This document shows positions 1-64,000 of a stretch of DNA of 64,000 bases, piece after piece. Below the pieces are notes generated by a model. It was not told the origin of the DNA. It made no database searches and saw only the letters and a list, made by a program, of their open reading frames with translations. Origin of the DNA: Maribacter flavus (GTDB lineage Bacteria > Bacteroidota > Bacteroidia > Flavobacteriales > Flavobacteriaceae); NCBI RefSeq assembly GCF_008386635.1, contig NZ_VUOE01000002.1:881848-945847 (forward strand). The letters are read 5' to 3'. A program made the translations under genes and the position numbers. The stretch's first letter is position 1. Every line of letters begins with the position of its first letter.

Positions 1-1083
1 AACTTTGCCAATCCAGACACGGGCGTTAGAAGACTTATTCCTGATTACGACAAGTATGATTTAGGTGCCTATAGCGTGGCCGAATATAGCTTGAATGAGT
101 CTTGGACAGTAGATGCAGGTTTGCGGTATGATTTCAACAGGATAAACGCCAAAAAATTCTATCGTACCAGTCGATGGGAAGAAAGCGGGTATGATCAGGA
201 TTTCAGTGATATCGTATTGGAGGATTTGGGGACACAAATCCTCACAAATCCAATTTTCAATTTTCATAATGTTTCCGCAAGTACCGGCCTTAATTTTGAA
301 ATGGACGGCGAAAACTTGTTGAGGGTAAACTATGCCTATTCGCAAAGGGCGCCAAATCCATCTGAACTGTTCAGCGAAGGCCTTCACCATTCGGCGGCAA
401 GGATTGAATTGGGCGATTTGCGCATCAACAGTGAAAAGTCCTCCAAAGTTTCCATATCCTTGGAGCGAAATGCCCAGAATTGGGGATATACGATTGCACC
501 ATTTTTCAATAGCATCAAGGATTTTATACTACTGGAACCAACGGGCGCAGAATTCACCATTAGAGGAGCCTTTCCCGTTTGGTCCTACAGGCAAACGGAT
601 GCTTTATTGTATGGATTGGACGTCTCCATATATAATAACTGGAACACTAATATACGTTCGGAACATACATTCGCTTGGGTTCGAGGCACCGATATCAGTA
701 CCGATATCCCATTGATCAATATTCCGGCGGCAAACTTGAACAATAGTATTGAATTTAAAATTCCTTCGTGGAACAATTTTACGTTTGGCATGGAAAGTCA
801 GTTCGTATTCGAGCAAAAAAGATTTCCCCCAAACATCACCGTCTTCTCACCACAACAACAACAAAATCTGCTTTTGGACATAAATACCCCACCACCGGCA
901 TATCATTTAATTGCCCTCAACGCGGAAAAATCCTTTTCGCTAAAAAACGAAAACGATTTAACAGTAGGGCTGGGTGCGACCAACCTGTTAAATACCTCGT
1001 ACAGGGATTATTTGAACAGGCTACGGTATTTTGCGGATGATATGGGGAGGAACATTAATCTAAGAATAATCTATAATTATTAA
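1..1083 (+). CDS. TonB-dependent receptor, C-terminal part (5' truncated by window)
   Basis: The reading frame is open from base 1, so the start and the plug domain lie outside the window; about 360 residues of the outer-membrane beta-barrel are present. Alternating hydrophobic strands, the stretch RAPNPSELFSEGLHHSAARIE and the closing NLLNTSYRDYLNRLRYF followed by a terminal aromatic residue are typical of TonB-dependent receptors. The 'ELF..G.H...ARIELGD' segment resembles zinc/copper-type receptors of the ZnuD kind (family resemblance, from memory). The acidic lipoprotein 9 bases downstream is probably its co-transcribed partner. Substrate is not proven. Confidence 0.85.
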   Translation, partial: NFANPDTGVRRLIPDYDKYDLGAYSVAEYSLNESWTVDAGLRYDFNRINAKKFYRTSRWEESGYDQDFSDIVLEDLGTQILTNPIFNFHNVSASTGLNFEMDGENLLRVNYAYSQRAPNPSELFSEGLHHSAARIELGDLRINSEKSSKVSISLERNAQNWGYTIAPFFNSIKDFILLEPTGAEFTIRGAFPVWSYRQTDALLYGLDVSIYNNWNTNIRSEHTFAWVRGTDISTDIPLINIPAANLNNSIEFKIPSWNNFTFGMESQFVFEQKRFPPNITVFSPQQQQNLLLDINTPPPAYHLIALNAEKSFSLKNENDLTVGLGATNLLNTSYRDYLNRLRYFADDMGRNINLRIIYNY

Positions 1084-1092
1084 TTAAAACAA

Positions 1093-1680
1093 ATGACTAT
1101 GAATTCAATTAAATCTAAAATGAAAAACAACAACAGCGCTATCAAATCAATTCTCTTACTATGCTTCGTTGCATTTGGCTTTGTGTCCTGTGACAATGAC
1201 GATGATAATCCCGAGCCGGTTAATGAAGAGGAAACTATTACCACTATGAACGTAACCTTAATGGGAGCCGGCGGAACCATTACATTACAATCCCAGGATT
1301 TGGATGGTGATGGACCCAACGCGCCGGAGATTACCGTTTCTGGTAGCTTGGCGCCCAATGCCACTTATAATGGTAGCATAGAGCTTCTGAACGAAACGGA
1401 AACTCCAGCGGAGGATATAACCGAAGAGGTTGAAGAAGAAGATGAGGAGCATCAGTTCTTTTTTACTACTTCTGGTGCAATTACAGGTGTAGAATATGAA
1501 GATTTGGATGGCGATGGCAATCCTGTAGGAATAAATTTTTCATTGACCACAGGTGATGCAGGAAATGGCACGTTACAAATTACGTTACGTCATGAGCCTA
1601 AAAAACCAAACGATGGTACCTTGGCCGATGCCGGTGGGGAAACCGATATTGCCCAAACCTTTACCCTAACAGTGGAATAA
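1093..1680 (+). CDS. Acidic lipoprotein following TonB receptor
   Basis: A 195-residue exported protein with a lipoprotein signal: hydrophobic stretch, then FGFVSC with the lipidated Cys near residue 33. An aspartate-rich tether follows, then a beta-rich domain with two Asp-rich DGDG segments and an acidic patch ending in His (ITEEVEEEDEEHQFFF), which could bind metal ions. Comparable Flavobacteriaceae proteins next to TonB receptors are often named 'type 1 periplasmic binding fold' proteins; I recognise the pattern but not a proven function. It lies 9 bases after the receptor and before a strong terminator, so it is the last gene of that operon. ATG codons at 1099 and 1120 are alternative starts; the one at 1120 gives a more usual signal-peptide length. 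Confidence 0.8.
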   Translation: MTMNSIKSKMKNNNSAIKSILLLCFVAFGFVSCDNDDDNPEPVNEEETITTMNVTLMGAGGTITLQSQDLDGDGPNAPEITVSGSLAPNATYNGSIELLNETETPAEDITEEVEEEDEEHQFFFTTSGAITGVEYEDLDGDGNPVGINFSLTTGDAGNGTLQITLRHEPKKPNDGTLADAGGETDIAQTFTLTVE

Positions 1681-1742
1681 AACACACTTTTGGTTCCATC
1701 AGCATTTTAAATACCACAAGCACTAAAAATTGTTCATGTTGT

Positions 1743-1778
1743 AAAAAAGTCTTTCCGGTGTAACGGAAAGACTTTTTT
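1743..1778 (+). terminator. Rho-independent terminator between convergent genes
   Basis: A perfect 15-bp stem (1743-1757 with 1764-1778) and a 6-base loop, with A-run and T-run at the two ends. It can work in both directions, ending the TonB receptor/lipoprotein operon and the cytochrome gene that converges from the other side. Confidence 0.9.
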
Positions 1779-1809
1779 CATTTACATCTTTTTAGATTGG
1801 ATTTAGGAA

Positions 1810-2244
1810 TTAATCCGAATCTAAGGTATACCATTCTATATCCCTTAATGCGGCTCTCCTACCCTTCTTGAAAACAGGGTAATTTGTAGTCAAATAGTCT
1901 ACGATTATTTTTTGATTATCTCCCAAATCCCAGAGACCTTGGGTTTCCTGCATCCAACGGATGGTTGCGTTCCATTGTTCCTTTCCCATTCTATTTTGTA
2001 CGATCAATTTGGAAGAATGGCATGTCGTACAATTGGTAATCACCTCCTGTAGTCCGTCGGCAGCAACCAATCCGGTTCTCACGTGAATACCGTCCACAAT
2101 TTCATCAAGATTTTCATCTCCTACCTCGTAGGAATCCTCATTTTGGGTCTTTTCAGATTGCTTTTTATACAAATAAACTGCACCCAAAGGCAGCATCAAA
2201 AAAGCGGCAATGGTGACATAACGAATTATCGGTTTTTTCTTCAT
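1810..2244 (-). CDS. Monohaem cytochrome c, probable SorB-like subunit
   Basis: A 144-residue protein with an N-terminal membrane anchor or signal (residues 7-26) and one CxxCH haem-binding motif (CTTCHS) in the middle; a later Met may be the axial ligand (QNRM or RWMQ). It lies 18 bases downstream of the sulfite-oxidase-like gene on the same strand. In known sulfite dehydrogenases (SorAB) a small cytochrome c takes electrons from the molybdenum subunit, so the pair most likely passes electrons from substrate oxidation in the periplasm to the respiratory chain. The partner role is inferred from context. Confidence 0.8.
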   Translation of the reverse strand: MKKKPIIRYVTIAAFLMLPLGAVYLYKKQSEKTQNEDSYEVGDENLDEIVDGIHVRTGLVAADGLQEVITNCTTCHSSKLIVQNRMGKEQWNATIRWMQETQGLWDLGDNQKIIVDYLTTNYPVFKKGRRAALRDIEWYTLDSD

Positions 2245-2262
2245 TAAAAGATGTTCATTGTC

Positions 2263-3483
2263 CTATACCACTTTAACGGCAATCCTGTGACAGGCATTGT
2301 TTAAATATCCCTTTGGGTTCCATCCTGGGAGGACCATCGGTTGCTTTTTTCCTTCACTATCCGTAGCTCGGGCCCATACCTCATAATATCCCTTTTTGGG
2401 AAAATTCACAGCGGCCTCGAAGCGCTGCCATGCCAATCGGTTTACAGGTCGCTTTAAGGAACATGGTTGCCATGATGATCCAAAATCTATGGAGAACTCC
2501 ATTTGTGAAACGGCAAGCTCACCGGCCCAGGCATGGCCCGATAATCGGAAATTGGAGCCTAACTCGATAATCGCACCTGATTTGGGAGAGGTAATCAAGG
2601 ATTTTACGGGCATGGATTCTATGATGCACATGTTCTCATCCGCCACTTTATCTCCTGGAGCAACGGTTTCACAAGGAACCCTATACGAACTTCCCTCCAT
2701 CTTTTCACCATCATGGATTTTATTTCTCACGCTGATTCTATTGATCCATTTACCCGATACGGATGCCGGCCAGCCACCGGCCACCAATCGCAATGGGTAG
2801 CCATGTACTAAAGGAATATCCTCACCGTTCATGGCATAGGCAATTAGCGTTTCATCCTGCAGGGCCTTGGTCATGGGAACCCCCCTGGAAATCGGCTCCA
2901 GATTGGGGTTCCTACTGAGATGCAGATCGGCGCCATGATATCCTATGTACACCGCATCGGATTTTATACCGACATCCTCCAATACATCCCGCAACCGTAC
3001 CCCCGTCCATTTGGCACAGGATACCGCCCCTACGGTCCACTGATTTCCTTTGGCAGGAGGATCGAATTCACTTCGCCCATTGCCCCCACATTCCAAAGTT
3101 AATTGATAGGTATGGCTTTTAAATTTTGATTTCAACGCGTCGAGCGTATATGTTTTTTCCTGTTTGACCGACTCACCGTCAATCGTTAAGGTCCAATTTG
3201 ACGCGTCAATTGATTCTGGAACAATGCCGTTGTTCCGTATGAACATGTATTTGTTTGGTGTGATGGCATCGTTGAGCAAGTGGGCCCTAGCTTCCATATT
3301 CCAAGGCTTATCGTTAAGTAGGACCATTTCAGGGTCCTTATGGAACATTTTAAAAGGGTCAGGATTTTGGAAAGCCAATGGAACATAGTCTTTCGGAAGT
3401 AAATCCTTAAAAACGATATCACTTAAAACGATGGCAGAGAAGCCTCCAAAACTGGCTTTTTTAACAAAATTTCTTCTTTTCAA
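2263..3483 (-). CDS. Sulfite-oxidase-family molybdopterin enzyme (SorA-like)
   Basis: A 406-residue protein with a twin-arginine export signal (MKRRNFVKKASFGG), so it is probably folded with its cofactor and exported by Tat. The molybdenum domain contains LTLECGGNGR with the expected Mo-ligand Cys at about residue 132, then the arginine/lysine-rich pterin-binding region and PLRLVAGGWP. A C-terminal dimerisation domain of immunoglobulin type (residues ~300-406, RATDSEGK) follows. This is the order of sulfite oxidase/SorA. With the downstream cytochrome it probably oxidises sulfite to sulfate in the periplasm. Other substrates for this superfamily are possible. Confidence 0.85.
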   Translation of the reverse strand: MKRRNFVKKASFGGFSAIVLSDIVFKDLLPKDYVPLAFQNPDPFKMFHKDPEMVLLNDKPWNMEARAHLLNDAITPNKYMFIRNNGIVPESIDASNWTLTIDGESVKQEKTYTLDALKSKFKSHTYQLTLECGGNGRSEFDPPAKGNQWTVGAVSCAKWTGVRLRDVLEDVGIKSDAVYIGYHGADLHLSRNPNLEPISRGVPMTKALQDETLIAYAMNGEDIPLVHGYPLRLVAGGWPASVSGKWINRISVRNKIHDGEKMEGSSYRVPCETVAPGDKVADENMCIIESMPVKSLITSPKSGAIIELGSNFRLSGHAWAGELAVSQMEFSIDFGSSWQPCSLKRPVNRLAWQRFEAAVNFPKKGYYEVWARATDSEGKKQPMVLPGWNPKGYLNNACHRIAVKVV

Positions 3484-3534
3484 GATGCGTGGATTTGCTC
3501 CTAAAGTTACATCTTTTTAAAATTTCGGAAGAAA

Positions 3535-3834
3535 TTATACCTCTATGGTTTTTCTATTTTTGGCCGACTTGAACACATACGTATAAAACCACATAATGGT
3601 AAACGTTGGAATGATATCCAAACCAGGAATAATCTCTTCAATGAAGGTAATGATCCCGGCAGCCTGACCAATTTTTCCTTTGTACATACGTGTCATAAGC
3701 CAACCCGATAAAGGGGCCCAAATGACATCAGAAAACTCGCCCACAAATGGAATTGCAAAGGATAGCATTCCAATAGCATCGAACAGAAGCCCTAGGAATA
3801 ATTGTTTGTATTTTTTATCCGTAGATTTTGACAT
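3535..3834 (-). CDS. Small membrane protein, unknown function
   Basis: 99 residues with two or three hydrophobic helices (about 13-33, 35-50 and 66-90) between a lysine-rich N-terminus and a basic C-terminus. No recognised catalytic motif. Similar short proteins occur widely in Flavobacteriaceae. It is separated from folE and from the sulfite dehydrogenase genes by about 50 bases each side, on the same strand, and could share their transcript. No function proposed. Confidence 0.7.
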   Translation of the reverse strand: MSKSTDKKYKQLFLGLLFDAIGMLSFAIPFVGEFSDVIWAPLSGWLMTRMYKGKIGQAAGIITFIEEIIPGLDIIPTFTIMWFYTYVFKSAKNRKTIEV

Positions 3835-3889
3835 GACATAAATTTAAAAAACCTACGGAAAATAACAATAACAATGCCAAAATTTGAAA

Positions 3890-4489
3890 CTACGAAAGGT
3901 CTGAGCTGATCAATTTTAGGAATTCATTTCTGGTTTCAATTTTTTCAAATTGCCCCCTAAAACCAGATGTAGTAGTAACGGAATTTTGCTTTTGGACACC
4001 CCGCATCATCATACACATGTGGGATGCCTCGATAACCACGGCCACACCTTTGGGCTTCAACGTATTGTTGATGCATTCCAGAATATCATGGGTAAGTCGT
4101 TCCTGTACCTGCAATCGTCGGGCAAAAACATCCACTATCCGTGGAATTTTACTAAGTCCAACAATGTGTCCATTTGGAATATAGGCGATGTGTGCCTTAC
4201 CAAAAAATGGCAACATATGATGCTCGCACAAAGAATAAAGTTCAATATCCTTTATAATGACCATATCGTCATAATCCTCCTTGAACATAGCCCCTTTCAA
4301 AATTTCCTCGGCATCCTGTTTGTAGCCTTGCGTAAGAAACAACATGGCTTTAGCGGCCCTTTCCGGTGTTTTTAAGAGTCCTTCCCTACTTTTGTCCTCC
4401 CCTATTTCATCGATTACCGATGCAAATTTTTCCTTGATTCCATCGGTGATTTCCATGTTGTATTCCTCTAAATTTCTATATGGCGCCAT
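3890..4489 (-). CDS. folE: GTP cyclohydrolase I
   Basis: Converts GTP to 7,8-dihydroneopterin triphosphate, the first step to tetrahydrofolate or other pterins. 199 residues, normal for FolE. Zinc ligands are visible: Cys88 and His91 in SLCEHHML, and the second Cys in [21 protein letters not shown] and TTSGFRG are further family signatures. The ATG at 4489 gives [13 protein letters not shown] at residue 12 is an alternative. A TATTTTTG box lies about 35 bases upstream. The pterin made here could also feed molybdopterin-using neighbours only indirectly, since those use a different pathway. Confidence 0.95.
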
Positions 4490-4523
4490 TTATTATGTTT
4501 AATAAATTAAAATATTCGTTGAA

Positions 4524-4557
4524 CAAAAATATTCATTGATACATCAATTCAAGCCAA
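4524..4557 (-). promoter_or_regulatory. Possible folE promoter
   Basis: On the minus strand TATTTTTG (plus-strand 4524-4531) fits the Bacteroidota -7 element TAnnTTTG, and a TTG (plus 4555-4557) stands 23 bases upstream, the upper end of usual spacing. Confidence 0.4.
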
Positions 4558-4696
4558 TATATCGTTAAAATTCGAATACCGAAATCAAATATTTCTATAG
4601 TGTGCGTTTCCCTACTGCAAATACTTTCTCAAATGTCCGATGGATTTTTTTATCTGACCCCCATTCTTTATTTTCACCACTTCAATAATCCATGAT

Positions 4697-5377
4697 ATGA
4701 TTACAGCCACGAACATCCATAAATATTATGGGGAATTGGAAGTGTTAAAAGGTGTTGACCTCCATATAAAACAGGGCGAAATCGTTTCTATAGTGGGTGC
4801 CTCAGGTGCCGGAAAAACAACACTATTACAGATTTTAGGCACCTTGGACGTTCTTACCAACACCAACGATGGCACCCTGATTGTCAACGGAACGGAGACC
4901 ACCCAATTGTCCGACAAGGAACTGGCCAAATTCAGGAACGAACACATCGGTTTTATTTTTCAATTCCATCAACTTTTACCTGAGTTTACGGCCTTAGAAA
5001 ATGTATGCCTGCCGGCGTTTATAAAAAAAACGCCCAAATCAGAGGCGGAAAAAAGAGCCAAGGAGCTGTTGGATTTTCTTGGACTATCGCATCGCTATGA
5101 CCATAAACCCTCCGAACTTTCCGGTGGCGAGCAACAGAGAGTGGCCGTGGCACGTGCATTGATTAACAATCCATCCATCATTTTTGCCGATGAACCCAGT
5201 GGTAACTTGGATTCTGAAAGTGCGGACAACCTCCACAATCTTTTTTTTGAGCTTCGTGAGAAATTCGGACAAACCTTCGTAATCGTTACCCATAACCAGG
5301 AACTCGCGGAAATGGCCGACAGAAAGTTGACCATGGTGGACGGTAAAATTGTGGACAAAGAAGTCATACTTTCCTAA
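4697..5377 (+). CDS. ABC transporter ATP-binding protein, LolD-like
   Basis: 226-residue ATPase with Walker A GASGAGKT (34-41), a Q-loop (FQFHQLLPE), the signature LSGGEQQR and Walker [13 protein letters not shown]. The small size and the [13 protein letters not shown] segment are typical of the LolD/MacB/FtsE group, and Bacteroidota genomes usually carry lolD as a solitary gene away from LolC/E. The likely role is driving release of lipoproteins from the inner membrane, but no permease gene is next to it, so MacB-type export is not excluded. Followed after 4 bases by the CPBP protease. Confidence 0.85.
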
Positions 5378-5381
5378 TTCC

Positions 5382-5939
5382 ATGTTCGAGGAAATCCTAT
5401 TCTTTCTTAAAAAACCCGTTTACGAGGAAATGAATTCCCTAAACACCTCAGAAAAACTCAGATATGTACTAAAATTGGTGGTATTGGCCATTGCACTAAG
5501 TATCCTCTTGAGCTTCCTCCTTGGTTTATTGGGAACCCTCTTCAATTTGGATTTGGGAAAACATGCTATGGACGATTTTCTAGAAAATTACCCGCTGGTC
5601 TACCTATTGTTTTTCGCGGTCGTAGGCGCTCCCGTCCTTGAGGAATTGCTATTTCGAGGGCCCATGATATGGTTCAAGCATTCCAAGTTTTTCCCGTTCA
5701 TTTTTTATGTATTGACACTAGGCTTCGGGTTTATGCACATTTCCAACTATGAAATGACCCTTCAAAACCTGGCGTTGTCCCCTATTCTAGTCGCACCACA
5801 GTTGGCTGCGGGACTATTACTCGGGTTTGCCCGGGTCAGATTCGGCCTACTTTATTCCATACTACTTCACGCCCTTTACAATTTCGTATTGGCCGGGCCC
5901 ATTTTAGTGTTCCAACTATTAGATATCCCCATCGAATGA
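5382..5939 (+). CDS. CPBP-family intramembrane metalloprotease
   Basis: About 185 residues with at least four membrane helices. Family motifs: EELLFRG (Glu-Glu and Arg), FGFMHISNY with a conserved His, and LLHALYNF near the C-terminus. CPBP (Abi/Rce1-like) proteins are membrane metalloproteases. The ATG at 5382 (MFEEILFF) is chosen because the longer in-frame start at 5349 would run 29 bases into the LolD gene; 5382 leaves a 4-base gap, and the next gene overlaps the stop by ATGA. Target unknown. Confidence 0.85.
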   Translation: MFEEILFFLKKPVYEEMNSLNTSEKLRYVLKLVVLAIALSILLSFLLGLLGTLFNLDLGKHAMDDFLENYPLVYLLFFAVVGAPVLEELLFRGPMIWFKHSKFFPFIFYVLTLGFGFMHISNYEMTLQNLALSPILVAPQLAAGLLLGFARVRFGLLYSILLHALYNFVLAGPILVFQLLDIPIE

Positions 5940-6700
5940 ACAAAAAGGAACTAAAGGAATTTTTGGACCAAAAGGTAATCGAATACAACAATCCCAAATT
6001 CTTGGAATCAGATCCCATTCAAATTCCGCATCGGTTCAACCAAAAAGAGGATATAGAAATCAGTGGTTTCCTAACGGCGACCATTGCATGGGGTAATCGA
6101 AAAAGCATCATCAACAATGCCCAAAGGATGATGGATTTAATAGGCAATAGCCCCTATGACTTTGTACTGAATCATACGCTGGCAGATTTGGATGCTTTGG
6201 AAAGTTTCGTTCATAGGACCTTCAATGGAAATGACTTGGTTTATTTCATTCGAAGCCTCAAGAACATTTATGAAAATCACGGGGGACTTGAAGGTATTTT
6301 TACCCAAAACCAGGGTAAAACCTCTTTGCAACCCACCATTTCCCTTTTTAAAGAACGCTTCTTTGAACTTCCGTTCGAGAGGCGCACTGCAAAACATGTC
6401 TCCGACCCCTTGAAAGGTTCCGCGGCAAAACGAATCAATATGTATTTACGTTGGATGGTGCGTAATGCCAATACCCAAGTGGATTTTGGATTATGGCAGC
6501 ACATACCAGCTTCCAAATTGTCCTGTCCCTTGGATGTACACTCCGGAAACGTGGCCCGCAAACTAAAACTGCTCAAACGCAAACAGAACGATGCCAAAGC
6601 ATTGGCCGAACTGGACAGGAACTTAAGAAAACTTGATCCCGTTGACCCCGTAAAATATGATTTTGCCCTTTTTGGTTTGGGTGTTTTTGAAAAATTCTAG
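5936..6700 (+). CDS. TIGR02757-family protein (DUF2400)
   Basis: 254 residues; start codon overlaps the stop of the CPBP gene (ATGA), so translation is probably coupled. Conserved features of this family visible here are TIAWGNRK near residue 45, KRINMYLRWMVR near 165 and the C-terminal DPVDPVKYDFALFGLG. Function is unknown. Its stop codon overlaps that of the convergent peroxidase gene by 4 bases (CTAG). Confidence 0.85.
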   Translation: MNKKELKEFLDQKVIEYNNPKFLESDPIQIPHRFNQKEDIEISGFLTATIAWGNRKSIINNAQRMMDLIGNSPYDFVLNHTLADLDALESFVHRTFNGNDLVYFIRSLKNIYENHGGLEGIFTQNQGKTSLQPTISLFKERFFELPFERRTAKHVSDPLKGSAAKRINMYLRWMVRNANTQVDFGLWQHIPASKLSCPLDVHSGNVARKLKLLKRKQNDAKALAELDRNLRKLDPVDPVKYDFALFGLGVFEKF

Positions 6701-8526
6701 TTCACGGTTTCAAATTCCCTATCGGTCAGGGTTTTTAAGAATGCGATAATGGCCTTTGATTCGTTGTCCGTCAACCCCAGGGAATCCGCAGGAAGGGTCT
6801 GGTTGGGAACATCAAGTCCCATTCCCTGTCCACCACCTACATTGTAAAAGGTGATGACTTCTTCCAAGTTGTCATACACGCCATTATGCATGTAGGGCGC
6901 TGTCAATTCACTATTTCGAACGGTAGAAGTTTTAAAAAAATTACGTTTTTCAGCTACCTTGTATGGAAAATATTGTCCCATATCCTCATCTAATTCAGGA
7001 TGGTCAAAGTCATCTGTTTTGGGTACGCCCAAATTTTCAAATTCGGTTTCCATGTATTTGGGAGGAACCGTACCATTGAAAACAGGGGGAAAATGACATG
7101 TGGCGCATGCAGCCTTGCCCATAAAAAGATTGAAACCTTCTATTTCCTCGTCCGTAAGTGATGCTTCCAAATCCTGCATATTTCGGTCAAATTTGGAATC
7201 GAAAGGAGCCAAGCTTCGTATGTACGTCGCAATGGCGTTTCGTACATTCAGGTCGGAAATGGTCCCGATGTACAAGGAATCGAACTGAATCTTATAATCC
7301 GCATTCGCTAGAACTTTTTGCTCCAAAAGTTTTAAATCGATATGAAACTCGTCCTCATTGTTCACCACGTTTACGATTTGATCCTCCAGACCATCCGAAC
7401 GACCATCGTAAAAGAACGAAGTTTGATAGGCGGAGTAACTTAACGTAGGTGTGTTTCTTTGAAGCTCTTTATTGTTAATGCCGATTGCTATTTTCCGTCC
7501 GTCCGTAAAGGCTTTCTCCTTTATATGACACGAGGCACAGCTTATGGTTCCAGTACTTGATAAAGAAGGGTCGTTGAAGAGTTTTCTTCCCAATTCAATG
7601 CGATCTTGGGTCATTTGTGGATTCCGTTGTTCCGAAAACATTTTCATATTAAAAAAGTCTTTATCGAAAAGATTGGCAATTGAAGGATTTAAAGTGCGGG
7701 ACGTGTTCATGGTAATCCCCCAATCTTTGGCCGTTAGATTTATCAATTCCAATTGTTTGTTGGTGTGATCTTTTATAAAGGCGTATCGGTCAAAACTGTC
7801 AAAATCGGAAGCATTTAAATCCTTTGTTGCTAAGGCGATTTCGGTCTTCCATTGATTATAGAGGGATTTGTCGTTGAATGCATTTTCATAAATATCGATA
7901 ACCTTGGCAAGGGTTTCGTAATTGTATGCCGCCTCGTTCAAGGAATTGGACAACATGGGGGAATCAAAGCCTGTAATGCCCTTGGTCGCAATGTTAACAA
8001 CAGCATCACGAATCATCTTAAGGTGATGTCGATCTCTTTGGTTGATCAGGATATGATTCTTTCTAACAAAAGGTATGCGCACCTTTAAATATTCCAATAC
8101 CGAATTCAATTCCTTGTTGGAAAAACCCTCTTCGGCGAACAAAAGTTCCTCCAATACTTGAAAACTCTTTGGCTGCAAAACCTTGACATCCTGGTAATCG
8201 TCTATTTCAACCTTTACTAGGTTTGGAGCGTTCATGGAAAGGTAATTTTCATAATCGTAAGCGATGAGCATGGGCTCTACCCTCTTATACCATTCTCTAG
8301 ACTTTACAAATAATTCCCGATTGGCCTCTACCGAGTTTAAGGTATCCATTTGTGAAATAAACTGCGCCGTGCTATCCAAACTAGTGAAGTAATGCGCTCG
8401 TATGGATTCATTAAATGCGGATTCCATGTCATTTGAAGCCAACAATTTAGGTTCCATATCCCCTTTGCATGAAATCATCAACACAAATGTGGAAACCATA
8501 ATCAATCCTATATCTTTTATTCCCAT
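6697..8526 (-). CDS. Lipoprotein dihaem cytochrome c peroxidase (MauG/CCP family) with extra N-terminal domain
   Basis: 609 residues. The signal ends in LMISC (lipobox Cys20), so it is anchored in a membrane. Residues ~25-290 form an all-helical domain without haem motifs that looks imelysin-like (inference). Residues ~300-609 are a dihaem peroxidase with two CxxCH sites, CASCH (330-334) and CATCH (474-478), and the family motif NTPTLSYSAYQ and PYMHNGVYDNLEEVI. CCP enzymes reduce H2O2 with electrons from cytochromes or modify proteins as MauG does. It lies downstream of the PhoX-like lipoprotein gene, separated by a likely terminator. Normal CCPs are about 330-400 residues; the fusion explains the length. 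Confidence 0.85.
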   Translation of the reverse strand: MGIKDIGLIMVSTFVLMISCKGDMEPKLLASNDMESAFNESIRAHYFTSLDSTAQFISQMDTLNSVEANRELFVKSREWYKRVEPMLIAYDYENYLSMNAPNLVKVEIDDYQDVKVLQPKSFQVLEELLFAEEGFSNKELNSVLEYLKVRIPFVRKNHILINQRDRHHLKMIRDAVVNIATKGITGFDSPMLSNSLNEAAYNYETLAKVIDIYENAFNDKSLYNQWKTEIALATKDLNASDFDSFDRYAFIKDHTNKQLELINLTAKDWGITMNTSRTLNPSIANLFDKDFFNMKMFSEQRNPQMTQDRIELGRKLFNDPSLSSTGTISCASCHIKEKAFTDGRKIAIGINNKELQRNTPTLSYSAYQTSFFYDGRSDGLEDQIVNVVNNEDEFHIDLKLLEQKVLANADYKIQFDSLYIGTISDLNVRNAIATYIRSLAPFDSKFDRNMQDLEASLTDEEIEGFNLFMGKAACATCHFPPVFNGTVPPKYMETEFENLGVPKTDDFDHPELDEDMGQYFPYKVAEKRNFFKTSTVRNSELTAPYMHNGVYDNLEEVITFYNVGGGQGMGLDVPNQTLPADSLGLTDNESKAIIAFLKTLTDREFETVN

Positions 8527-8549
8527 TTTAATTCAATTTTTAAATAGAC

Positions 8550-8580
8550 AAAAAGGGTTCCTTTCAAAAGAAACCCCTTT
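8550..8580 (-). terminator. Probable terminator of the PhoX-like lipoprotein gene
   Basis: On the minus strand AAAGGGG and TTTC pair with GAAA and CCCTTT around a TTTT loop, with a small internal bulge, and a T-run follows (CCCTTTTTG). It sits 20 bases after the stop of the 8601-10223 gene and before the peroxidase start. Confidence 0.6.
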
Positions 8581-8600
8581 GAATAAAATTCTAAATCCGA

Positions 8601-10223
8601 TTATCTAGGTAAGCCTGTTACTTTAAAAAGGAAGGAACCTTCCAAGGTAGCACTGGATTCATCGATGGCCGTTGGATCCACAAACTTCAATCCGTCAGCC
8701 CGAACGGCAGTTTCTGGAGTCGTACTAAAATTCCATCCATGTACCTGAGCACCGCCCATAAATGTTGGCTCGGAAGCACCAATTACATCGGTCACATCGA
8801 TTAGACCAGTTATTTCCCACATGTCGGTAGTAGTTCCCAAACCGAATCCTGCCGCAACTGTCTGGTTACACTCCATGACCTCTACAAAGGCACCGGTATT
8901 CAAATCCAATTGCCATAATTTTGCAAATCCGGAAATATCGGAATTTAAAGAGGCATAACCGTTGGGGTCTTCTTGGATATAGGCATAGTTTTCGGTTACC
9001 AAAATATTATCCGGAGAATGCATTCCATCACCCTTTCCGCCTTCCAAATCACCATCCACCATAACGGTCAATTTGGCGTCACCGGTAGGATTATCTGGAT
9101 TGAGTTCCAATTTATATACCCTACCAAATCCGGTCCCTCTCAAGTTAAGGTCCGGGTTATCGCCCCGAATCCTTCCGGTGGCATTGAAATAAACTTCCCT
9201 ATTGGCCTGGGCAGAACCCTTTCTCCAGTCGATATCCTCAATTCGCTGAAAGCCTATCGCAGATGAATCGATGGCCTCTTGGTTCAATTCGGCCAAAGTT
9301 CTTTCCGTAACTTCCACCCATTCTACATCATACTCGATGTCTTCGGCCATTCCCATTTCAAACAATTGTCCTCCAGCCCCGGGAGCGGATTCCACAGGGT
9401 TTTTCCCTCTCAATACATATAATTTCCCACCATACAAATCTCCTCTGGAACCTACGTACATTCCAAAATGTGCTTGTGGATAGGTATTATTACTATCATC
9501 ATCTCCCATAAACACAACGGTTTGGGACGGATAGGCATCCTTACCGATTACCACGGCATTTTCCGTGGACCACTCGCCCATAGCAGGAAGTCTTTCGGCC
9601 TCTACCCTATTTTCAGCGGCTCTAAAAGGATTTACTTTGTAGACGCCTTTGGCGTTTCCTCCCCATTCACCGCCGGAAAGGTACAAGGGCCCAAATCCAT
9701 GTTCCTCAACGGTTACCGAAGAACCGGAACACATAGCGGTAAAGGCAGTGGCCGTTGAATTGACGATGTAATCCCCTTCCATGGGCTCTAAATTCGAGTT
9801 CATCCGGATTCGGGCAATGGAATAATCGGCCTCCAGATTGTTAATAAATGCGTACGTACCATCTCCATAGGGATACAAAGCGGCACCGTCCATATAGGAA
9901 CCGTAAACAAAGGTGGAATCCGATGCCAAGATATCAGCGGAAGAAAGAATCATTTTTAGATTGGCGGAACTTGCAAAAGAACCTTTCAATTCAAAAACAT
10001 CATCAGGCACTACAGAACTGGTCAAAGGTACCATTTCCGCAATGGTAAGGTCCTGGCCGTCCTCGCCATCCTGACCATCCACCCCATCCCTTCCGTCAAC
10101 ACCGTCGATGCCGTCACGACCGTCCATACCATCGATTCCGTCCTCTGGATTACAACTAACGGCCGCAATCCCAAGCAGGGAAAGTACACAGATTTTAAAC
10201 AATACATTTTTTGATTTTTTCAT
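8601..10223 (-). CDS. Lipoprotein with collagen-like Gly-X-Asp tether and PhoX-like domain
   Basis: 540 residues. The lipobox AAVSC puts the lipidated Cys at 24. Residues ~27-57 are about ten Gly-X-Asp triplets (GIDGMDGRDGIDG...), a collagen-like or flexible Ca-binding tether. The rest is beta-rich; the segment HSPDNILVTENYAYIQED near residue 400 and the flanking propeller-like strands resemble PhoX/DUF839 proteins (calcium-dependent alkaline phosphatase fold), though I cannot confirm the PhoX catalytic residues. Probably a cell-surface lipoprotein held away from the membrane by the tether. A TAGTTTTG box lies about 32 bases upstream. Confidence 0.75.
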   Translation of the reverse strand: MKKSKNVLFKICVLSLLGIAAVSCNPEDGIDGMDGRDGIDGVDGRDGVDGQDGEDGQDLTIAEMVPLTSSVVPDDVFELKGSFASSANLKMILSSADILASDSTFVYGSYMDGAALYPYGDGTYAFINNLEADYSIARIRMNSNLEPMEGDYIVNSTATAFTAMCSGSSVTVEEHGFGPLYLSGGEWGGNAKGVYKVNPFRAAENRVEAERLPAMGEWSTENAVVIGKDAYPSQTVVFMGDDDSNNTYPQAHFGMYVGSRGDLYGGKLYVLRGKNPVESAPGAGGQLFEMGMAEDIEYDVEWVEVTERTLAELNQEAIDSSAIGFQRIEDIDWRKGSAQANREVYFNATGRIRGDNPDLNLRGTGFGRVYKLELNPDNPTGDAKLTVMVDGDLEGGKGDGMHSPDNILVTENYAYIQEDPNGYASLNSDISGFAKLWQLDLNTGAFVEVMECNQTVAAGFGLGTTTDMWEITGLIDVTDVIGASEPTFMGGAQVHGWNFSTTPETAVRADGLKFVDPTAIDESSATLEGSFLFKVTGLPR

Positions 10224-10254
10224 TTTCGTTACAGTTTTCAGGTTATGAATAGTC

Positions 10255-10262
10255 CAAAACTA
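10255..10262 (-). promoter_or_regulatory. -7 promoter element for the PhoX-like lipoprotein gene
   Basis: Minus-strand TAGTTTTG matches TAnnTTTG 32 bases before the start codon. No clear TTG at the expected upstream distance, so only half the promoter is supported. Confidence 0.4.
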
Positions 10263-10397
10263 TAACGAGTACCTTGTTATAAGGTGTCCTTAAAATTAGG
10301 AATGTATTACGATTAGTTTTCCTTAATGTTAGGACTTTAATTTAATGTAAAATGACCGTTGCTAAATAGACCGGTTATAAATTAACGAGATAATGGC

Positions 10398-11534
10398 TTA
10401 ACCAACAATGCCCATGTTGCCCAAATCCAGCATTTGTTTTTTTCCGCCTTCAGCAATAGACCTGTAGATAGCCTCCACAATAATCATGTCCCTCTTCCCC
10501 ATTTCCCCAGGGGCCACATTTGGTGTTCCCATGAGTATGTGTTTGGCGAAATCGTCCATTTGAAGGGCCTGCTGCCTTTGGTGGGGAAAACTGATGACGT
10601 TTTCGTTGGATGTTCTACCGCTGATAGGCCCATAGCTATGGGCAGGATCCAATTCAAACCAACCATTGCTGCAATGTGATTTTAGCCAATTTCCATTGGC
10701 ATTGTGCGATGTCATCATATGGGCGACAGCGTCATTGGGAAATTCGAATTGGGCGGTGATGGTCTCATCCGTATCCTTAAAATAATCGGGTCTGGTACTA
10801 AATTCCTGTGCCGAAACCGAAGAAGGGTTTGCCCCACATCCGTAAATACTGGTCTGAATGGAATATACCCCCATGTTCATCAAGGCCCCTCCACCCGATA
10901 GATTCTTGTTCAATCGCCATTGGTCCGGATTGCCCCGGGAAATATATCCAGCATGGGAGGAAACAAAATGAACATCGCCAAACGTTTTTTCGGCCACATA
11001 CTTTTTCACCTCCTTGGTATACGGGTCGGACTGCATTCGATAGCCAACTGAAAGTTTCACACCGGCCTTTTTACAGGCATCAATGATGGCATCACATTCG
11101 GCCACACTAATGGCCATGGGTTTTTCTCAGATAACATGTTTCCCTGCCTTTGCTGCACGAATGCTAAAATCTGCATGCATGCTGTTTGGTAGCACCACAT
11201 ATACGATATCAATATCCTCGTTGTTGGCAATCGTATCAAAATTGTCATAATTATAGGTGTTCTCCTTTGGTATCCCGTACTTATCTTGCCAAACTTGTTC
11301 CTTTTCCTTGGTCCCGGTAACGATGCCCGCCAGATAACAGTGCTCCGTATCTTGCAACGACGGAGCCAATTGATACGTACTGTAGCTGCCGAGGCCCACT
11401 AGGGCCACGCCCAATTTTTTATTTTCATTTTTTGCGCTTTGGCCACAGGCCAGACTGGTACTGCCCAATAATGCCGTGGCCGTTATTCCTTTTCCAAGGG
11501 TCCATCCAAAGTCGCGACGAGTGAATGTTTTCAT
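10398..11534 (-). pseudogene. Gfo/Idh/MocA oxidoreductase interrupted by in-frame TGA
   Basis: One continuous frame of about 378 codons with a single TGA at codon 136 (11128-11130 on plus). The upstream part has a twin-arginine signal (TRRDFGWTLGKG) and the NAD(P)-binding start VALVGLGSYSTYQLAP. The stop falls exactly in the family motif HVICEKP, replacing the usual Cys: AGKHVI-TGA-EKPMA. The downstream part carries the substrate domain (SVGYRMQSDPYTKE, GGGALMNMGVYSIQ). A Cys codon (TGC/TGT) became TGA by one base; no frameshift. Translation would give a useless 135-residue fragment unless read through, or restarted at the ATG at 11117. Could be true decay, sequencing error or recoding. Intact relatives are exported glucose-fructose-oxidoreductase-like enzymes. 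Confidence 0.85.
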
Positions 11535-11758
11535 GCGTTTAAAATTTGGTCAATAGTTCGATTCTTAAAAATTTCCTTTTACATAGGTCTTTAACTTATT
11601 GTAACAAAGCCCTCGATGATGGTTTCATTTCCTTCCTTTAATGATTAATCAATTTGATACACTTTTAAATATACTAAGAATAAAGTTGAATTTTGGATCG
11701 TGTAGAAAGAGATATATACATATAATGGTTATTTTTAGAAGACTAATTCAAAGAACCT

Positions 11759-13249
11759 ATGAAACGATTATTTTTACCCACCATCCTAATTTTATTATTT
11801 CACTTTCAATCCAAGGCCCAAGGAAGGGAACTTCCAGTGGATACAGTAGTTACCACCCAACATAGCGTTGTCATAAACGGGACTTCCATTGATTATACCG
11901 CAAAAACGGGAACTCAGCCCGTTTGGGACGAAAATGGCGATCCCATTGCCTCCTTGCATTATACCTATTATACCCGTAACAATGTCAAGGACCGTGCGGC
12001 CAGACCTTTATTGATTTCATTTAACGGCGGGCCTGGTTCCGGTTCCGTATGGATGCATTTGGCCTATACAGGCCCCCGAATATTGAACATTGATGACGAG
12101 GGATATCCCGTGCAACCTTATGGGGTTAAGGAAAACCCATATTCCGTTTTGGATGTAACCGATGTGGTCTACGTAAATCCCGCGAACACTGGGTATTCCA
12201 GAACGATTCCGGAAACAGGCGATAAGGTGGACCGTAAAAAGTTCTTTGGCATCAATGCCGATATCAAATACCTCGCAGAATGGCTCAACACCTTTGTTAC
12301 GCGAAACAACAGATGGCGTTCCCCAAAGTACCTTATTGGGGAAAGTTATGGTGGTCCCCGTGTAATGGGGCTTTCCCTGGAATTGCAAAACGCACAATGG
12401 ATGTATTTGAACGGGGTAATCCTGGTCTCGCCCGCCGATTATAAAATCATCAGAAATTCCGGACCCGTTGCCGAAGCGATGAACCTGCCTTACTATACGG
12501 CAGCTGCATGGCATCATAAGGCATTACCCCCGACATTGCAAAACAAGGATTTACTTGAAATTTTACCCGAATCAGAAGAATATACCATCAACACCTTGAT
12601 TCCCGCGTTGGCGAAAGGTGGGTTTATACCGAATGCGGAAAGGTCTGCGGTTGCCGAAAAAATGGCCTATTACTCCGGATTGGAAGCGAAAGATATTTTG
12701 GACCAGAATCTGTCCGTTCCTACTTCATTCTTTTGGAAAAATCTGTTGAAGGAAAAGGGAGGATATACCGTTGGGCGATTGGATTCCAGGTATTTGGGAA
12801 TGGACAAACAGTTGATGGGCATGCGACCCGATTATAATTCTGAACTTACCTCTTGGCTCCACAGCTTTACCCCCGCCATAAATTACTATCTGCAGGAGGA
12901 ATTAAAATTTAAGACCGACATCAAATACAATATGTTCGGTCCGGTGCATCCATGGGACAACTCAGATGAGAATACCCGTGAGAACCTAAGACAGGCCATG
13001 GCGCAAAATCCGTATTTGAATGTCATGGTACAATCCGGATATTACGATGGCGCCACTACGTATTTCAATGCAAAATATCTGATGTGGCAAGTGGACCCCA
13101 GTGGTAGAATGAAAGACCGATTCAGTTTTAAGGGGTATCGTTCCGGTCATATGATGTACCTTCGTAAGGAGGATTTGCAAAAGGCCAATGATGACATTCG
13201 TGAATTCATCAAAAACACGCAAGCAAACGGCAAAAGTGCAAAATACTAG
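11759..13249 (+). CDS. Exported serine carboxypeptidase (S10 family)
   Basis: 496 residues with a signal peptide (MKRLFLPTILILLFHFQSKA). Substrate-binding FNGGPGSGS is at about residue 88 and the nucleophile Ser196 is in GESYGGP; Asp430 (GYYDGATTY) and His464 (RSGHMMY) complete the S10 triad order Ser-Asp-His. S10 enzymes remove C-terminal residues from peptides at acid pH and act outside the cytoplasm, here periplasmic or secreted. The gene is preceded by 220 bases without genes and its stop overlaps the next, convergent gene by 4 bases (CTAG). Confidence 0.92.
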   Translation: MKRLFLPTILILLFHFQSKAQGRELPVDTVVTTQHSVVINGTSIDYTAKTGTQPVWDENGDPIASLHYTYYTRNNVKDRAARPLLISFNGGPGSGSVWMHLAYTGPRILNIDDEGYPVQPYGVKENPYSVLDVTDVVYVNPANTGYSRTIPETGDKVDRKKFFGINADIKYLAEWLNTFVTRNNRWRSPKYLIGESYGGPRVMGLSLELQNAQWMYLNGVILVSPADYKIIRNSGPVAEAMNLPYYTAAAWHHKALPPTLQNKDLLEILPESEEYTINTLIPALAKGGFIPNAERSAVAEKMAYYSGLEAKDILDQNLSVPTSFFWKNLLKEKGGYTVGRLDSRYLGMDKQLMGMRPDYNSELTSWLHSFTPAINYYLQEELKFKTDIKYNMFGPVHPWDNSDENTRENLRQAMAQNPYLNVMVQSGYYDGATTYFNAKYLMWQVDPSGRMKDRFSFKGYRSGHMMYLRKEDLQKANDDIREFIKNTQANGKSAKY

Positions 13250-13704
13250 TATTCGCCGCTGAGAACACTTGGCGAAATTGCCAAAACGGAAAGCGAGGTA
13301 GCTGGGGAAATAGAATCCATTGGAAAATGATCATGTTCAATTTTAAATCCAATGGCCTCTCTATAAAGTTGCGCTCGCTTTCTTTTTTTCTTTTGTTTGA
13401 AAACATCGATGGTGACACCTACACTAACACCACCAAGGACGGTCGCCAATAAATCGGAATTGTCCCAACCACCATATTGGTTTTGATCAATGCCCTCTTT
13501 TGCCAAGCCTATGAGTAAGCTTCCGCCTATAGATCCGGCAAAAGTCCAAGCCCTATTGCCATCTGATATTTGATTGGCAACCCCTGCCCCTACCATTCCA
13601 AAAAGATTGCCGCCCACAAAGTGAAGTACCTTATCCTCTCCAATTTGGGAATAACCTTTTAATACAAAAAAGAGGACACAGAAAAAAAGTATAAATGTTC
13701 TCAT
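13246..13704 (-). CDS. YfiM/DUF2279-like exported protein
   Basis: 152 residues from ATG at 13704, chosen because it begins a clean signal peptide (MRTFILFFCVLFFVLKGYSQ) and a TATATTTG box (plus 13711-13718) lies just upstream; a longer frame back to 13794 adds 30 residues before the signal and is unlikely. Conserved-looking features: DKVLHFVGG after the signal, glycine-rich helices, GLAKEGIDQ and DLLATVLGG. These resemble the YfiM/DUF2279 pattern (DK..H, KE..D, D..A...G). Function unknown; probably an outer- or inner-membrane-associated protein with a basic tail. Confidence 0.75.
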   Translation of the reverse strand: MRTFILFFCVLFFVLKGYSQIGEDKVLHFVGGNLFGMVGAGVANQISDGNRAWTFAGSIGGSLLIGLAKEGIDQNQYGGWDNSDLLATVLGGVSVGVTIDVFKQKKKRKRAQLYREAIGFKIEHDHFPMDSISPATSLSVLAISPSVLSGEY

Positions 13705-13886
13705 ACCCCGCAAATATATAGAAAGCATTGGTTTGTTACGGTTTTTTATCCGATAATCAAAAAGTACATACTTCCCCAGGGCTTCACAAATCACCTTTGA
13801 CCTTACTAGTGTACCAAAAGCTATCCCGAATCACTTTACATTAAAACTTTAGTTTAAAATAGTATCTTAGGGCTTTATTCAACGTC

Positions 13887-14354
13887 TTGGAGATCAAAAG
13901 CTATTTAAGGACAAATAAAATAATTCACCTGGCCTTGGTGGCCGGTGTTTCGGTTTTTCTACTTCTATCCTATTTAGGCTCAGGGGAATTTAATGCCCAA
14001 ATGGATGAATCAAATCCATTTTTATACCTCGTTCCCATTGTGGCCGTCGCAGGTTATTTTGGGAGTCAGTTTATTTTTAGAAATCAGATTTCTGCCATAG
14101 ATAAAACGATGCCTTTGGAGGAAAAATTAAAAAGATATCAGTCCGCATGGATCGTTAAATATGCCTTATTGGAAGGCCCCGCTTTTTTGGCCATAGTCGC
14201 GTATAATACATCCGGTAATGCCTTGCCTTTGGTCGTAGCCGTTTGTTTGGTCCTGTACTTGGCCGTTCAACGGCCAAACCTTCAAAAGCTCTTGGATACG
14301 CTTCCTTTGACATCGGACGAAAAAAGAAAACTTCAACACAATCACAATCAATAA
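13887..14354 (+). CDS. Membrane protein, unknown function
   Basis: 155 residues if started at TTG 13887 (MEIKSYLRTNKIIHLALVAG). Four hydrophobic helices (about 13-30, 44-62, 94-110 and 112-130) with a charged loop IDKTMPLEEKLKRYQSAW between the second and third and a basic tail. No motif I can assign. Followed after 7 bases by the SGNH hydrolase, so probably co-transcribed with it. Confidence 0.7.
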   Translation: MEIKSYLRTNKIIHLALVAGVSVFLLLSYLGSGEFNAQMDESNPFLYLVPIVAVAGYFGSQFIFRNQISAIDKTMPLEEKLKRYQSAWIVKYALLEGPAFLAIVAYNTSGNALPLVVAVCLVLYLAVQRPNLQKLLDTLPLTSDEKRKLQHNHNQ

Positions 14355-14361
14355 CTTACAA

Positions 14362-15051
14362 ATGAAAAATTTCAAGTTTTTGCTTATGGGAATCCTTGCC
14401 ACTTTTTTATCCCAGCACACGGTTTTAGCTCAGGATTGGGCCAACTTAAAAATGTTCCAAGAGGCCAATGGATCTTTGGAAGCCCCCAAAGAAAATGAAG
14501 ATAGGGTCGTTTTCATGGGCAATTCCATCACCATTGGTTGGCTGAATTCCAGACCGGAATTCTTTGAGGGAAAACCGTATGTAAACAGGGGCATTAGTGG
14601 ACAGACGACGCCCCAGATGCTGATTCGCTTTCGGCAGGATGTGGTGGACCTTCATCCAAAGGTGGTGATCATCCTTGCCGGAACCAATGATATTGCCGGG
14701 AACACGGGACCGTCCACATTGGGAATGATCATGGACAACATCAAGGGCATGGCCGAAATTGCACACGCCAATGATATTAAAGTGGTATTGTCATCTACCT
14801 TGCCGGCGTATGATTATCCTTGGAAACCAGGGTTGGAACCCGCCGGAAAAATTGTGGAACTTAACAAAATGATAAAGGCCTATGCCGAAGAAAAAGGGCA
14901 TGTCTATCTTGATTATTTCTCTCAAATGGCGGATGAAAGGAACGGATTGCCAAAAAAATATGCAGATGATGAAGTCCATCCCACCGTTGAAGGATATAAG
15001 GTCATGGAGCCTTTAGTGGAGGAAGCCATTCAGAAAGCCTTGAAAAAATAG
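14362..15051 (+). CDS. SGNH/GDSL-family hydrolase, exported
   Basis: 229 residues with signal peptide ending HTVLAQ. SGNH blocks: FMGNSITIGW (block I; nucleophile Ser in GNSIT), NRGISGQTTPQM (Gly), LAGTNDIAG (Asn) and DEVHPTVEGY (Asp and His, block V). Members are esterases or acyl/acetyl-hydrolases acting on lipids or on acetylated glycans such as rhamnogalacturonan and xylan. The single-domain size and export suggest a periplasmic sugar or lipid esterase. Lies 3 bases before the FAD oxidoreductase, so both are likely one operon. Confidence 0.9.
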   Translation: MKNFKFLLMGILATFLSQHTVLAQDWANLKMFQEANGSLEAPKENEDRVVFMGNSITIGWLNSRPEFFEGKPYVNRGISGQTTPQMLIRFRQDVVDLHPKVVIILAGTNDIAGNTGPSTLGMIMDNIKGMAEIAHANDIKVVLSSTLPAYDYPWKPGLEPAGKIVELNKMIKAYAEEKGHVYLDYFSQMADERNGLPKKYADDEVHPTVEGYKVMEPLVEEAIQKALKK

Positions 15052-15054
15052 CCC

Positions 15055-16761
15055 TTGAAAAAAAAGGATTTACAAGAGGATATATCGACCCAAAACTGGG
15101 ACAGCATCATCATAGGTTCTGGTGCTGGGGGGCTGACCACCGCTTTATGCCTTGCCAGGGCCGGACAGAAAGTCCTATTGTTGGAACAACACGACGTACC
15201 CGGAGGATGGTGCCATAGCTTTTATCTGGAGGGACACCGATTTACTCCGGGTGTACATTACATTGGGTTGGTAGGTGAAGGTGAATCTACCAGTAATTTG
15301 TACAAAGGTTTGGGCATTGCCAATGATTTGGTGTTTTTTAGGATGAATCCCGATGCTTATGAACATGTGCATATTGGAAACCACCGATTTGATTTTCCCG
15401 ATAATCCCGAAGAACTTGAAAACCGATTGATTGACAGATTTCCGAAGGAAAAAAAAGGAATCAAAAAATACCTAAAGCTAATCCGACTGGTAAGCGAGGA
15501 ACTCTACTCGTTACCTTACATAAAGGGTTTTTGGAAAAAATTGACCATTCCGTACAGAACCCGGCATTTTGGCAAATACGGTTTGTTCAGTCTCAAAAGG
15601 GTCATAAATTGGCATATCAAAGACCCACTTTTAAAAAATGTCCTAAATATTCAATGTGGCGACCACGGGGTTCAGCCAAAGAAAGCTGCGTTTATTCTTC
15701 ATGCAGCTTTGATGTACCACTATTTTAATGGAGGATACTATCCCATGGGTGGCGGAGGTGCCTTGGTAAAATCAATGACCAACAAATTCAAGGAATATGG
15801 AGGTGTCCTTAAAACTTCCACCTCCGTTAAAAAAATACTGATCGAAGGCGAAACGAACAAGAAAGCTACCGGAGTGGAACTTGCCGATGGAAGGCAAATT
15901 TTCGGGAAGCATATTGTTTCCAATGCGGATGTCGGCATCACGTACAACCAACTCATCGGGAAGCAGCACCTAAGCCCAAAGCTTCGAAAAAAACTGGAAA
16001 AAACGGTCTATTCATGCACTTCGCTCATGTTGTTTCTATCGGTGGATATGGATGTGCGAAAGGCCGGTTTGGACTCCGGAAATATTTGGGTTTTACCGGA
16101 TAGGGATATGGATGATTACTATGACGGCATAATGAAATCGGACCTTCAAAAGGTCGAATTTTTCGAGGCGCTTTTCGTGAGTTGTACCACCTTGAAAGAC
16201 CCTACAAGTTTTGATGGAAAGCACCATTGCCTGGAAGTAATCACCTTTATAGACTACAGGACATTTGAGCCTTTTGCGGAGGAAAGCGCCGAACGGTCGG
16301 AAAAATATCTACGGTTTAAGGAGGAACTCACCAAAAAAATGATTTTAGGTTTGGAAAAAGTGGTCCCGAATATCAGCAAGCACATCGTGCACCAAGAATT
16401 GGGCACCCCAATTACCAACCAATATTACATCAATACAACAAGAGGAAATGTCTACGGAACGGAAAAAAGCTTAAAGCATATTGGACCTTTTGCATACAAA
16501 TCCAAAAGTGAGATAGAAAACCTATATCTATGCGGTGCCAGTATTTTATCGCACGGTGTGGCCGGGGCAAGCCATTCTGGGGTAAATACGGCAGCGGTTA
16601 TTCTAGGATGCCATGCCGATGAACTAAAAGAACCCCAGGAAGGGCAGGAATTGCTCATTTTGGAGGCCGAAGACACTTCCAATAACTACCCGGAGGAGAT
16701 ACAAAAGAAAATCAGGCTACGACAAAAAAGGACGAAGGAAAAATCAAAAAGCTTCACCTAA
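15055..16761 (+). CDS. FAD-dependent oxidoreductase, CrtISO/retinol-saturase-like
   Basis: 568 residues starting at TTG 15055, one codon after the upstream stop; the first residues KKKDLQED suit this start. N-terminal FAD-binding Rossmann motif IIIGSGAGGLTTALCLARAG near 20, then the E-rich strand end LLLEQHD. GGYYPMGGGGALVKSM near 230 and LCGASILSHGVAGASHSG near 500 are typical of carotenoid isomerase, phytoene desaturase and all-trans-retinol saturase relatives. It probably reduces, desaturates or isomerises a polyene or related lipid; the substrate cannot be read from sequence. A lysine/arginine-rich tail ends the protein. The stop overlaps the convergent PhyH gene by 4 bases. Confidence 0.85.
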   Translation: MKKKDLQEDISTQNWDSIIIGSGAGGLTTALCLARAGQKVLLLEQHDVPGGWCHSFYLEGHRFTPGVHYIGLVGEGESTSNLYKGLGIANDLVFFRMNPDAYEHVHIGNHRFDFPDNPEELENRLIDRFPKEKKGIKKYLKLIRLVSEELYSLPYIKGFWKKLTIPYRTRHFGKYGLFSLKRVINWHIKDPLLKNVLNIQCGDHGVQPKKAAFILHAALMYHYFNGGYYPMGGGGALVKSMTNKFKEYGGVLKTSTSVKKILIEGETNKKATGVELADGRQIFGKHIVSNADVGITYNQLIGKQHLSPKLRKKLEKTVYSCTSLMLFLSVDMDVRKAGLDSGNIWVLPDRDMDDYYDGIMKSDLQKVEFFEALFVSCTTLKDPTSFDGKHHCLEVITFIDYRTFEPFAEESAERSEKYLRFKEELTKKMILGLEKVVPNISKHIVHQELGTPITNQYYINTTRGNVYGTEKSLKHIGPFAYKSKSEIENLYLCGASILSHGVAGASHSGVNTAAVILGCHADELKEPQEGQELLILEAEDTSNNYPEEIQKKIRLRQKRTKEKSKSFT

Positions 16762-17630
16762 CCAAAAAGCAGCGGAAAAAACTTACCCTCCATTTTCTGC
16801 CCCTTTGAAATAGGCGGGACACCCTTTAAGAGTTCATCATTGGTATTGCTTACCGTGCCATCTGCAAAAACGTTGAGGACAAAGGCCCTTCGAGGCCTAT
16901 TCGATTTGTTTTCATAGGAACCATGAACCATTAAGGGATGGTGAAAAGTGGCATAGCCCTTCTTCATGGGAATGGGAACAGGGTTAAATTCCCTGCGCTG
17001 ATCTTCGGTCAAATAGTCCAAAAGCCCCTCCATGTTTCCGGCAAGTTCAGGGGCATCCAGCAATCCCCAATTGTGGCTTTTTGGCACATAATACAAGCAC
17101 CCGTTTTCTTCGGTGGCATCGTCCAGACCTGTCCAACAGGTTAAATGTTGCATGGCCACGGTGCGTGTCCAATACGAATAGTCTTGGTGCCAGGCCACTA
17201 CCCCACCGTGCTTTGCAGGTTTGTAAAAAAGCTGGTCGTGCCAAAAACGAACTGCCCTATTACCCAACAATTGATATGCCGCCATTACAAACGCCGGATT
17301 CCATAGAACATCATGAAAGCCTTCCGTAATCCTCCAATGCCCAAGGGAATGAAACAATACGGAATCCTGGTCCTTGGATTCGTTACTGTGAAATTCGTAA
17401 AAAAGCGAGTGTGCAGGATGTTTGGGATCCATAAGCTCGTCTAATTCCTTTTGCAAGTGTAAAATTTGCCCTTCGTCCAACAGTTTGATGCCGGATACAT
17501 ATCCATATTCCTCGTAATGGGTCAATTGGGCTTCGGATAGTTTATAAGCCTCCCATTCATCCGCTGTTTTGGGGAATTTAAAAAGTTCTGAGATGAGCGA
17601 ATGTCGCTCTGCCAAATCCTTAATTTGCAT
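16758..17630 (-). CDS. Phytanoyl-CoA dioxygenase (PhyH) family protein
   Basis: 290 residues. Fe(II)/2-oxoglutarate dioxygenase: the iron triad is seen as WHQDYSYW (His and Asp, near 152-154) and the distal His in HHPLMVHGSYENKS, with Arg further on (NRPRRAFVLN) for 2-oxoglutarate. HDQLFYKPAK before the HxD motif is a PhyH signature. Members hydroxylate small molecules such as lipids, ectoine or halogenation targets; substrate unknown. It stands alone on the minus strand. Confidence 0.88.
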   Translation of the reverse strand: MQIKDLAERHSLISELFKFPKTADEWEAYKLSEAQLTHYEEYGYVSGIKLLDEGQILHLQKELDELMDPKHPAHSLFYEFHSNESKDQDSVLFHSLGHWRITEGFHDVLWNPAFVMAAYQLLGNRAVRFWHDQLFYKPAKHGGVVAWHQDYSYWTRTVAMQHLTCWTGLDDATEENGCLYYVPKSHNWGLLDAPELAGNMEGLLDYLTEDQRREFNPVPIPMKKGYATFHHPLMVHGSYENKSNRPRRAFVLNVFADGTVSNTNDELLKGVPPISKGQKMEGKFFPLLFG

Positions 17631-17705
17631 CGGTCAAAAATAAAAAAGGTTACCCTTAAAGATACTGAATTCTATTTTCTATATTGACTTATAAATCCAA
17701 CTATT

Positions 17706-18137
17706 ATGAAGTACTTTTTACTTGCCATCACTCTAGGTATTTTCGTTTCCTGCACTGAAACTAGCAACGATGCGGAGGACATCGACCAAATCAAAAAAAT
17801 CTTACATGACCAACAAACTAGCTGGTCCAACGGTGATATTGAGGGTTTTATGGCCGGATACTGGGAGAGCGACTCCCTTAAGTTTTACAGTGGTGCCAAA
17901 CTTTCCAAGGGCTGGGAGACAACCTTGGAGAATTATAACCTGCGCTATCCTTCAAAAGCACATACGGGCAAACTCCAATTCAAAATTGCGGATATTTCCA
18001 AAATAAACAAAGATGCCTATTGGGTGATGGGAGAATATCATTTGACCCGGGAAGTTGGGGATGCCAAAGGGACCTTTCTCATTATTTTCAAAAGAATTAA
18101 TGGGGATTGGAAGATAGTGGCCGATTCATCTTGCTGA
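17706..18137 (+). CDS. Lipoprotein with NTF2/SnoaL-like (DUF4440-type) domain
   Basis: 143 residues. Signal with lipobox IFVSC (Cys16). The mature part begins DIDQIKKILHDQQTSWSNGDIEGFM, the first helix of NTF2-like fold proteins of the DUF4440 group, and ends FKRINGDWKIVADSSC, the typical final strands. Such domains bind small molecules or act as hydrolase-like or isomerase-like folds; no catalytic residues recognised. Single-gene unit. Confidence 0.8.
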   Translation: MKYFLLAITLGIFVSCTETSNDAEDIDQIKKILHDQQTSWSNGDIEGFMAGYWESDSLKFYSGAKLSKGWETTLENYNLRYPSKAHTGKLQFKIADISKINKDAYWVMGEYHLTREVGDAKGTFLIIFKRINGDWKIVADSSC

Positions 18138-18190
18138 TCATATTCCATATCCCACTTTTCCTTATTTTTGACAAATTTCACAAAATACCT

Positions 18191-18287
18191 ATGAAACCCT
18201 CATCGAGGGATTTGAGTGATTAACTAAATTCCTCTTCCAAAGGAGGCAATTAAGAATCAATATGTCGCATTTAATTTAAACGTATGA
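18191..18287 (+). repeat. Dispersed intergenic element, copy A
   Basis: About 97 bases that align with 44126-44223: shared blocks are ATGAAACCC, AGGGATTTG, TTAAGAATCAA and TTAAAC.TATGA in the same order and nearly the same spacing (35 and 36 bases between the second and third blocks). A short hairpin CCCTC-ATC-GAGGG lies at the left end. The right end reaches the start of the M28 peptidase gene. Confidence 0.6.
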
Positions 18288-19843
18288 GAAAATTAGTTTG
18301 GTTGGTGGCGGGCCTTTTGGCCGCATGTAATTCCTCACAGAAGACAGTAAGCACGGAAACCATTTCAAAAGGACCCGTCGACCCTAAAGTCTATGCGGAA
18401 ACCATTACAGAAATTGAATTGAAGGAGCATTTGTACATTTACGCTTCCGATGAATTTGAAGGCCGGGAAACCGGACAACCCGGACAAAAAAAGGCCATTG
18501 AATATCTAAAGGCGGAATATGAAAATTTGGAGATTCCTCCCGCCCAGTCCAATGGCGATTACTTTCAGAAAGTACCCATTGAAATCAGCCAAATCCCCGT
18601 TGGCAAGTTAAGCATCGACACTTCCGATTATCTTTTGGGCGAGCACGTACTTACCTTTTCAAAAGCCCAATCCGGGGACAATGAAATTGTATATGTAGGA
18701 TACGGTATCGAGGAAGAAAATTATTCAGATTTCCAGGGAATGGACATCGCCGGCAAGTTGGTATTGATGAAAACCGGGGAGCCCATGAACTCGGACGGTA
18801 CGTACACGATTTCCGGTACCTCTGAAAAATCGATTTGGAGCAATATGTCGGAATCACTTGGAAAACGCTTCGAATTGGCCGAAGACAAGGGAGCTATTGG
18901 CGTACTTTACTACGATGCCGATAATTACCCAAGATTTAAAAGTCGGTTCGACTATATGCGAAACAGTAATAGTGGCAGAATGAGCCTTAAGGACCTACAG
19001 GAAAATGACTTTTCAAGTCTGTTTATTGATGGTACGTTGGCAAAAGCGATTTTACCATCTATAGAAACAGACCATAAGCCCAAGGAATTGGACTCAAAAG
19101 CAACATTGGCATTTGAAAGTTCCAACGAGGAGGTAGATTCGGAGAACGTAGTGGCATTTATACAGGGAAGCAAGAAACCCAATGAATATATTATCATTTC
19201 ATCGCATTTGGACCATATAGGAATTACCGATGAGGGCGAGATCAACAATGGCGCGGACGATGACGGGTCTGGAACCGTGGCGCTTTTGGAAATTGCGGAA
19301 GCCTTTAAAAAAGCTCAGGAAGACGGAAATGGACCGAGTAGGTCTGTGGTCTTCTTGCACGTGACCGGAGAAGAAAAGGGCCTTTTGGGTTCTGAATATT
19401 ACACCGATGTAGAGCCCATTTTTCCCCTAGGCCAGACAGTTGCGAATTTGAACATTGACATGGTGGGAAGAATAGACCCTAAGCGGGATGGGGATAGAAA
19501 TTATATCTACCTCATTGGTTCCGATAAATTGAGTACGGAACTACATGAGCTTTCCGAGGAAGTGAATTCCAAATACACCCAATTGGAATTGGATTATACC
19601 TATAACGATGAAAACGACCCCAATCGATTTTATTACCGAAGCGATCACTACAATTTTGCCAAAAACAACATTCCCATAATTTTCTATTTTAACGGAACAC
19701 ATGACGATTATCACAGGCCTAGTGACACTCCGGACAAAATAAACTATGATTTATTGGAGAACAGAACCCGACTGATTTTCTATACGGCATGGGAATTGGC
19801 AAACAGGGCCAATCCCGTTGTTGTCGATAAGGCTTCAGATTAA
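18284..19843 (+). CDS. M28-family zinc aminopeptidase, lipoprotein
   Basis: 519 residues; lipobox LLAAC (Cys15). A PA-type insert spans about 130-290. The di-zinc site is seen in order: SSHLDHIG (His and Asp), NGADDDGSG (bridging Asp), VTGEEKGLLGS (catalytic Glu and ligand Glu), NIDMVGR (Asp) and the final His in THDDYHRPSDTPDKI. M28 enzymes cleave N-terminal residues from peptides. Probably faces the periplasm or surface. The start ATG sits at the right edge of a dispersed repeat; a strong terminator follows the stop. Confidence 0.92.
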   Translation: MRKLVWLVAGLLAACNSSQKTVSTETISKGPVDPKVYAETITEIELKEHLYIYASDEFEGRETGQPGQKKAIEYLKAEYENLEIPPAQSNGDYFQKVPIEISQIPVGKLSIDTSDYLLGEHVLTFSKAQSGDNEIVYVGYGIEEENYSDFQGMDIAGKLVLMKTGEPMNSDGTYTISGTSEKSIWSNMSESLGKRFELAEDKGAIGVLYYDADNYPRFKSRFDYMRNSNSGRMSLKDLQENDFSSLFIDGTLAKAILPSIETDHKPKELDSKATLAFESSNEEVDSENVVAFIQGSKKPNEYIIISSHLDHIGITDEGEINNGADDDGSGTVALLEIAEAFKKAQEDGNGPSRSVVFLHVTGEEKGLLGSEYYTDVEPIFPLGQTVANLNIDMVGRIDPKRDGDRNYIYLIGSDKLSTELHELSEEVNSKYTQLELDYTYNDENDPNRFYYRSDHYNFAKNNIPIIFYFNGTHDDYHRPSDTPDKINYDLLENRTRLIFYTAWELANRANPVVVDKASD

Positions 19844-19863
19844 GGAAGTTTAAGATTTAAGTT

Positions 19864-19893
19864 AAAGGCCGATAGTTATTATCGGCCTTTTTC
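19864..19893 (+). terminator. Rho-independent terminator of the M28 peptidase gene
   Basis: An 11-bp perfect stem AAAGGCCGATA (19864-19874) with TATCGGCCTTT (19880-19890), a 5-base loop and a T-run, 21 bases after the stop. Confidence 0.92.
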
Positions 19894-19911
19894 TTTTAAA
19901 AAGTAAAGACT

Positions 19912-20291
19912 GGAATCTGGGCATTCCTTGCTCTACACAGGCTTCTTACCCTACATTCAGGATACAAAAAAGCCCCGGACGTATCATGTACAGGGCGAGT
20001 TTAAAATGCTTTTTGGGTGGAAGACCGGGTTCACCTCGGCCGGAATCAATGGATTCCTTGCTCGGCACAGGCTTCTCACCCTACATTCAGGATACAAAAA
20101 GCCCCGGACATATCATGTACAGGGCGAGTTTAAAATGCTTTTTGGGTGGAAGACCGGGTTCACCTCAGCCGGAATCAATGGATTCCTTGCTCGGCACAGG
20201 CTTCTCACCCTACATTCAGGATACAAAAAAGCCCCGGACATATCATGTACAGGGCGAGTTTAAAATGCTTTTTGGGTGGAAGACCGGGTTC
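19912..20291 (-). repeat. Tandem ~130-bp terminal repeats of tRNA-His
   Basis: Nearly three tandem units, period 129-130 bp, read on the minus strand downstream of tRNA-His. Every unit holds the last 18 bases of the tRNA region (plus 20274-20291 in the gene, repeated at 20144-20161 and 20015-20032), the same trailer, the same terminator hairpin (20225-20255, 20096-20125, 19966-19996) and a spacer with the inverted repeat GGAATC-cattg-type-GATTCC. Units differ by only a few bases outside the first, which is a little more diverged. The leftmost copy lacks a tRNA-end beyond 19912. Confidence 0.9.
20225..20255 (-). terminator. tRNA-His terminator (first of three repeated copies)
   Basis: On the minus strand GCCCTG pairs with CGGGGC (one G-U), an inner ACAT/ATGT stem closes on GAT, and six T follow. 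It starts 19 bases after the tRNA 3' end. Confidence 0.8.
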
Positions 20292-20349
20292 GAACCGGCG
20301 ACCTCTGGAACCACAATCCAGCGCTCTAACCAGCTGAGCTACAACCACC
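20275..20349 (-). tRNA. tRNA-His (GTG)
   Basis: Full cloverleaf on the minus strand: D-arm GCTC/GAGC, anticodon stem CTGGA/TCCAG with loop TTGTGGT (anticodon GTG) and T-arm GCCGG-TTCGAAC-CCGGT. The extra G at -1 (20349) faces C73, the histidine identity pair. CCA is not encoded. In the acceptor stem, positions 5-68 and 6-67 read as U-U, which is odd (GTGGTTG against CTTCCAC). Confidence 0.95.
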
Positions 20350-20364
20350 ATTTATAAGCGGTGG

Positions 20365-20395
20365 CAAAGGTAATTTTTTTTCTTCTACTTATCAA
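20365..20395 (-). promoter_or_regulatory. tRNA-His promoter
   Basis: Minus-strand TTG (plus 20393-20395), 20-base spacer and TACCTTTG (plus 20365-20372): a good match to the Bacteroidota TTG-N(17-23)-TAnnTTTG promoter, 16 bases before the tRNA. Confidence 0.75.
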
Positions 20396-20675
20396 AAGAA
20401 AAACTACTTTAAAATATTGTTGATCGTACAAAAAGATTAAGTTATACTAATACTATCAAGTTTTAATTCAACCATCAATAACTTGTGCACTAGTGTAGGA
20501 GAAATTGACAAATAAATACGATGGTGAATTTACTTTCTAACTGATTTTTACATAGTGACAGTAATCAAAAGCCAATCTATTACAAACTCTATATACGTTC
20601 AAGAATAAAATAAAAGTAAAATTTTAGTATTTTTCGTTCACACACGTATCAAAAACCATTTAACTATTAAACAGG
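20396..20675. other. AT-rich intergenic stretch
   Basis: Between the divergent tRNA-His and first histidine kinase. No gene, tRNA or clear hairpin seen; it must contain the promoter of the kinase gene but no convincing TAnnTTTG box was found. Confidence 0.5.
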
Positions 20676-22640
20676 ATGAAAAGTTCAAAAATGCTTAAAA
20701 CTACATTTCTGTTCCTATTTATTTCCATAGCCGTATACTCACAAAAGATACCTTCCATACTTAAGGACACGATTTATATTTTGGAGCTCAACAAACGAGC
20801 GGAAGAACTGCGCTATAGAAAATCTGATTCCATTCAAATAATCGCCTTACAGGCTTTGGAGCTAAGCAAGGAAATCAACTATGAAAGAGGTGTATTGTAT
20901 TCCACATACAATCTGGCCAGCTACGAGTTGTATCAAGGAAACAGCAAGAAATCCTTGGAAATAAATTTAAGAATTTCAAACCATCCAAGCTTGTCCAAAT
21001 ACCCAGATTTGGGCATAAAAATATATAATGATATTGCCCAAGCCCACTTCATACAATCAGATCATCCAAAGGCCTTTCAAAACTTCCTCATGGCCAATTA
21101 TTTGGCTGAAAAAACCAAAAATTTAAACGAATTGGTTCGTATTAACAACAATTTGGGAACAATGTTCCTTTTATTGGGAGATTATAACGAATCAATGCTT
21201 TATTATGACGCTGCAAGAAAAGTTATCGATCAAGAGACGCCAGTTCACATCCATGGTATTATTCTATCAAATCTTGGCTATCTGAATATGCGGAAAAATA
21301 ATTTGGATAAAGCAAAGGATTATTTAAAGCAAGGTCTTGAACTTGCAAAAAAAACCAACTTTTCAACAATCATTGCGTTCAATTATCTGACTACCGGTGA
21401 AGTATTTAGTTTAAATAAGGAATATGACAAAGCATTGGAATTTTATGAAAAAGCCGAAAAGGAATATCAGAAAAGTGGGGATAAAAAAGGTATTTCGGAT
21501 TTATATTTTGGATTTGCATCAGTTCATTACGAACTAGGTAATTATACCCTTTCGAAGGAATTTGCCCTTAAAAGCCTAGACTTATACAAATCCTTTAAAT
21601 TAAGATCTGGCCTGGAAAAGTGTTCTCGCATACTCTATAAGTTGGCAAAGTATGAAAGTGATTTTGAAGACTCCCTTAAATATTTGGAAAGTGCCGAAGC
21701 CTACTCTGACTCCATTTCCAAAGAACAAAATAAGACCAATCTCTCCATGCTAAAGGCAAAGTTGGCCTTTGAGGAGGAAAGGACAAGACTTGAAGAAACC
21801 AATCTGGCCACTATAAATACTCAAAAAAAATACATAGGTTGGTCATTGGTATCACTAATATTGGCAATAGTCGTTATTTTTTTTATTCAGAAATCCAGTA
21901 AAAAAAGAAAAAAACTAAATACCATTCTTGCCGACAACGAGCGAGAATTACACCTAACAAATCAAACAAAAGATAAATTGTTTTCCATTGTGGGTCATGA
22001 TCTTAGAGGCCCTATCATATCGTTGAAGGGTTTGTTGGATGTCTCCCTAAATGAAGAAAATGGTGAAAGTCAGTTCAGGAGATTTGGACCTAAATTACAG
22101 AAGGACCTTGAACATATTCATTTTACTTTGGACAACCTTTTGAATTGGGGTCAAACACAAATGAAGGGATCAAGTATGGTACCAAGAAATCTTCTAGCAC
22201 GAAATGAAGTCGAAGATATCTCCAAGATTTTTAATGAAAATCTAAAAAACAAAAGAATTAAACTTATCAACTCTATACCAGATAATTTATGTGCCAAAAT
22301 GGATTTGAACCATTTTGAAATTGTCTTTAGAAATTTAATAAGCAATGCAATTAAATTTTCACATGAAGGCGGAAAAATTTTAATTGATGGAGAAATATCA
22401 AAAGACAAGGTGTTGATTAAAGTTAAGGATAACGGTGTTGGCATTAGCGAAGACGATATTAAAAAGATATGGGACTACAAGGAACATTTATCAACCTTTG
22501 GTACGAACGACGAAAAAGGTACTGGTCTTGGCCTGATGCTTTGCAAAGAAATGGTCGAAAAAAATAACGGTGATATTTGGGTGGAAAGTGTAATAAATAA
22601 GGGCACAACTTTCAAAGTAAGTTTGCGGCCCTGTACTTAA
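20676..22640 (+). CDS. TPR-containing sensor histidine kinase (first of two)
   Basis: 654 residues. Signal peptide (ends VYSQ), then tetratricopeptide repeats to about residue 370, a short coiled coil, one membrane helix (~383-403) and a cytoplasmic kinase. H-box FSIVGHDLRGP places the phosphorylated His at 441; N-box NLISNAIKFS, G1 VKDNGVGIS and G2 GTGLGLMLCKEM form the ATPase. The exported TPR part probably senses a periplasmic protein or peptide. There is no receiver domain and no response regulator gene nearby, so the partner is elsewhere. The following gene is a paralogue of the same layout. Confidence 0.93.
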   Translation: MKSSKMLKTTFLFLFISIAVYSQKIPSILKDTIYILELNKRAEELRYRKSDSIQIIALQALELSKEINYERGVLYSTYNLASYELYQGNSKKSLEINLRISNHPSLSKYPDLGIKIYNDIAQAHFIQSDHPKAFQNFLMANYLAEKTKNLNELVRINNNLGTMFLLLGDYNESMLYYDAARKVIDQETPVHIHGIILSNLGYLNMRKNNLDKAKDYLKQGLELAKKTNFSTIIAFNYLTTGEVFSLNKEYDKALEFYEKAEKEYQKSGDKKGISDLYFGFASVHYELGNYTLSKEFALKSLDLYKSFKLRSGLEKCSRILYKLAKYESDFEDSLKYLESAEAYSDSISKEQNKTNLSMLKAKLAFEEERTRLEETNLATINTQKKYIGWSLVSLILAIVVIFFIQKSSKKRKKLNTILADNERELHLTNQTKDKLFSIVGHDLRGPIISLKGLLDVSLNEENGESQFRRFGPKLQKDLEHIHFTLDNLLNWGQTQMKGSSMVPRNLLARNEVEDISKIFNENLKNKRIKLINSIPDNLCAKMDLNHFEIVFRNLISNAIKFSHEGGKILIDGEISKDKVLIKVKDNGVGISEDDIKKIWDYKEHLSTFGTNDEKGTGLGLMLCKEMVEKNNGDIWVESVINKGTTFKVSLRPCT

Positions 22641-22837
22641 TCACCTAAAATATCCAACTTTAGGATGCATTTTCGTTTTATCTTTAAAGGCTTTACTTTA
22701 TTAGTAATATAAATAATATTTGGTTGTAGAAATTTCAAACTATCGACGAATTACATAAATTCAAGATAAAACACACAAAAATTGATAGTTCACAACAAAA
22801 AATGAGACATGTGCTAAAGGCATTGTAAATTCACATT

Positions 22838-24937
22838 TTGTATGAGCAAATTCAGGTGATTTCTAAATTTAAAACCTTTAAGAACTACGACAGCAAAGCC
22901 TTTTATGTAAGAGGAGTGCTTCTACTATTTATTTTCTTTACTTATGGTGCGCCTGCCCAAATGTCTTACAAGGATTCCCTATTGATTGAAATTTCAAAGT
23001 ATCAAAACTCCTCCAAAGAAAATACTGAGTATGTAGAATTGTTATTGGAATTAGGTCTAGAGCAGCGGTATTTCAATCTGGACAGCCTTAAATCACTATC
23101 GGAGGAAGGGCTTAAAATAAGTGAGAAAATAGGCTATGAAATCGGTAAGGCAAATGCTTACCTAGGTTTAGGAACATTTTATTCAGACAAGGGCAAATAT
23201 GATGAGTCCTTGGGCAATTTGCAAAAGGCCTTGGATATCAGTTTTGTTGAAAAGGACGATACCTTACGCTTAACAATTCTCAATACCATAGGCGAACAAT
23301 TTGACTATAGGGGTGATTATGACCTTGCCCTAAGCAAATACCTTGAATGTATTGAACTGGCAGAATATCTTGAAAATCAAAAGATGTTATCCATAATCAA
23401 CGAAAATATTGCCAACCTCTATATTTCCCAAAAGGATTTTGAAGAAGGTATGTTCTATTATGAAAAGGTCAAAAAAATCAACGAAAAAATAGGAGATGCA
23501 ATCATCATGGCTGAAACCATGAGCAATATGGCCTCGGCCTATGCCGATATGGGAAAATTGGAACTTGCCATGTTCAATATAAATAGTGCCATAAAAACCT
23601 TTGAGGATAACAGAATCAGGGATTGGCTCGCCTATGCATACCAGGTAAAAGGTAAAGTGTACTTAAAACAGCAGAAGAATAAATGGGCCTTATATTGGTA
23701 TGCTCAAAGTGAAATCCTTCACGATAGGTTAGACGATTTAAGGGAGGAAATACAGCTTTTGACGGGAATGGCAAAAGCGCATCTGAAATTGGGAAATGAT
23801 AGTATATCAACAATATATGCACAGCAGGCTTACGACCATTCCTTAAATCTGGATGTTTTATCAGGAATAGAGGAAGGTGCTGAATTATTGTATGAAATAT
23901 ACAAGAATAAAGGTGACTATAAAATGGCCCTAGAGTACCATGAAATTTTCAATGAGGTGTCCGGAAAAATTTCCAGAAAGGAAAGTAAAAAGGGACTTAC
24001 GATGTTAAAAACCAAAATAGCGTATGAGAGGCAGAAGGAGCAGTTAATCCTTGAAAATAAGGAGGCGTTGGCCAAACAGAAAAAATATGTATATGCCACC
24101 TTAATTGTTTTAATAATATTCTTGTTCATAACAGCCCTAATTAAACGTAATGCTAAAATTCAGAAGGAGTTGAATAAGGAACTTATTTTAAAACAAGAAG
24201 ATTTAGAAAGAAAAGAAAAGTATTTGTACGAGGTCGACCAGACCAAGAACAAGCTTTTTTCAATCATTGGTCATGACCTCAGAGGCCCCATTGGAGCTTT
24301 CCAAGGGCTGATCAAATTGTTTAAGGAAGGTGACATGTCCAAGGAAGAGTTTTTAGGCTTTGTACCCAAATTGAAATCGGATATAGATAATATCGCCTTT
24401 ACGCTCAATAATTTACTTTCTTGGGGACAAACCCAAATGAATGGGGCCCAGACGAAACCTGGAATCACGGCCATAGAAAGTATAGTTAACGAAAATATAG
24501 CCTTGCTTTCAGAAGTAGCAAACAATAAATCCATAAGGCTTATCAACAGAATAGAGTCCAACACACTGACTTGGTGCGATAGTGACCAAATTGATATTGT
24601 GATCCGAAACTTGATAAGCAATGCCTTGAAATTCACTCCTAAGGACGGTATGGTAACCATAAGCGCAGCCGAAAAAGCCAGACACTGGGAAATTGTTGTA
24701 CGCGATAATGGTGTAGGTATGAGCAAGGAAACCATTGGAAAAATATTTGACCAGTCCAACTCACATTCCACTTACGGCACCAATGATGAAAAAGGTACCG
24801 GACTCGGATTGTCACTTTGCAAGGAAATGGTTGAAAAAAATCATGGCAACATTTGGGTGGATAGTTCCATCCACAAAGGATCCAGCTTTTACTTCTCCAT
24901 ACCAAAAGCAAAAAAAGAGTACAAGAAAACGGCCTAA
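22838..24937 (+). CDS. TPR-containing sensor histidine kinase (second of two)
   Basis: 699 residues from TTG 22838, the first possible start after an in-frame TAA four codons upstream; a GTG around 22915 just before the hydrophobic signal VLLLFIFFTYG is an alternative. Layout equals the previous gene: signal, TPRs (to ~390), coiled coil, membrane helix (~415-433), H-box FSIIGHDLRGP (His479), N-box NLISNALKF, G1 RDNGVGMS and G2 GTGLGLSLCKEM. A tandem duplication that has diverged. The 197-base gap suggests separate promoters. Stop overlaps the convergent bshB1 by 4 bases (CTAA). Confidence 0.92.
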   Translation: MYEQIQVISKFKTFKNYDSKAFYVRGVLLLFIFFTYGAPAQMSYKDSLLIEISKYQNSSKENTEYVELLLELGLEQRYFNLDSLKSLSEEGLKISEKIGYEIGKANAYLGLGTFYSDKGKYDESLGNLQKALDISFVEKDDTLRLTILNTIGEQFDYRGDYDLALSKYLECIELAEYLENQKMLSIINENIANLYISQKDFEEGMFYYEKVKKINEKIGDAIIMAETMSNMASAYADMGKLELAMFNINSAIKTFEDNRIRDWLAYAYQVKGKVYLKQQKNKWALYWYAQSEILHDRLDDLREEIQLLTGMAKAHLKLGNDSISTIYAQQAYDHSLNLDVLSGIEEGAELLYEIYKNKGDYKMALEYHEIFNEVSGKISRKESKKGLTMLKTKIAYERQKEQLILENKEALAKQKKYVYATLIVLIIFLFITALIKRNAKIQKELNKELILKQEDLERKEKYLYEVDQTKNKLFSIIGHDLRGPIGAFQGLIKLFKEGDMSKEEFLGFVPKLKSDIDNIAFTLNNLLSWGQTQMNGAQTKPGITAIESIVNENIALLSEVANNKSIRLINRIESNTLTWCDSDQIDIVIRNLISNALKFTPKDGMVTISAAEKARHWEIVVRDNGVGMSKETIGKIFDQSNSHSTYGTNDEKGTGLGLSLCKEMVEKNHGNIWVDSSIHKGSSFYFSIPKAKKEYKKTA

Positions 24938-25650
24938 ATCAAGGAATCAAGGGAGTCTACGGCCATCATACGCTCTACCGTAAAACCTTCGGCATAATCC
25001 ACCCCTATCAATCTCCCCAAATCCTGAGCCCTATATTTAACACTTTCAATAAAAGTTTTACTACTGATGGGCGTCTCCGGCTCTTTGCTCTTTGGGTCAT
25101 GGAACTGGGAGGAATACGCCAAAATGGCTTCTGTTTTCTTTTCCATGAACTGGCTTATATCCACCGCAAAATCAGGGGTTAGGTTTTTCCATTGGATATA
25201 ATGATATACCAATTTTGGTCGCCACTTTTCCTGGGCCTTACCATTAAGAAGGGTCTCGATTTTTAAAAGCCCGCTTAAAAAGCAGGCATGGCTCACCAAT
25301 TCGCTTCCCTTAGCATGGTCAATATGTCTGTCATTTACGGCATTGCATAGGACTATTTCAGGCCTGTACTTCCTGATCATTTTAATGACCTCCAATTGAT
25401 GTGCCTCGTCATTTATAAAGAAACCGTCCCTAAAACCAAGGTTCTCCCGGACTGAAACACCCAGAATGTTTTTTGCATCTTCCGCTTCCTTGTCTCTAAT
25501 TTCCGCGGTACCCCGAGTTCCCAACTCACCTCGGGTCAAATCCACAATGCCTACCTTTTTGCCTTTGGAGACTTCCTTGGCTATGGTCCCGGCCGCACCA
25601 AGTTCGGCATCGTCTGGATGCGCCCCAAATACCAAAATATCTAATTTCAT
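24934..25650 (-). CDS. bshB1: Bacillithiol biosynthesis deacetylase BshB1
   Basis: Removes the acetyl group from GlcNAc-malate, the second step to bacillithiol, the low-molecular-weight thiol of many Bacteroidota. 238 residues, the usual BshB1 length. Zinc site of the PIG-L/LmbE family: AHPDDAELG (His-Pro-Asp-Asp) near residue 11 and DRHIDHAKGSE near 107; LTRGELGTRG follows the pattern seen in BshB1. It lies 31 bases after the trans-sulfuration gene on the same strand, which could supply the cysteine later joined to the product. Confidence 0.92.
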   Translation of the reverse strand: MKLDILVFGAHPDDAELGAAGTIAKEVSKGKKVGIVDLTRGELGTRGTAEIRDKEAEDAKNILGVSVRENLGFRDGFFINDEAHQLEVIKMIRKYRPEIVLCNAVNDRHIDHAKGSELVSHACFLSGLLKIETLLNGKAQEKWRPKLVYHYIQWKNLTPDFAVDISQFMEKKTEAILAYSSQFHDPKSKEPETPISSKTFIESVKYRAQDLGRLIGVDYAEGFTVERMMAVDSLDSLI

Positions 25651-25681
25651 TTATAAGTGCCTTTTTGGATTTTTAAAAATA

Positions 25682-26854
25682 TCAAACGGTCGTTTTAGTC
25701 TCTTTCTTGACTTTTTTAATGGCATATTCAATATCCGCAATTAGATCTTCCGGCTCCTCGATTCCTACTGAAAATCGAATCAACCCATCCTTGATGCCTT
25801 GTTCTGCCCTTACTTCGGCACTCATCAGGGCATGGCTCGTCTGGGTTGGTGAAAGTACCGTACTTTCCACACCTGCCAAACTCATGGAGGATTTGATCAT
25901 TTTTAGGGATTTCTGAAAAAGCGAGGCATCCAAATAGGGCTTCAATTCAAAAGAAAGCATTCCCCCAAAGCCTTTCATTTGCCGCTTGGCAAGTTCATGG
26001 TCCTTATGGATGGTCAACCCGGGATAATACACTGCATCAATATCAACATGGGCTTCTAGATACTGGGCCATTGCCAAAGCATTTTCGTTTTGGGCTCGGA
26101 CCCTGAGCCCCATCGTCTTTATACTTCTTTCCAACAACCAAACCGTGTAATCACTAAGGCTACCTCCAAAGTTTTTGGCCAAATGGAATATGCGATGCAT
26201 ATGTTCCTTGGTAGAGGCTACGGCACCCGCACAGATATCCGAATGACCGCCCATGTATTTGGTGGCACTATGAATGACCACGTCGATGCCAAAATCTATC
26301 GGATTTTGGTTCACCGGACTGGCAAATGTATTATCGATCATGGAAACGATGCCATGTTTTTTCGCTATGGCGGCCACACCTTCCATATCGGTTATTGTCA
26401 ACAAGGGATTCGAGGGTGTTTCTATATAAAGCACCTTGGTGTTTTCCCTAATTTCGTTCTCAAAATCCTTAGGCTCCCATCCTTTTGTAAAGGAATAGGA
26501 AATACCATATTTATCGAACTCTTCGGTCACCAAATTATAAGTGCCCCCATATAAGGTCTGTTGTAAAACAATGTGGTCCCCTGCCCTAAGGAATGCCAAG
26601 AGGGCCGTACTTACCGCGGCCATTCCGCTTCCAAATATCAAGGCCGACTCCGCATGTTCCAATGCGGCGATTTTTTTACAAAGACCTTCTTGGTTGGGGG
26701 TATTGAAATACCTTGGGTATCGCTTAACATCTACATCATCAAACGCATACGAAGTACTCATATACAAGGGGGAAACCGCGCCTTTATATTTGGTATCCTC
26801 CAATTCTCCCACGTGTGTACAAATTGTATTCAAGCCTTTACCTTTATTGTCCAT
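25682..26854 (-). CDS. Trans-sulfuration PLP enzyme (cystathionine gamma-lyase/synthase type)
   Basis: 390 residues, Cys/Met metabolism PLP family. The PLP-binding Lys is in SATKYMGGHSD, with FGSGMAAVSTALLA near 75, YIETPSNPLL and DNTFASP as further family marks. The family includes cystathionine gamma-synthase, beta- and gamma-lyases and O-acetylhomoserine sulfhydrylase; the exact reaction cannot be settled from motifs alone. Same operon as bshB1, which favours a role in cysteine supply. Confidence 0.88.
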   Translation of the reverse strand: MDNKGKGLNTICTHVGELEDTKYKGAVSPLYMSTSYAFDDVDVKRYPRYFNTPNQEGLCKKIAALEHAESALIFGSGMAAVSTALLAFLRAGDHIVLQQTLYGGTYNLVTEEFDKYGISYSFTKGWEPKDFENEIRENTKVLYIETPSNPLLTITDMEGVAAIAKKHGIVSMIDNTFASPVNQNPIDFGIDVVIHSATKYMGGHSDICAGAVASTKEHMHRIFHLAKNFGGSLSDYTVWLLERSIKTMGLRVRAQNENALAMAQYLEAHVDIDAVYYPGLTIHKDHELAKRQMKGFGGMLSFELKPYLDASLFQKSLKMIKSSMSLAGVESTVLSPTQTSHALMSAEVRAEQGIKDGLIRFSVGIEEPEDLIADIEYAIKKVKKETKTTV

Positions 26855-27060
26855 TGTTCCAAGTTTAATGAATTGCTAAAGTTACGAAATGAAGGTGAAT
26901 CTTACTCGATGCAATTTACGCTCTTACTCAAGATCAAAACTACTCCCTGCTATACTTCAAGCAAACATTGGCCGACAAAATTTGGTTCGATCTTTTTAAA
27001 TACCTTTCAACCAAAGATAAAATCCGCTAATTTTCTACAATGATCCATCAGCTTTACTTT

Positions 27061-28350
27061 ATGAGGACCCAATTACTTGCAATTCTCCTCCTTTTTTCGT
27101 TAATCATTTCCTGTAAAAATACCGCGACGGTAGTTCCCCAAAAATCAACTTCAGGTTATCAAGGACAGGGTGCAAGCCCTATTGTACCTACCGTAAACAG
27201 ACCGGTACAAAAGCAATGGAAAGGCATCTGGTCCATGGATAATCAAACCTACTTTTCGAACGATTTTGATGGTGCCCGGTTGAACGGTGTGGCCGAAGAC
27301 GGTAACGACCATTACACCATTTGGATAACTGCAGAGAATACGCCCATAAACGTGAGTCCTTGGTATTCCTTCAAAGTTTGGACCGGTAAGCCCAGGGAAA
27401 TCACCATTAAACTTTCCTATCAGGATTCAAGAAGTAGGTATTATCCCAAAATCAGTTCAGATGGTATCCATTTTAAGGTTTTGGACAGTACCAACTACAA
27501 GGTAATAAATCCAGGCGAAGGGGAGTTTGGCATCAAAGCGGCACCCGAGTTTGCTGAAATTACCTTAACCATTGGTAATGAACCCGTTTGGATATCGGCC
27601 CAAGAACTTTATACTTCCAAAAGAGTGCAGGAATGGGTAGATTCACTCTCCGTTAAACCCTTCATTACCAATTATGAAATTGGGAAATCCCACGAAAACC
27701 GTGCTATCCAGCTCATGGAGATCAAGGAATATCCAAGTACCAAGAAAGCATTGATGATCATCTCCAGACAACACCCGCCGGAAGTTACTGGATTCCTTGT
27801 GATGAAATCCTTTATGGAAACCATATCCAGTGATACGGAACAGGCAAAGACTTTCAGGGAAAAGTTTGACATTTTCGCCGTACCGCTTATGAATCCCGAT
27901 GGCGTGGACAACGGACATTGGCGTCATAACATGGGCGGTATTGACCTGAATCGCGATTGGGAAAATTTCAATCAGCCGGAAACAAGAAGCGTGCGCGATT
28001 TTCTGAACAAAAAAAATGAAGAAGGCTATGAATTTGTTTTTGGTGCCGATTTTCACTCTACTTGGGACGATATCTATTATCCAATTGACAGCACGGTCAT
28101 CGGACAAAAAGGAAAAATCGTTTACGATTGGATCGAAAGCATTTCAACCCGACTCCCTCAAAAAAGAACGAATATTGCTACCTCTGATAAAATCAAACCG
28201 ACCATGGTTTCCAGAAATTACTTTTATGTACACCATGGCATGCCGGCCATCGTTTTTGAACTGGGCGATAACACGCCCCGGGATTTTCTAAAGGAGAAAG
28301 GAAAGGTCGCCGCTGAGGAGATAATGCGGTTGTTGTTGGAGAAGGAATAG
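27061..28350 (+). CDS. M14-family zinc carboxypeptidase, lipoprotein
   Basis: About 429 residues from ATG 27061, chosen because MRTQLLAILLLFSLIISC forms a standard lipoprotein signal (an ATG at 27040 adds 7 residues). An N-terminal beta domain (~40-190) precedes the M14 domain. Zinc and catalytic residues: RQHPPEVTG (HxxE), GGIDLNRDW (substrate Arg), FGADFHSTW (third zinc His) and VFELGDNT (catalytic Glu). Related to Bacteroidota M14 proteins with a Pepdidase_M14_N-type domain. Probably cleaves C-terminal residues or peptidoglycan-derived peptides outside the cytoplasm. Followed by the heptanucleotide repeat. Confidence 0.88.
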   Translation: MRTQLLAILLLFSLIISCKNTATVVPQKSTSGYQGQGASPIVPTVNRPVQKQWKGIWSMDNQTYFSNDFDGARLNGVAEDGNDHYTIWITAENTPINVSPWYSFKVWTGKPREITIKLSYQDSRSRYYPKISSDGIHFKVLDSTNYKVINPGEGEFGIKAAPEFAEITLTIGNEPVWISAQELYTSKRVQEWVDSLSVKPFITNYEIGKSHENRAIQLMEIKEYPSTKKALMIISRQHPPEVTGFLVMKSFMETISSDTEQAKTFREKFDIFAVPLMNPDGVDNGHWRHNMGGIDLNRDWENFNQPETRSVRDFLNKKNEEGYEFVFGADFHSTWDDIYYPIDSTVIGQKGKIVYDWIESISTRLPQKRTNIATSDKIKPTMVSRNYFYVHHGMPAIVFELGDNTPRDFLKEKGKVAAEEIMRLLLEKE

Positions 28351-28358
28351 TTGTTGGC

Positions 28359-28414
28359 TGTTAGCTGTTAGCTGTTAGCTGTTAGCTGTTAGCTGTTAGC
28401 TGTTAGCTGTTAGC
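28359..28414. repeat. Heptanucleotide tandem repeat TGTTAGC x8
   Basis: Eight perfect copies of TGTTAGC in the gap between convergent genes (M14 peptidase and CcsBA), 9 bases after the peptidase stop. A related array with unit TTAGCAG is at 58303-58342. Confidence 0.97.
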
Positions 28415-28618
28415 TAAAAATAGCATCTTTTTAAACCAAACCAACTTTAGCTTAAAAACGAGAAGCAGTATTTTGTGATTTGGAATTTGAGATTTTCTCT
28501 TCTATCCTTTGTTCAATATTGCATGGTTTTGACTATATACCTCCTCCAAGGTCGGTCAAACTATCCATTTTGAATATTCTTCCAGTCGCACCGAGTATCA
28601 ACAACTTCATGATAGCAA

Positions 28619-31600
28619 CTACTTTTTGGCGTAATTCACCTGATACCTCCAGTAACTCAATGCTCCCAAGGCCAAAACGCCAGCAACCGTATACCACACA
28701 AAGGTTGGTGTAATCACCTGTGCCCCACTCGCATAGCTATGAAGTCCCACCAAATAAAAGTTCACACCAAAATAGGTCATCATGATACTACCAAAGGCAA
28801 CGACGCTCAAAAAATTAAAGGTCCACCTTCCCCTTAGCCCGGGAACCAATCGCGTATGGATGACAAATGCATAGACCATAATGGATATCAAGGCCCAAGT
28901 TTCCTTGGGGTCCCAGCCCCAATAACGGCCCCAGCTTTCATTGGCCCATTGACCCCCTAAGAAGTTCCCAATCGTCAGCATGACCAAACCTATCGTCAAC
29001 GAAAGCTCGTTGATGATGGTGAGTTCCTTCAAATTGATATCCATGCGTTCGCGATTTTTCTTATTGGTCAACAGAATCAAAATCAAAGAAACCACCCCTA
29101 AGATCATCCCCACTGTCAAAGGACCATAGCTGCCAACAATGACCGCCACATGTATCATCAACCAATAACTGTCCAATACGGGAACCAAATTGGCAATGGA
29201 AGGGTCCACCCAACTCTGGTGGGCTATCCATAAGAGCATGGAGGTTACAAAGGCCGATGCGGCAACGGTCATATTACTTTTTCTACCAAACAATAAGCCC
29301 ATGCCCATCGTTGCCCAGGAAACATACAGGATACTTTCATAGGCATCGCTCCATGGCGCGTGGCCAGAGATATACCATCTCAAAATCAATCCGGCGGTAT
29401 GCCACAAAAAGAATAAATAAATGACCCCTTTGAAAAAATAGACCCCAATTCTCCAGATGGAACGATCTTTAAAAATTTGAAAAATGAGAATCAAAAAGAA
29501 AAGTACGCCAACCAAGGCATAATACTGATATAGCCGATTAAAGATATTCAGCTTGTTGTAAATAACTTCGGTGTTGATTCTTCGTTCCGATGGTAGAACT
29601 TCACTACCATTGTTTACCTGATTTTGCTTGAAAGCGGCCAGAAGTCGGTCTGCTTCGCCATAGTCCCCTGTCTGCTGTGCCTTACTTAATGTCATCAAAT
29701 AGTACGGCATGGCATTCTTGACAAAATTGGCATATAGGGAATCCTGAATCTGGATCTGTCCCCCACGATATTCTACCGCCGATATCCATTTGTTGTTCTC
29801 ATCGTTCAACAGTGGGAAAATTTTAACAATATCCTGACCCAAGGCCTGATTCAATAGACTCAAACGGATGTTGGCATCCTTGAAATCCTGTTCAAACTTG
29901 TTTGGGTTATTGGTAGCAGTTGCCTCCCTTAAGAAGGGCTCCAGCTTGTACGTCCCGTCCGGATTAAAAAAATCGGTCGCCTTTACGTATTTCTGCCCTT
30001 GCGGAATTCCTATAATTTTTCTTATGCTATCATTTTGTGCCTTTTTGTCCAAGGCAATAAACTCCGCATTGTACCAAACTGCGGGGTTCATGATCATGGA
30101 AAGAAAAATTTGGTCTGAACTATACCCCAAATAGGTGTCCTTAAGGCTCAACTTCCTCAGTAATTCCGAAGAAAAGGTATTGACGGGCTTCATCCTTCCG
30201 CCTTCATCCTGAATCACCAATTTCCCGAATTTATCCGCATGTTCCTTGGCCACCATGGAGGATTTTATGAGGGAATCTATTTGTTGTTGGGTGGGTGCTT
30301 GGGTATGGTCATGGCCATCGTCCGCTGTATGCTCCTGCGCTTGTAAGGAACTAGATAACCCAATTAACAGTATAATGGCCGTAAGTATCTTTTTCTTTTT
30401 TTTCTTCAATTTATCCAAGGACTCCGCCAAATCCTTGAAGCGGGTTTTCCCAAAGAACATGATTCCCATCAAACCAATATACAGCAGAAAATACCCTACA
30501 TAGGTAATCCAAGTCCCCCAAAAATCGTGGTTTACTGAAAGTCGGGTGCCTTTTTCGTCAGGGTCAAAACTTGCCTGGAAAAATCGGTATCCCTTATGAT
30601 CCAAAATGTGGTTCATGTAAATATCATAATCAAAGGGCCTTTCATCCTTTATGGTCACCTTGCTCATAAAGGAGGCATAGGCGTTCTCCGTTCCAGGATA
30701 TTTTTCCGCAATGAAATCGTTGAGTTGTATGGCAAAAGGAAGCTCGTAAATCTTGGAACCATATCGCAGGGCAAAATCCAAGCCCCCAACGTTGAATTTA
30801 TCGCTAAACTGGGTCTGCCCCTTACTTCCCAACACCTTTACTTCCTTGGTCTCGCCATTACTGGATACAGAAAGTACAAGCGCATCCAAATCGAATTCCA
30901 TTTTTTCGGCTTCGGGTATTTCCACAATGCCGTAGGTTCCCTGTACCAAGGAATCGGGGATGACAAACTGCATATTGGCCGTATTGTACAAAGAACGCAA
31001 TTGTAATTTTTGTACACTATCCTGGACCAATTGTCCCTGAAATTGGTCGGCCATGCGCATAAAACTTCCTTGAAACGGAGAAGATATTCGATATTCGGGG
31101 CCATCGGTGAAAATATTTATGGCCCCATCAGTCTCATTGTTCAATGAAAACAGCACGCCGTGAATGCTCATGACCTTGCCATTCTCCAAAAAATGTTCGT
31201 GTCGCTGACCATCGCCCGCTTCCACGATTTTTAGATATGTATTCCCTGTCGTTCCCGGAATGAGGCCTTCCTTGGCACCCTCAATAAAGTCAACGTAGGA
31301 AATGGTAAATTCTTGACCGTTAAAGTCCCCGGTCCATGGCAGATTGGATTTTATGGCTTCTGGGGTTACGATCAAATCATCCTCCATAGTTTTCCTTCTG
31401 GGCTCTCCATTGATATCACCCTCAATGTAGGCCGTCAAATAGGTCTTATCCGAAAAGAACACATTTTCAGTTTCCCCTTCTCTGATCGGCATCATGCCCT
31501 CGTAGCTGATATATCGGGTTACAAATGCACCAACAATGATCAATATCCAAGACAAATGCAGGACTAGAACGGGCCATTTTTCCTTTCTCAACAAGCGATA

Positions 31601-31804
31601 ACGCGCAATGTTCCCAATGAAGTTGATTACAAAAAAGACCATAATAACCTCGAACCAGGTGGTATTGTATATCCAGATTCGGGCAGTTTCCGTACTATAC
31701 CAACTTTCAATAAAAGTCCCAAATGCCATGGCCACGGCAAATACAATAAACAAAACGGACATTAAACGGGTGGAGAAGAAAATTTTCTTTAACAGATCTG
31801 TCAT
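28619..31804 (-). CDS. Cytochrome c biogenesis protein, CcsB-CcsA (ResB-ResC) fusion
   Basis: 1061 residues. The first ~480 are ResB/CcsB-like: membrane helices near 12-32, 45-62, 75-95 and about 445-465 around a large periplasmic domain. A Lys-rich loop and a further helix (TAIILLIGLSS) lead to a second periplasmic part (~500-735). The C-terminal ~320 residues are CcsA with eight or so helices and the tryptophan-rich haem-handling motif WGWDPKETWAL near 960. System II machinery exports haem and attaches it to CxxCH proteins; its clients here would include the SorB-like cytochrome and the dihaem peroxidase. One-gene fusions are usual in Bacteroidota. Confidence 0.94.
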   Translation of the reverse strand: MTDLLKKIFFSTRLMSVLFIVFAVAMAFGTFIESWYSTETARIWIYNTTWFEVIMVFFVINFIGNIARYRLLRKEKWPVLVLHLSWILIIVGAFVTRYISYEGMMPIREGETENVFFSDKTYLTAYIEGDINGEPRRKTMEDDLIVTPEAIKSNLPWTGDFNGQEFTISYVDFIEGAKEGLIPGTTGNTYLKIVEAGDGQRHEHFLENGKVMSIHGVLFSLNNETDGAINIFTDGPEYRISSPFQGSFMRMADQFQGQLVQDSVQKLQLRSLYNTANMQFVIPDSLVQGTYGIVEIPEAEKMEFDLDALVLSVSSNGETKEVKVLGSKGQTQFSDKFNVGGLDFALRYGSKIYELPFAIQLNDFIAEKYPGTENAYASFMSKVTIKDERPFDYDIYMNHILDHKGYRFFQASFDPDEKGTRLSVNHDFWGTWITYVGYFLLYIGLMGIMFFGKTRFKDLAESLDKLKKKKKKILTAIILLIGLSSSLQAQEHTADDGHDHTQAPTQQQIDSLIKSSMVAKEHADKFGKLVIQDEGGRMKPVNTFSSELLRKLSLKDTYLGYSSDQIFLSMIMNPAVWYNAEFIALDKKAQNDSIRKIIGIPQGQKYVKATDFFNPDGTYKLEPFLREATATNNPNKFEQDFKDANIRLSLLNQALGQDIVKIFPLLNDENNKWISAVEYRGGQIQIQDSLYANFVKNAMPYYLMTLSKAQQTGDYGEADRLLAAFKQNQVNNGSEVLPSERRINTEVIYNKLNIFNRLYQYYALVGVLFFLILIFQIFKDRSIWRIGVYFFKGVIYLFFLWHTAGLILRWYISGHAPWSDAYESILYVSWATMGMGLLFGRKSNMTVAASAFVTSMLLWIAHQSWVDPSIANLVPVLDSYWLMIHVAVIVGSYGPLTVGMILGVVSLILILLTNKKNRERMDINLKELTIINELSLTIGLVMLTIGNFLGGQWANESWGRYWGWDPKETWALISIMVYAFVIHTRLVPGLRGRWTFNFLSVVAFGSIMMTYFGVNFYLVGLHSYASGAQVITPTFVWYTVAGVLALGALSYWRYQVNYAKK

Positions 31805-31830
31805 TTAAGAAGACAATGGTTTTCAGGTTG

Positions 31831-31838
31831 CAAAAATA
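31831..31838 (-). promoter_or_regulatory. -7 element upstream of CcsBA
   Basis: Minus-strand TATTTTTG fits TAnnTTTG, 26 bases before the start codon; no clear TTG box upstream. The rest of 31839-32096 shows no gene. Confidence 0.4.
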
Positions 31839-32096
31839 CGTCCTTTTACACTTTTTTTTAAACGATATCCATGGAGAATAGTGTAACAAAATGTTAATTT
31901 TCTAGGGACTACAATAGTCTGTAAAAGTGAGAATCACATCCATATATCCTCTAGTTTGGCTATCACAAAGAATATAAATGTTTTTCAAAAAAATGTTTCC
32001 TAGTCTGGAAACACTTTCAGGAAGCTTCCCAGGGAACGAAGAAACTGCAACAGTTTACCCATAAAATCTCCAAGCAATTCTTTGTATTTTCGCCGA

Positions 32097-32870
32097 ATGA
32101 TTTCCGTAGTCATCATTGGAACTGGGAACGTGGCCCAAAATTTGGCATCGGCATTGTATGGTATTCACGGAATGCATTTGGCAGGTATCCTTGGCAGGTC
32201 AGAGGCCTCCTTATCCTATTTTGAGGAAAAAAATGTTGTGAGTACGGATTGGTCAAATATTCCCAAGGCCGATATTTATATTATCGCCGTGAAGGACGAT
32301 GCCATACAGGAAGTATCCGATGCTCTCAATGTAGAAGGATTGGTGGTACATACTTCCGGAAGCGTTGGTTTGGACACTTTGTCAAAGCATCAACGAAGGG
32401 GTGTTTTCTACCCCCTACAGACCTTTACCGCTGGAAAGATTATTGATTTTAAAACTGTTCCCATGTGTCTGGAAGTTTTCAATGAAAAGGACATGGAGAT
32501 ATTAGAAACATTGGGGAGAAAAATTAGCGATAACGTTCAGCACATTGATTCCGCCCAGCGAAAAGTGTTGCACGTGGCCGCAGTTTTTGTGAATAATTTT
32601 ACCAACTACATGTATACCATCGGAAAGCAAATTTGCAATGAAAATGACTTGGATTTTTCAATACTGTATCCTTTGATAAAGGAAACCGCTGCCAAAATAG
32701 AAACCTTGTCCCCAGAAGCTGCACAAACAGGCCCGGCCATTCGGAGCGATTTAAAGACCTTGCATGGACACCTTACTTTGTTAACCGACGAAAAGCATAG
32801 GACTCTATATAAACTAATAAGCAATGCGATAAAGGCATCCAACCAAAACGAAAATGAAGAAAAGCTATAA
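32097..32870 (+). CDS. Rossmann-fold DUF2520 protein
   Basis: About 257 residues from ATG 32097 (MISVVIIGTGNVAQNLASAL); an upstream ATG at 32082 adds five residues before the Rossmann strand and is less likely. N-terminal NAD(P)-binding motif GTGNVA, then a helical C-terminal DUF2520 domain with VHTSGSVG, FYPLQTFT and VFVNNFTNYMY. Related to 6-phosphogluconate or pyrroline-5-carboxylate reductase-like dehydrogenases; substrate unknown. Overlaps the KdsC-like gene by 17 bases, so the two are translationally linked. Confidence 0.87.
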   Translation: MISVVIIGTGNVAQNLASALYGIHGMHLAGILGRSEASLSYFEEKNVVSTDWSNIPKADIYIIAVKDDAIQEVSDALNVEGLVVHTSGSVGLDTLSKHQRRGVFYPLQTFTAGKIIDFKTVPMCLEVFNEKDMEILETLGRKISDNVQHIDSAQRKVLHVAAVFVNNFTNYMYTIGKQICNENDLDFSILYPLIKETAAKIETLSPEAAQTGPAIRSDLKTLHGHLTLLTDEKHRTLYKLISNAIKASNQNENEEKL

Positions 32871-33381
32871 AGAGTACTTAAAGGATATTACCACATTTAT
32901 TTTTGATGTCGATGGCGTTTTGACCGATGGTAGCGTCCTGGTGACCACCACGGGGGAAATGCTCCGAAAAATGAGCGTCAAGGACGGATACGCACTAAAG
33001 GTCGCCATCGATAAAGGGTATAATATATGTATCATCACGGGCGGTACCAACGAGGGCGTAAAAAAACGCTTACAAGGTTTGGGTATCACGGATTTTTACA
33101 TGGGCTCCCATCACAAAATCGATGCTTTGGAAGAATACTTGGACATTTATAACATCGACCCGAAAAATGTACTTTATATGGGCGATGACATACCGGATAT
33201 CCCTGCGATGAAAAAGGTGGGCGTGGCCTCCTGCCCGCAAAATGCCGTACCGGAAGTTAGGGCCATCTGTGACTACATCTCGCATATCAACGGTGGCTCT
33301 GGATGCGCACGGGACGTCATTGAACAGGTACTTAAAGTACGGGGGGACTGGATGGATAATTTTGATGCCGCAAACGCTTAG
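32854..33381 (+). CDS. KdsC-like HAD phosphatase
   Basis: 175 residues. HAD motifs: FDVDGVLTDG (motif I, Asp nucleophile and second Asp), IITGGTNEG (motif II) and GDDIPDIPAMKKVG (motif IV), with the tetramer-type tail of the KDO-8-phosphate phosphatase group. The likely reaction is removal of phosphate from KDO 8-phosphate in lipopolysaccharide core synthesis. Starts inside the previous gene and ends 2 bases before maf. Confidence 0.85.
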   Translation: MKKSYKEYLKDITTFIFDVDGVLTDGSVLVTTTGEMLRKMSVKDGYALKVAIDKGYNICIITGGTNEGVKKRLQGLGITDFYMGSHHKIDALEEYLDIYNIDPKNVLYMGDDIPDIPAMKKVGVASCPQNAVPEVRAICDYISHINGGSGCARDVIEQVLKVRGDWMDNFDAANA

Positions 33382-33383
33382 GG

Positions 33384-33974
33384 ATGTTACAGGAAAAGCT
33401 TGGCGATTACAAATTGATATTGGCTTCTGGCTCGCCCAGGAGAAAACAGTTCTTGGAGGAGATGGGGCTGGACTTTGAAATTAGGTTGAAGCCTGTGGAG
33501 GAAATCTACCCCGAAGTACTTCAAGGTTCGGAAATATCTGACTTTCTTTCGAAACTAAAGGCATCGGCTTTTGAAGGGACATTGGGTCCAAAAGAAATTT
33601 TAATGACGTCCGATACCGTGGTATGGCATAAAAACACCTCCTTGGCCAAGGCAGCGGATGCCAAAGAGGCCCATGAAATGATTTCCAAATTATCCGGCGA
33701 TTGGCACGAGGTCATTACCTCGGTATGTTTTACCACTATCGGACAGCAGATTATAAAAAACAGCATCACCAAAGTAAAGTTCAAGAACCTGTCCGATGCC
33801 GAAATCGATTATTACATCACCCATTTTGCGCCCTATGACAAGGCCGGTGCTTATGGCATCCAGGAATGGATAGGCCTTATTGGCATTTCTGAAATTCAAG
33901 GTTCCTACACCAACGTGGTGGGTCTACCTACAAACCTGGTATACGAAACGCTTTTGGATATGGTTTCCAGATAG
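33384..33974 (+). CDS. maf: Maf-family nucleoside triphosphate pyrophosphatase
   Basis: 196 residues. N-terminal LILASGSPRRKQFLEEMG is the Maf signature; MTSDTVVWH holds the catalytic Asp, and the C-terminal YDKAGAYGIQEW is also typical. Maf proteins hydrolyse dTTP, UTP or modified nucleotides to the monophosphate and were first linked to septum formation. Two bases after the KdsC-like gene, so same operon. Confidence 0.93.
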   Translation: MLQEKLGDYKLILASGSPRRKQFLEEMGLDFEIRLKPVEEIYPEVLQGSEISDFLSKLKASAFEGTLGPKEILMTSDTVVWHKNTSLAKAADAKEAHEMISKLSGDWHEVITSVCFTTIGQQIIKNSITKVKFKNLSDAEIDYYITHFAPYDKAGAYGIQEWIGLIGISEIQGSYTNVVGLPTNLVYETLLDMVSR

Positions 33975-34006
33975 ATTTTCCTTAATTTTAAAGAAAAGAA
34001 CGTTTT

Positions 34007-34957
34007 ATGTTTAAGAAATGGTTGACCTTGGAAATGTCGGTGGTCCTTTTGGCTGCCGTCTTTACGACGTTTCAGTCCTGCAATTCCAAAGTAGCGAACG
34101 ATACAAAGGAAGAAAGTGTAACGCCCAAAAAAGAACCGGAATTCCCTCGAAAAAAATTATCCCAAGAATTTAAGGACTATTGGTATTCCGGCACAGCGGA
34201 AATTACATCCTATGAACTGGAGCAAGCACGCTATGGAGAAATACGAACAGGCAAGGCGGTGATGATCTATGTAACGGAACCTTTTTTGAAAGACAAACAG
34301 GTCAAAGCGGACAATGCATCTACCGATAATGTCCCGGTCCTAAAATTGAACGCCACCAAGAAATACCTGACCGGTATTTACCCCTACTCCATTATGGCCA
34401 GTAGCTTCTATCCTGTTTATGACAACCAGCATGCGCTTAAAGTGTCCTTTTCAGCGCAGGAGTGGTGTGGTCATGTATATGCCCAAATTAACAATAAGGA
34501 AGCGTTTCAGGTCATGTCCCGTTCCTATTTTGAATCGGAGGGTGACCAAGATTTCAACCTGAAAAAAACAGTTTTGGAAAATGAACTTTGGAACAAACTA
34601 AAAATCGATCCAGAAAATCTGCCGCAAGGCACCCATCAAATCATTCCTTCCCTTGAATATGTTAGGCTTAGCCACAAGGAATTAAAAGCCTATGATGCAG
34701 AAGCCACCCTTACAAATTCTGATGGTTTTTACACCTATGAAATTTCGTATCCGGAATTGGAAAGAAGCCTTTCCATAACCTTTGGAAATGCTTTTCCGTA
34801 TCCCATTGAAAGCTGGTCAGAAACCTCAAAAAGTGGGTTTGGCCCAGAGGCCCAAACTCTTACTTCAAAAGCTACTAAAATCAAGACCATTAATGCACCC
34901 TATTGGCAACAGAATCATAATAAGGATTTATATTTGCGGGACAGTTTAGGTCTATAA
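34007..34957 (+). CDS. Lipoprotein downstream of maf, unknown function
   Basis: 316 residues. Signal with lipobox TFQSC (Cys25). The mature protein is rich in beta strands and aromatic residues (KDYWYSGTAEITSYELEQARYGE near the start; FSAQEWCGHVYAQIN in the middle). No known domain recognised. It is co-directional with maf (32 bases) and the MscS gene (3 bases), and such proteins are common next to maf in Flavobacteriaceae, which has led to its sometimes being named after Maf by association; nothing in the sequence supports that. Confidence 0.8.
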   Translation: MFKKWLTLEMSVVLLAAVFTTFQSCNSKVANDTKEESVTPKKEPEFPRKKLSQEFKDYWYSGTAEITSYELEQARYGEIRTGKAVMIYVTEPFLKDKQVKADNASTDNVPVLKLNATKKYLTGIYPYSIMASSFYPVYDNQHALKVSFSAQEWCGHVYAQINNKEAFQVMSRSYFESEGDQDFNLKKTVLENELWNKLKIDPENLPQGTHQIIPSLEYVRLSHKELKAYDAEATLTNSDGFYTYEISYPELERSLSITFGNAFPYPIESWSETSKSGFGPEAQTLTSKATKIKTINAPYWQQNHNKDLYLRDSLGL

Positions 34958-34960
34958 TTT

Positions 34961-35518
34961 ATGGAAGGTTTTATTGAAGATCACAAAAGCAGTCTCCTGT
35001 TCAGTCTTGTACTTTTTGTAATTATCCTCATTTTTAAAATCATATTTACCTCCATCGTAAGGAAAGTGGGTAAATTGAGCGATTTTAATCCCGTACGGAT
35101 CAATTTGATTATCAAGTACATCAATATCGTATTGATTACCTTGTCCATAATTGCCCTCACCTTTATTTGGGGCGTAAACTACCGGGATCTGGGCGTTCTG
35201 CTTTCCTCCGTTTTTGCGGTAATCGGCGTAGCCTTATTTGCGCAATGGTCTATTTTGAGCAATATTACTGCGGGGGTCATCATCTTCTTTTCCTTTCCGT
35301 TTAAAATTGGCAATACCATTCGAATACTGGACAAGGAAATTCTGGATACCGACAATCCCGAGAGGGAGGTTTTTGTCATTGAGGATATTAAGCCCTTTCA
35401 TCTTCACTTGAGAAGGGCAAACGGGGAAATTATTACCTATCCCAATAACTTGGTCCTTCAAAAAGGGGTGGTATTGATATCGACATACAAAAGCGAGGAA
35501 ATTGCTGCGGATAAATAA
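34961..35518 (+). CDS. Small MscS-family mechanosensitive channel
   Basis: 185 residues: three membrane helices (~13-32, 48-68, 75-95) and a short beta domain. The pore-lining and following segment SSVFAVIGVALFAQWSILSN...FFSFPFKIGN is the MscS signature. It lacks the long C-terminal alpha/beta domain of E. coli MscS, as is common for small family members. Releases solutes on sudden drop in osmolarity. Directly after the lipoprotein gene. Confidence 0.88.
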   Translation: MEGFIEDHKSSLLFSLVLFVIILIFKIIFTSIVRKVGKLSDFNPVRINLIIKYINIVLITLSIIALTFIWGVNYRDLGVLLSSVFAVIGVALFAQWSILSNITAGVIIFFSFPFKIGNTIRILDKEILDTDNPEREVFVIEDIKPFHLHLRRANGEIITYPNNLVLQKGVVLISTYKSEEIAADK

Positions 35519-35554
35519 GTTACCAGTCTGTTAAAGAAGTCGTAAAATCGAGTC

Positions 35555-35580
35555 TTGGGCATGCAATCTTTTTATCTTTG
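35555..35580 (+). promoter_or_regulatory. Possible promoter of the PIG-L/symporter operon
   Basis: TATCTTTG (35573-35580) matches TAnnTTTG 24 bases before the ATG at 35604; a TTG at 35555-35557 stands 15 bases upstream, slightly too close. Confidence 0.45.
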
Positions 35581-35603
35581 AGATTAGACCAAAAACCAAT
35601 TTA

Positions 35604-38135
35604 ATGCGCCGTATCACCATATTTTTACTCATGGGCATCCTTTTTATTGGCCCATCCTTCGCCCAGACACCAAAAAACCATTCCCCAGCCGATATTTTCC
35701 ATGAGATTCAAAAACTGAATTTTTTAGGTACGGCATTATACATTGCGGCGCACCCAGACGATGAAAACACAAGGCTTATCTCCTACCTTTCCAACCATGT
35801 CCACGCCAGGACAGGCTACCTTTCCTTAACAAGGGGCGATGGTGGCCAGAATTTGATCGGTCCGGAACTGAGGGAATTGCTGGGCGTACTACGGACACAG
35901 GAACTTTTGGCCGCTAGAAGAGTGGATGGAGGCGAACAGTTGTTTACAAGGGCCGTTGATTTTGGATATTCAAAAAATCCGAAGGAAACATTGGAAATCT
36001 GGGACAAGGAACTGATTCTCGGCGACGTGGTTACGGCCATTCGCAAATTTAAACCCGATGTCATCGTTAACCGGTTTGACCATAGAAGTCCAGGAACCAC
36101 ACATGGGCACCATACATCATCTGCCATGCTAAGTATGGAAGCCTTTGATTTGGCCAATGACCCCAAGGCATTTTCGGACCAATTGGAAAACACCGATACC
36201 TGGCAACCCAAACGTTTGTTTTTTAACACGTCTTGGTGGTTTTATGGTAGCCAAGAAAAGTTTGAACAGGCGGACAAAACCAAACTATTGAATGTGGATA
36301 TAGGAACCTATTATCCTATATTGGGCATGTCCAATAATGAAATTGCTTCCTTGGCCAGTAGCCAACACCTTTGCCAAGGTTTTGGAAGATTGAGCTCCCG
36401 TGGCACCGAAGAAGAATATCTTGAACTCCTAAAAGGCGACTTACCTCAGAATAAGTCGGATTTGTTTGAAGGTATCAATACCACGTGGACCCGGATGGCC
36501 GGTGGCACGGAAATAGGAGCCATTTTGGACAAGGTTGAGTCCCAATTTAATTTTAAGGATCCTTCCGTTCATTTATCGGATTTGGTAAAAGCCTATCAGC
36601 TGCTTCAAAAAATAAACGATGACCATTGGAGGGAACTAAAATCAAAAGAACTTAAGGCAATCATCGAGGATGTGGCGGGCCTTCATTTGGAAGCATTTAC
36701 CACCCAGGCCTTTTCCAACCCGGGGGAATCCATAGAACTCAATTTGGAGGCGGTTAACAGAAGTAATGCCGACATCGTTCTGGAATCGGTATCGGTAAAT
36801 GGAGAAAAACTTTTAATTGAATCGACGGATTTGAAGTACAACGAGTTGTTCAAAAAACAACTGAAGATCACCATTCCCAACACTACGAACTATACAAGTC
36901 CCTATTGGCTTATGGTAAAGGGAACATTGGGAACCTATACAGTGACCGATTCGGAATTAATAGGAAAACCTGAAACCCCTAGGGCCTTCAAAGCGACTTT
37001 TAATCTACTTTTTGACGGTGTCAATATCCCGATAACAAAAAATGTATCCTATAAATACGGAAGACCGGACAAAGGGGAAATATATCAGCCTTTTGAAATC
37101 GTGCCAAAGGCAACGTCCATGTTGAAGGACAAAGTTCTTATATTTTCGGACGGAACGCCAAAACAGATTCCGGTTACCGTAAAGGCCCATAAGGACCATG
37201 TATCGGGTAAAGTACGTTTGGAAATTGGCGACGGCTGGATTCTCGATTCGGCTACCCAACCATTTTCCATTGAGAAGAAGGGCGACGAGCAGACGCTGGT
37301 ATTCACACTAACGCCTCCCGCTACCGAAAATGAATCGTATTTAACTTCCATAGTATCCATAGATGGAGAAAACATTTCAAAGGAACTGGTAACCATCGCC
37401 TACGATCATATACCCACTCAGACCGTGTTGATGCCCTCCGAGGCAAAAGTCGTTAGACTGGATATTCAAAAAGCTGGTCAGCATATTGGTTATATCATGG
37501 GCGCCGGGGATGATGTCCCCACCAGTTTGGAACAAATTGGGTATACAGTGCATATTATAAATCCTACGGACATAGACGAGAACTCCTTGGATAAATACGA
37601 CGCCGTAGTTCTGGGCATCAGGGCCTATAATGTAGTCGATGAATTGAGCTTTAAGCAACGATATATTCTGGAATACGCAAAGAATGGCGGTACCGTAATC
37701 GTCCAGTACAACACGGCGGGCAGATGGGCGGACCAGTTTGAAAACATCGCCCCGTATGATCTTCAGATTTCAAGGGACCGGGTGACCAATGAAAATTCCG
37801 AGGTTAAAATAATCGCCCAAGACCATCAATTGGTAAATTATCCCAATAAAATCTCCTCCAATGATTTTAATGGATGGGTTCAGGAACGCGGTCTTTATTT
37901 TCCGGATAGCTGGAGCAAGGAATTTACACCCATCCTTGAAATGAAGGATGAAGGGGAAAAAGCCACAAAAGGAAGTTTATTGATAGCACCTTACGGAGAA
38001 GGTCACTATATTTACACAGGATTAAGCTTTTTCAGGGAACTTCCCGCGGGTGTTCCAGGAGCATACAAATTATTTTCGAACATGCTATCCGTGGGTAAGG
38101 ATAACCTGTCAAAAAAGGAACAGATCAAAGGATGA
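35604..38135 (+). CDS. Large exported PIG-L/LmbE-family deacetylase-like protein
   Basis: 843 residues with signal peptide (ends PSFAQ). N-terminal ~300 residues are the PIG-L zinc domain: AAHPDDENTRL near residue 49 and THGHHTSSAM near 160 give the metal ligands. The remaining part is beta-rich (NEW3/Ig-like segments ~360-580), ending in a glutamine-amidotransferase-like fold with VVLGIRAYNVVDEL and VQYNTAG near 670-700, as in Bacteroidota PIG-L relatives. Probably removes N-acetyl groups from extracellular sugars. Its TGA overlaps the ATG of a small membrane peptide gene upstream of a symporter, so uptake and breakdown may be linked. Confidence 0.88.
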   Translation: MRRITIFLLMGILFIGPSFAQTPKNHSPADIFHEIQKLNFLGTALYIAAHPDDENTRLISYLSNHVHARTGYLSLTRGDGGQNLIGPELRELLGVLRTQELLAARRVDGGEQLFTRAVDFGYSKNPKETLEIWDKELILGDVVTAIRKFKPDVIVNRFDHRSPGTTHGHHTSSAMLSMEAFDLANDPKAFSDQLENTDTWQPKRLFFNTSWWFYGSQEKFEQADKTKLLNVDIGTYYPILGMSNNEIASLASSQHLCQGFGRLSSRGTEEEYLELLKGDLPQNKSDLFEGINTTWTRMAGGTEIGAILDKVESQFNFKDPSVHLSDLVKAYQLLQKINDDHWRELKSKELKAIIEDVAGLHLEAFTTQAFSNPGESIELNLEAVNRSNADIVLESVSVNGEKLLIESTDLKYNELFKKQLKITIPNTTNYTSPYWLMVKGTLGTYTVTDSELIGKPETPRAFKATFNLLFDGVNIPITKNVSYKYGRPDKGEIYQPFEIVPKATSMLKDKVLIFSDGTPKQIPVTVKAHKDHVSGKVRLEIGDGWILDSATQPFSIEKKGDEQTLVFTLTPPATENESYLTSIVSIDGENISKELVTIAYDHIPTQTVLMPSEAKVVRLDIQKAGQHIGYIMGAGDDVPTSLEQIGYTVHIINPTDIDENSLDKYDAVVLGIRAYNVVDELSFKQRYILEYAKNGGTVIVQYNTAGRWADQFENIAPYDLQISRDRVTNENSEVKIIAQDHQLVNYPNKISSNDFNGWVQERGLYFPDSWSKEFTPILEMKDEGEKATKGSLLIAPYGEGHYIYTGLSFFRELPAGVPGAYKLFSNMLSVGKDNLSKKEQIKG

Positions 38136-38245
38136 GTCAGGAAAAAGAGGAACATAAAAGTTGGAAACGTGAGTATTCCCTGGTTCTGATTCTTAATCTT
38201 GTTTACATTCTCGTTTTTTATCTTATAATGACTTCATACAATTAA
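38132..38245 (+). CDS. 37-residue single-helix membrane peptide upstream of symporter
   Basis: An ATGA overlap with the PIG-L stop starts a 38-codon frame that ends one base before the symporter ATG. The product has a charged head (MSQEKEEHKSWKREY) and one membrane helix (SLVLILNLVYILVFYLIM). Placement between two operon genes without spare bases on either side is strong evidence of translation. Small helper proteins precede several sodium:solute symporters (for example YhdT for PanF, YjcH-type for ActP), so a subunit of the transporter is a reasonable guess. Too short for confident family assignment. Confidence 0.75.
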   Translation: MSQEKEEHKSWKREYSLVLILNLVYILVFYLIMTSYN

Positions 38246-38246
38246 A

Positions 38247-39980
38247 ATGGGCGCACTGGACTGGACGATTCTTGCTGGTACCCTATTATTCATTGTAACC
38301 TATGGGGTCTGGAAAACCAAGGGAAGTGCGAACGTTGACGATTATGTAAAAGGTGGAAACGAGGCGCAATGGTGGACCATTGGACTCTCGGTTATGGCCA
38401 CACAGGCAAGTGCCATAACGTTTCTGTCCACGCCCGGTCAGGCCTTTCACGATGGTATGGGTTTCGTACAGTTTTATTTTGGCCTTCCATTGGCCATGAT
38501 CATTATCTGTTTGGTGTTCGTTCCCATTTATCATCGCATGAAGGTATATACTGCCTATGAATTTTTGGAAGGACGGTTCGATTTAAAAACCCGTTCCTTG
38601 GCGGCCATCCTATTTTTGATTCAGCGGGGCCTTGCCGCGGGAATCACCATTTTTGCACCTTCGATTATCCTTTCGGCCGTTTTGGGCTGGGACTTGGGTA
38701 CCCTCAATATTATCATAGGTACCCTGGTAATCATTTACACGGTTTCGGGTGGGACCAAAGCGGTCAGTGTTACCCAAAAGCAGCAAATGTTCATCATCAT
38801 GACGGGTATGTTCGTGGCTTTTTTCTTTATATTAGGATTTCTTCCTTCGGACATTACTTTTTCCAAGGCCCTAAAAATAGCCGGCGCGAGCAATAAATTG
38901 GATATCCTTGATTTTAGTCTGAATACTAAGAGTAGGTATACCTTTTGGAGCGGAATTACGGGCGGTCTCTTTTTGGCCCTCGCCTATTTTGGTACAGATC
39001 AGAGCCAGGTACAACGCTATTTATCCGGAAAATCCATCAGGGAGAGTCAACTGGGATTGGTCTTCAATGCCATATTTAAAATCCCCATGCAATTTTTCAT
39101 TCTATTGGTCGGGGTGATGGTCTTTGTCTTTTATCAATACAATCCTTCGCCCTTGAATTTTAATCCGGCGGCGACAACGGCCGTGATGGAGTCTGACTAT
39201 GCCGAGGATTATAAAATCCTTCAGGAAGGACAGGTTGCCTTGGAAGCTGAAAAACGTATCGCCCAAAATCAGTTTTCGACCGCCCTCGATATTAAGGAAT
39301 ACACGGCAGTTCAGGAAGCGAAACAACAAATCATTCGGATCAATCAAAAAGATAGCACAAACAGGATTGCCGCAAAAGCCCTGATTTCACAAGCAGATGA
39401 TTCCATCGAAACCAATGATAAGGATTATGTCTTCATTCACTTTATTCTGAACAACCTGCCAAAGGGATTGATCGGTCTTTTATTGGCGGTAATTCTCTCG
39501 GCCGCCATGTCCTCTACGGCATCGGAACTGAACGCCTTGGGAACCATTACGGCTCTAGATTTGTATAAACGGAATAAAAAAGGAAGCTTTACGGAAAAAC
39601 ACTACGTACTTGCTTCCAAAGGTTTTACTCTTGCCTGGGGTGTCATCGCCATTTTGATTGCCTGTATTGCCAATCTTTTTGATAATCTAATTCAACTAGT
39701 GAACATTATAGGTAGTATTTTTTACGGAAATGTACTTGGCATATTTCTCTTGGCTTTTTTCTTCAAGTTCGTAAAGGGAAATGCGGTGTTTTTTGCCGCC
39801 ATCATTACCCAGATAATTATCTGCATCATATATTACAACCTAATCCATATTTATCCTTCTGGAGAAGAAAAGCTAGGGTACCTATGGTTAAACTTTATTG
39901 GGGCTGCCCTGGTCATAATTACAGCCATTATTTTCGAAGCCTTTGACAGAATGTTGAGCAAGCCTCCAACAGAAGCATAA
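38247..39980 (+). CDS. Sodium:solute symporter (SSS family)
   Basis: 577 residues with about 13-14 membrane helices. Typical segments: AQWWTIGLSVMATQASAITFL near the N-terminus, GGLFLALAYFGTDQSQVQRYL (sodium/solute site) and SAAMSSTASELNALGTITALD. A long, charged coiled-coil-like insertion (~320-385) sits between two helices, a pattern common in Flavobacteriaceae SSS proteins. With galactokinase directly downstream (24 bases) and a deacetylase upstream, a sugar such as galactose or a derivative is the probable cargo. Confidence 0.9.
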   Translation: MGALDWTILAGTLLFIVTYGVWKTKGSANVDDYVKGGNEAQWWTIGLSVMATQASAITFLSTPGQAFHDGMGFVQFYFGLPLAMIIICLVFVPIYHRMKVYTAYEFLEGRFDLKTRSLAAILFLIQRGLAAGITIFAPSIILSAVLGWDLGTLNIIIGTLVIIYTVSGGTKAVSVTQKQQMFIIMTGMFVAFFFILGFLPSDITFSKALKIAGASNKLDILDFSLNTKSRYTFWSGITGGLFLALAYFGTDQSQVQRYLSGKSIRESQLGLVFNAIFKIPMQFFILLVGVMVFVFYQYNPSPLNFNPAATTAVMESDYAEDYKILQEGQVALEAEKRIAQNQFSTALDIKEYTAVQEAKQQIIRINQKDSTNRIAAKALISQADDSIETNDKDYVFIHFILNNLPKGLIGLLLAVILSAAMSSTASELNALGTITALDLYKRNKKGSFTEKHYVLASKGFTLAWGVIAILIACIANLFDNLIQLVNIIGSIFYGNVLGIFLLAFFFKFVKGNAVFFAAIITQIIICIIYYNLIHIYPSGEEKLGYLWLNFIGAALVIITAIIFEAFDRMLSKPPTEA

Positions 39981-40004
39981 AACCAATCAACTATCCTAAT
40001 TTCC

Positions 40005-41162
40005 ATGATTGCCCACGATATCAAGCGTTCGTTTATTTCAAAATATCAAAGGGAACCGATCCTGGTAAAGGCTCCTGGAAGAATCAATTTGATTGGGGAA
40101 CATACAGATTATAATATGGGGGTTGTACTACCCGCTTCCATTGAAAAAGGAATTTATTTTGCCATTCAAAAAAATGGAAGTTCGTCCATTCACATAGAAA
40201 CTTTTCTGACGGATGCCGAAAAAGTCGAATTCGACCTAAAGGGAAACCCTAAACCTTACCAGGCCTTTTGGGGAAATTACTTCAAGGCCATTTTGGAAAT
40301 CATGGTATCTAAAGGATATTCATTAAAAGGTTTCGATTGTGTATTTGGAGGAGATATTCCAATAGGAGCCGGACTATCTTCCTCCGCCGCCCTTTGTTGT
40401 GGTTTCATTTTTGGCGTTTCGGAAATTTTAGGCCTTTCCATTAACAGGGAAGAGAATGCCCTCATAGCACAGGCCGCGGAACATAGGATTGGACTTAACT
40501 GCGGATTGATGGACCAATATGCTGTTCTTTTTGGAAAAAGGAACAATGCGCTGTTTTTGGATTGCAGGGATTTGACCCATGAGTTTGTACCGATTAATTT
40601 AAGCGGTTACAGCTGGGTACTTATCAATTCGAATATAAAACACAACCTTGCTGTAGACTCCGAATACAACAAACGGAGAATTTCTTGTGAAACGGTCGTT
40701 TCCAAGGTCAATGAAAATATTCATCCCGCAGCTTCTTTAAGGGATGTTACCCTAGAACATTTGGAAAAAATAAAAATGGAGGTAAGCCCTACGGATTACA
40801 AAAGGGCAAAATATATTCTAGAGGAAAACGAAAGGGTTTTAAATATGATAGCTGCCCTAAAAGCCGGTGACACCCAAGAAGTAGGTAGTCTACTTTTACA
40901 AGGCCATTGGGCCATGTCTCAGGAATTTGAAATAACGACTCCCGAACTTGATTTTCTAGTAAGAACAGGTGAGAAACTGGACGGCGTAGTGGGTTCCAGA
41001 ATGATGGGAGGTGGATTTGGCGGGTGCACCATAAACCTACTTAAAACGGACAAAGTTGAATCCTGTCTGTCCGAAATAAAAAGTGCCTATCGTAAAGAAA
41101 CCAACATTGAATGTGAAACCTATCCGTTGGAAATTGGGGATGGGGTCCATGTGCTAGATTAA
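40005..41162 (+). CDS. galK: Galactokinase
   Basis: Phosphorylates alpha-D-galactose to galactose 1-phosphate, the first Leloir step. 385 residues, normal length. GHMP motifs: GRINLIGEHTDYN (galactose signature, near 25), GGDIPIGAGLSSSAAL (phosphate loop, ~112) and GSRMMGGGFGGCTINL (~335). Lies 24 bases after the symporter. A terminator shared with the convergent DUF2911 gene follows. Confidence 0.95.
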   Translation: MIAHDIKRSFISKYQREPILVKAPGRINLIGEHTDYNMGVVLPASIEKGIYFAIQKNGSSSIHIETFLTDAEKVEFDLKGNPKPYQAFWGNYFKAILEIMVSKGYSLKGFDCVFGGDIPIGAGLSSSAALCCGFIFGVSEILGLSINREENALIAQAAEHRIGLNCGLMDQYAVLFGKRNNALFLDCRDLTHEFVPINLSGYSWVLINSNIKHNLAVDSEYNKRRISCETVVSKVNENIHPAASLRDVTLEHLEKIKMEVSPTDYKRAKYILEENERVLNMIAALKAGDTQEVGSLLLQGHWAMSQEFEITTPELDFLVRTGEKLDGVVGSRMMGGGFGGCTINLLKTDKVESCLSEIKSAYRKETNIECETYPLEIGDGVHVLD

Positions 41163-41253
41163 GCTGCCAAGAAGTAAGCCCACTGGATGTCCATACGGAT
41201 GGAATTTTCAAATTAAGCGAATCTATTGGAATAAAGTCTCTTTCGTTACCAAT

Positions 41254-41290
41254 AAAAAAGCCCGCAAGCTACATGAATTACGGGCCTTTT
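41254..41290. terminator. Bidirectional terminator between galK and DUF2911 gene
   Basis: GCCCG (41260-41264) pairs with CGGGC (41281-41285) extended by A/T runs on both sides (AAAAAA and CTTTT); loop of 16 bases. The minus-strand T-run is the better one. Confidence 0.7.
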
Positions 41291-41308
41291 ACAAAGACAA
41301 AAATATTC

Positions 41309-42151
41309 TTAGGCTCCCCATTCCTTTAAGGAATCCTCGTTCATTTTTACATAATCGGCATTACCGGCCTCTTTCGCTTTTGCCAATGATTTTTTTGCAG
41401 CTTCTATGGCTCCTTTTTTATCCCCGGCCTTCGCCAAGATCAAGGATTGCTGTCTTAATTGCCAATATGCAGGATTCTCCGTCATGTTCATGGCGGTATC
41501 CATCCATTCCTTGGCCTTATTTATGTCCTTGCCCTCACTTAAATAATAAACCGCAGCAGCATAGTAATCCCCAGCTCCTGGTCCGGACATGATTCTATCA
41601 ATATTTTTCATTACGGTAGCATCGGTTGGAACCTCTATAGGAACGCCTACATAGACCTGCTCCCACATAATACCCAAATTGGCACCTGTTGTAGTAAGGT
41701 CATCTATGGTGATGGTAAAAGTTTCAATGGGCATTTCAATAGGATACACAGGTACGGTCGCCGTGGCAACAATTTTGCTCTCTTCCCAATTACTGGGTAC
41801 GCCACCTCCATTGGTATCCGTGTAGAAAAACACTTCCCACTCCTTTTGACCTGGCTTTGTAAAGATGGAATAGGTTCCCGCTTTTACCTCGCTACCTGCA
41901 ATGGTTACGTCCGTATCAAACGAAATTGTTGTGTAGGCATTGGCACCCGTTCTCCACAATTTGCCATAAGGTACCAAATCGCCAAAAACTTTTCTTCCAC
42001 GCATGGAAGGCCTGGAATAATCCACCACTACCTCCGTCAATCCAACCATTTGAACCAATTTGGAAGCGGGACTTGGGGCCGGAGTATTGATTTGGGCCTC
42101 AAGGGATAATGATGCCACAATGGCCAATAAAAAGAGTATTACTTTGTTCAT
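41309..42151 (-). CDS. DUF2911 exported protein with C-terminal TPR-like helices
   Basis: 280 residues; signal peptide ends SLEAQ. Residues ~30-180 form the DUF2911 beta domain with VVVDYSRPSMRGRKVFG and PYGKLWRTGANAYTTI, the family hallmark. The last ~90 residues are TPR-like helices (AKEWMDTAMNM, KAGDKKGAIEAAKKSL). Common in Bacteroidota; function unknown, probably periplasmic. Confidence 0.9.
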   Translation of the reverse strand: MNKVILFLLAIVASLSLEAQINTPAPSPASKLVQMVGLTEVVVDYSRPSMRGRKVFGDLVPYGKLWRTGANAYTTISFDTDVTIAGSEVKAGTYSIFTKPGQKEWEVFFYTDTNGGGVPSNWEESKIVATATVPVYPIEMPIETFTITIDDLTTTGANLGIMWEQVYVGVPIEVPTDATVMKNIDRIMSGPGAGDYYAAAVYYLSEGKDINKAKEWMDTAMNMTENPAYWQLRQQSLILAKAGDKKGAIEAAKKSLAKAKEAGNADYVKMNEDSLKEWGA

Positions 42152-42176
42152 AGTTAATTGATTTATTTAGTTTTAA

Positions 42177-42184
42177 CAAAACTA
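42177..42184 (-). promoter_or_regulatory. -7 element for the DUF2911 gene
   Basis: Minus-strand TAGTTTTG fits TAnnTTTG 25 bases before the start codon; no convincing TTG upstream. Confidence 0.4.
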
Positions 42185-42240
42185 GGTATAAACCAAAATC
42201 CCATTTGTTAAGAAAGTATTAAATAAGGGGGATAGAAGTG

Positions 42241-43437
42241 CTAGTAAATGGCAAAAGGTACGGAAAGGGTACCCGTATTTAGATAGGCTGCAAAATAGAA
42301 AATCCCGGGTCCGTTAATTGTGTTGGATATTGAACCCGATGTATCTACTTCATTCCCCGAGTTCCAAACGAGCCTCCCGCCTGCATCAAAAATGGCACTT
42401 CCAAAAACCGTATTGGAGGTTTGAATTTCATAAACGAACGAACCCATATTTAGATCCTTATATATAAGTATCGTTTCGTCCTCGTCACTTTCTATGGGTT
42501 CTTCGGGGGTTTCAGGTTCTTCGGGGGTTTCCGGTTCCTCAGGGGTTTCCGGTTCTTCGGGAACTTCGGAATCGACAAATGTAATTTTAAACAGTCTTGC
42601 GGCACTGGTGATGGAAGGTGTTTGTCGTGAAAAAAATTCAGAAGTAAAGAGGAATTGGTTGGCACTTATTTGGGCGATACCTTCGGTTTGTACAAAGGAC
42701 AGTCCTAAATCGTAGCTGCTAAAACTTCCATTGAAGATGTTCGTACCGATGGAATTCTCGAATTTGATTAAAAACGGCATTAGAATGGTTGAATATCCCA
42801 GTAAATACAATTCGGTTCTTGCACTATCATAAACGGCGTCCGTTACCAAGCCCACCTCGTTTAATGAACCGATGTTCGTAGCGACATGGCTACCGATGGT
42901 CTTTGGAATGGAATATGCGACAGATCCCAGACTTTGCCATTGCTTCGTAAAGACAACCAACGCATCATCCAAAGCGATGAAAGCTTCCGCATCCCAATCG
43001 GAACTTCCGTTATTGGTAAAATCCGTTTGGTCCTCATAGGTGAATTCGATTCTTTCGGCCTGTACCTGGTCGGACACTAGATAGTCCGACTTCGCAATTC
43101 GGTAAATCACCAAATCCGTTCTCGTTCCAACATTGTTCCCAAAATCCCCGATATAAATATAATTGGCATCCTGTGTCAAAGCCTCCCAGTCCGTATTTTG
43201 GGCATTGGTAATTGTTATGCGTCTGGTTATGGCCAAGGAAGTGGTATCCATCTCATACAGAATTGGCTCGTTCCCAGAATCGTTATGGGTTATCAATCGG
43301 TCATTTAAAAAAAGTAGTCCGGATGATTCGTTGATTTCGGCATTCAAACCGCCAACTTCAGAAATCGTTTGTTGCGCCGTAAGCACGGACGTAAATAATA
43401 CCAACAAAACTGTAAAATATTTCATGGGAAAACTCAC
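42241..43437 (-). CDS. Exported beta-propeller-like protein with Pro/Glu/Thr linker and sorting-like C-terminus
   Basis: 398 residues. Signal peptide (LLVLFTSVLTAQ). Residues ~20-300 are a beta-rich domain with repeated YIGDFGNN / VLFTSEFFS-type strands, like proteins of six-bladed propeller type; no catalytic site recognised. A linker of repeated EEPETP (DNA repeat at 42497-42568) joins to a C-terminal ~80 residues (ILIYKDLNMGSFVYEIQ ... IFDAGGRLVW) that resemble type IX secretion carrier domains. This suggests secretion to the cell surface by T9SS, inferred from form only. Confidence 0.78.
   Translation of the reverse strand: MSFPMKYFTVLLVLFTSVLTAQQTISEVGGLNAEINESSGLLFLNDRLITHNDSGNEPILYEMDTTSLAITRRITITNAQNTDWEALTQDANYIYIGDFGNNVGTRTDLVIYRIAKSDYLVSDQVQAERIEFTYEDQTDFTNNGSSDWDAEAFIALDDALVVFTKQWQSLGSVAYSIPKTIGSHVATNIGSLNEVGLVTDAVYDSARTELYLLGYSTILMPFLIKFENSIGTNIFNGSFSSYDLGLSFVQTEGIAQISANQFLFTSEFFSRQTPSITSAARLFKITFVDSEVPEEPETPEEPETPEEPETPEEPIESDEDETILIYKDLNMGSFVYEIQTSNTVFGSAIFDAGGRLVWNSGNEVDTSGSISNTINGPGIFYFAAYLNTGTLSVPFAIY
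42497..42568 (-). repeat. 18-bp coding repeat x4 (EEPETP)
   Basis: Four 18-bp units inside the 42241-43437 gene encode a Glu/Pro/Thr linker; units differ by a few bases, the last most. Unit number could vary between strains without changing the frame. Confidence 0.9.
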
Positions 43438-43564
43438 ATTGCAAAGGGAAAATACAAAATCCTTTTGGTAAGCAGCTTGCGTCCTCGTATTTAAACTATC
43501 AAAGATTCAGATTCATCGGTGAAAATTCATATCCTCTTGCATAGATAAATGCTAAGACTTTATA

Positions 43565-43619
43565 TTTTGTTTAACTTAAATCAATATTTGTTAAACAAAA
43601 ATTAGGTATATTTGTTAAA
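43565..43619 (+). promoter_or_regulatory. Palindromic operator and promoter of the SRPBCC-SDR-photolyase genes
   Basis: Two 11-bp arms, TTTTGTTTAAC (43565-43575) and GTTAAACAAAA (43590-43600), are exact inverted copies 14 bases apart; the second lies in a 13-bp palindrome TTTGTTAAACAAA (43587-43599), and a third half site TTTGTTAAA begins at 43611. TATATTTG (43607-43614) fits the -7 element, with TTG at 43588-43590 (16-base spacer), so a protein bound here would cover the promoter. The start codon is only 14 bases after the -7 box. Confidence 0.65.
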
Positions 43620-43627
43620 AGGATTGT

Positions 43628-44125
43628 ATGAAACTTTATCAGCTTAAGTCAAAACAATATTTGCCCATAAGTCAATCAGAGGCTTGGCAGTTTCTATCGA
43701 ATCCTGCGAACCTAAAGGTAATTACACCAGAACATATGGGTTTTGATATTCTGGATGGTGCTGATAGGAAAATGTTTCCCGGCCAAATTATCCAGTATAT
43801 CGTGAAACCTTTTCCAGGGTACTCCACCAAGTGGGTAACGGAGATAACCCATGTGCAGGCCGGAAGCTATTTTGTGGACGAGCAACGTTTTGGACCCTAC
43901 AAATTGTGGCATCACAAACACTTCATCAGCGAAATACCCGGTGGTGTTTTAATGGAAGATATCATTGATTATAAATTGCCCTTTGGGATTTTGGGCCGGA
44001 TGTCGCACCCATTTCTGGTAAAAAAGCAATTAAAGCAAATATTTATGCATCGAGAGCAAAAATTGACCTCACTTTTTGGTAGTATGCTAGATAAACAAAA
44101 CACCGTTGAATTTAAATCTATATAA
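43628..44125 (+). CDS. SRPBCC-family ligand-binding protein
   Basis: 165 residues without signal. The start MKLYQLKSKQYLPISQSEAWQFL is the first strand and helix of the START/Bet v1 (SRPBCC) fold; FPGYSTKWVTEITHV and GGVLMEDIIDYKLPFG follow the fold's strands and the final helix. Such proteins bind hydrophobic ligands. In Flavobacteriaceae this type commonly sits with SDR and photolyase genes, which suggests a part in light or UV response, as here. Separated from the SDR gene by 183 bases that contain the second dispersed element. Confidence 0.82.
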   Translation: MKLYQLKSKQYLPISQSEAWQFLSNPANLKVITPEHMGFDILDGADRKMFPGQIIQYIVKPFPGYSTKWVTEITHVQAGSYFVDEQRFGPYKLWHHKHFISEIPGGVLMEDIIDYKLPFGILGRMSHPFLVKKQLKQIFMHREQKLTSLFGSMLDKQNTVEFKSI

Positions 44126-44223
44126 ATGAAACCCATATCAAGGGATTTGTTATAGTGAATTACATAACTCTAGAAAAGGAAATGTTTAAGAATCAAGTTA
44201 TTGACCTAATTTTAAACATATGA
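44126..44223 (+). repeat. Dispersed intergenic element, copy B
   Basis: About 98 bases matching 18191-18287 in blocks (see copy A). It begins directly at the SRPBCC stop and lies before the SDR gene. The left block could encode MKPISRDLL, against MKPSSRDLSD in copy A. Confidence 0.6.
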
Positions 44224-44308
44224 AATGAGCCATAACAAGTCTTGATACATAACGAGATGGTTATTGGCAAATTACACCTGACCTACGAAAAACAATAAAA
44301 ATAAACAG

Positions 44309-44995
44309 ATGAAAACAATATTATTGATAGGTGGATCTCATGGAATTGGTTTGGATGTAGTAGACCAATTAAAGGAAACTCATAATCTTTTGGTAGCATC
44401 TAGAACGGAACTCCCGGAATCCCATAAAAATATTAACCATATTCAGTTCGATGCCACGGAAGATGTATTAAATATGGACGATATTCCCAATTTGGATGGT
44501 TTTGTGTATTGCCCTGGAAGTATCAACCTGAAACCTTTTAAGATGATAAGTTTGGAAACCTTTGAAAACGATATGGAAATCAATTTCTTTGGTTTGATTC
44601 GGGTTGTAAAGGACATTATACCCAAGATGAAGGATGATTCAAGCATGGTATTTTTCAGTACGGTAGCTGTCTCCAATGGAATGCCTTTCCACACCAGCGT
44701 TGCGGCGGCAAAAGGTGCCATAGAAGGCTTTGCCAAATCCTTGGCCGCTGAATATGCGCCAAAAGTAAGGGTGAACGTCGTGGCACCTTCATTGATAGAT
44801 ACTCCTCTGGCCAGCAGACTGCTCAACAACGACAAAAAAAGGGAATCCATGGGGGAAAGACATCCATTGAAAAGAGTTGGAAAACCAGAAGACATAGGGA
44901 ATATAGTTTCCTTTCTCCTAAGCGATAAAAGCTCTTGGATGACGGGACAGGTCATTGGAGTTGATGGAGGAATCTCTACCCTAAACCTTAGTTAA
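44309..44995 (+). CDS. SDR-family protein lacking the catalytic tyrosine
   Basis: 228 residues, Rossmann fold: GGSHGIGLDV (cofactor loop), FDATED, YCPGS (in place of NNAG) and the C-terminal GVDGG. The active-site segment reads HTSVAAAKGAIEG, where the canonical YxxxK would put Tyr at the Val four residues before Lys, so the usual catalytic Tyr is absent while Lys is kept. Ser in FFSTVAV is present. It may be a binding protein or use another residue. Stop is directly followed by the photolyase ATG. Confidence 0.88.
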   Translation: MKTILLIGGSHGIGLDVVDQLKETHNLLVASRTELPESHKNINHIQFDATEDVLNMDDIPNLDGFVYCPGSINLKPFKMISLETFENDMEINFFGLIRVVKDIIPKMKDDSSMVFFSTVAVSNGMPFHTSVAAAKGAIEGFAKSLAAEYAPKVRVNVVAPSLIDTPLASRLLNNDKKRESMGERHPLKRVGKPEDIGNIVSFLLSDKSSWMTGQVIGVDGGISTLNLS

Positions 44996-46312
44996 ATGTC
45001 CAAAAAGAACGTCACTATTTTTTGGTTCCGAAGGGATTTACGGCTGGATGATAATGTAGGCTTTTTGGCTGCATTGAAGTCGGACCACAAAGTACTGCCC
45101 ATTTTCATTTTCGATACCCATATTCTTTCCAAACTGCCCGAAGACGATGCTAGGGTAACCTTCATTTTTGAAACCTTGCAGAAAATGAGGAAAGAACTAC
45201 AAGATGACTGGAACAGCTCATTGGCCATATATTCCGGAACGCCAAAATCGATTTTCGAGGAATTGATAGAGATGTACAATATTGGAAGCGTGTACACGAA
45301 TAGGGACTATGAGCCGTATGCGAGGGACCGTGATGGGGAAATCGAGGAGCTTTTGGCGAGCCAGGATATAGCCTTCAAGACCTTTAAGGACCAAGTTATT
45401 TTTGAGACCTCCGAAGTTATGAAGGACGATGGCGATCCTTACGTGGTGTATACGCCCTATAAGAACAAATGGAAGGAAACCTTTGACAAGGATAAACATC
45501 TGCAAATCCATTATACGAATAGTTATTTGGATAATCTAATCGAAAACACGAGGCTTCCCAACCTTACGTTGAGCGATTTAGGGTTTAAAAAATCGGACAT
45601 AGAGGTGCCGGATTTTACTGTCACCCCTACCCTAATCAATAATTACGAGGATACCCGAAACTATCCGGCAAAAGAAAATGGTACTTCTAGATTAGGACCG
45701 CATTTAAGGTTTGGAACGGCATCAATACGGAAAATGATGAAAAAGGCCATCAACGAGGATAATGAGGTTTTTTGGAGCGAATTGATTTGGCGCGAATTTT
45801 TTATGCAAATCCTTTGGCATTTTCCTCATACCAAAGACAAGGCCTTTAAACCAAAATATGACCGAATCGAATGGCGCAACAAGGAGGAAGAATTCGAGAA
45901 ATGGAAAAAGGGACAAACGGGTTATGCCCTTGTAGATGCCGGAATGCGTGAACTAAATTCGACCGGCTATATGCATAATCGGGTGCGAATGCTCGTCGCT
46001 AGTTTCCTGTGCAAACATTTATTGATCGATTGGCGCTGGGGAGAGGCCTATTTTGCCGAAAAGCTCTTGGATTATGACATGAGTGCCAACGTAGGCAACT
46101 GGCAGTGGGCGGCCGGTAGCGGTGTTGACGCGGCCCCGTATTTTAGGATATTCAATCCAATGACCCAAGTGGATAAATTCGACAAGCAAAAAGAGTATAT
46201 CAACAAATGGGTACCGGAATTACAGGAACTGAATTATCCAGATAAAATGGTAGATCATAAAATGGCCAGGGAGCGCTGCTTGGAAACCTATAAAGAGGCA
46301 CTTAACAATTGA
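44996..46312 (+). CDS. Cryptochrome/deoxyribodipyrimidine photolyase
   Basis: 438 residues, no gap to the SDR gene. N-terminal Rossmann domain (WFRRDLRLDDN near 11) for the antenna cofactor and C-terminal FAD domain: GTSRLGPHLRFGT, ELIWREFFMQILWHFP and NVGNWQWAAGSGVDAAPYFRIFNP, the last holding the FAD-binding and DNA-contact residues. Short for class I (usually 450-480). Repairs cyclobutane pyrimidine dimers with blue light; a cryptochrome role cannot be excluded. The operon order (SRPBCC, SDR, photolyase) suggests light-controlled expression. Confidence 0.92.
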   Translation: MSKKNVTIFWFRRDLRLDDNVGFLAALKSDHKVLPIFIFDTHILSKLPEDDARVTFIFETLQKMRKELQDDWNSSLAIYSGTPKSIFEELIEMYNIGSVYTNRDYEPYARDRDGEIEELLASQDIAFKTFKDQVIFETSEVMKDDGDPYVVYTPYKNKWKETFDKDKHLQIHYTNSYLDNLIENTRLPNLTLSDLGFKKSDIEVPDFTVTPTLINNYEDTRNYPAKENGTSRLGPHLRFGTASIRKMMKKAINEDNEVFWSELIWREFFMQILWHFPHTKDKAFKPKYDRIEWRNKEEEFEKWKKGQTGYALVDAGMRELNSTGYMHNRVRMLVASFLCKHLLIDWRWGEAYFAEKLLDYDMSANVGNWQWAAGSGVDAAPYFRIFNPMTQVDKFDKQKEYINKWVPELQELNYPDKMVDHKMARERCLETYKEALNN

Positions 46313-47371
46313 TTATCTTGAAAGCTGCTCAAATGTGGCTTCCAACTCCTGTTGTTCCGCCAATCTTCTTCTCAGGATATTGACATATTGCAGGGCCAGT
46401 CTAGTATCATAATCGGAATACGCAGCGGATGCAAACTCCAAGGCCCTTTCCAAATCACCATTGATTTCATTGATGATGGCCATATTGTAATGGGCCCTTC
46501 CGGCAATTTTGGATTTTCTGTTATCAAGTTCCGTAGCCCATAAATCGGCCGCTCCATCCCAATTGCCAGTTCTGGCCCTTCGCATCGCGATTTTAAAATT
46601 GTTGGTGCCGCGTACAAAATAATCCCGTGCTACTCGCACGTTAATAGGCCTTGTCAAGAGCGCGTAATCCATGCCAATGGTGTTACTTATTTGCAAAACG
46701 CCTTCCTTTCTTCCCGCTATGGCTTCAAACGCCTTTGCCGGATTGACGCCCTCTCCCACCGATGTAAGGAAGTCATTAAAAATATATTCGTCCAAAATTG
46801 TTTTTGTAACGGGATCGTAAACCCTCCAGCCATTTTCAATTAATGTATTTAAGGTTAACCTATGACCTGGAATCCCTATGTTAATACCTACGTTGTTAGG
46901 TACACTTACGTTGGTTAGTTCATAACTGGGCGTTGTATCCGTATCATAAAACTCCAAGGAAAATAAAATGTCCACCTCGTTCTCCTGACAAATTTGCGCT
47001 ACAAAATCCGTAGGCAAGGCAGCTGGAAAAACACCCAAACCTTTGCGCGATCCATCAACATCTTCGATTATCCTGACCACTTCAAATCTGCTGTCCCTCT
47101 TCAATGCATCCAGTAGCCCCTGAATGGCATATTCTGCGCCTTCTTTGTCCAAATCCTTTCCTTCAAGGGACAAGACCTTATCCAGTTTATCCAGTTTATT
47201 GTTTTCTTCCGATGGAATACTCCTGTTGAGGATACCAATCTTGGTCACATGGGCCGGAATGGCAATCCTTGGAGCCTGCGTCACTCCCATGGTCAATCTA
47301 TTGGTAGAACTACAGGAAACGTTCATTAGAATGATTCCGGCAATTAGGAATATGTTTAAAATGTTCTTCAT
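46313..47371 (-). CDS. DUF6340-type lipoprotein
   Basis: 352 residues with lipobox MNVSC (Cys20). Mature start RLTMGVTQAPRIAIPAHVTKIGILNRS is typical of DUF6340 proteins of Bacteroidota; the last ~80 residues are helical, TPR-like (RRARTGNWDGAADLWATE, NMAIINEINGDLERALEFA). Function unknown; likely an outer-membrane or surface lipoprotein. Its stop directly abuts the photolyase stop. Confidence 0.85.
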   Translation of the reverse strand: MKNILNIFLIAGIILMNVSCSSTNRLTMGVTQAPRIAIPAHVTKIGILNRSIPSEENNKLDKLDKVLSLEGKDLDKEGAEYAIQGLLDALKRDSRFEVVRIIEDVDGSRKGLGVFPAALPTDFVAQICQENEVDILFSLEFYDTDTTPSYELTNVSVPNNVGINIGIPGHRLTLNTLIENGWRVYDPVTKTILDEYIFNDFLTSVGEGVNPAKAFEAIAGRKEGVLQISNTIGMDYALLTRPINVRVARDYFVRGTNNFKIAMRRARTGNWDGAADLWATELDNRKSKIAGRAHYNMAIINEINGDLERALEFASAAYSDYDTRLALQYVNILRRRLAEQQELEATFEQLSR

Positions 47372-47629
47372 GCTATCGGATTTAAGGATATAATTGGTTG
47401 ATTTATAACGAAAAACTTTACTGTTAAGTATTTCAGGAAGTATGTAAAAAACGCCAAGAACTTAGAAGTCTTGGATTATCTGTTCTAAGAACATAAAAAT
47501 TTGAACAAGCCTATGGTGTAGGCGCTTCCTTCAGACCTTTTAAAACCTTATATTTACGCTACAATGAAATCATTCTTTCAATTTATATTTAGAAACACTA
47601 AATAATCCATACCAAGTAAACCGATAAAA

Positions 47630-49057
47630 ATGAAAAAATTCCTAGTACTAGCATGCTGCTTCGGTCTGATTAACGTTGTTCAGGGCCAAAAAATGAGCAA
47701 GGACAAAAAAGCGGTCATTGCTTCCGTTGAAAATCATAAGGAGCAACTTATCAAAATCAGCGACTCCATTTGGGCGTTGGCAGAAACAGCCTTTGAGGAG
47801 ACGGAATCTTCCCGAATCCTTGCTGACTATGCCGAAAAAAATGGACTGACTGTAACCCGGGGCGTTGCCAATATCCCCACTGCCTTTACGGCCACATACG
47901 GTTCCGGCAAACCGGTTATTAGTATTTTGGGTGAATTTGATGCCCTACCCGGAATCTCGCAAAAGGCGAGCCCGGAAAAATCGCCTTTAAAAGAAGGAGC
48001 GGCGGGCCACGGTTGCGGCCACAATATGTTCGGCACGGCAAGTTTAGGGGCCGCCATTGCCATAAAGGAATTAATGGAAGCTGGAAAAATACAGGGGACC
48101 GTCAAGTTTTTGGGCACACCAGCAGAAGAAAAGTATTTTGCCAAAGTGTGGATGGTTGAGGCCGGACTTTGGGACGATGTGGACGTTAATGTAAGCTGGC
48201 ATCCTTCCGCAGGTATTGAGGCCGATGTTCAAACAGGACTTTCCCTAATCGATTTCATCGTTGAGTTCTATGGACAGACTGCGCATGCATCCGCAGATCC
48301 CTGGAACGGTAAAAGTGCCTCCGATGCCCTAGAGCTGTATACCACCGGTATCAACTACTACAGGGAGCATATTTTGCCCACTTCACGTATTCACTATCAC
48401 ATACAGGATGGCGGACAGGTGGTAAATGTGGTTCCGGATTATGCGAAGCTTTGGGTAAGGGTTCGCGACCCAAAGAGGTCCAAAATGTTGCCTACCTATG
48501 AACGCGTAAAGGCCATGGCGGAAGGTGCTGCCATCATGGCGGATGTAGATTATAAAATTTCATTGGTCTCAGGTATTTATGAAACCTTGGTCAACAGGAC
48601 GGGTGGAGAAATCATGCAGTCCAATCTGGAGCTATTGGGCCCTATCACCTATACGGAAGAAGAGGAAGCTTTTGGAAGGGCCATCCAAAAAGCGACGGGA
48701 AAACCCGAAGTTGGAATGGACAGTAAGGTGTACCCGCTTAAGGAAACGGAAGAGAATCCCGGTGGCGGTTCCACAGATGTGGGCGACGTAAGTTGGAATG
48801 TACCCAACATTAATTTGGGAGTTACCGTAGCGCCAAAAGATACGCCCTGGCATTCTTGGGCCGTTGTGGCGTGCGGCGGTATGTCCATTGGCCATAAAGG
48901 AATGGTGCATGCGGCCAAAGCGATGGGTATGACCATGTTGGACCTTTTTGAAAACCCAAAAATGGTGGAGGCCGTGAAGGAAGAGTTCAAGACCAGAAAA
49001 GGAAATGAGGTGTACGAGCCCATGATCGATGGGCCACCACCTATTGGAAAAAATTAA
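47630..49057 (+). CDS. M20-family amidohydrolase (AbgB-like), exported
   Basis: 475 residues with signal peptide (ends NVVQGQ). Metal site of the M20 peptidase/amidohydrolase fold: GEFDALPGIS, AGHGCGHNMFG and GTPAEE with the catalytic Glu; dimerisation domain (~220-340, FYGQTAHASADPWNGKSA); GGGSTDVGDVSW near 390. Closest in pattern to p-aminobenzoyl-glutamate hydrolase subunit B. Acts on amide bonds of N-acylated amino acids or similar, in the periplasm. Followed by a small Lacal_2735-type gene. Confidence 0.9.
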   Translation: MKKFLVLACCFGLINVVQGQKMSKDKKAVIASVENHKEQLIKISDSIWALAETAFEETESSRILADYAEKNGLTVTRGVANIPTAFTATYGSGKPVISILGEFDALPGISQKASPEKSPLKEGAAGHGCGHNMFGTASLGAAIAIKELMEAGKIQGTVKFLGTPAEEKYFAKVWMVEAGLWDDVDVNVSWHPSAGIEADVQTGLSLIDFIVEFYGQTAHASADPWNGKSASDALELYTTGINYYREHILPTSRIHYHIQDGGQVVNVVPDYAKLWVRVRDPKRSKMLPTYERVKAMAEGAAIMADVDYKISLVSGIYETLVNRTGGEIMQSNLELLGPITYTEEEEAFGRAIQKATGKPEVGMDSKVYPLKETEENPGGGSTDVGDVSWNVPNINLGVTVAPKDTPWHSWAVVACGGMSIGHKGMVHAAKAMGMTMLDLFENPKMVEAVKEEFKTRKGNEVYEPMIDGPPPIGKN

Positions 49058-49075
49058 GAAAAAAATAAGATTGCT

Positions 49076-49240
49076 ATGTTCGGATTATTTAAAAGAAAAA
49101 CAGAAAAGGAAAAATTGACTGCAGAATATCAAAAGCTCATGAAAGAGGCTTTTGAACTATCGACCATTAACAGAAAAGCAAGTGATGAAAAATATGCAAA
49201 AGCGGACGAAATCCAGAAAAAACTGGATGCCTTGGAATGA
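49076..49240 (+). CDS. Lacal_2735-type small protein
   Basis: A 54-residue basic/acidic helical protein beginning MFGLFKRKTEKEKLTAEYQ, ATG 18 bases after the amidohydrolase stop. The pattern (MFGLFK..., LSTINRKASDEKYAKADEI, short amphipathic coil) is that of the Flavobacteriaceae Lacal_2735 family, known only as a conserved family of unknown function. It is too short for usual frame thresholds. No signal or membrane segment; probably cytoplasmic. Confidence 0.85.
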   Translation: MFGLFKRKTEKEKLTAEYQKLMKEAFELSTINRKASDEKYAKADEIQKKLDALE

Positions 49241-49259
49241 AGTTAAAAGACCAACATTG

Positions 49260-49706
49260 ATGGTTCTTTGTTTCTTTTTTCTTCAATATTCGCTAAAAGC
49301 CCAGGAAGAATCAGAAACGAACTTCGATTTTAAGTACGACCATTATTCGCTCATTGTGAAGGACTTGGAAAAAACGGGGAAATTCTATAAGAACATTCTA
49401 AAACTTAAGGAAATTCCCCATCCTTCAGCCACCTCCGGATTTCGTTGGTTCGTAATCCATGGGAACTCGCAATTGCATTTGATCGGAAAGGACAGCGTAC
49501 CTATGAAGCACAACAAAAGTGTCCATCTTTGTTTGGCCACACAGAAACTGGATGAATTTATTGCCCATTTGGAAGAAAAGAACGTTCCATACTCGGACTG
49601 GCCAGGTAAACCAAACGCCGTTACCCTGAGGGCCGATGGAGTCCGACAAATTTATGTGCAAGATCCTGAAAATAATTGGGTGGAAATCAATACGGCCGTT
49701 CATTAA
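49260..49706 (+). CDS. VOC (glyoxalase-like) family protein, exported
   Basis: 148 residues from ATG 49260, chosen because MVLCFFFLQYSLKAQ is a clear signal peptide and earlier in-frame ATGs (from 49152) fall inside the small Lacal_2735 gene. The mature protein is one vicinal-oxygen-chelate module pair: FKYDHYSLIVKDLEKTGKFYK at the start and VRQIYVQDPENNWVEI at the end, with His and Glu metal-type residues. Could be a dioxygenase, lyase or resistance protein; export is unusual for the family. Confidence 0.8.
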   Translation: MVLCFFFLQYSLKAQEESETNFDFKYDHYSLIVKDLEKTGKFYKNILKLKEIPHPSATSGFRWFVIHGNSQLHLIGKDSVPMKHNKSVHLCLATQKLDEFIAHLEEKNVPYSDWPGKPNAVTLRADGVRQIYVQDPENNWVEINTAVH

Positions 49707-49747
49707 AAAGTCATGCTCATCTTTTTAATGACCAAAACTGTTTTGGA

Positions 49748-50152
49748 TTGGAAATAAAAAGGATATCGCCCGAACACACTTGGACGATCAGGCATCAGGT
49801 TATGTGGCCCAAGCATCCAATCGAATTCGTAAAGCTGGAGAAAGATACCTCCGGAGCGCATTACGGAATTTTCGTTGAAGATAAATTGGTGAGCTGTATT
49901 TCCCTTTTTATAGCGGATGATTCGGCCCAATTTAGAAAGCTTGCAACATTACATGGATACCAAAAAAAAGGATATGCTTCGGCGCTTATCGACCATATAA
50001 TCGCCATTTGTCTTCTAAAAAAGGTACAAAAAATTTGGTGCAATGCCCGACTGGACAAAACCGACTTCTATGAAAATTTTGGACTGATAAAAACAAAAAA
50101 TAGCTTTTCAAAGGAAGGAGTATCCTACCTAGTGATGGAGCGAATTTTGTGA
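49748..50152 (+). CDS. GNAT-family N-acetyltransferase
   Basis: About 134 residues if started at TTG 49748 (MEIKRISPEHTWTIRHQVMWPKHP), which is where the conserved fold begins; an ATG at 49676 would add 24 residues and overlap the VOC gene. The acetyl-CoA site is QFRKLATLHGYQKKGYASALI with the Q/RxxGxG/A pattern (QKKGYA), and CNARLDKTDFYENFG is the last strand-helix. Substrate unknown. Confidence 0.82.
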   Translation: MEIKRISPEHTWTIRHQVMWPKHPIEFVKLEKDTSGAHYGIFVEDKLVSCISLFIADDSAQFRKLATLHGYQKKGYASALIDHIIAICLLKKVQKIWCNARLDKTDFYENFGLIKTKNSFSKEGVSYLVMERIL

Positions 50153-50206
50153 AGATAATCTGGTAGCGTAATTTTACGTAGCTATCTTGAACTAAAAATC
50201 CTTTTA

Positions 50207-51208
50207 ATGAGCAATACAATAATACGAAAGTTTCCTCTCGGTTTTCAATGGCAGACCCAGGACCCATTTTTGTTCTGTGTACACCACTTAGATCATTTTC
50301 CTGAAGGTACCCCAGATTTAGGTCCGAATCCAGAATTACTGAAAGGAAGACCTTTGGGCGGGGATTTTGATCCCCACCAGGACTGGCGTATGTATCATGG
50401 TCAAACCATTCCCGGATTCCCCGCACATCCACATGTTGGATTCGAGACGGTAACAGTTGTTAACCAAGGTTTTTGCGATCATTCCGACTCCTTAGGTGCA
50501 GCAGGAAGATTTGGCTTGGGCGACACTCAATGGATGACCGCAGGAAGCGGTGTGCAACATTGCGAAATGTTTCCGCTATTACATACCGATAAGGAAAACA
50601 CCTTGGAACTATTTCAAATTTGGTTGAACCTACCAAAAAAGTCCAAGTTTGCCGATCCCTATTTTAAGATGCTCTGGCATGAGGATATCCCTATAATAAT
50701 AACGGAAAAAGCTACGGTTACCGTAATTGCCGGGAACTTTAATGATATCACGGCACTTGCACCACCGCCGGATTCTTGGGCATCGGAGCCTGAAAATAAA
50801 GTAGCTATTTGGAGTATCGTTATTGAAGCCAACGGAGAAATCCGTCTTCCAAAGGCAGAGAAAGGCATTAACCGAAGTATTTATTTTTATGAAGGGGACG
50901 AAATTAGCATCGAGACCGAAACAATCCCCAAAAACTTTGGTATGGATGTGAATCCTGAAGCGGATATCAACCTAAAAGCAGGTTCAAAAGTTGCCAAGCT
51001 ATTGGTGCTGCAGGGGGCCCCTATCAACGAGCCCGTTGCTCAACAAGGTCCCTTTGTAATGACCACACAGGAAGAACTTCAAAAAGCTTTCTCACAGTTT
51101 AGATTGACCCAATTTGGTGGATGGCCATGGCCCTATCCCGATAATGTTCATGATGCCGAAAAAGGTAGGTTCGCGAAATATCCGGATGGAACTGTAATTG
51201 AAAAATAG
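50207..51208 (+). CDS. Pirin-family protein
   Basis: 333 residues, bicupin pirin. Metal ligands in the N-terminal cupin are HPHVGFETV (two His) and HCEMFPLLH / GSGVQHCEM with His and Glu, as in quercetinase-active pirins; C-terminal cupin ~180-290. Pirins are iron proteins reported as quercetin dioxygenases or regulators in bacteria. Single gene, convergent with murA at 10 bases. Confidence 0.9.
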   Translation: MSNTIIRKFPLGFQWQTQDPFLFCVHHLDHFPEGTPDLGPNPELLKGRPLGGDFDPHQDWRMYHGQTIPGFPAHPHVGFETVTVVNQGFCDHSDSLGAAGRFGLGDTQWMTAGSGVQHCEMFPLLHTDKENTLELFQIWLNLPKKSKFADPYFKMLWHEDIPIIITEKATVTVIAGNFNDITALAPPPDSWASEPENKVAIWSIVIEANGEIRLPKAEKGINRSIYFYEGDEISIETETIPKNFGMDVNPEADINLKAGSKVAKLLVLQGAPINEPVAQQGPFVMTTQEELQKAFSQFRLTQFGGWPWPYPDNVHDAEKGRFAKYPDGTVIEK

Positions 51209-51218
51209 TTATCTCCAA

Positions 51219-52526
51219 TTAAATCCTGTCTATTTTTGCCCCGATAGCTTTCAATCGTACATCGATATTCTCATAGCCCCTATCGATCTGTTCAATATTG
51301 TGGATAATAGAGGTACCCTTTGCGGATAAGGCAGCGATCAGTAAGGATACACCAGCACGTATATCTGGTGAGGTCATCGTGGTCGCTTTTAGGGTCGACT
51401 TGAAATTATGGCCCATGACGGCAGCACGATGCGGGTCGCAAAGAATTATCTTGGCACCCATATCCAATAGTTTGTCCACAAAGAACAGTCGGCTTTCGAA
51501 CATTTTTTGGTGAATGATGACTTCCCCTTTCGCCTGAGTGGCTACTACCAAAATAATACTAAGAAGGTCTGGAGTCAACCCGGGCCAAGGCGCATCGGCA
51601 ATGGTCAATATCGACCCATCAATGTAATTTTGAATTTCATATCCGTTGGTATGTTTCGGAATAAAGATATCATCTCCTCTCCGTTCCAATTGTATCCCCA
51701 GTTTTCTGAAAACCGTGGGTATTTGTCCCAAATCGTCCCAACTTACATTTTTTATGGTCAATTCACTTCGAGTCATGGCTGCCAAGCCGATCCAGCTTCC
51801 GATCTCGATCATATCGGGCAACATGGTATGTTCCGTTCCCCCCAAGGATTCCACACCATCAATGACCAACAAGTTGGACCCGACTCCCGAAATCTTGGCA
51901 CCCATCCGAATGAGCATTTTACACAACTGTTGTAAATAAGGCTCGCATGCCGCATTGTATATGGTGGTTTGACCTTTCGCCAATACCGCTGCCATTAGGA
52001 TGTTGGCGGTGCCGGTAACCGAAGCTTCATCAAGCAACATATAGGTACCTTTCAACTCTTTTGCCTCAACCCCATAGAAATATTCCTCCTTGTTATATCT
52101 AAACTTGGCACCGAGCTTTATGAAGCCTTCAAAATGGGTATCCAAACGCCTACGACCTATTTTATCCCCTCCAGGTTTTGGAATATATCCTTTTCCGAAC
52201 CGGGCCAATAATGGTCCAACCAACATAATGGAACCCCTAAGTCCTCGCCCGTCCTGTTTGAACTGATCGGATTGTAGATAATCTAAATTGATATCATCGG
52301 CCTTGAACGTGTAGGAACCCTTTCCTCTTTTCTGAATCTTTACACCAAGATCTTCCAAAAGGGATATCAGTTTGTTCACATCAACGATGTCCGGGATGTT
52401 GTTTATTGTAACTTTTTCCGATGTCAAAAGTACGGCACACAGAATTTGCAATGCCTCGTTCTTTGCACCTTGTGGCGTTATTTCACCGGAAAGTGAATGT
52501 CCGCCTTCAATCTTAAATGTTCCCAT
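51219..52526 (-). CDS. murA: UDP-N-acetylglucosamine 1-carboxyvinyltransferase, Asp variant
   Basis: Transfers enolpyruvate from PEP to UDP-GlcNAc, the first committed step of peptidoglycan synthesis. 435 residues, full length. NEALQILCA near 22 and GSIMLVGPLLARFG near 98 are MurA-type. The active-site loop reads PKPGGDKIGRRRLDTH: Asp121 stands where most MurA have the Cys (Cys115 in E. coli) that fosfomycin attacks. In other bacteria that natural change gives working enzyme and fosfomycin resistance. Downstream of the DUF4290 gene on the minus strand (15 bases), so probably one operon. Confidence 0.95.
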   Translation of the reverse strand: MGTFKIEGGHSLSGEITPQGAKNEALQILCAVLLTSEKVTINNIPDIVDVNKLISLLEDLGVKIQKRGKGSYTFKADDINLDYLQSDQFKQDGRGLRGSIMLVGPLLARFGKGYIPKPGGDKIGRRRLDTHFEGFIKLGAKFRYNKEEYFYGVEAKELKGTYMLLDEASVTGTANILMAAVLAKGQTTIYNAACEPYLQQLCKMLIRMGAKISGVGSNLLVIDGVESLGGTEHTMLPDMIEIGSWIGLAAMTRSELTIKNVSWDDLGQIPTVFRKLGIQLERRGDDIFIPKHTNGYEIQNYIDGSILTIADAPWPGLTPDLLSIILVVATQAKGEVIIHQKMFESRLFFVDKLLDMGAKIILCDPHRAAVMGHNFKSTLKATTMTSPDIRAGVSLLIAALSAKGTSIIHNIEQIDRGYENIDVRLKAIGAKIDRI

Positions 52527-52541
52527 CTAGGAAATGGAAGT

Positions 52542-53192
52542 TTAGTAGCGTTTTTTACCGCGATTATTGTTTCTATTCTTTTTACCGGAACTTGGCCTTG
52601 GGGTTTTGGCAACCTTGTTTTTAAGGAATTGTCCGCTATCGGTAAGATTTTCGCCTTTGGCGGCCAAATCTATTTCACCATTGCTCAGCTCGTACAAATG
52701 GTTGAAAATTGCGGTATCGTCCACAACTTCCTTGTTCCAGTTAAGATAGCATTTCTTCATATGATTGGCAATGGCATACTCCAGGCCGGAGCGCTTGTCA
52801 CCTTTTTCCCATTGTACGGCAACATCGATCATTCGCTTGATGTTGTTCCCGTAAAATCTGTATTTAGGATAGTTCTGGGGATATTCCAAAGGTTCTGGAC
52901 GCTTTTGTAACATCTCCTTAGAAGTTATTGGGAAAGGTGATTCCACGTCGAGTTTAAAGTCGGACATGATAAATAGCTGATCCCACAATTTGTGCTGAAA
53001 ATCAGGCACGTCGCGCAAGTGTGGCTGCAAGTTGCCCATAACGCTGATAATGGACTTTGCCACACGGTTACGTTCTGCATCATCTTTTATAGAAACGGCA
53101 TAGTCCACCATTTTTTGAAAATGCCTACCGTATTCAGGGATGATCAATTGGGGACGCTCTGTATTGTATTCGAGGTTGTTTACTAAATCCAA
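52542..53192 (-). CDS. DUF4290-domain protein
   Basis: 216 residues, cytoplasmic (no signal). Conserved pattern of DUF4290: LEYNTERPQLIIPEYGRHFQKMVDYA at the start and YPKYRFYGNNIKRMID in the middle; a very basic Lys/Arg/Asn-rich tail (GKKNRNNNRGKKRY) suggests nucleic-acid contact. Function unknown. Always next to murA in many Bacteroidota, as here, 15 bases upstream. Confidence 0.9.
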   Translation of the reverse strand: MDLVNNLEYNTERPQLIIPEYGRHFQKMVDYAVSIKDDAERNRVAKSIISVMGNLQPHLRDVPDFQHKLWDQLFIMSDFKLDVESPFPITSKEMLQKRPEPLEYPQNYPKYRFYGNNIKRMIDVAVQWEKGDKRSGLEYAIANHMKKCYLNWNKEVVDDTAIFNHLYELSNGEIDLAAKGENLTDSGQFLKNKVAKTPRPSSGKKNRNNNRGKKRY

Positions 53193-53386
53193 ATTGGAAA
53201 ATTTATCTTAAAAAATGTTTCGAAGAAGTCTTCTTTTTAACGTCTGCAAAGTAATAAAATTATGGCGGAAATACTATTTTACCACATAATCGGAATTTAA
53301 CTTATTGAAGTTTGCCCGAAATTCAAAGAATAATCCCTCACACTTGTATCTCCTTAAATACCCCTAGGAATTTGGAACCATTGATT

Positions 53387-53674
53387 TTAGAGGGAAATCA
53401 CTCCCTCTATAGCCCCTACTTCCCTATATTTCTCAATGACCTGGTCCGGATTCTTGAGGTTGACGGTAATCGAAATACTGGTGTACTTTCCGTTTTTGGA
53501 TTTTTTTGATTCGATGACGGCACCCATATTGTCAAAAATCTTGTGTATGCTATTGATTTTTTCCTGATCAGATAAAACAATGAATTTGTACAAGTAATTT
53601 GAGGGCCATGTGCTAGTCGCCGATAACTGTTCCCTTAATTTACTATAAAACGCATCAGAATTATTTTCTGCCAT
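53387..53674 (-). CDS. DUF493 (YbeD-like) protein
   Basis: 95 residues. FYSKLREQLSATSTWPSNYLYKFIV and the following strand pattern with NGKYTSISITVNLKNPDQVIEKYREV match the small DUF493/YbeD ferredoxin-like fold, thought to be an allosteric or regulatory domain. A TATCTTTG box (plus 53689-53696) lies just upstream of its start. Between it and the DUF4290 gene no other gene is seen. Confidence 0.87.
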   Translation of the reverse strand: MAENNSDAFYSKLREQLSATSTWPSNYLYKFIVLSDQEKINSIHKIFDNMGAVIESKKSKNGKYTSISITVNLKNPDQVIEKYREVGAIEGVISL

Positions 53675-53688
53675 TACATTATTTTTTA

Positions 53689-53696
53689 CAAAGATA
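53689..53696 (-). promoter_or_regulatory. -7 element for the DUF493 gene
   Basis: Minus-strand TATCTTTG fits TAnnTTTG about 15 bases before the start codon; no TTG box found at the usual distance. Confidence 0.4.
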
Positions 53697-53761
53697 CGGG
53701 TAAATGATTAGTTTTTTAAAACCTAGCGTTTGCGTAAATTTACAGGGTAAATCTACAGTAT

Positions 53762-54322
53762 TTGGACTTTAAGAGGATTGTGATAACCGGTGCCCCCGGC
53801 ACCGGAAAGACTTCGGTAATTAAATCTTTGGAAGATAGAGGATATTACTGCTTTCATGAAATCATTCGTACCATGACCCTGGAGGCCAAAAAATCGCAAA
53901 GGTCAGATTCGGTTTTGAGCAACCCTATTGACTTTGTGGACGATTCTTTGGCATTTAACCATACACTTTTAAAAGGTAGATTGGCACAGTTCCAAGAGGC
54001 CGGAAACCTAAAAAATGATGTACTTTTTTACGACCGGGGTACCCCCGATGTTTTGGCCTATATGGACTATTTTGGACAAGCATACGATGTGGAGTTCAAG
54101 GAGATTTGTAAGCAATATAGATATGACCAAGTGTTCATTCTCCCTCCTTGGGAAGAAATCTATGTACAGGACAATGAGCGATTGGAAAGCTATTCCCAGG
54201 CCGTAGACCTCCATATTCATCTGGAAGAGACCTACCGGTCTTTAGGTTACGACATCGAGGAAGTACCATTTGGAACTGTAGCGGAGCGTTTGGATTTTAT
54301 AGTGAAAAGGATAATCATATAA
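53762..54322 (+). CDS. AAA-family ATPase, P-loop kinase-like
   Basis: 186 residues from TTG 53762 (MDFKRIVITGAPGTGKTSVI). The Walker A GAPGTGKTS is at residue 9-17; DVLFYDRGTPDVLAYMDYFG is a Walker-B-like/lid region as in AAA_28 ATPases of unknown function found in Bacteroidota. Codes for a small soluble protein. The stop and the next gene's GTG start are adjacent (no gap), so it is translated with recQ. Confidence 0.83.
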   Translation: MDFKRIVITGAPGTGKTSVIKSLEDRGYYCFHEIIRTMTLEAKKSQRSDSVLSNPIDFVDDSLAFNHTLLKGRLAQFQEAGNLKNDVLFYDRGTPDVLAYMDYFGQAYDVEFKEICKQYRYDQVFILPPWEEIYVQDNERLESYSQAVDLHIHLEETYRSLGYDIEEVPFGTVAERLDFIVKRIII

Positions 54323-56218
54323 GTGAGCTTAGATCCACATAAAGTACTCAAAGAATATTGGGGCTACCCAAATTTTAAGGGCTCTCAGGAAGAAATTATT
54401 AAAGCGGCCCTCAATGGTAGGGATGTTATGGCATTATTGCCCACAGGTGGCGGGAAGTCGGTTTGCTTTCAAGTTCCCAGCATGGCCACCGAGGGTATCT
54501 GTATCGTAATTTCACCTTTAATCTCCTTAATTCAAAACCAGGTTTTGCAATTAAAAAGCATGGGTATAAAAGCCATTGGCATGACCGGCAAGATGCGTTT
54601 TGAGGAGATCAATGATCTTCTGGACAATTGTGTCTATGGAGACTACAAATTTCTATACATGTCTCCTGAGCGTTTGGAGCAGGAAATGGTACAGGACCGC
54701 ATCCGTCAGATGAACGTCAATTTTTTGGTGGTCGATGAGGCCCACTGTATTTCGCAATGGGGCCACGATTTTCGTCCGGCGTACCTACAATGTAAAATCC
54801 TAAGGGAGCTTCATCCAGAAGTCCCTATGATGGCCTTGACCGCTACGGCCACACAAAGGGTAGAAGCGGATATTGTTAAGCAATTGGAATTGTTGAATCC
54901 ACTGATTCAAAAGCAATCGTTCGTACGGGATAATATTTCCTTTAGGGTAGATACCCAAGAAGACAAGCGGTTTCAACTTTTGTATTATTGCAAGCGACTA
55001 AAAAGTAGCGGAATAATTTACACACGCTCGAGAAGGGTTACCGAGGATATCAGTAACTATCTTTTACAAAATGGGATTTCGTCGACGTTCTATCACGGGG
55101 GAATTCCCGAAAAGGACAAAAGGGACAAATTGGACAAATGGCTCCAGAACGAGATAAAGGTAATGGTAGCCACCAATGCTTTTGGCATGGGTATCGATAA
55201 GGCCGATGTTTCCCTTGTCATTCATTATCAAGTTCCGGACTGTATCGAAAATTATTTTCAGGAAGCAGGCAGGGCTGGACGTAATGGGGATAAGGCCGCT
55301 GCAATCCTCATCACAAATAAAACCGACCAGGAACTTGCCAAAAAACAATTTTTAGATGTATTGCCCGATGTCTCCACGGTAAAATACATCTATAGAAAAC
55401 TGAACAACTATTTTCAAATCGCCTTTGGGGAAGGGAGTAACGAAACATTTCGGATACATTTCAATGAATTCTGTGATGCCTATCAGTTAAATACATTGAT
55501 AACATACAATGTATTGAAGATTCTGGATAGAAACTCCGTCATCGCACTATCTGAATCTTTCAACCGTATGTCCAGTGTACTCTTTATATGCACCAAAGAA
55601 TCGCTTTTAGGCTATTTAGGTAGAAACGCTTTTTTGGACGACTTTACAAAATTGATTTTGCGAACCTATGGAGGAATTTTTGAAAACCATACGGTCATCA
55701 ATACCTTTATCCTGGCCAAAAAATTAAGTTACCCCGAAAAGAAAGTGCTGGAATACCTCGAAATTTTGGCGCGGGATGAAATAATCGAATACAATGCTTC
55801 CCATAGTGACCTTGAAATTACCTTTTTGGTACCAAGGGAAGATGAGCAGACCATAAATCGATTTGCGAAAACTATCAACGAACAGAACCAATTGAAACAG
55901 GCCCAGGTTACGGCCATGCTTAATTATATTGGAACGGACCATATATGCCGAAGTAAGCAATTGCTAACCTATTTTGGGGAAAAGAACCCCGATTCCTGTG
56001 GAATCTGCGACGTATGTCTAGGAGCTCCTTCTAAGGGTACTCAACTTCTGGAACTCAAGAACAGAGCGATAGGATTACTGAAAAATCAGGATGCCTCCTC
56101 AAGAACATTGCTAACTTTGCTTCATTGCCAACAAGAATTGCTCCTACTGGTATTACAAGAACTTTTGGAAGACGGGATTGTGGAGCTTACCTCCAAAAAC
56201 GAATATAAAATCATCTAA
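54323..56218 (+). CDS. recQ: RecQ-family DNA helicase (short form)
   Basis: 631 residues starting at GTG 54323, directly after the AAA gene stop. Walker A LPTGGGKSVCFQVP (~44), DEAH VVDEAHCISQWGHDFRPAY, RecQ motifs TATATQRVE and NAFGMGIDKADV/ QEAGRAGRNG, then the zinc site CRSKQLLTYFGEKNPDSCGICDVC. It ends soon after a winged-helix-like part and lacks the HRDC domain of E. coli RecQ. Unwinds DNA 3'-5' in repair and recombination. Overlaps fmt by one base (TAATG). Confidence 0.92.
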   Translation: MSLDPHKVLKEYWGYPNFKGSQEEIIKAALNGRDVMALLPTGGGKSVCFQVPSMATEGICIVISPLISLIQNQVLQLKSMGIKAIGMTGKMRFEEINDLLDNCVYGDYKFLYMSPERLEQEMVQDRIRQMNVNFLVVDEAHCISQWGHDFRPAYLQCKILRELHPEVPMMALTATATQRVEADIVKQLELLNPLIQKQSFVRDNISFRVDTQEDKRFQLLYYCKRLKSSGIIYTRSRRVTEDISNYLLQNGISSTFYHGGIPEKDKRDKLDKWLQNEIKVMVATNAFGMGIDKADVSLVIHYQVPDCIENYFQEAGRAGRNGDKAAAILITNKTDQELAKKQFLDVLPDVSTVKYIYRKLNNYFQIAFGEGSNETFRIHFNEFCDAYQLNTLITYNVLKILDRNSVIALSESFNRMSSVLFICTKESLLGYLGRNAFLDDFTKLILRTYGGIFENHTVINTFILAKKLSYPEKKVLEYLEILARDEIIEYNASHSDLEITFLVPREDEQTINRFAKTINEQNQLKQAQVTAMLNYIGTDHICRSKQLLTYFGEKNPDSCGICDVCLGAPSKGTQLLELKNRAIGLLKNQDASSRTLLTLLHCQQELLLLVLQELLEDGIVELTSKNEYKII

Positions 56219-57165
56219 TGCAAGCATTACGAATAGTATTTATGGGAACCCCAGATTTTGCCGTGGGGATTTTGGATGCCATCTTTCAAGGCGGTTACAA
56301 AGTAGTAGGTGTGGTTACGGCCCCTGACAGACCTGCTGGAAGGGGAAGAAAACTAAACGAGTCCGCAGTAAAAAAATACGCCCAGGACAAGGGCCTGCCC
56401 ATTTTACAACCGACCAATCTCAAGAGCGAGGATTTTTTGGGAGAATTAAAGGCATTGAACGCGAACCTTCAAGTGGTCGTCGCCTTTAGAATGTTGCCAA
56501 AGGCTGTTTGGCAAATGCCGGAATTTGGCACTTTTAACCTCCATGCCTCCCTGCTGCCCCAATATAGGGGCGCGGCCCCCATCAACTGGGCCATTATCAA
56601 TGGCGAAACAAAAACGGGGGTCACCACGTTTTTTATCGATGATAAAATAGACACAGGGGCTATCATCCTCCAAAAGGAAACCGAAATTCACAAGGACGAG
56701 GACGCTGGTTCCTTACATGACCGTTTGATGGTATTGGGCGCCGATGCCGTTATGGAAACTTTGGAAAGGATTTCACAAGGAAATATGGATGCTATTGTAC
56801 AGGAAAATCCGGCCGAATTGAAAGTGGCCCATAAAATTCAAAGGGATACATGCAAAATCGACTGGAGCCGTCCCATGGATGAAATTTATAATAAGATTCG
56901 GGGATTGAGCCCCTACCCCGCCGCTTGGAGCACCCTAACAAATGATGGGGAACAACTGGATATTAAAATCTACAAGGCCACCAAGGAGAAAACAGACCAT
57001 TCCTTGGATTTTGGGAGTTTACTGTTCGACAAAAAAGAGCTAAAGGTTGCGGTTAAAAATGGGTTCCTGAAATTATGGGAAGTACAACTACAGGGGAAAC
57101 GAAAAATGACGGTAGCAGATCTGTTGAACGGCCTTAATCTATCAAAAAATGCCAAAATTGGCTGA
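56218..57165 (+). CDS. fmt: Methionyl-tRNA formyltransferase
   Basis: Formylates Met-tRNAfMet for translation start. 315 residues, normal length. N-terminal FMGTPDFAVGIL and APDRPAGRGRKL (tRNA contact loop), formyl-transfer motif FNLHASLLPQYRGAAPINWAI with catalytic His and Asn, and a C-terminal OB-fold tail. Shares an A with the recQ stop. Confidence 0.95.
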   Translation: MQALRIVFMGTPDFAVGILDAIFQGGYKVVGVVTAPDRPAGRGRKLNESAVKKYAQDKGLPILQPTNLKSEDFLGELKALNANLQVVVAFRMLPKAVWQMPEFGTFNLHASLLPQYRGAAPINWAIINGETKTGVTTFFIDDKIDTGAIILQKETEIHKDEDAGSLHDRLMVLGADAVMETLERISQGNMDAIVQENPAELKVAHKIQRDTCKIDWSRPMDEIYNKIRGLSPYPAAWSTLTNDGEQLDIKIYKATKEKTDHSLDFGSLLFDKKELKVAVKNGFLKLWEVQLQGKRKMTVADLLNGLNLSKNAKIG

Positions 57166-57267
57166 AGCCCCGTCATTATTGGGATAGCCGAAGAGGTAAA
57201 AAAAGCCTTACTTTATCAACAAACCTCTTGAGTTATCAACAAAACAAGGGATTTGCCCCCATTTTAC

Positions 57268-57297
57268 TTGTGTTGGTCGTAAATCCATATAAATTTG
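57268..57297 (+). promoter_or_regulatory. HU promoter
   Basis: TTG (57268-57270), 19-base spacer and TAAATTTG (57290-57297): near ideal Bacteroidota promoter, 44 bases before the HU start. Region 57166-57267 shows nothing else. Confidence 0.8.
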
Positions 57298-57341
57298 TTA
57301 TAGGTTTAAAATTATTTAACAACAATTAATTTAATCAGATT

Positions 57342-57614
57342 ATGAACAAAACAGAATTGATCGATGCAATGGCAGCAGACGCGGGCATCACTAAAGCAGC
57401 GGCTAAAAAGTCATTGGAGTCTTTCTTAGGAAATGTTGAAGGTGCTCTAAAAAAGGGCAATAGAGTTTCTCTAGTTGGTTTCGGGTCTTGGTCCGTATCT
57501 AAAAGAAATGCAAGAGAAGGTAGAAATCCATCTACTGGTAAAACTATCCAAATCGCAGCTAAAAACGTTGTTAAGTTTAAGGCAGGTTCTGACCTAAGCG
57601 ATGCAGTTAACTAA
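57342..57614 (+). CDS. HU-family DNA-binding protein
   Basis: 90 residues, the standard HU size. MNKTELIDAMAADAGITKAAAKKSL (dimerising helices) and the beta-arm GFGSWSVSKRNAREGRNPSTG with its Pro near the tip are diagnostic. Bends and compacts DNA. Own strong promoter and terminator point to high, independent expression. Confidence 0.97.
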   Translation: MNKTELIDAMAADAGITKAAAKKSLESFLGNVEGALKKGNRVSLVGFGSWSVSKRNAREGRNPSTGKTIQIAAKNVVKFKAGSDLSDAVN

Positions 57615-57636
57615 ATAATTGCAAGATTATCATATG

Positions 57637-57665
57637 AAAAGGCACTTATTAAGTGCCTTTTTTTA
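57637..57665 (+). terminator. HU terminator
   Basis: Perfect 11-bp stem AAAAGGCACTT (57637-57647) with AAGTGCCTTTT (57651-57661), loop ATT, T-run. 22 bases after the stop. Confidence 0.95.
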
Positions 57666-57725
57666 TTCCCAGTTTGGAAAATTAATGTGAAATGTCTTAC
57701 TTTAGGATTATTCAGGTGTTTAAAT

Positions 57726-58286
57726 ATGGTGCATTTAAAGCCAAACAAGGGTAAGTTGTTAATTGCTGAGCCGTCTCTAACAGGTGATGTTTCCTTCAAT
57801 AGATCTGTAGTTCTTATTGCGGAGCACAATGAAGAGGGGTCCGTAGGATTTATACTCAATAAACCTTTGGAATATCAAATAAGTGATCTTGTTACCGAAA
57901 TCTCCAAACCCTTTCAAGTATACAATGGCGGACCCGTTGAGCAGGACAATCTATACTTTATTCATAAAGTACCCCATCTAATCGATAATAGCGTTGAAAT
58001 TTCGGACGGTATCTATTGGGGCGGTGATTTTGATAAGACCGTAGATCTTATCAATAACCACATTATTTCCGAAGACGATATAAGGTTCTTTCTGGGCTAC
58101 TCCGGTTGGTCTTCTCTCCAACTGGACAAGGAGCTATCATCCAAGTCTTGGATAGTTGTCAAGAATGAATATCGGAGTCAGATTATACAAAAACCCTCTG
58201 GAGCTTTTTGGAAGGAAAAAATGCTGGAACTAGGTGGAGACTATCTATTATGGTCCAATGCACCGGAAAACCCTAGTCTTAATTGA
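57726..58286 (+). CDS. YqgE/AlgH-family protein
   Basis: About 186 residues from ATG 57726 (MVHLKPNKGKLLIAEPSL); an ATG at 57687 adds an unlikely 13-residue leader. AEPSLTGDVSFNRSVVLIAEHNEEGSVGFILNKPL and the YNGGPVEQDNLYFIHK block are family signatures. AlgH was named from alginate regulation in Pseudomonas; general function uncertain. Member of a conserved fmt-HU-yqgE neighbourhood. Confidence 0.92.
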   Translation: MVHLKPNKGKLLIAEPSLTGDVSFNRSVVLIAEHNEEGSVGFILNKPLEYQISDLVTEISKPFQVYNGGPVEQDNLYFIHKVPHLIDNSVEISDGIYWGGDFDKTVDLINNHIISEDDIRFFLGYSGWSSLQLDKELSSKSWIVVKNEYRSQIIQKPSGAFWKEKMLELGGDYLLWSNAPENPSLN

Positions 58287-58302
58287 GGGACTCCAATTAC
58301 AA

Positions 58303-58342
58303 TTAGCAGCTAGCAGTTAGCAGTTAGCAGTTAGCAGTTAGC
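58303..58342. repeat. Heptanucleotide tandem repeat TTAGCAG
   Basis: Five units (one with CTAGCAG) plus a part unit. Differs from the 28359 array (TGTTAGC) by one base in the seven when rotated (GCAGTTA against GCTGTTA). Confidence 0.92.
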
Positions 58343-58700
58343 GAAGATCAACTACCAAAAATTGAATATGGAATTACAGGTACAAAGTAATTAAATGATG
58401 TTCTGTAAAAGGTATTCCCCTGATAACTCTAAACATATTTAATATACATGTTGCGGTTACCAAATGAGCAAAAGCTTACTCCCATTACATTTTCCGTGCA
58501 GAAGCAGTAAAGTTTATCAATACCTTGGTTTCCTTGAAATTTGTGCGATGAAGGCATCAGGCAAATGAATCAGTAAATCGGCAGCCATTTTTATTTGACA
58601 TGGTATTGATAACGAAATACTTAAAGGCTAACCTATTTTACTATAAATGACCAGTTATTTCAATAAAAGCTATGATGTACCTGTTTTTGGATAATGCGGA
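58343..58700. other. Intergenic stretch without recognised genes
   Basis: Between convergent yqgE and the aminotransferase gene. No frame of note, no tRNA or clear terminator hairpin seen; only AT-rich sequence. Confidence 0.5.
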
Positions 58701-59546
58701 TTAAACGGCCAATCGGGCAAGGGCATTCAATCTTCCAACGAGCCTTTTGGCCATCGCCGATGTATACTCCTTTTTGCGATAGTTGGTAACAGGAACGATT
58801 CCTTGGATAACATTGGTGATAAAAAGCTCATCTACCTTTTGAAGTTCAAAGGGCGATATACTCTCCTCTACGATTTCCAAAACTTCATCATCCTTCAACA
58901 TGGTAAGTATTTTTTTTCGAATGATTCCGTCCAAGCACCCATCCTTCAAGGGGGGCGTCTTAACTAAATTTCCAGTTACTACGAAGATATTCCCGTTTAT
59001 GGCTTCCACGACGGACTTATCTTTATTGAGCAACAAACAATTCTGATAATCGTTTTCCTTTGCATAAATGCCCGCCACTACGTGAATTATTTTATTGTTC
59101 GTCTTTAGGTTTGACAACATGTCGGGATTCAAATAAAAATCCTTAAAGAGTTCTACTTCATAAACAGCTTCGTTAAGAACATAGAAAGGTGCATCTAGAC
59201 TACTTACTTCAATCACATAGGAAATATCATTAGTCTGTGGTGTATATAAACCCCCATCATTCCTGTAAACGGCAAAGCGAATCCTATGGGCAGGTGAGGT
59301 TTCATTGGGACTTATGGTCTTGTGAATTTCTTCCTCAAAAAATTCCATGGTAAAATTCATCGGAATTTCCATGCGTAAAATCCGCATAGAGGCCATAAGT
59401 CTAAGGTAATGCTCCTCCAAAAAATAAATATGGCCGTTAACTTCCCTTATGGTCTCAAAAAGAGCATCCCCATACTTGAAACCGCGGTTTTGGTGATTAA
59501 AAAAACCTTGTTCGTTTCCAACTAATTCCCCATTAAAATTTACCAT
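58701..59546 (-). CDS. Class IV aminotransferase (PLP), PabC-like
   Basis: 281 residues. VNFNGELVGNEQGFFNHQNRGFKYGDALFETI is the fold-type IV N-terminus; the PLP Lys is probably in NLKTNNKIIHVVAG; LLLNKDKSVVEAINGNIFVVTG and GCLDGIIRKKIL complete it. Members include aminodeoxychorismate lyase and branched-chain aminotransferase; a lyase feeding folate is plausible because of size. Part of the conserved yqgE/START-like group. Confidence 0.87.
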   Translation of the reverse strand: MVNFNGELVGNEQGFFNHQNRGFKYGDALFETIREVNGHIYFLEEHYLRLMASMRILRMEIPMNFTMEFFEEEIHKTISPNETSPAHRIRFAVYRNDGGLYTPQTNDISYVIEVSSLDAPFYVLNEAVYEVELFKDFYLNPDMLSNLKTNNKIIHVVAGIYAKENDYQNCLLLNKDKSVVEAINGNIFVVTGNLVKTPPLKDGCLDGIIRKKILTMLKDDEVLEIVEESISPFELQKVDELFITNVIQGIVPVTNYRKKEYTSAMAKRLVGRLNALARLAV

Positions 59547-59598
59547 AAAAAAAGGCCTTTACTTTAAAGGCCCAAAGATACGGTTTCATAAAGAAATT

Positions 59599-59982
59599 CT
59601 ATTTTGATCCTAGCACCTGTTTTAAATCAGATACTTGGTTTTCCCATAACATCTTTGCCTCGTCCACTTCGTCCTCTTCGGCAAAATCGGTTATGAATAG
59701 CGATACATCCTTGGTAATCTCATCGACAATAATCTTCATCTCAAAATAGGTTCCTTCATCACCTTCGACCCAAGAAAAGCGTACAAATTCATCGGATTTT
59801 CTTTTCAGTAATTTTGCTTCTTCCTCTGCACCGTCCCAAATAAAAATATATTTCTCACCCCTTGAATTTACATTATCGGCAAACCATTCGGAAAGGCCGG
59901 AGGGTGTTACCAAGTATTGATAAAGTAATTGGGGGGAGGATTGTATAACGTACTCTATTTCAAATTTAATTTTGTCGCTCAT
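59599..59982 (-). CDS. START-like (SRPBCC/AHSA1-type) protein
   Basis: 127 residues without signal. KFEIEYVIQSSPQLLYQYLVTPSGLSEWFADN and GDEGTYFEMKIIVDEITKDVSLFITDFAEEDE follow the START/AHSA1 fold (strand-helix, six strands, long acidic helix). Common beside aminotransferase IV in Bacteroidota. Ligand unknown. Upstream of the aminotransferase gene by 52 bases, co-directional. Confidence 0.85.
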   Translation of the reverse strand: MSDKIKFEIEYVIQSSPQLLYQYLVTPSGLSEWFADNVNSRGEKYIFIWDGAEEEAKLLKRKSDEFVRFSWVEGDEGTYFEMKIIVDEITKDVSLFITDFAEEDEVDEAKMLWENQVSDLKQVLGSK

Positions 59983-60065
59983 TCGATCGTCTTTATGCGC
60001 CCAATATATATATTTCTATATGATTAAAAAATAAAAGATGCTTAATATTTTTTAGACTTCATATG

Positions 60066-60096
60066 TTGATGAACAAAAAATTAAACTCTATATTTG
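60066..60096 (+). promoter_or_regulatory. tRNA-Met promoter
   Basis: TTG (60066-60068), 20-base spacer and TATATTTG (60089-60096), 19 bases before the tRNA. Confidence 0.8.
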
Positions 60097-60115
60097 CAGC
60101 CGCAAAAATTACCAT

Positions 60116-60189
60116 GGCGAGGTAGCTCAGCTGGTTAGAGCGTCGGATTCATAACCCGGAGGCCGAGGGTTCAAGTCCCTCTCTCGCTA
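60116..60189 (+). tRNA. tRNA-Met (CAT)
   Basis: Full cloverleaf: acceptor GGCGAGG with TCTCGCT (G-U at both ends), D-arm GCTC/GAGC, anticodon loop TTCATAA and T-arm GAGGG-TTCAAGT-CCCTC. Anticodon CAT; the lack of initiator features points to elongator Met, though a tRNA-Ile with lysidine at C34 would have the same triplet. Its 3' end is the likely insertion point of the element that follows. Confidence 0.93.
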
Positions 60190-60212
60190 CAAGGTGAAAA
60201 CCTTTATAAATC

Positions 60213-60243
60213 AACGGTTTGTGTGCTCACAAACCGTTTTTTT
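60213..60243 (+). terminator. tRNA-Met terminator
   Basis: Perfect 11-bp stem AACGGTTTGTG (60213-60223) with CACAAACCGTT (60228-60238), loop TGCT, T-run. It overlaps the first possible start of the integrase frame, which supports a later start for that gene. Confidence 0.93.
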
Positions 60244-60300
60244 ATGTCCATGATTTCCCTACTTTTACAAAAGGAATACGAAAAGGCATACGTTTTTCGC

Positions 60301-61659
60301 ATGAAAATCAATTTTTCCGAACCAAAAATCTATACCGGTGGAGTGGATGTTTCCCGGTGGTCTACCCTATCCAGAAAGGAACAAAAGGAGGCATTGGATA
60401 AGCGATGGTATGTATATTATTCGTTCAGGAACCCTAAAACAGGTAAGATGGTCCGGCAAGGCCGGATCAAAGGAGGTGCCAATACGTTTAGAACCAAAAA
60501 GGAACGTTATCAATTTCTTGCCATTCTTCGAAACAACCTGCACCAGCTGCTTGCAATGGGTTTCAACCCATATGAGGACAATTCTGAACTCATTCAAAAA
60601 TTAGAAGGAGACCATCCTCAAAAGAAGGAACCATCCAAAGCCAAAAAAAATAAGGTGGATGCCATTAAAGTAAAACCCAGCTCACCCAAAAACCCTCGAA
60701 CTACCAAACAAAAAACTGCAGATGCAGGAATGGAAATTCATGAAGCTCTAGAATATGGACTAAAGATAAAAAGGGATACACTTGCTGCCAGTGGTTTTGG
60801 GAAATACAAGAACCATATCACAAGATTCCAAAAGTGGTTACGCTCTGAGAGACCAGATTTAAAGGGTATTCGGGAAATCGATAAAAAGACTGTCGTAACG
60901 TATCTCAATTCTATGCTCGGTACCAGTTCATCCAGAAACCGTAATAACAGCAGAACCAACCTTAGCTCTCTTTTTACCACTTTGGAAAATAATGAAATCA
61001 TCGAAGAAAATTTCATTAAAAAAATAAATGTTCTCAAAACAAAGCCTAGAAGAAATAAGACCTATACAACGGAACATCTAGAAAAATTGGAAGTTTACAT
61101 GAAGGAGAATGACCCTCTACTCCTTCTCTTTATTCAATTTATCTCCTATAATATGTTAAGGCCGATCGAAGTCTGCAGATTACGCGTTAAAGATATTGAT
61201 ATGCGGGATAAAAAATTATTCATTCGGGCGAAGAACAAACCCGTAAAAATCAAGATTATCCCCGATATTTTGCTTAGTAAGCTTCCTGACCTCTCAGTAA
61301 TGCAACCCGACCATTTTCTATTCACACCTTATGGATTTGGTGAACCTTGGGATTTAAAAGAAGTGGATAGAAGGAATTACTTTTCACGGAGATTCAAAAA
61401 AATCAAGGATATTTTTAATTTGGGAGATGAATATGGCCTCTACAGCTACAGGCATACGAATATTGGCATGATATATCTTGAAATGTCCAAAACCATGACC
61501 CCAATGGAGGTCAAAAGTAAATTGATGCTGATTACCGGACATACAACCCTAACAGCACTGGAAAAATATCTGCATGATATCGATGCGGAATTGCCAAAAG
61601 ACTATTCCAACTATTTGGACCCTACCTTCTACAATAAGGAAACACCAGGTAAAAAATGA
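60301..61659 (+). CDS. Tyrosine recombinase/integrase
   Basis: About 452 residues from ATG 60301 (MKINFSEPKIYTGGVDVSRWS); an ATG-less longer frame begins inside the tRNA terminator. N-terminal arm-binding part with RWYVYYSFRNPKTGKMV, SAM-like core-binding domain (~150-245) and a catalytic domain with Arg287 (LRPIEVCRLR), Arg384 (YSYRHT), His414 (ITGHTTLT) and the Tyr423 nucleophile (LEKYLHD). The usual first His of HxxR is Tyr381, a variation seen in other Bacteroidota integrases. Cuts and joins attachment sites; here almost certainly tRNA-Met. Its stop overlaps the next start (ATGA). Confidence 0.92.
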   Translation: MKINFSEPKIYTGGVDVSRWSTLSRKEQKEALDKRWYVYYSFRNPKTGKMVRQGRIKGGANTFRTKKERYQFLAILRNNLHQLLAMGFNPYEDNSELIQKLEGDHPQKKEPSKAKKNKVDAIKVKPSSPKNPRTTKQKTADAGMEIHEALEYGLKIKRDTLAASGFGKYKNHITRFQKWLRSERPDLKGIREIDKKTVVTYLNSMLGTSSSRNRNNSRTNLSSLFTTLENNEIIEENFIKKINVLKTKPRRNKTYTTEHLEKLEVYMKENDPLLLLFIQFISYNMLRPIEVCRLRVKDIDMRDKKLFIRAKNKPVKIKIIPDILLSKLPDLSVMQPDHFLFTPYGFGEPWDLKEVDRRNYFSRRFKKIKDIFNLGDEYGLYSYRHTNIGMIYLEMSKTMTPMEVKSKLMLITGHTTLTALEKYLHDIDAELPKDYSNYLDPTFYNKETPGKK

Positions 61660-62435
61660 AGTTTTTTGGTAAGTTGAAACATATCGACTTGATATCCCTG
61701 GATGAGGAGGAAAAAATAAAACTATACACCAAAAGACGTCTTTTCGCAAAACGTCATGTTTATTCCGTTTCCTTGAAAATAAAGGCCAACAAGTCCAACA
61801 ACAATTTTAAGGTCGTTTTGGAACCCAAAAGGAATCTTTTTCTTGACTATTATGGATTTCTTAAGGACAACTATATCCGTTCTATTAAAGATGAATGTAT
61901 GCTTTACCTCCACCCCTTTAACGAAATTACCTTTGGTATGGAAAAAATGGATGTAAAAAGGGTAGCCAGACAGTACTACCTCCATATCGCTGGAACTATA
62001 AAAGAGAAAAGTATCAAATGGGTACGGTTCGACCCTACTGCCAAGGGTACCAAAAGAATTGTAAACAGCACCCCATTGGAAGACTGTTACGACAAAAGAA
62101 CTACCTTGGCAATGAGGGCCATCCAGGAACATCGGGAAGGTATGGAACATTTTCTAATGAGCAAAAAAGAGTATTTTAATTCAAAATTGATAGATACCGT
62201 ACCAATTATTAACGAACTCATCAAATTTGAGGGAGGGCTTCAATCCATATTAGCGCTAAATGAGGACTTTTCTTTCGAGGAGGACGTTTATTTCAATGTG
62301 AATATGGCTAAGGAAATAGAACCTCTGGATTCCGTAAATAGGATGCTAGGTAAAAAATCAAAAAAGGCGACCATGCCTACCGATCAGGAGGCTAAGGAAT
62401 ACCTTATAAACACCCTATTCCGTAAAAGGGATTAA
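61656..62435 (+). CDS. Hypothetical protein coupled to the integrase
   Basis: 259 residues, start overlapping the integrase stop by ATGA. Highly charged and basic, no signal or membrane helix; the first ~100 residues alternate strands and basic segments (KLYTKRRLFAKRHVYSVSLKIKANKSNNN), the C-terminal part is helical and ends with KKSKKA...LFRKRD. The tight coupling suggests a job with the recombinase, such as an accessory DNA-binding or directionality protein, but no motif proves that. No known family recognised. Confidence 0.75.
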   Translation: MKFFGKLKHIDLISLDEEEKIKLYTKRRLFAKRHVYSVSLKIKANKSNNNFKVVLEPKRNLFLDYYGFLKDNYIRSIKDECMLYLHPFNEITFGMEKMDVKRVARQYYLHIAGTIKEKSIKWVRFDPTAKGTKRIVNSTPLEDCYDKRTTLAMRAIQEHREGMEHFLMSKKEYFNSKLIDTVPIINELIKFEGGLQSILALNEDFSFEEDVYFNVNMAKEIEPLDSVNRMLGKKSKKATMPTDQEAKEYLINTLFRKRD

Positions 62436-62744
62436 AATGGTTTGTCATTGGTTCACCACCAAACACCAATTACAATAGTTTGAGCTCCCCAGGTGAAAAA
62501 TCTAAAAAATTGGTTTTCTTCGTTTTATTTAGATTGCCTTATAACCCCTTTTTATTAAAACTTTATTGATAGTAAGATATAAGATTACCATTAATCTTTT
62601 GAGGCGGTGAATGGCTCATAGGTTATGTTCATTCGAAAATGCTAGTTTTGATGTTTTTTCGATTATAATACAACAATCATCTAGTTTCTTTGTTTTGTAA
62701 GAAATTATATACTAGTATTAAACACCAATCTTGGCATTTAGCAT
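62436..62744. other. AT-rich intergenic stretch in the element
   Basis: 309 bases, low GC, several short inverted stretches but no convincing terminator, tRNA or gene. It must hold the promoter of the surface-protein gene. Confidence 0.5.
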
Positions 62745-64000
62745 TTGAAAAAATACCTACTTATTCTTCTTCTGGCCTTTTACAAAGTGCTTTCCTCACA
62801 ATGTCCAACAGGTGATGTAAACTTATTTTATCAACAGGATGTTGTTGATTTTGTTACCAACTACCCTACTTGCGATATAATAAACGGCAACTTGTTTATT
62901 GGTTCAGAAGTTACGGACATTTCCGCGCTAACGAGTATAACTCGGGTTGAAGGATCTTTAGAAATAGAATCCTCCAAAATCACTGATATTTCAAATTTTG
63001 ATGACCTAATCTACATCGGTGGTGACCTAATTTTAAGGAATAACCGTGAACTTGCCAATATAGACGGGTTGAACAATTTGGAAATCGTCGGTGGTAATTT
63101 CTCTGTTTACATTAATCAAATGGGATTGATATCAATTTCTGGTTTTGGAATGTTGCAAAACGTTAACGGTTCTTTTTCCATTTCACATAGCCCTACTTTA
63201 CAATCCATATCAGGATTTGAGAACTTGGAAACAGTTGGTCATTTTTTTTCTATTGGTCATAATGACGAACTAATATCTATACCTAATTTTAATGCTTTAT
63301 CTACTGTAGGTTTTTCCACCGGTACTGGGGGATTGGGAATAGTCGATAACCGTAAACTTTTGGAAATTGATGGTTTTACTGCACTTATATCGATTGCGGA
63401 GAACCTTCTAATTAGTAGTAATACCCAGCTGAGATTTTTAAACGGTTTTCAACGTTTGGAAAGAGTTTTAGGAATTGAATTGAACCGATCTGAGTTTTTA
63501 ACTGAAATACCAGATTTTGAGAATCTTACATCTATAGGAAGTAGTTTGCAGATTACCAATTTAGGTCTCACTAATTTGGATAGTTTTAATAACGTTCAAG
63601 TGATTGGCGACCTAAATCCAAGTGGGGGAAATCTTTATATAAGCGATAATAACTATTTAGAAAGTATTAATGGGTTTGCAAACCTTACTAGGTTAGAAGG
63701 AGGTTTAAGTGTGGTAAGTAATCAAGTTTTATTAGAAATGGATGGCTTTTTTGGACTCACTGAAGTAGGGTACATAATTGTTTCCGCGAACGAAATTTTG
63801 CCAAGTCTTGAAGGTCTCCAAAATATAATGACTGTAAATCTCGATGGGGGCACTGCAATTGGAATTGGATCCAATGACTCCTTAAATGATTGTTCCGCTC
63901 TTTGCAACCTTTTTGAATTTGGTAGTATAACCGGTGAAATTATATTTAGAAGTAATCCCTCTAATTGTAGCAGTGAGGCTGAGGTGAGGGAAGAATGCAT
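62745..64000 (+). CDS. Exported surface protein with receptor-L/LRR-like repeats, 3' truncated by window
   Basis: An open frame of 418 codons that runs to the end of the window without a stop. It must start at TTG 62745 or later, because TAG stands in frame directly upstream (62739-62741). The N-terminus is a signal peptide (KKYLLILLLAFYKVLSSQ). After QCPTGDVNLFY come some ten irregular repeats of about 24 residues with pattern L..I.GF..L..V.G.L.I..N..L, as in the receptor L-domain and bacterial leucine-rich repeat surface proteins. Two Cys near the end (DCSALCNLF) may close the repeat region. Likely secreted (many relatives use T9SS) and adhesive; cargo gene of the element by position. Confidence 0.85.
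   Translation, partial: MKKYLLILLLAFYKVLSSQCPTGDVNLFYQQDVVDFVTNYPTCDIINGNLFIGSEVTDISALTSITRVEGSLEIESSKITDISNFDDLIYIGGDLILRNNRELANIDGLNNLEIVGGNFSVYINQMGLISISGFGMLQNVNGSFSISHSPTLQSISGFENLETVGHFFSIGHNDELISIPNFNALSTVGFSTGTGGLGIVDNRKLLEIDGFTALISIAENLLISSNTQLRFLNGFQRLERVLGIELNRSEFLTEIPDFENLTSIGSSLQITNLGLTNLDSFNNVQVIGDLNPSGGNLYISDNNYLESINGFANLTRLEGGLSVVSNQVLLEMDGFFGLTEVGYIIVSANEILPSLEGLQNIMTVNLDGGTAIGIGSNDSLNDCSALCNLFEFGSITGEIIFRSNPSNCSSEAEVREEC

Follow-up and report, generated by a model that had tools for sequence, protein, structure and literature searches.

RtT-like tandem units behind tRNA-His in Maribacter flavus, and related units behind other tRNA genes of Bacteroidota

To our knowledge, RtT has so far been treated as something peculiar to the tRNA genes of enterobacteria. 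In E. coli K-12, the tyrV locus holds a 178-bp repeat in 3.1 copies, and Rfam RtT matches occur at four places, three behind tyrV and one between tyrT and tyrV. The three tyrV units read GGGGAAGGAT, GAGAAGC, a loop, GAGTA and ATCCTTCCCCCACCACCA, with a 10-bp arm in the register of the units described here; the fourth has the arm GGGGAAGGGT followed by GAGAACC. The E. coli RttR annotation ends at the copy of the tRNA 3' end (the tail copy). A Klebsiella unit between two tRNA-Tyr genes carries AAGAACC, and Salmonella RtT behind tRNA-Pro (AFYI01000003) combines an arm GAGGAT, facing a tail ATCCTC, with GAGAACC and a terminator in every unit.

Mobile DNA offers further comparisons: tRNA-targeting integrases attach at tRNA 3' ends, and IS200/IS605 elements follow a base-pairing guide, the principle on which one of the alternatives weighed below is based. 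REP elements are described as short, dispersed palindromes tagged GTAG or CGTC, the CGTC type also being reported in Bacteroidetes (PMC3733652), and a second source lists rttR in a table of REP-hosting sRNAs (PMC12306157). Our literature search found nothing on RtT-like repeats in Bacteroidota, which is no proof of novelty, most subscription papers being beyond its reach. Here we describe a tandem array behind tRNA-His in a 64,000-nucleotide stretch of the Maribacter flavus genome (the window). The array is probably a Bacteroidota version of the RtT known from E. coli tyrT, with units that would work at the RNA level.

The array behind tRNA-His

The first-pass annotation had described tandem units downstream of tRNA-His that repeat the tRNA's last 18 bases, and we confirmed that this array is real: the 18 bases, GAACCCGGTCTTCCACCC, have minus-strand copies at 20274-20291, 20144-20161 and 20015-20032 and no further place in the window on either strand. 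Three units make up the array, with lengths of 130, 129 and about 121 bp; in each, the 18-base tRNA-His end comes first and a trailer, a terminator hairpin and a palindrome follow (Table 1). Identity among the near-identical units is 97-98%, and Tandem Repeats Finder (TRF) reports a period of 129, 2.8 copies, 97% matches and a score of 696, the next best array in the window scoring 122. A terminator is present in all three units, with 5-6 T after each stem, and the palindrome GGAATCCATTGATTCC is intact in units 1 and 2 (20171-20186 and 20042-20057). Unit 3 is decayed; it reads GGGTAAGAAG.., has an imperfect palindrome, GGAATGCCCAGATTCC (19912-19927), and lacks a final tRNA tail. The terminator hairpin is present in the predicted RNA fold of the array, and is not among the calls of a simple terminator scan. 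Opposite-strand ORFs spanning the array were set aside as presumed by-products of the repeat.

Table 1. Features of the tRNA-His locus, with positions in the window
Feature	Position	Strand	Basis
tRNA-His (GTG), host gene of the array	20274..20348	-	ARAGORN, Rfam
TACCTTTG, fits the Bacteroidota -7 box TAnnTTTG, about 16 nt upstream of the tRNA	20365..20372	-	match to consensus
Unit 1, 130 bp: tRNA tail, trailer, terminator, arm, GAGAAG, palindromic loop	20162..20291	-	R1 match 20143-20220, 48.8 bits
Unit 2, 129 bp, layout as unit 1	20033..20161	-	R1 match 20014-20091, 54.3 bits
Unit 3, degenerate at its end	19912..20032	-	weak R1 match, 11.8 bits, E 0.56
First copy of the tRNA-His 3' end, 18 bases, nt 57/58 to gene end	20144..20161	-	sequence match
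Second copy of the tRNA-His 3' end	20015..20032	-	sequence match
RtT-like core 1: arm GGGT, GAGAAGCCTGTGCCGAG, palindrome, GAGGT; closes on the next tail copy	20162..20210	-	
RtT-like core 2	20033..20081	-	
Terminator hairpin of unit 1, then TTTTTT	20231..20255	-	RNA fold and sequence
Terminator hairpin of unit 2, then TTTTT	20101..20125	-	sequence
Terminator hairpin of unit 3, then TTTTTT	19972..19996	-	sequence
Inverted repeat with T runs, separating the array from the convergent M28 peptidase gene (18284-19843)	19859..19895	.	

The octamer upstream of the tRNA is read against TAnnTTTG, the -7 promoter consensus of Bacteroidota, and the units are described in tRNA nucleotide numbering (nt 58/59 and so on). 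A 272-base array query found no other match in the same genome at E<=0.001, and Rfam scans at gathering and permissive thresholds returned only the tRNA and two chance-level matches. Elsewhere in the window there are two related heptamer arrays, (TAGCTGT)x9.7 at 28348-28415 and (TTAGCAG)x5.7 at 58303-58342, both of which apparently adjoin gene ends on the downstream side.

All that speaks for an assembly artefact is that the copy number of so short a repeat rests on one assembly. An artefact is probably not the explanation, given that a sister species (G002) has one unit at the same place with 94% identity, and units or arrays stand in other assemblies too (G002, G411, G111 and G208); we give this reading next to no credence. 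The first-pass annotation would have read absence of the array from all relatives as a sign of such an artefact, and elements of the same frame in fact lie behind many tRNA genes of Flavobacteriaceae.

Arms that follow the host tRNA, and the reach of the units

All units are laid out alike: first an arm that can pair with the tRNA sequence beginning at nt 59, then GAGAAG, a palindromic loop ending in A, and finally nt 59 to the 3' end of the tRNA itself. Immediately ahead of GAGAAG stands the partner of nt 59, one base further out that of nt 60 and so on, and the final A of the loop corresponds to A58. Arms and tails change together, as in GGGGAGAC/GTCTCCCC for Leu, GGGAGGGAT/ATCCCTCCC for Ser, GAGAC with GTCTC in Leu and Trp units, and GGAC with GTCC in the tRNA-Gln units of G111. 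At one tRNA-Gly locus (L107), pairing extends over 14 nt, T-stem and acceptor strand together; the window arm has only 4 bp of contiguous pairing, plus scattered pairs.

We quantified the rule in two sets of units. For set 1, 68 units were collected and the 9 lacking a clear junction dropped; the remaining 59 reduced to 46 non-redundant units, 45 from Bacteroidota (one of them from the window) and one from E. coli. Among the 45, nt 59 is paired in 43 against a permuted mean of 34.8, nt 63-65 in 77/135 positions against 65.9 (P 0.014), and nt 63-70 in 182/360 against 144.4 (sd 8.7; 0/5000 permutations); the search pattern fixed GGG, so that nt 60-62 are no fair test in this set. Set 2 consists of 61 units taken from loci found by a covariance model (R1, below) that have a tail copy with <=3 mismatches, including two nested or chance GAGAAG strings that we retained. 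Here nt 59-62 are paired in 230/244 positions against 200.8 in permutations (sd 2.9, max 212) and nt 63-70 in 221/488 against 180.1 (sd 9.5; 0/5000). Four of the 61 are also in set 1, two of them window units; removing the four leaves 214/228 and 202/456, again 0/5000. In alignment A1, covariation reaches 0.300 against 0.166 in shuffled alignments (0/500), with slid controls at <=0.145, a score that, like the permutation counts, ignores shared ancestry.

The loops behave differently from the arms. In a comparison of 48 units from 33 genomes, loop similarity is 0.667 for the same tRNA in different genomes and 0.675 where both differ, and 0.730 within one genome (P 0.07); arms thus follow the tRNA and loops do not, and vertical inheritance of loops with the tRNA is unsupported. 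We weighed, and set aside, the idea that GAGAAG facing RA might form something like a kink-turn.

Several features would suit a transcribed hairpin. The pair closing the loop in 29 units is G.U in 15, C-G in 13 and G-C in one. Among non-Watson-Crick cells at nt 59-62 of 91 units, G.T outnumbers A.C by 22 to 6, where permuted tails give 54:37, a modest excess once composition is allowed for. Folding is better than that of shuffles for the units of the window, E. coli and Salmonella and for Gly and Ser units (z of -2.3 to -3.2), and Leu and Met units do not stand out (z about -1); the predicted window fold pairs the tail with GGGUGAGAAG, unlike the family model.

To assess prevalence, we built R1 from 29 units that included neither the window nor E. 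coli; it finds both intact window units (Table 1). At E<=0.01, R1 matched 57/149 sampled Flavobacteriaceae genomes, 50 of them with a full-length match and 7 in the palindrome part only (hand count); at E<=0.001 it matched 19/296 genomes across the phylum. Weaker matches include dispersed palindromes without a tRNA, among them two of the five matches in the M. flavus genome itself. A same-strand tRNA lies <=700 nt upstream of 29/30 loci in the family scan, the thirtieth being at a contig edge and carrying tRNA-Gln tails. For the phylum scan, with a copy of the window (L237) left out, 18/28 loci have such a tRNA. By inspection, 6 of the other 10 carry tail copies with no tRNA nearby: L241, L245, two loci of a single array (L218 and L236) and two at contig edges in a single genome (L223 and L242). 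The remaining four matches, L232-L235, are weak and without a tRNA.

Sequence searches gave a similar distribution. A DNA search with one unit matched 78/397 family genomes, mostly through the tRNA tail only, and recovered the core behind tRNA-Gly (G411, G369, G275), Met (G275), Gln (G253) and His (G142). The exact 21-mer GGGYGAGAAGCCTGTSCCGAG occurs in 46 stretches at 55 places in a collection of 84,980 species genomes (a diverged copy in the M. flavus genome, L074, excluded); all places are labelled Bacteroidota or subgroups, except two contigs of one metagenome-assembled genome (MAG) labelled Patescibacteria. These two (L087, L092) carry tRNA-His-linked 79-bp units, which may reflect transfer or wrong binning. 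Forty-four of the 55 places lie <=700 nt downstream of a same-strand tRNA, 39 of the 44 have a whole or partial tail copy after the motif (local score >=20), and 32 of these copies begin 17-20 nt from the gene end. By inspection, a tail-like sequence follows at 10 of the other 11 places (displaced tails, tRNA-Asn 3' halves, contig edges), and L110 has none. At L074, L086, L119 and L120, tRNA-Asn 3' halves starting near the anticodon loop stand before the motif, as might be expected at the far ends of genomic islands.

In total, the family and phylum genome scans place units behind tRNAs for 12 amino acids: Gln, Thr, Met, Gly, Lys, Leu (two anticodons), Trp, His, Ser, Asn, Ala and Ile, with one case each for Ala and Ile. 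Tandem arrays also occur in other assemblies: G411 has 5 exact motifs, G111 has 4 and a worn one behind tRNA-Gln, and G208 has about 5 units behind tRNA-Trp. Arrays with tRNA-Gln or tRNA-His tails but no tRNA occur in L142 and in L218 and L236. Ahead of both, at the start of L142 and upstream of the array in L218 and L236, stands a nearly identical sequence, CACACAAC..TTTAGG.ATGATCC, which may be the terminus of a mobile element that split the array.

The same frame extends to the enterobacteria. Run unfiltered on the E. coli locus, R1 places the three tyrV units first among 13 matches, aligned across the junction (9.6-10.1 bits, E 0.04-0.05), and of its 27 matches in loci from Klebsiella and Salmonella, five of the best six are tRNA-Tyr RtT units (8.4-10.5 bits); these scores are low for all enterobacterial RtT (8.4-10.5 bits, E 0.04-0.5 in 1.8-8 kb). 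R1 gave no such match on the fourth E. coli unit, between tyrT and tyrV, and no in-register match on two Salmonella tRNA-Pro units. Conversely, the Rfam RtT model (RF00391) had no match at E<=10 in window positions 19880-20360 or the whole genome, and no score reached the Rfam gathering cut-off; we therefore call the array RtT-like and not a member of RF00391. Judged by architecture, the units stand behind a tRNA and end with its 3' end from nt 58/59, the arm is complementary to the tail copy in the E. coli register family-wide (4 contiguous pairs in the window), and GAGAA(G/C) directly follows the arm, as GAGAAG in the two intact window units. The likeness to E. coli tyrT/rtT seen in the first-pass annotation thus extends to the nt 58/59 tail junction, the arm register and GAGAA, all of them common to both. 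By a naive estimate, GAGAA would follow the arm, at the place that the arm fixes in both phyla, by chance in about 1 of 1000 cases for a single locus. The annotation had also supposed an independent origin, which is probably wrong, since a motif and a junction common to both phyla favour a single type of element; we infer from these sequences that Bacteroidota and enterobacterial RtT-type units may be of common origin. With the same design behind many kinds of tRNA and in enterobacteria, the RtT type is probably a widespread tRNA-linked element.

Precise insertion at tRNA 3' ends

Close relatives show what a locus looks like with and without units. A query of the tRNA plus array matched 36/36 genus genomes, mostly by the tRNA alone, and we inspected by eye the 330 nt behind tRNA-His in 30 of the 36. 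A check of tRNA-His loci in relatives had been proposed in the first-pass annotation; several units occur only in M. flavus (G000) among the 30 loci, G002 has one unit, and in G023 a tRNA-His on another contig is followed by a single unit (L063). In G002, the order behind tRNA-His is the unit, a worn tRNA-end copy and a trailer alignable to the one that directly follows tRNA-His in G016, which places the unit precisely at the boundary of tRNA and native trailer. By eye, a possible degenerate older unit stands behind the G016 tRNA-His; R1 has no match in this locus (L005), and we do not count it as a unit.

A second RtT-like unit of the M. flavus genome (G000:C3:370209-370270, L181) lies between tRNA-Thr(TGT) and tRNA-Tyr, inside a tRNA-Thr/Tyr/Gly/Thr cluster. 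The Thr-Tyr region matched in 32/36 genus genomes, and we compared 30 loci: the spacer is 25-29 bp in 26 of them, 141-142 bp in G000, G002 and G016, and 247 bp, a longer and worn version, in G028. The insert is precise and about 116 bp long, ending in a tRNA-Thr tail copy that is followed by the native spacer. In relatives, then, the unit is a precise insertion at the tRNA 3' end that leaves the tRNA intact. Units inside tRNA clusters are, by their position, probably co-transcribed with their tRNAs. Against an RNA role in the window stands the terminator ahead of each hairpin, at which most transcripts should end.

Units might instead be neutral by-products, a REP-like palindrome near a tRNA triggering local duplication of the tRNA end and terminator with neither RNA function nor dedicated mobility. 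Trailer and terminator do look duplicated in single-unit loci (by eye, for example L077, L083, L088, L095 and L098), the trailer that precedes the G002 unit is similar to the native trailer (score 43.5 against a maximum of 42.0 in 1000 shuffles), and sister species differ in copy number. At the Thr locus, however, what precedes the unit has no significant likeness to the native spacer (P 0.19-0.5), a fixed frame (GAGAA, A before the tail, junction) behind many tRNAs in two phyla would not be expected from chance duplications, and the covariation of the arms also speaks against this reading. We consider a neutral origin improbable.

Insertion exactly at the tRNA end would also suit the scar of a lost genomic island or prophage that integrated in the tRNA 3' end and left attachment-site copies. 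A duplicated tRNA 3' end does flank the insert, the tail copies resemble an attachment core of 17-18 bp, and some copies lie, by eye, behind the displaced tRNA 3' halves of L074, L086, L119 and L120. Against this, the inserts hold no gene of note, neither integrase nor cargo, and at about 116-130 bp are too short for an integrase; covarying arms would be unexpected, as would the same small frame behind tRNAs for 12 amino acids. Nor do viral contigs favour a scar: two exact-pattern scans of them gave 0 matches and a third gave two contigs, one of them tRNA-Lys linked, counts on which a viral origin of the units was rejected. All told, a scar is very unlikely. One IMG/VR contig of 52,990 bases listed as viral (L217) has a tRNA-Lys-linked unit near 855.

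Origin of the units and comparison with known systems

Intact units are hairpin modules joined to tRNA genes; their architecture, their covariation with the tRNA, their precise insertion and their tandem copies are observed directly. On the best reading, the unit is an RtT-like hairpin that is transcribed and has its origin in an insertion or a duplication. Transcription would run into the unit past the terminator, or where there is none; tRNA maturation enzymes would process the transcript at the tail copies; and RNAs of unit length would be released. An insertion or duplication event at the tRNA end would create each new unit, after which an array could grow by unequal exchange between near-identical units. 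Unequal exchange, proposed in the first-pass annotation, is plausible for growth from one to three units, given 97-98% identity, but leaves the conserved motif unexplained.

The loop palindrome bears on a further alternative. It resembles a dispersed repeat type, CTGAGCGNAGTCGAAG, found at 13 places in the M. flavus genome with <=3 mismatches (L122-L134), none with a tRNA in its 3-kb locus; the end bases of these palindromes seem to match one another. Small palindromes also stand inside tRNA-end copies (L112 near 5232, L118 near 1703, L120), suggesting insertion into tRNA-derived sequence. The units may be small non-autonomous mobile DNA in which the arm guides to tRNA nt 59-65, the palindrome is the recognised hairpin, and a transposase acting in trans duplicates the tRNA end. 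Precise insertion with a duplicated tail, arms that track the tRNA while loops do not, the 13 dispersed look-alikes and the similar palindrome inside the L112 tail copy (by eye) fit this reading. On the other side, Y1 transposase (PF01797, E<=1e-5) is absent from the M. flavus genome, and over the 149 genomes it occurs in 23/57 positive and 26/92 negative ones (Fisher P 0.15), a comparison covering one transposase family, which gives no clear association of units with REP-associated tyrosine transposases (RAYTs). We regard such mobility as a possibility of lower standing, to be held tentatively.

Returning to the transcribed hairpin, a broader version can be proposed, though we doubt it as matters stand: RtT might be the tip of a cross-phylum, selfish, tRNA-guided class in which a hairpin of 30-60 nt has its host set by an arm against nt 59-65 (at times the acceptor strand), 3'-end insertion duplicates the end while the tRNA survives, and the co-transcribed unit is processed by tRNA enzymes. 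In any case, finding RtT architecture behind the tRNAs of 12 amino acids supplies a testable defining rule and many natural variants, and makes the role of rtT approachable by comparison. Conserved elements in the trailers of essential tRNAs mark a meeting point of tRNA processing, island attachment and small-RNA origin.

Compared with known systems, the unit loop looks like a REP-type short dispersed palindrome, for which the accessible part of the REP source describes no tie to tRNA tails (PMC3733652). As with integrase attachment sites, the tRNA 3' end is duplicated and the tRNA intact after insertion; unlike them, the units (116-130 bp) lack integrase and cargo and have a conserved hairpin frame and a covarying arm. 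E. coli RtT/RttR (RF00391) shares the tandem units behind a tRNA, each ending in the tRNA 3' end from nt 58/59, with GAGAAGC after the arm in 3/4 K-12 units (GAGAACC in the fourth) and GAG(T/GT)A before the tail in the three tyrV units. It differs in its loops, about 90 nt against mostly about 30-55 nt around one palindrome in Bacteroidota, where units stand behind many tRNA types and often carry a terminator per unit at operon ends, and in being an annotated RNA (RttR), the Bacteroidota units being known here from DNA. Salmonella tRNA-Pro RtT has GAGAAC for GAGAAG, a longer multi-hairpin loop and a tail copy from nt 59 after C, and yet its non-Tyr tRNA, its arm/tail pairing and its full terminator per unit reproduce the layout of the window.
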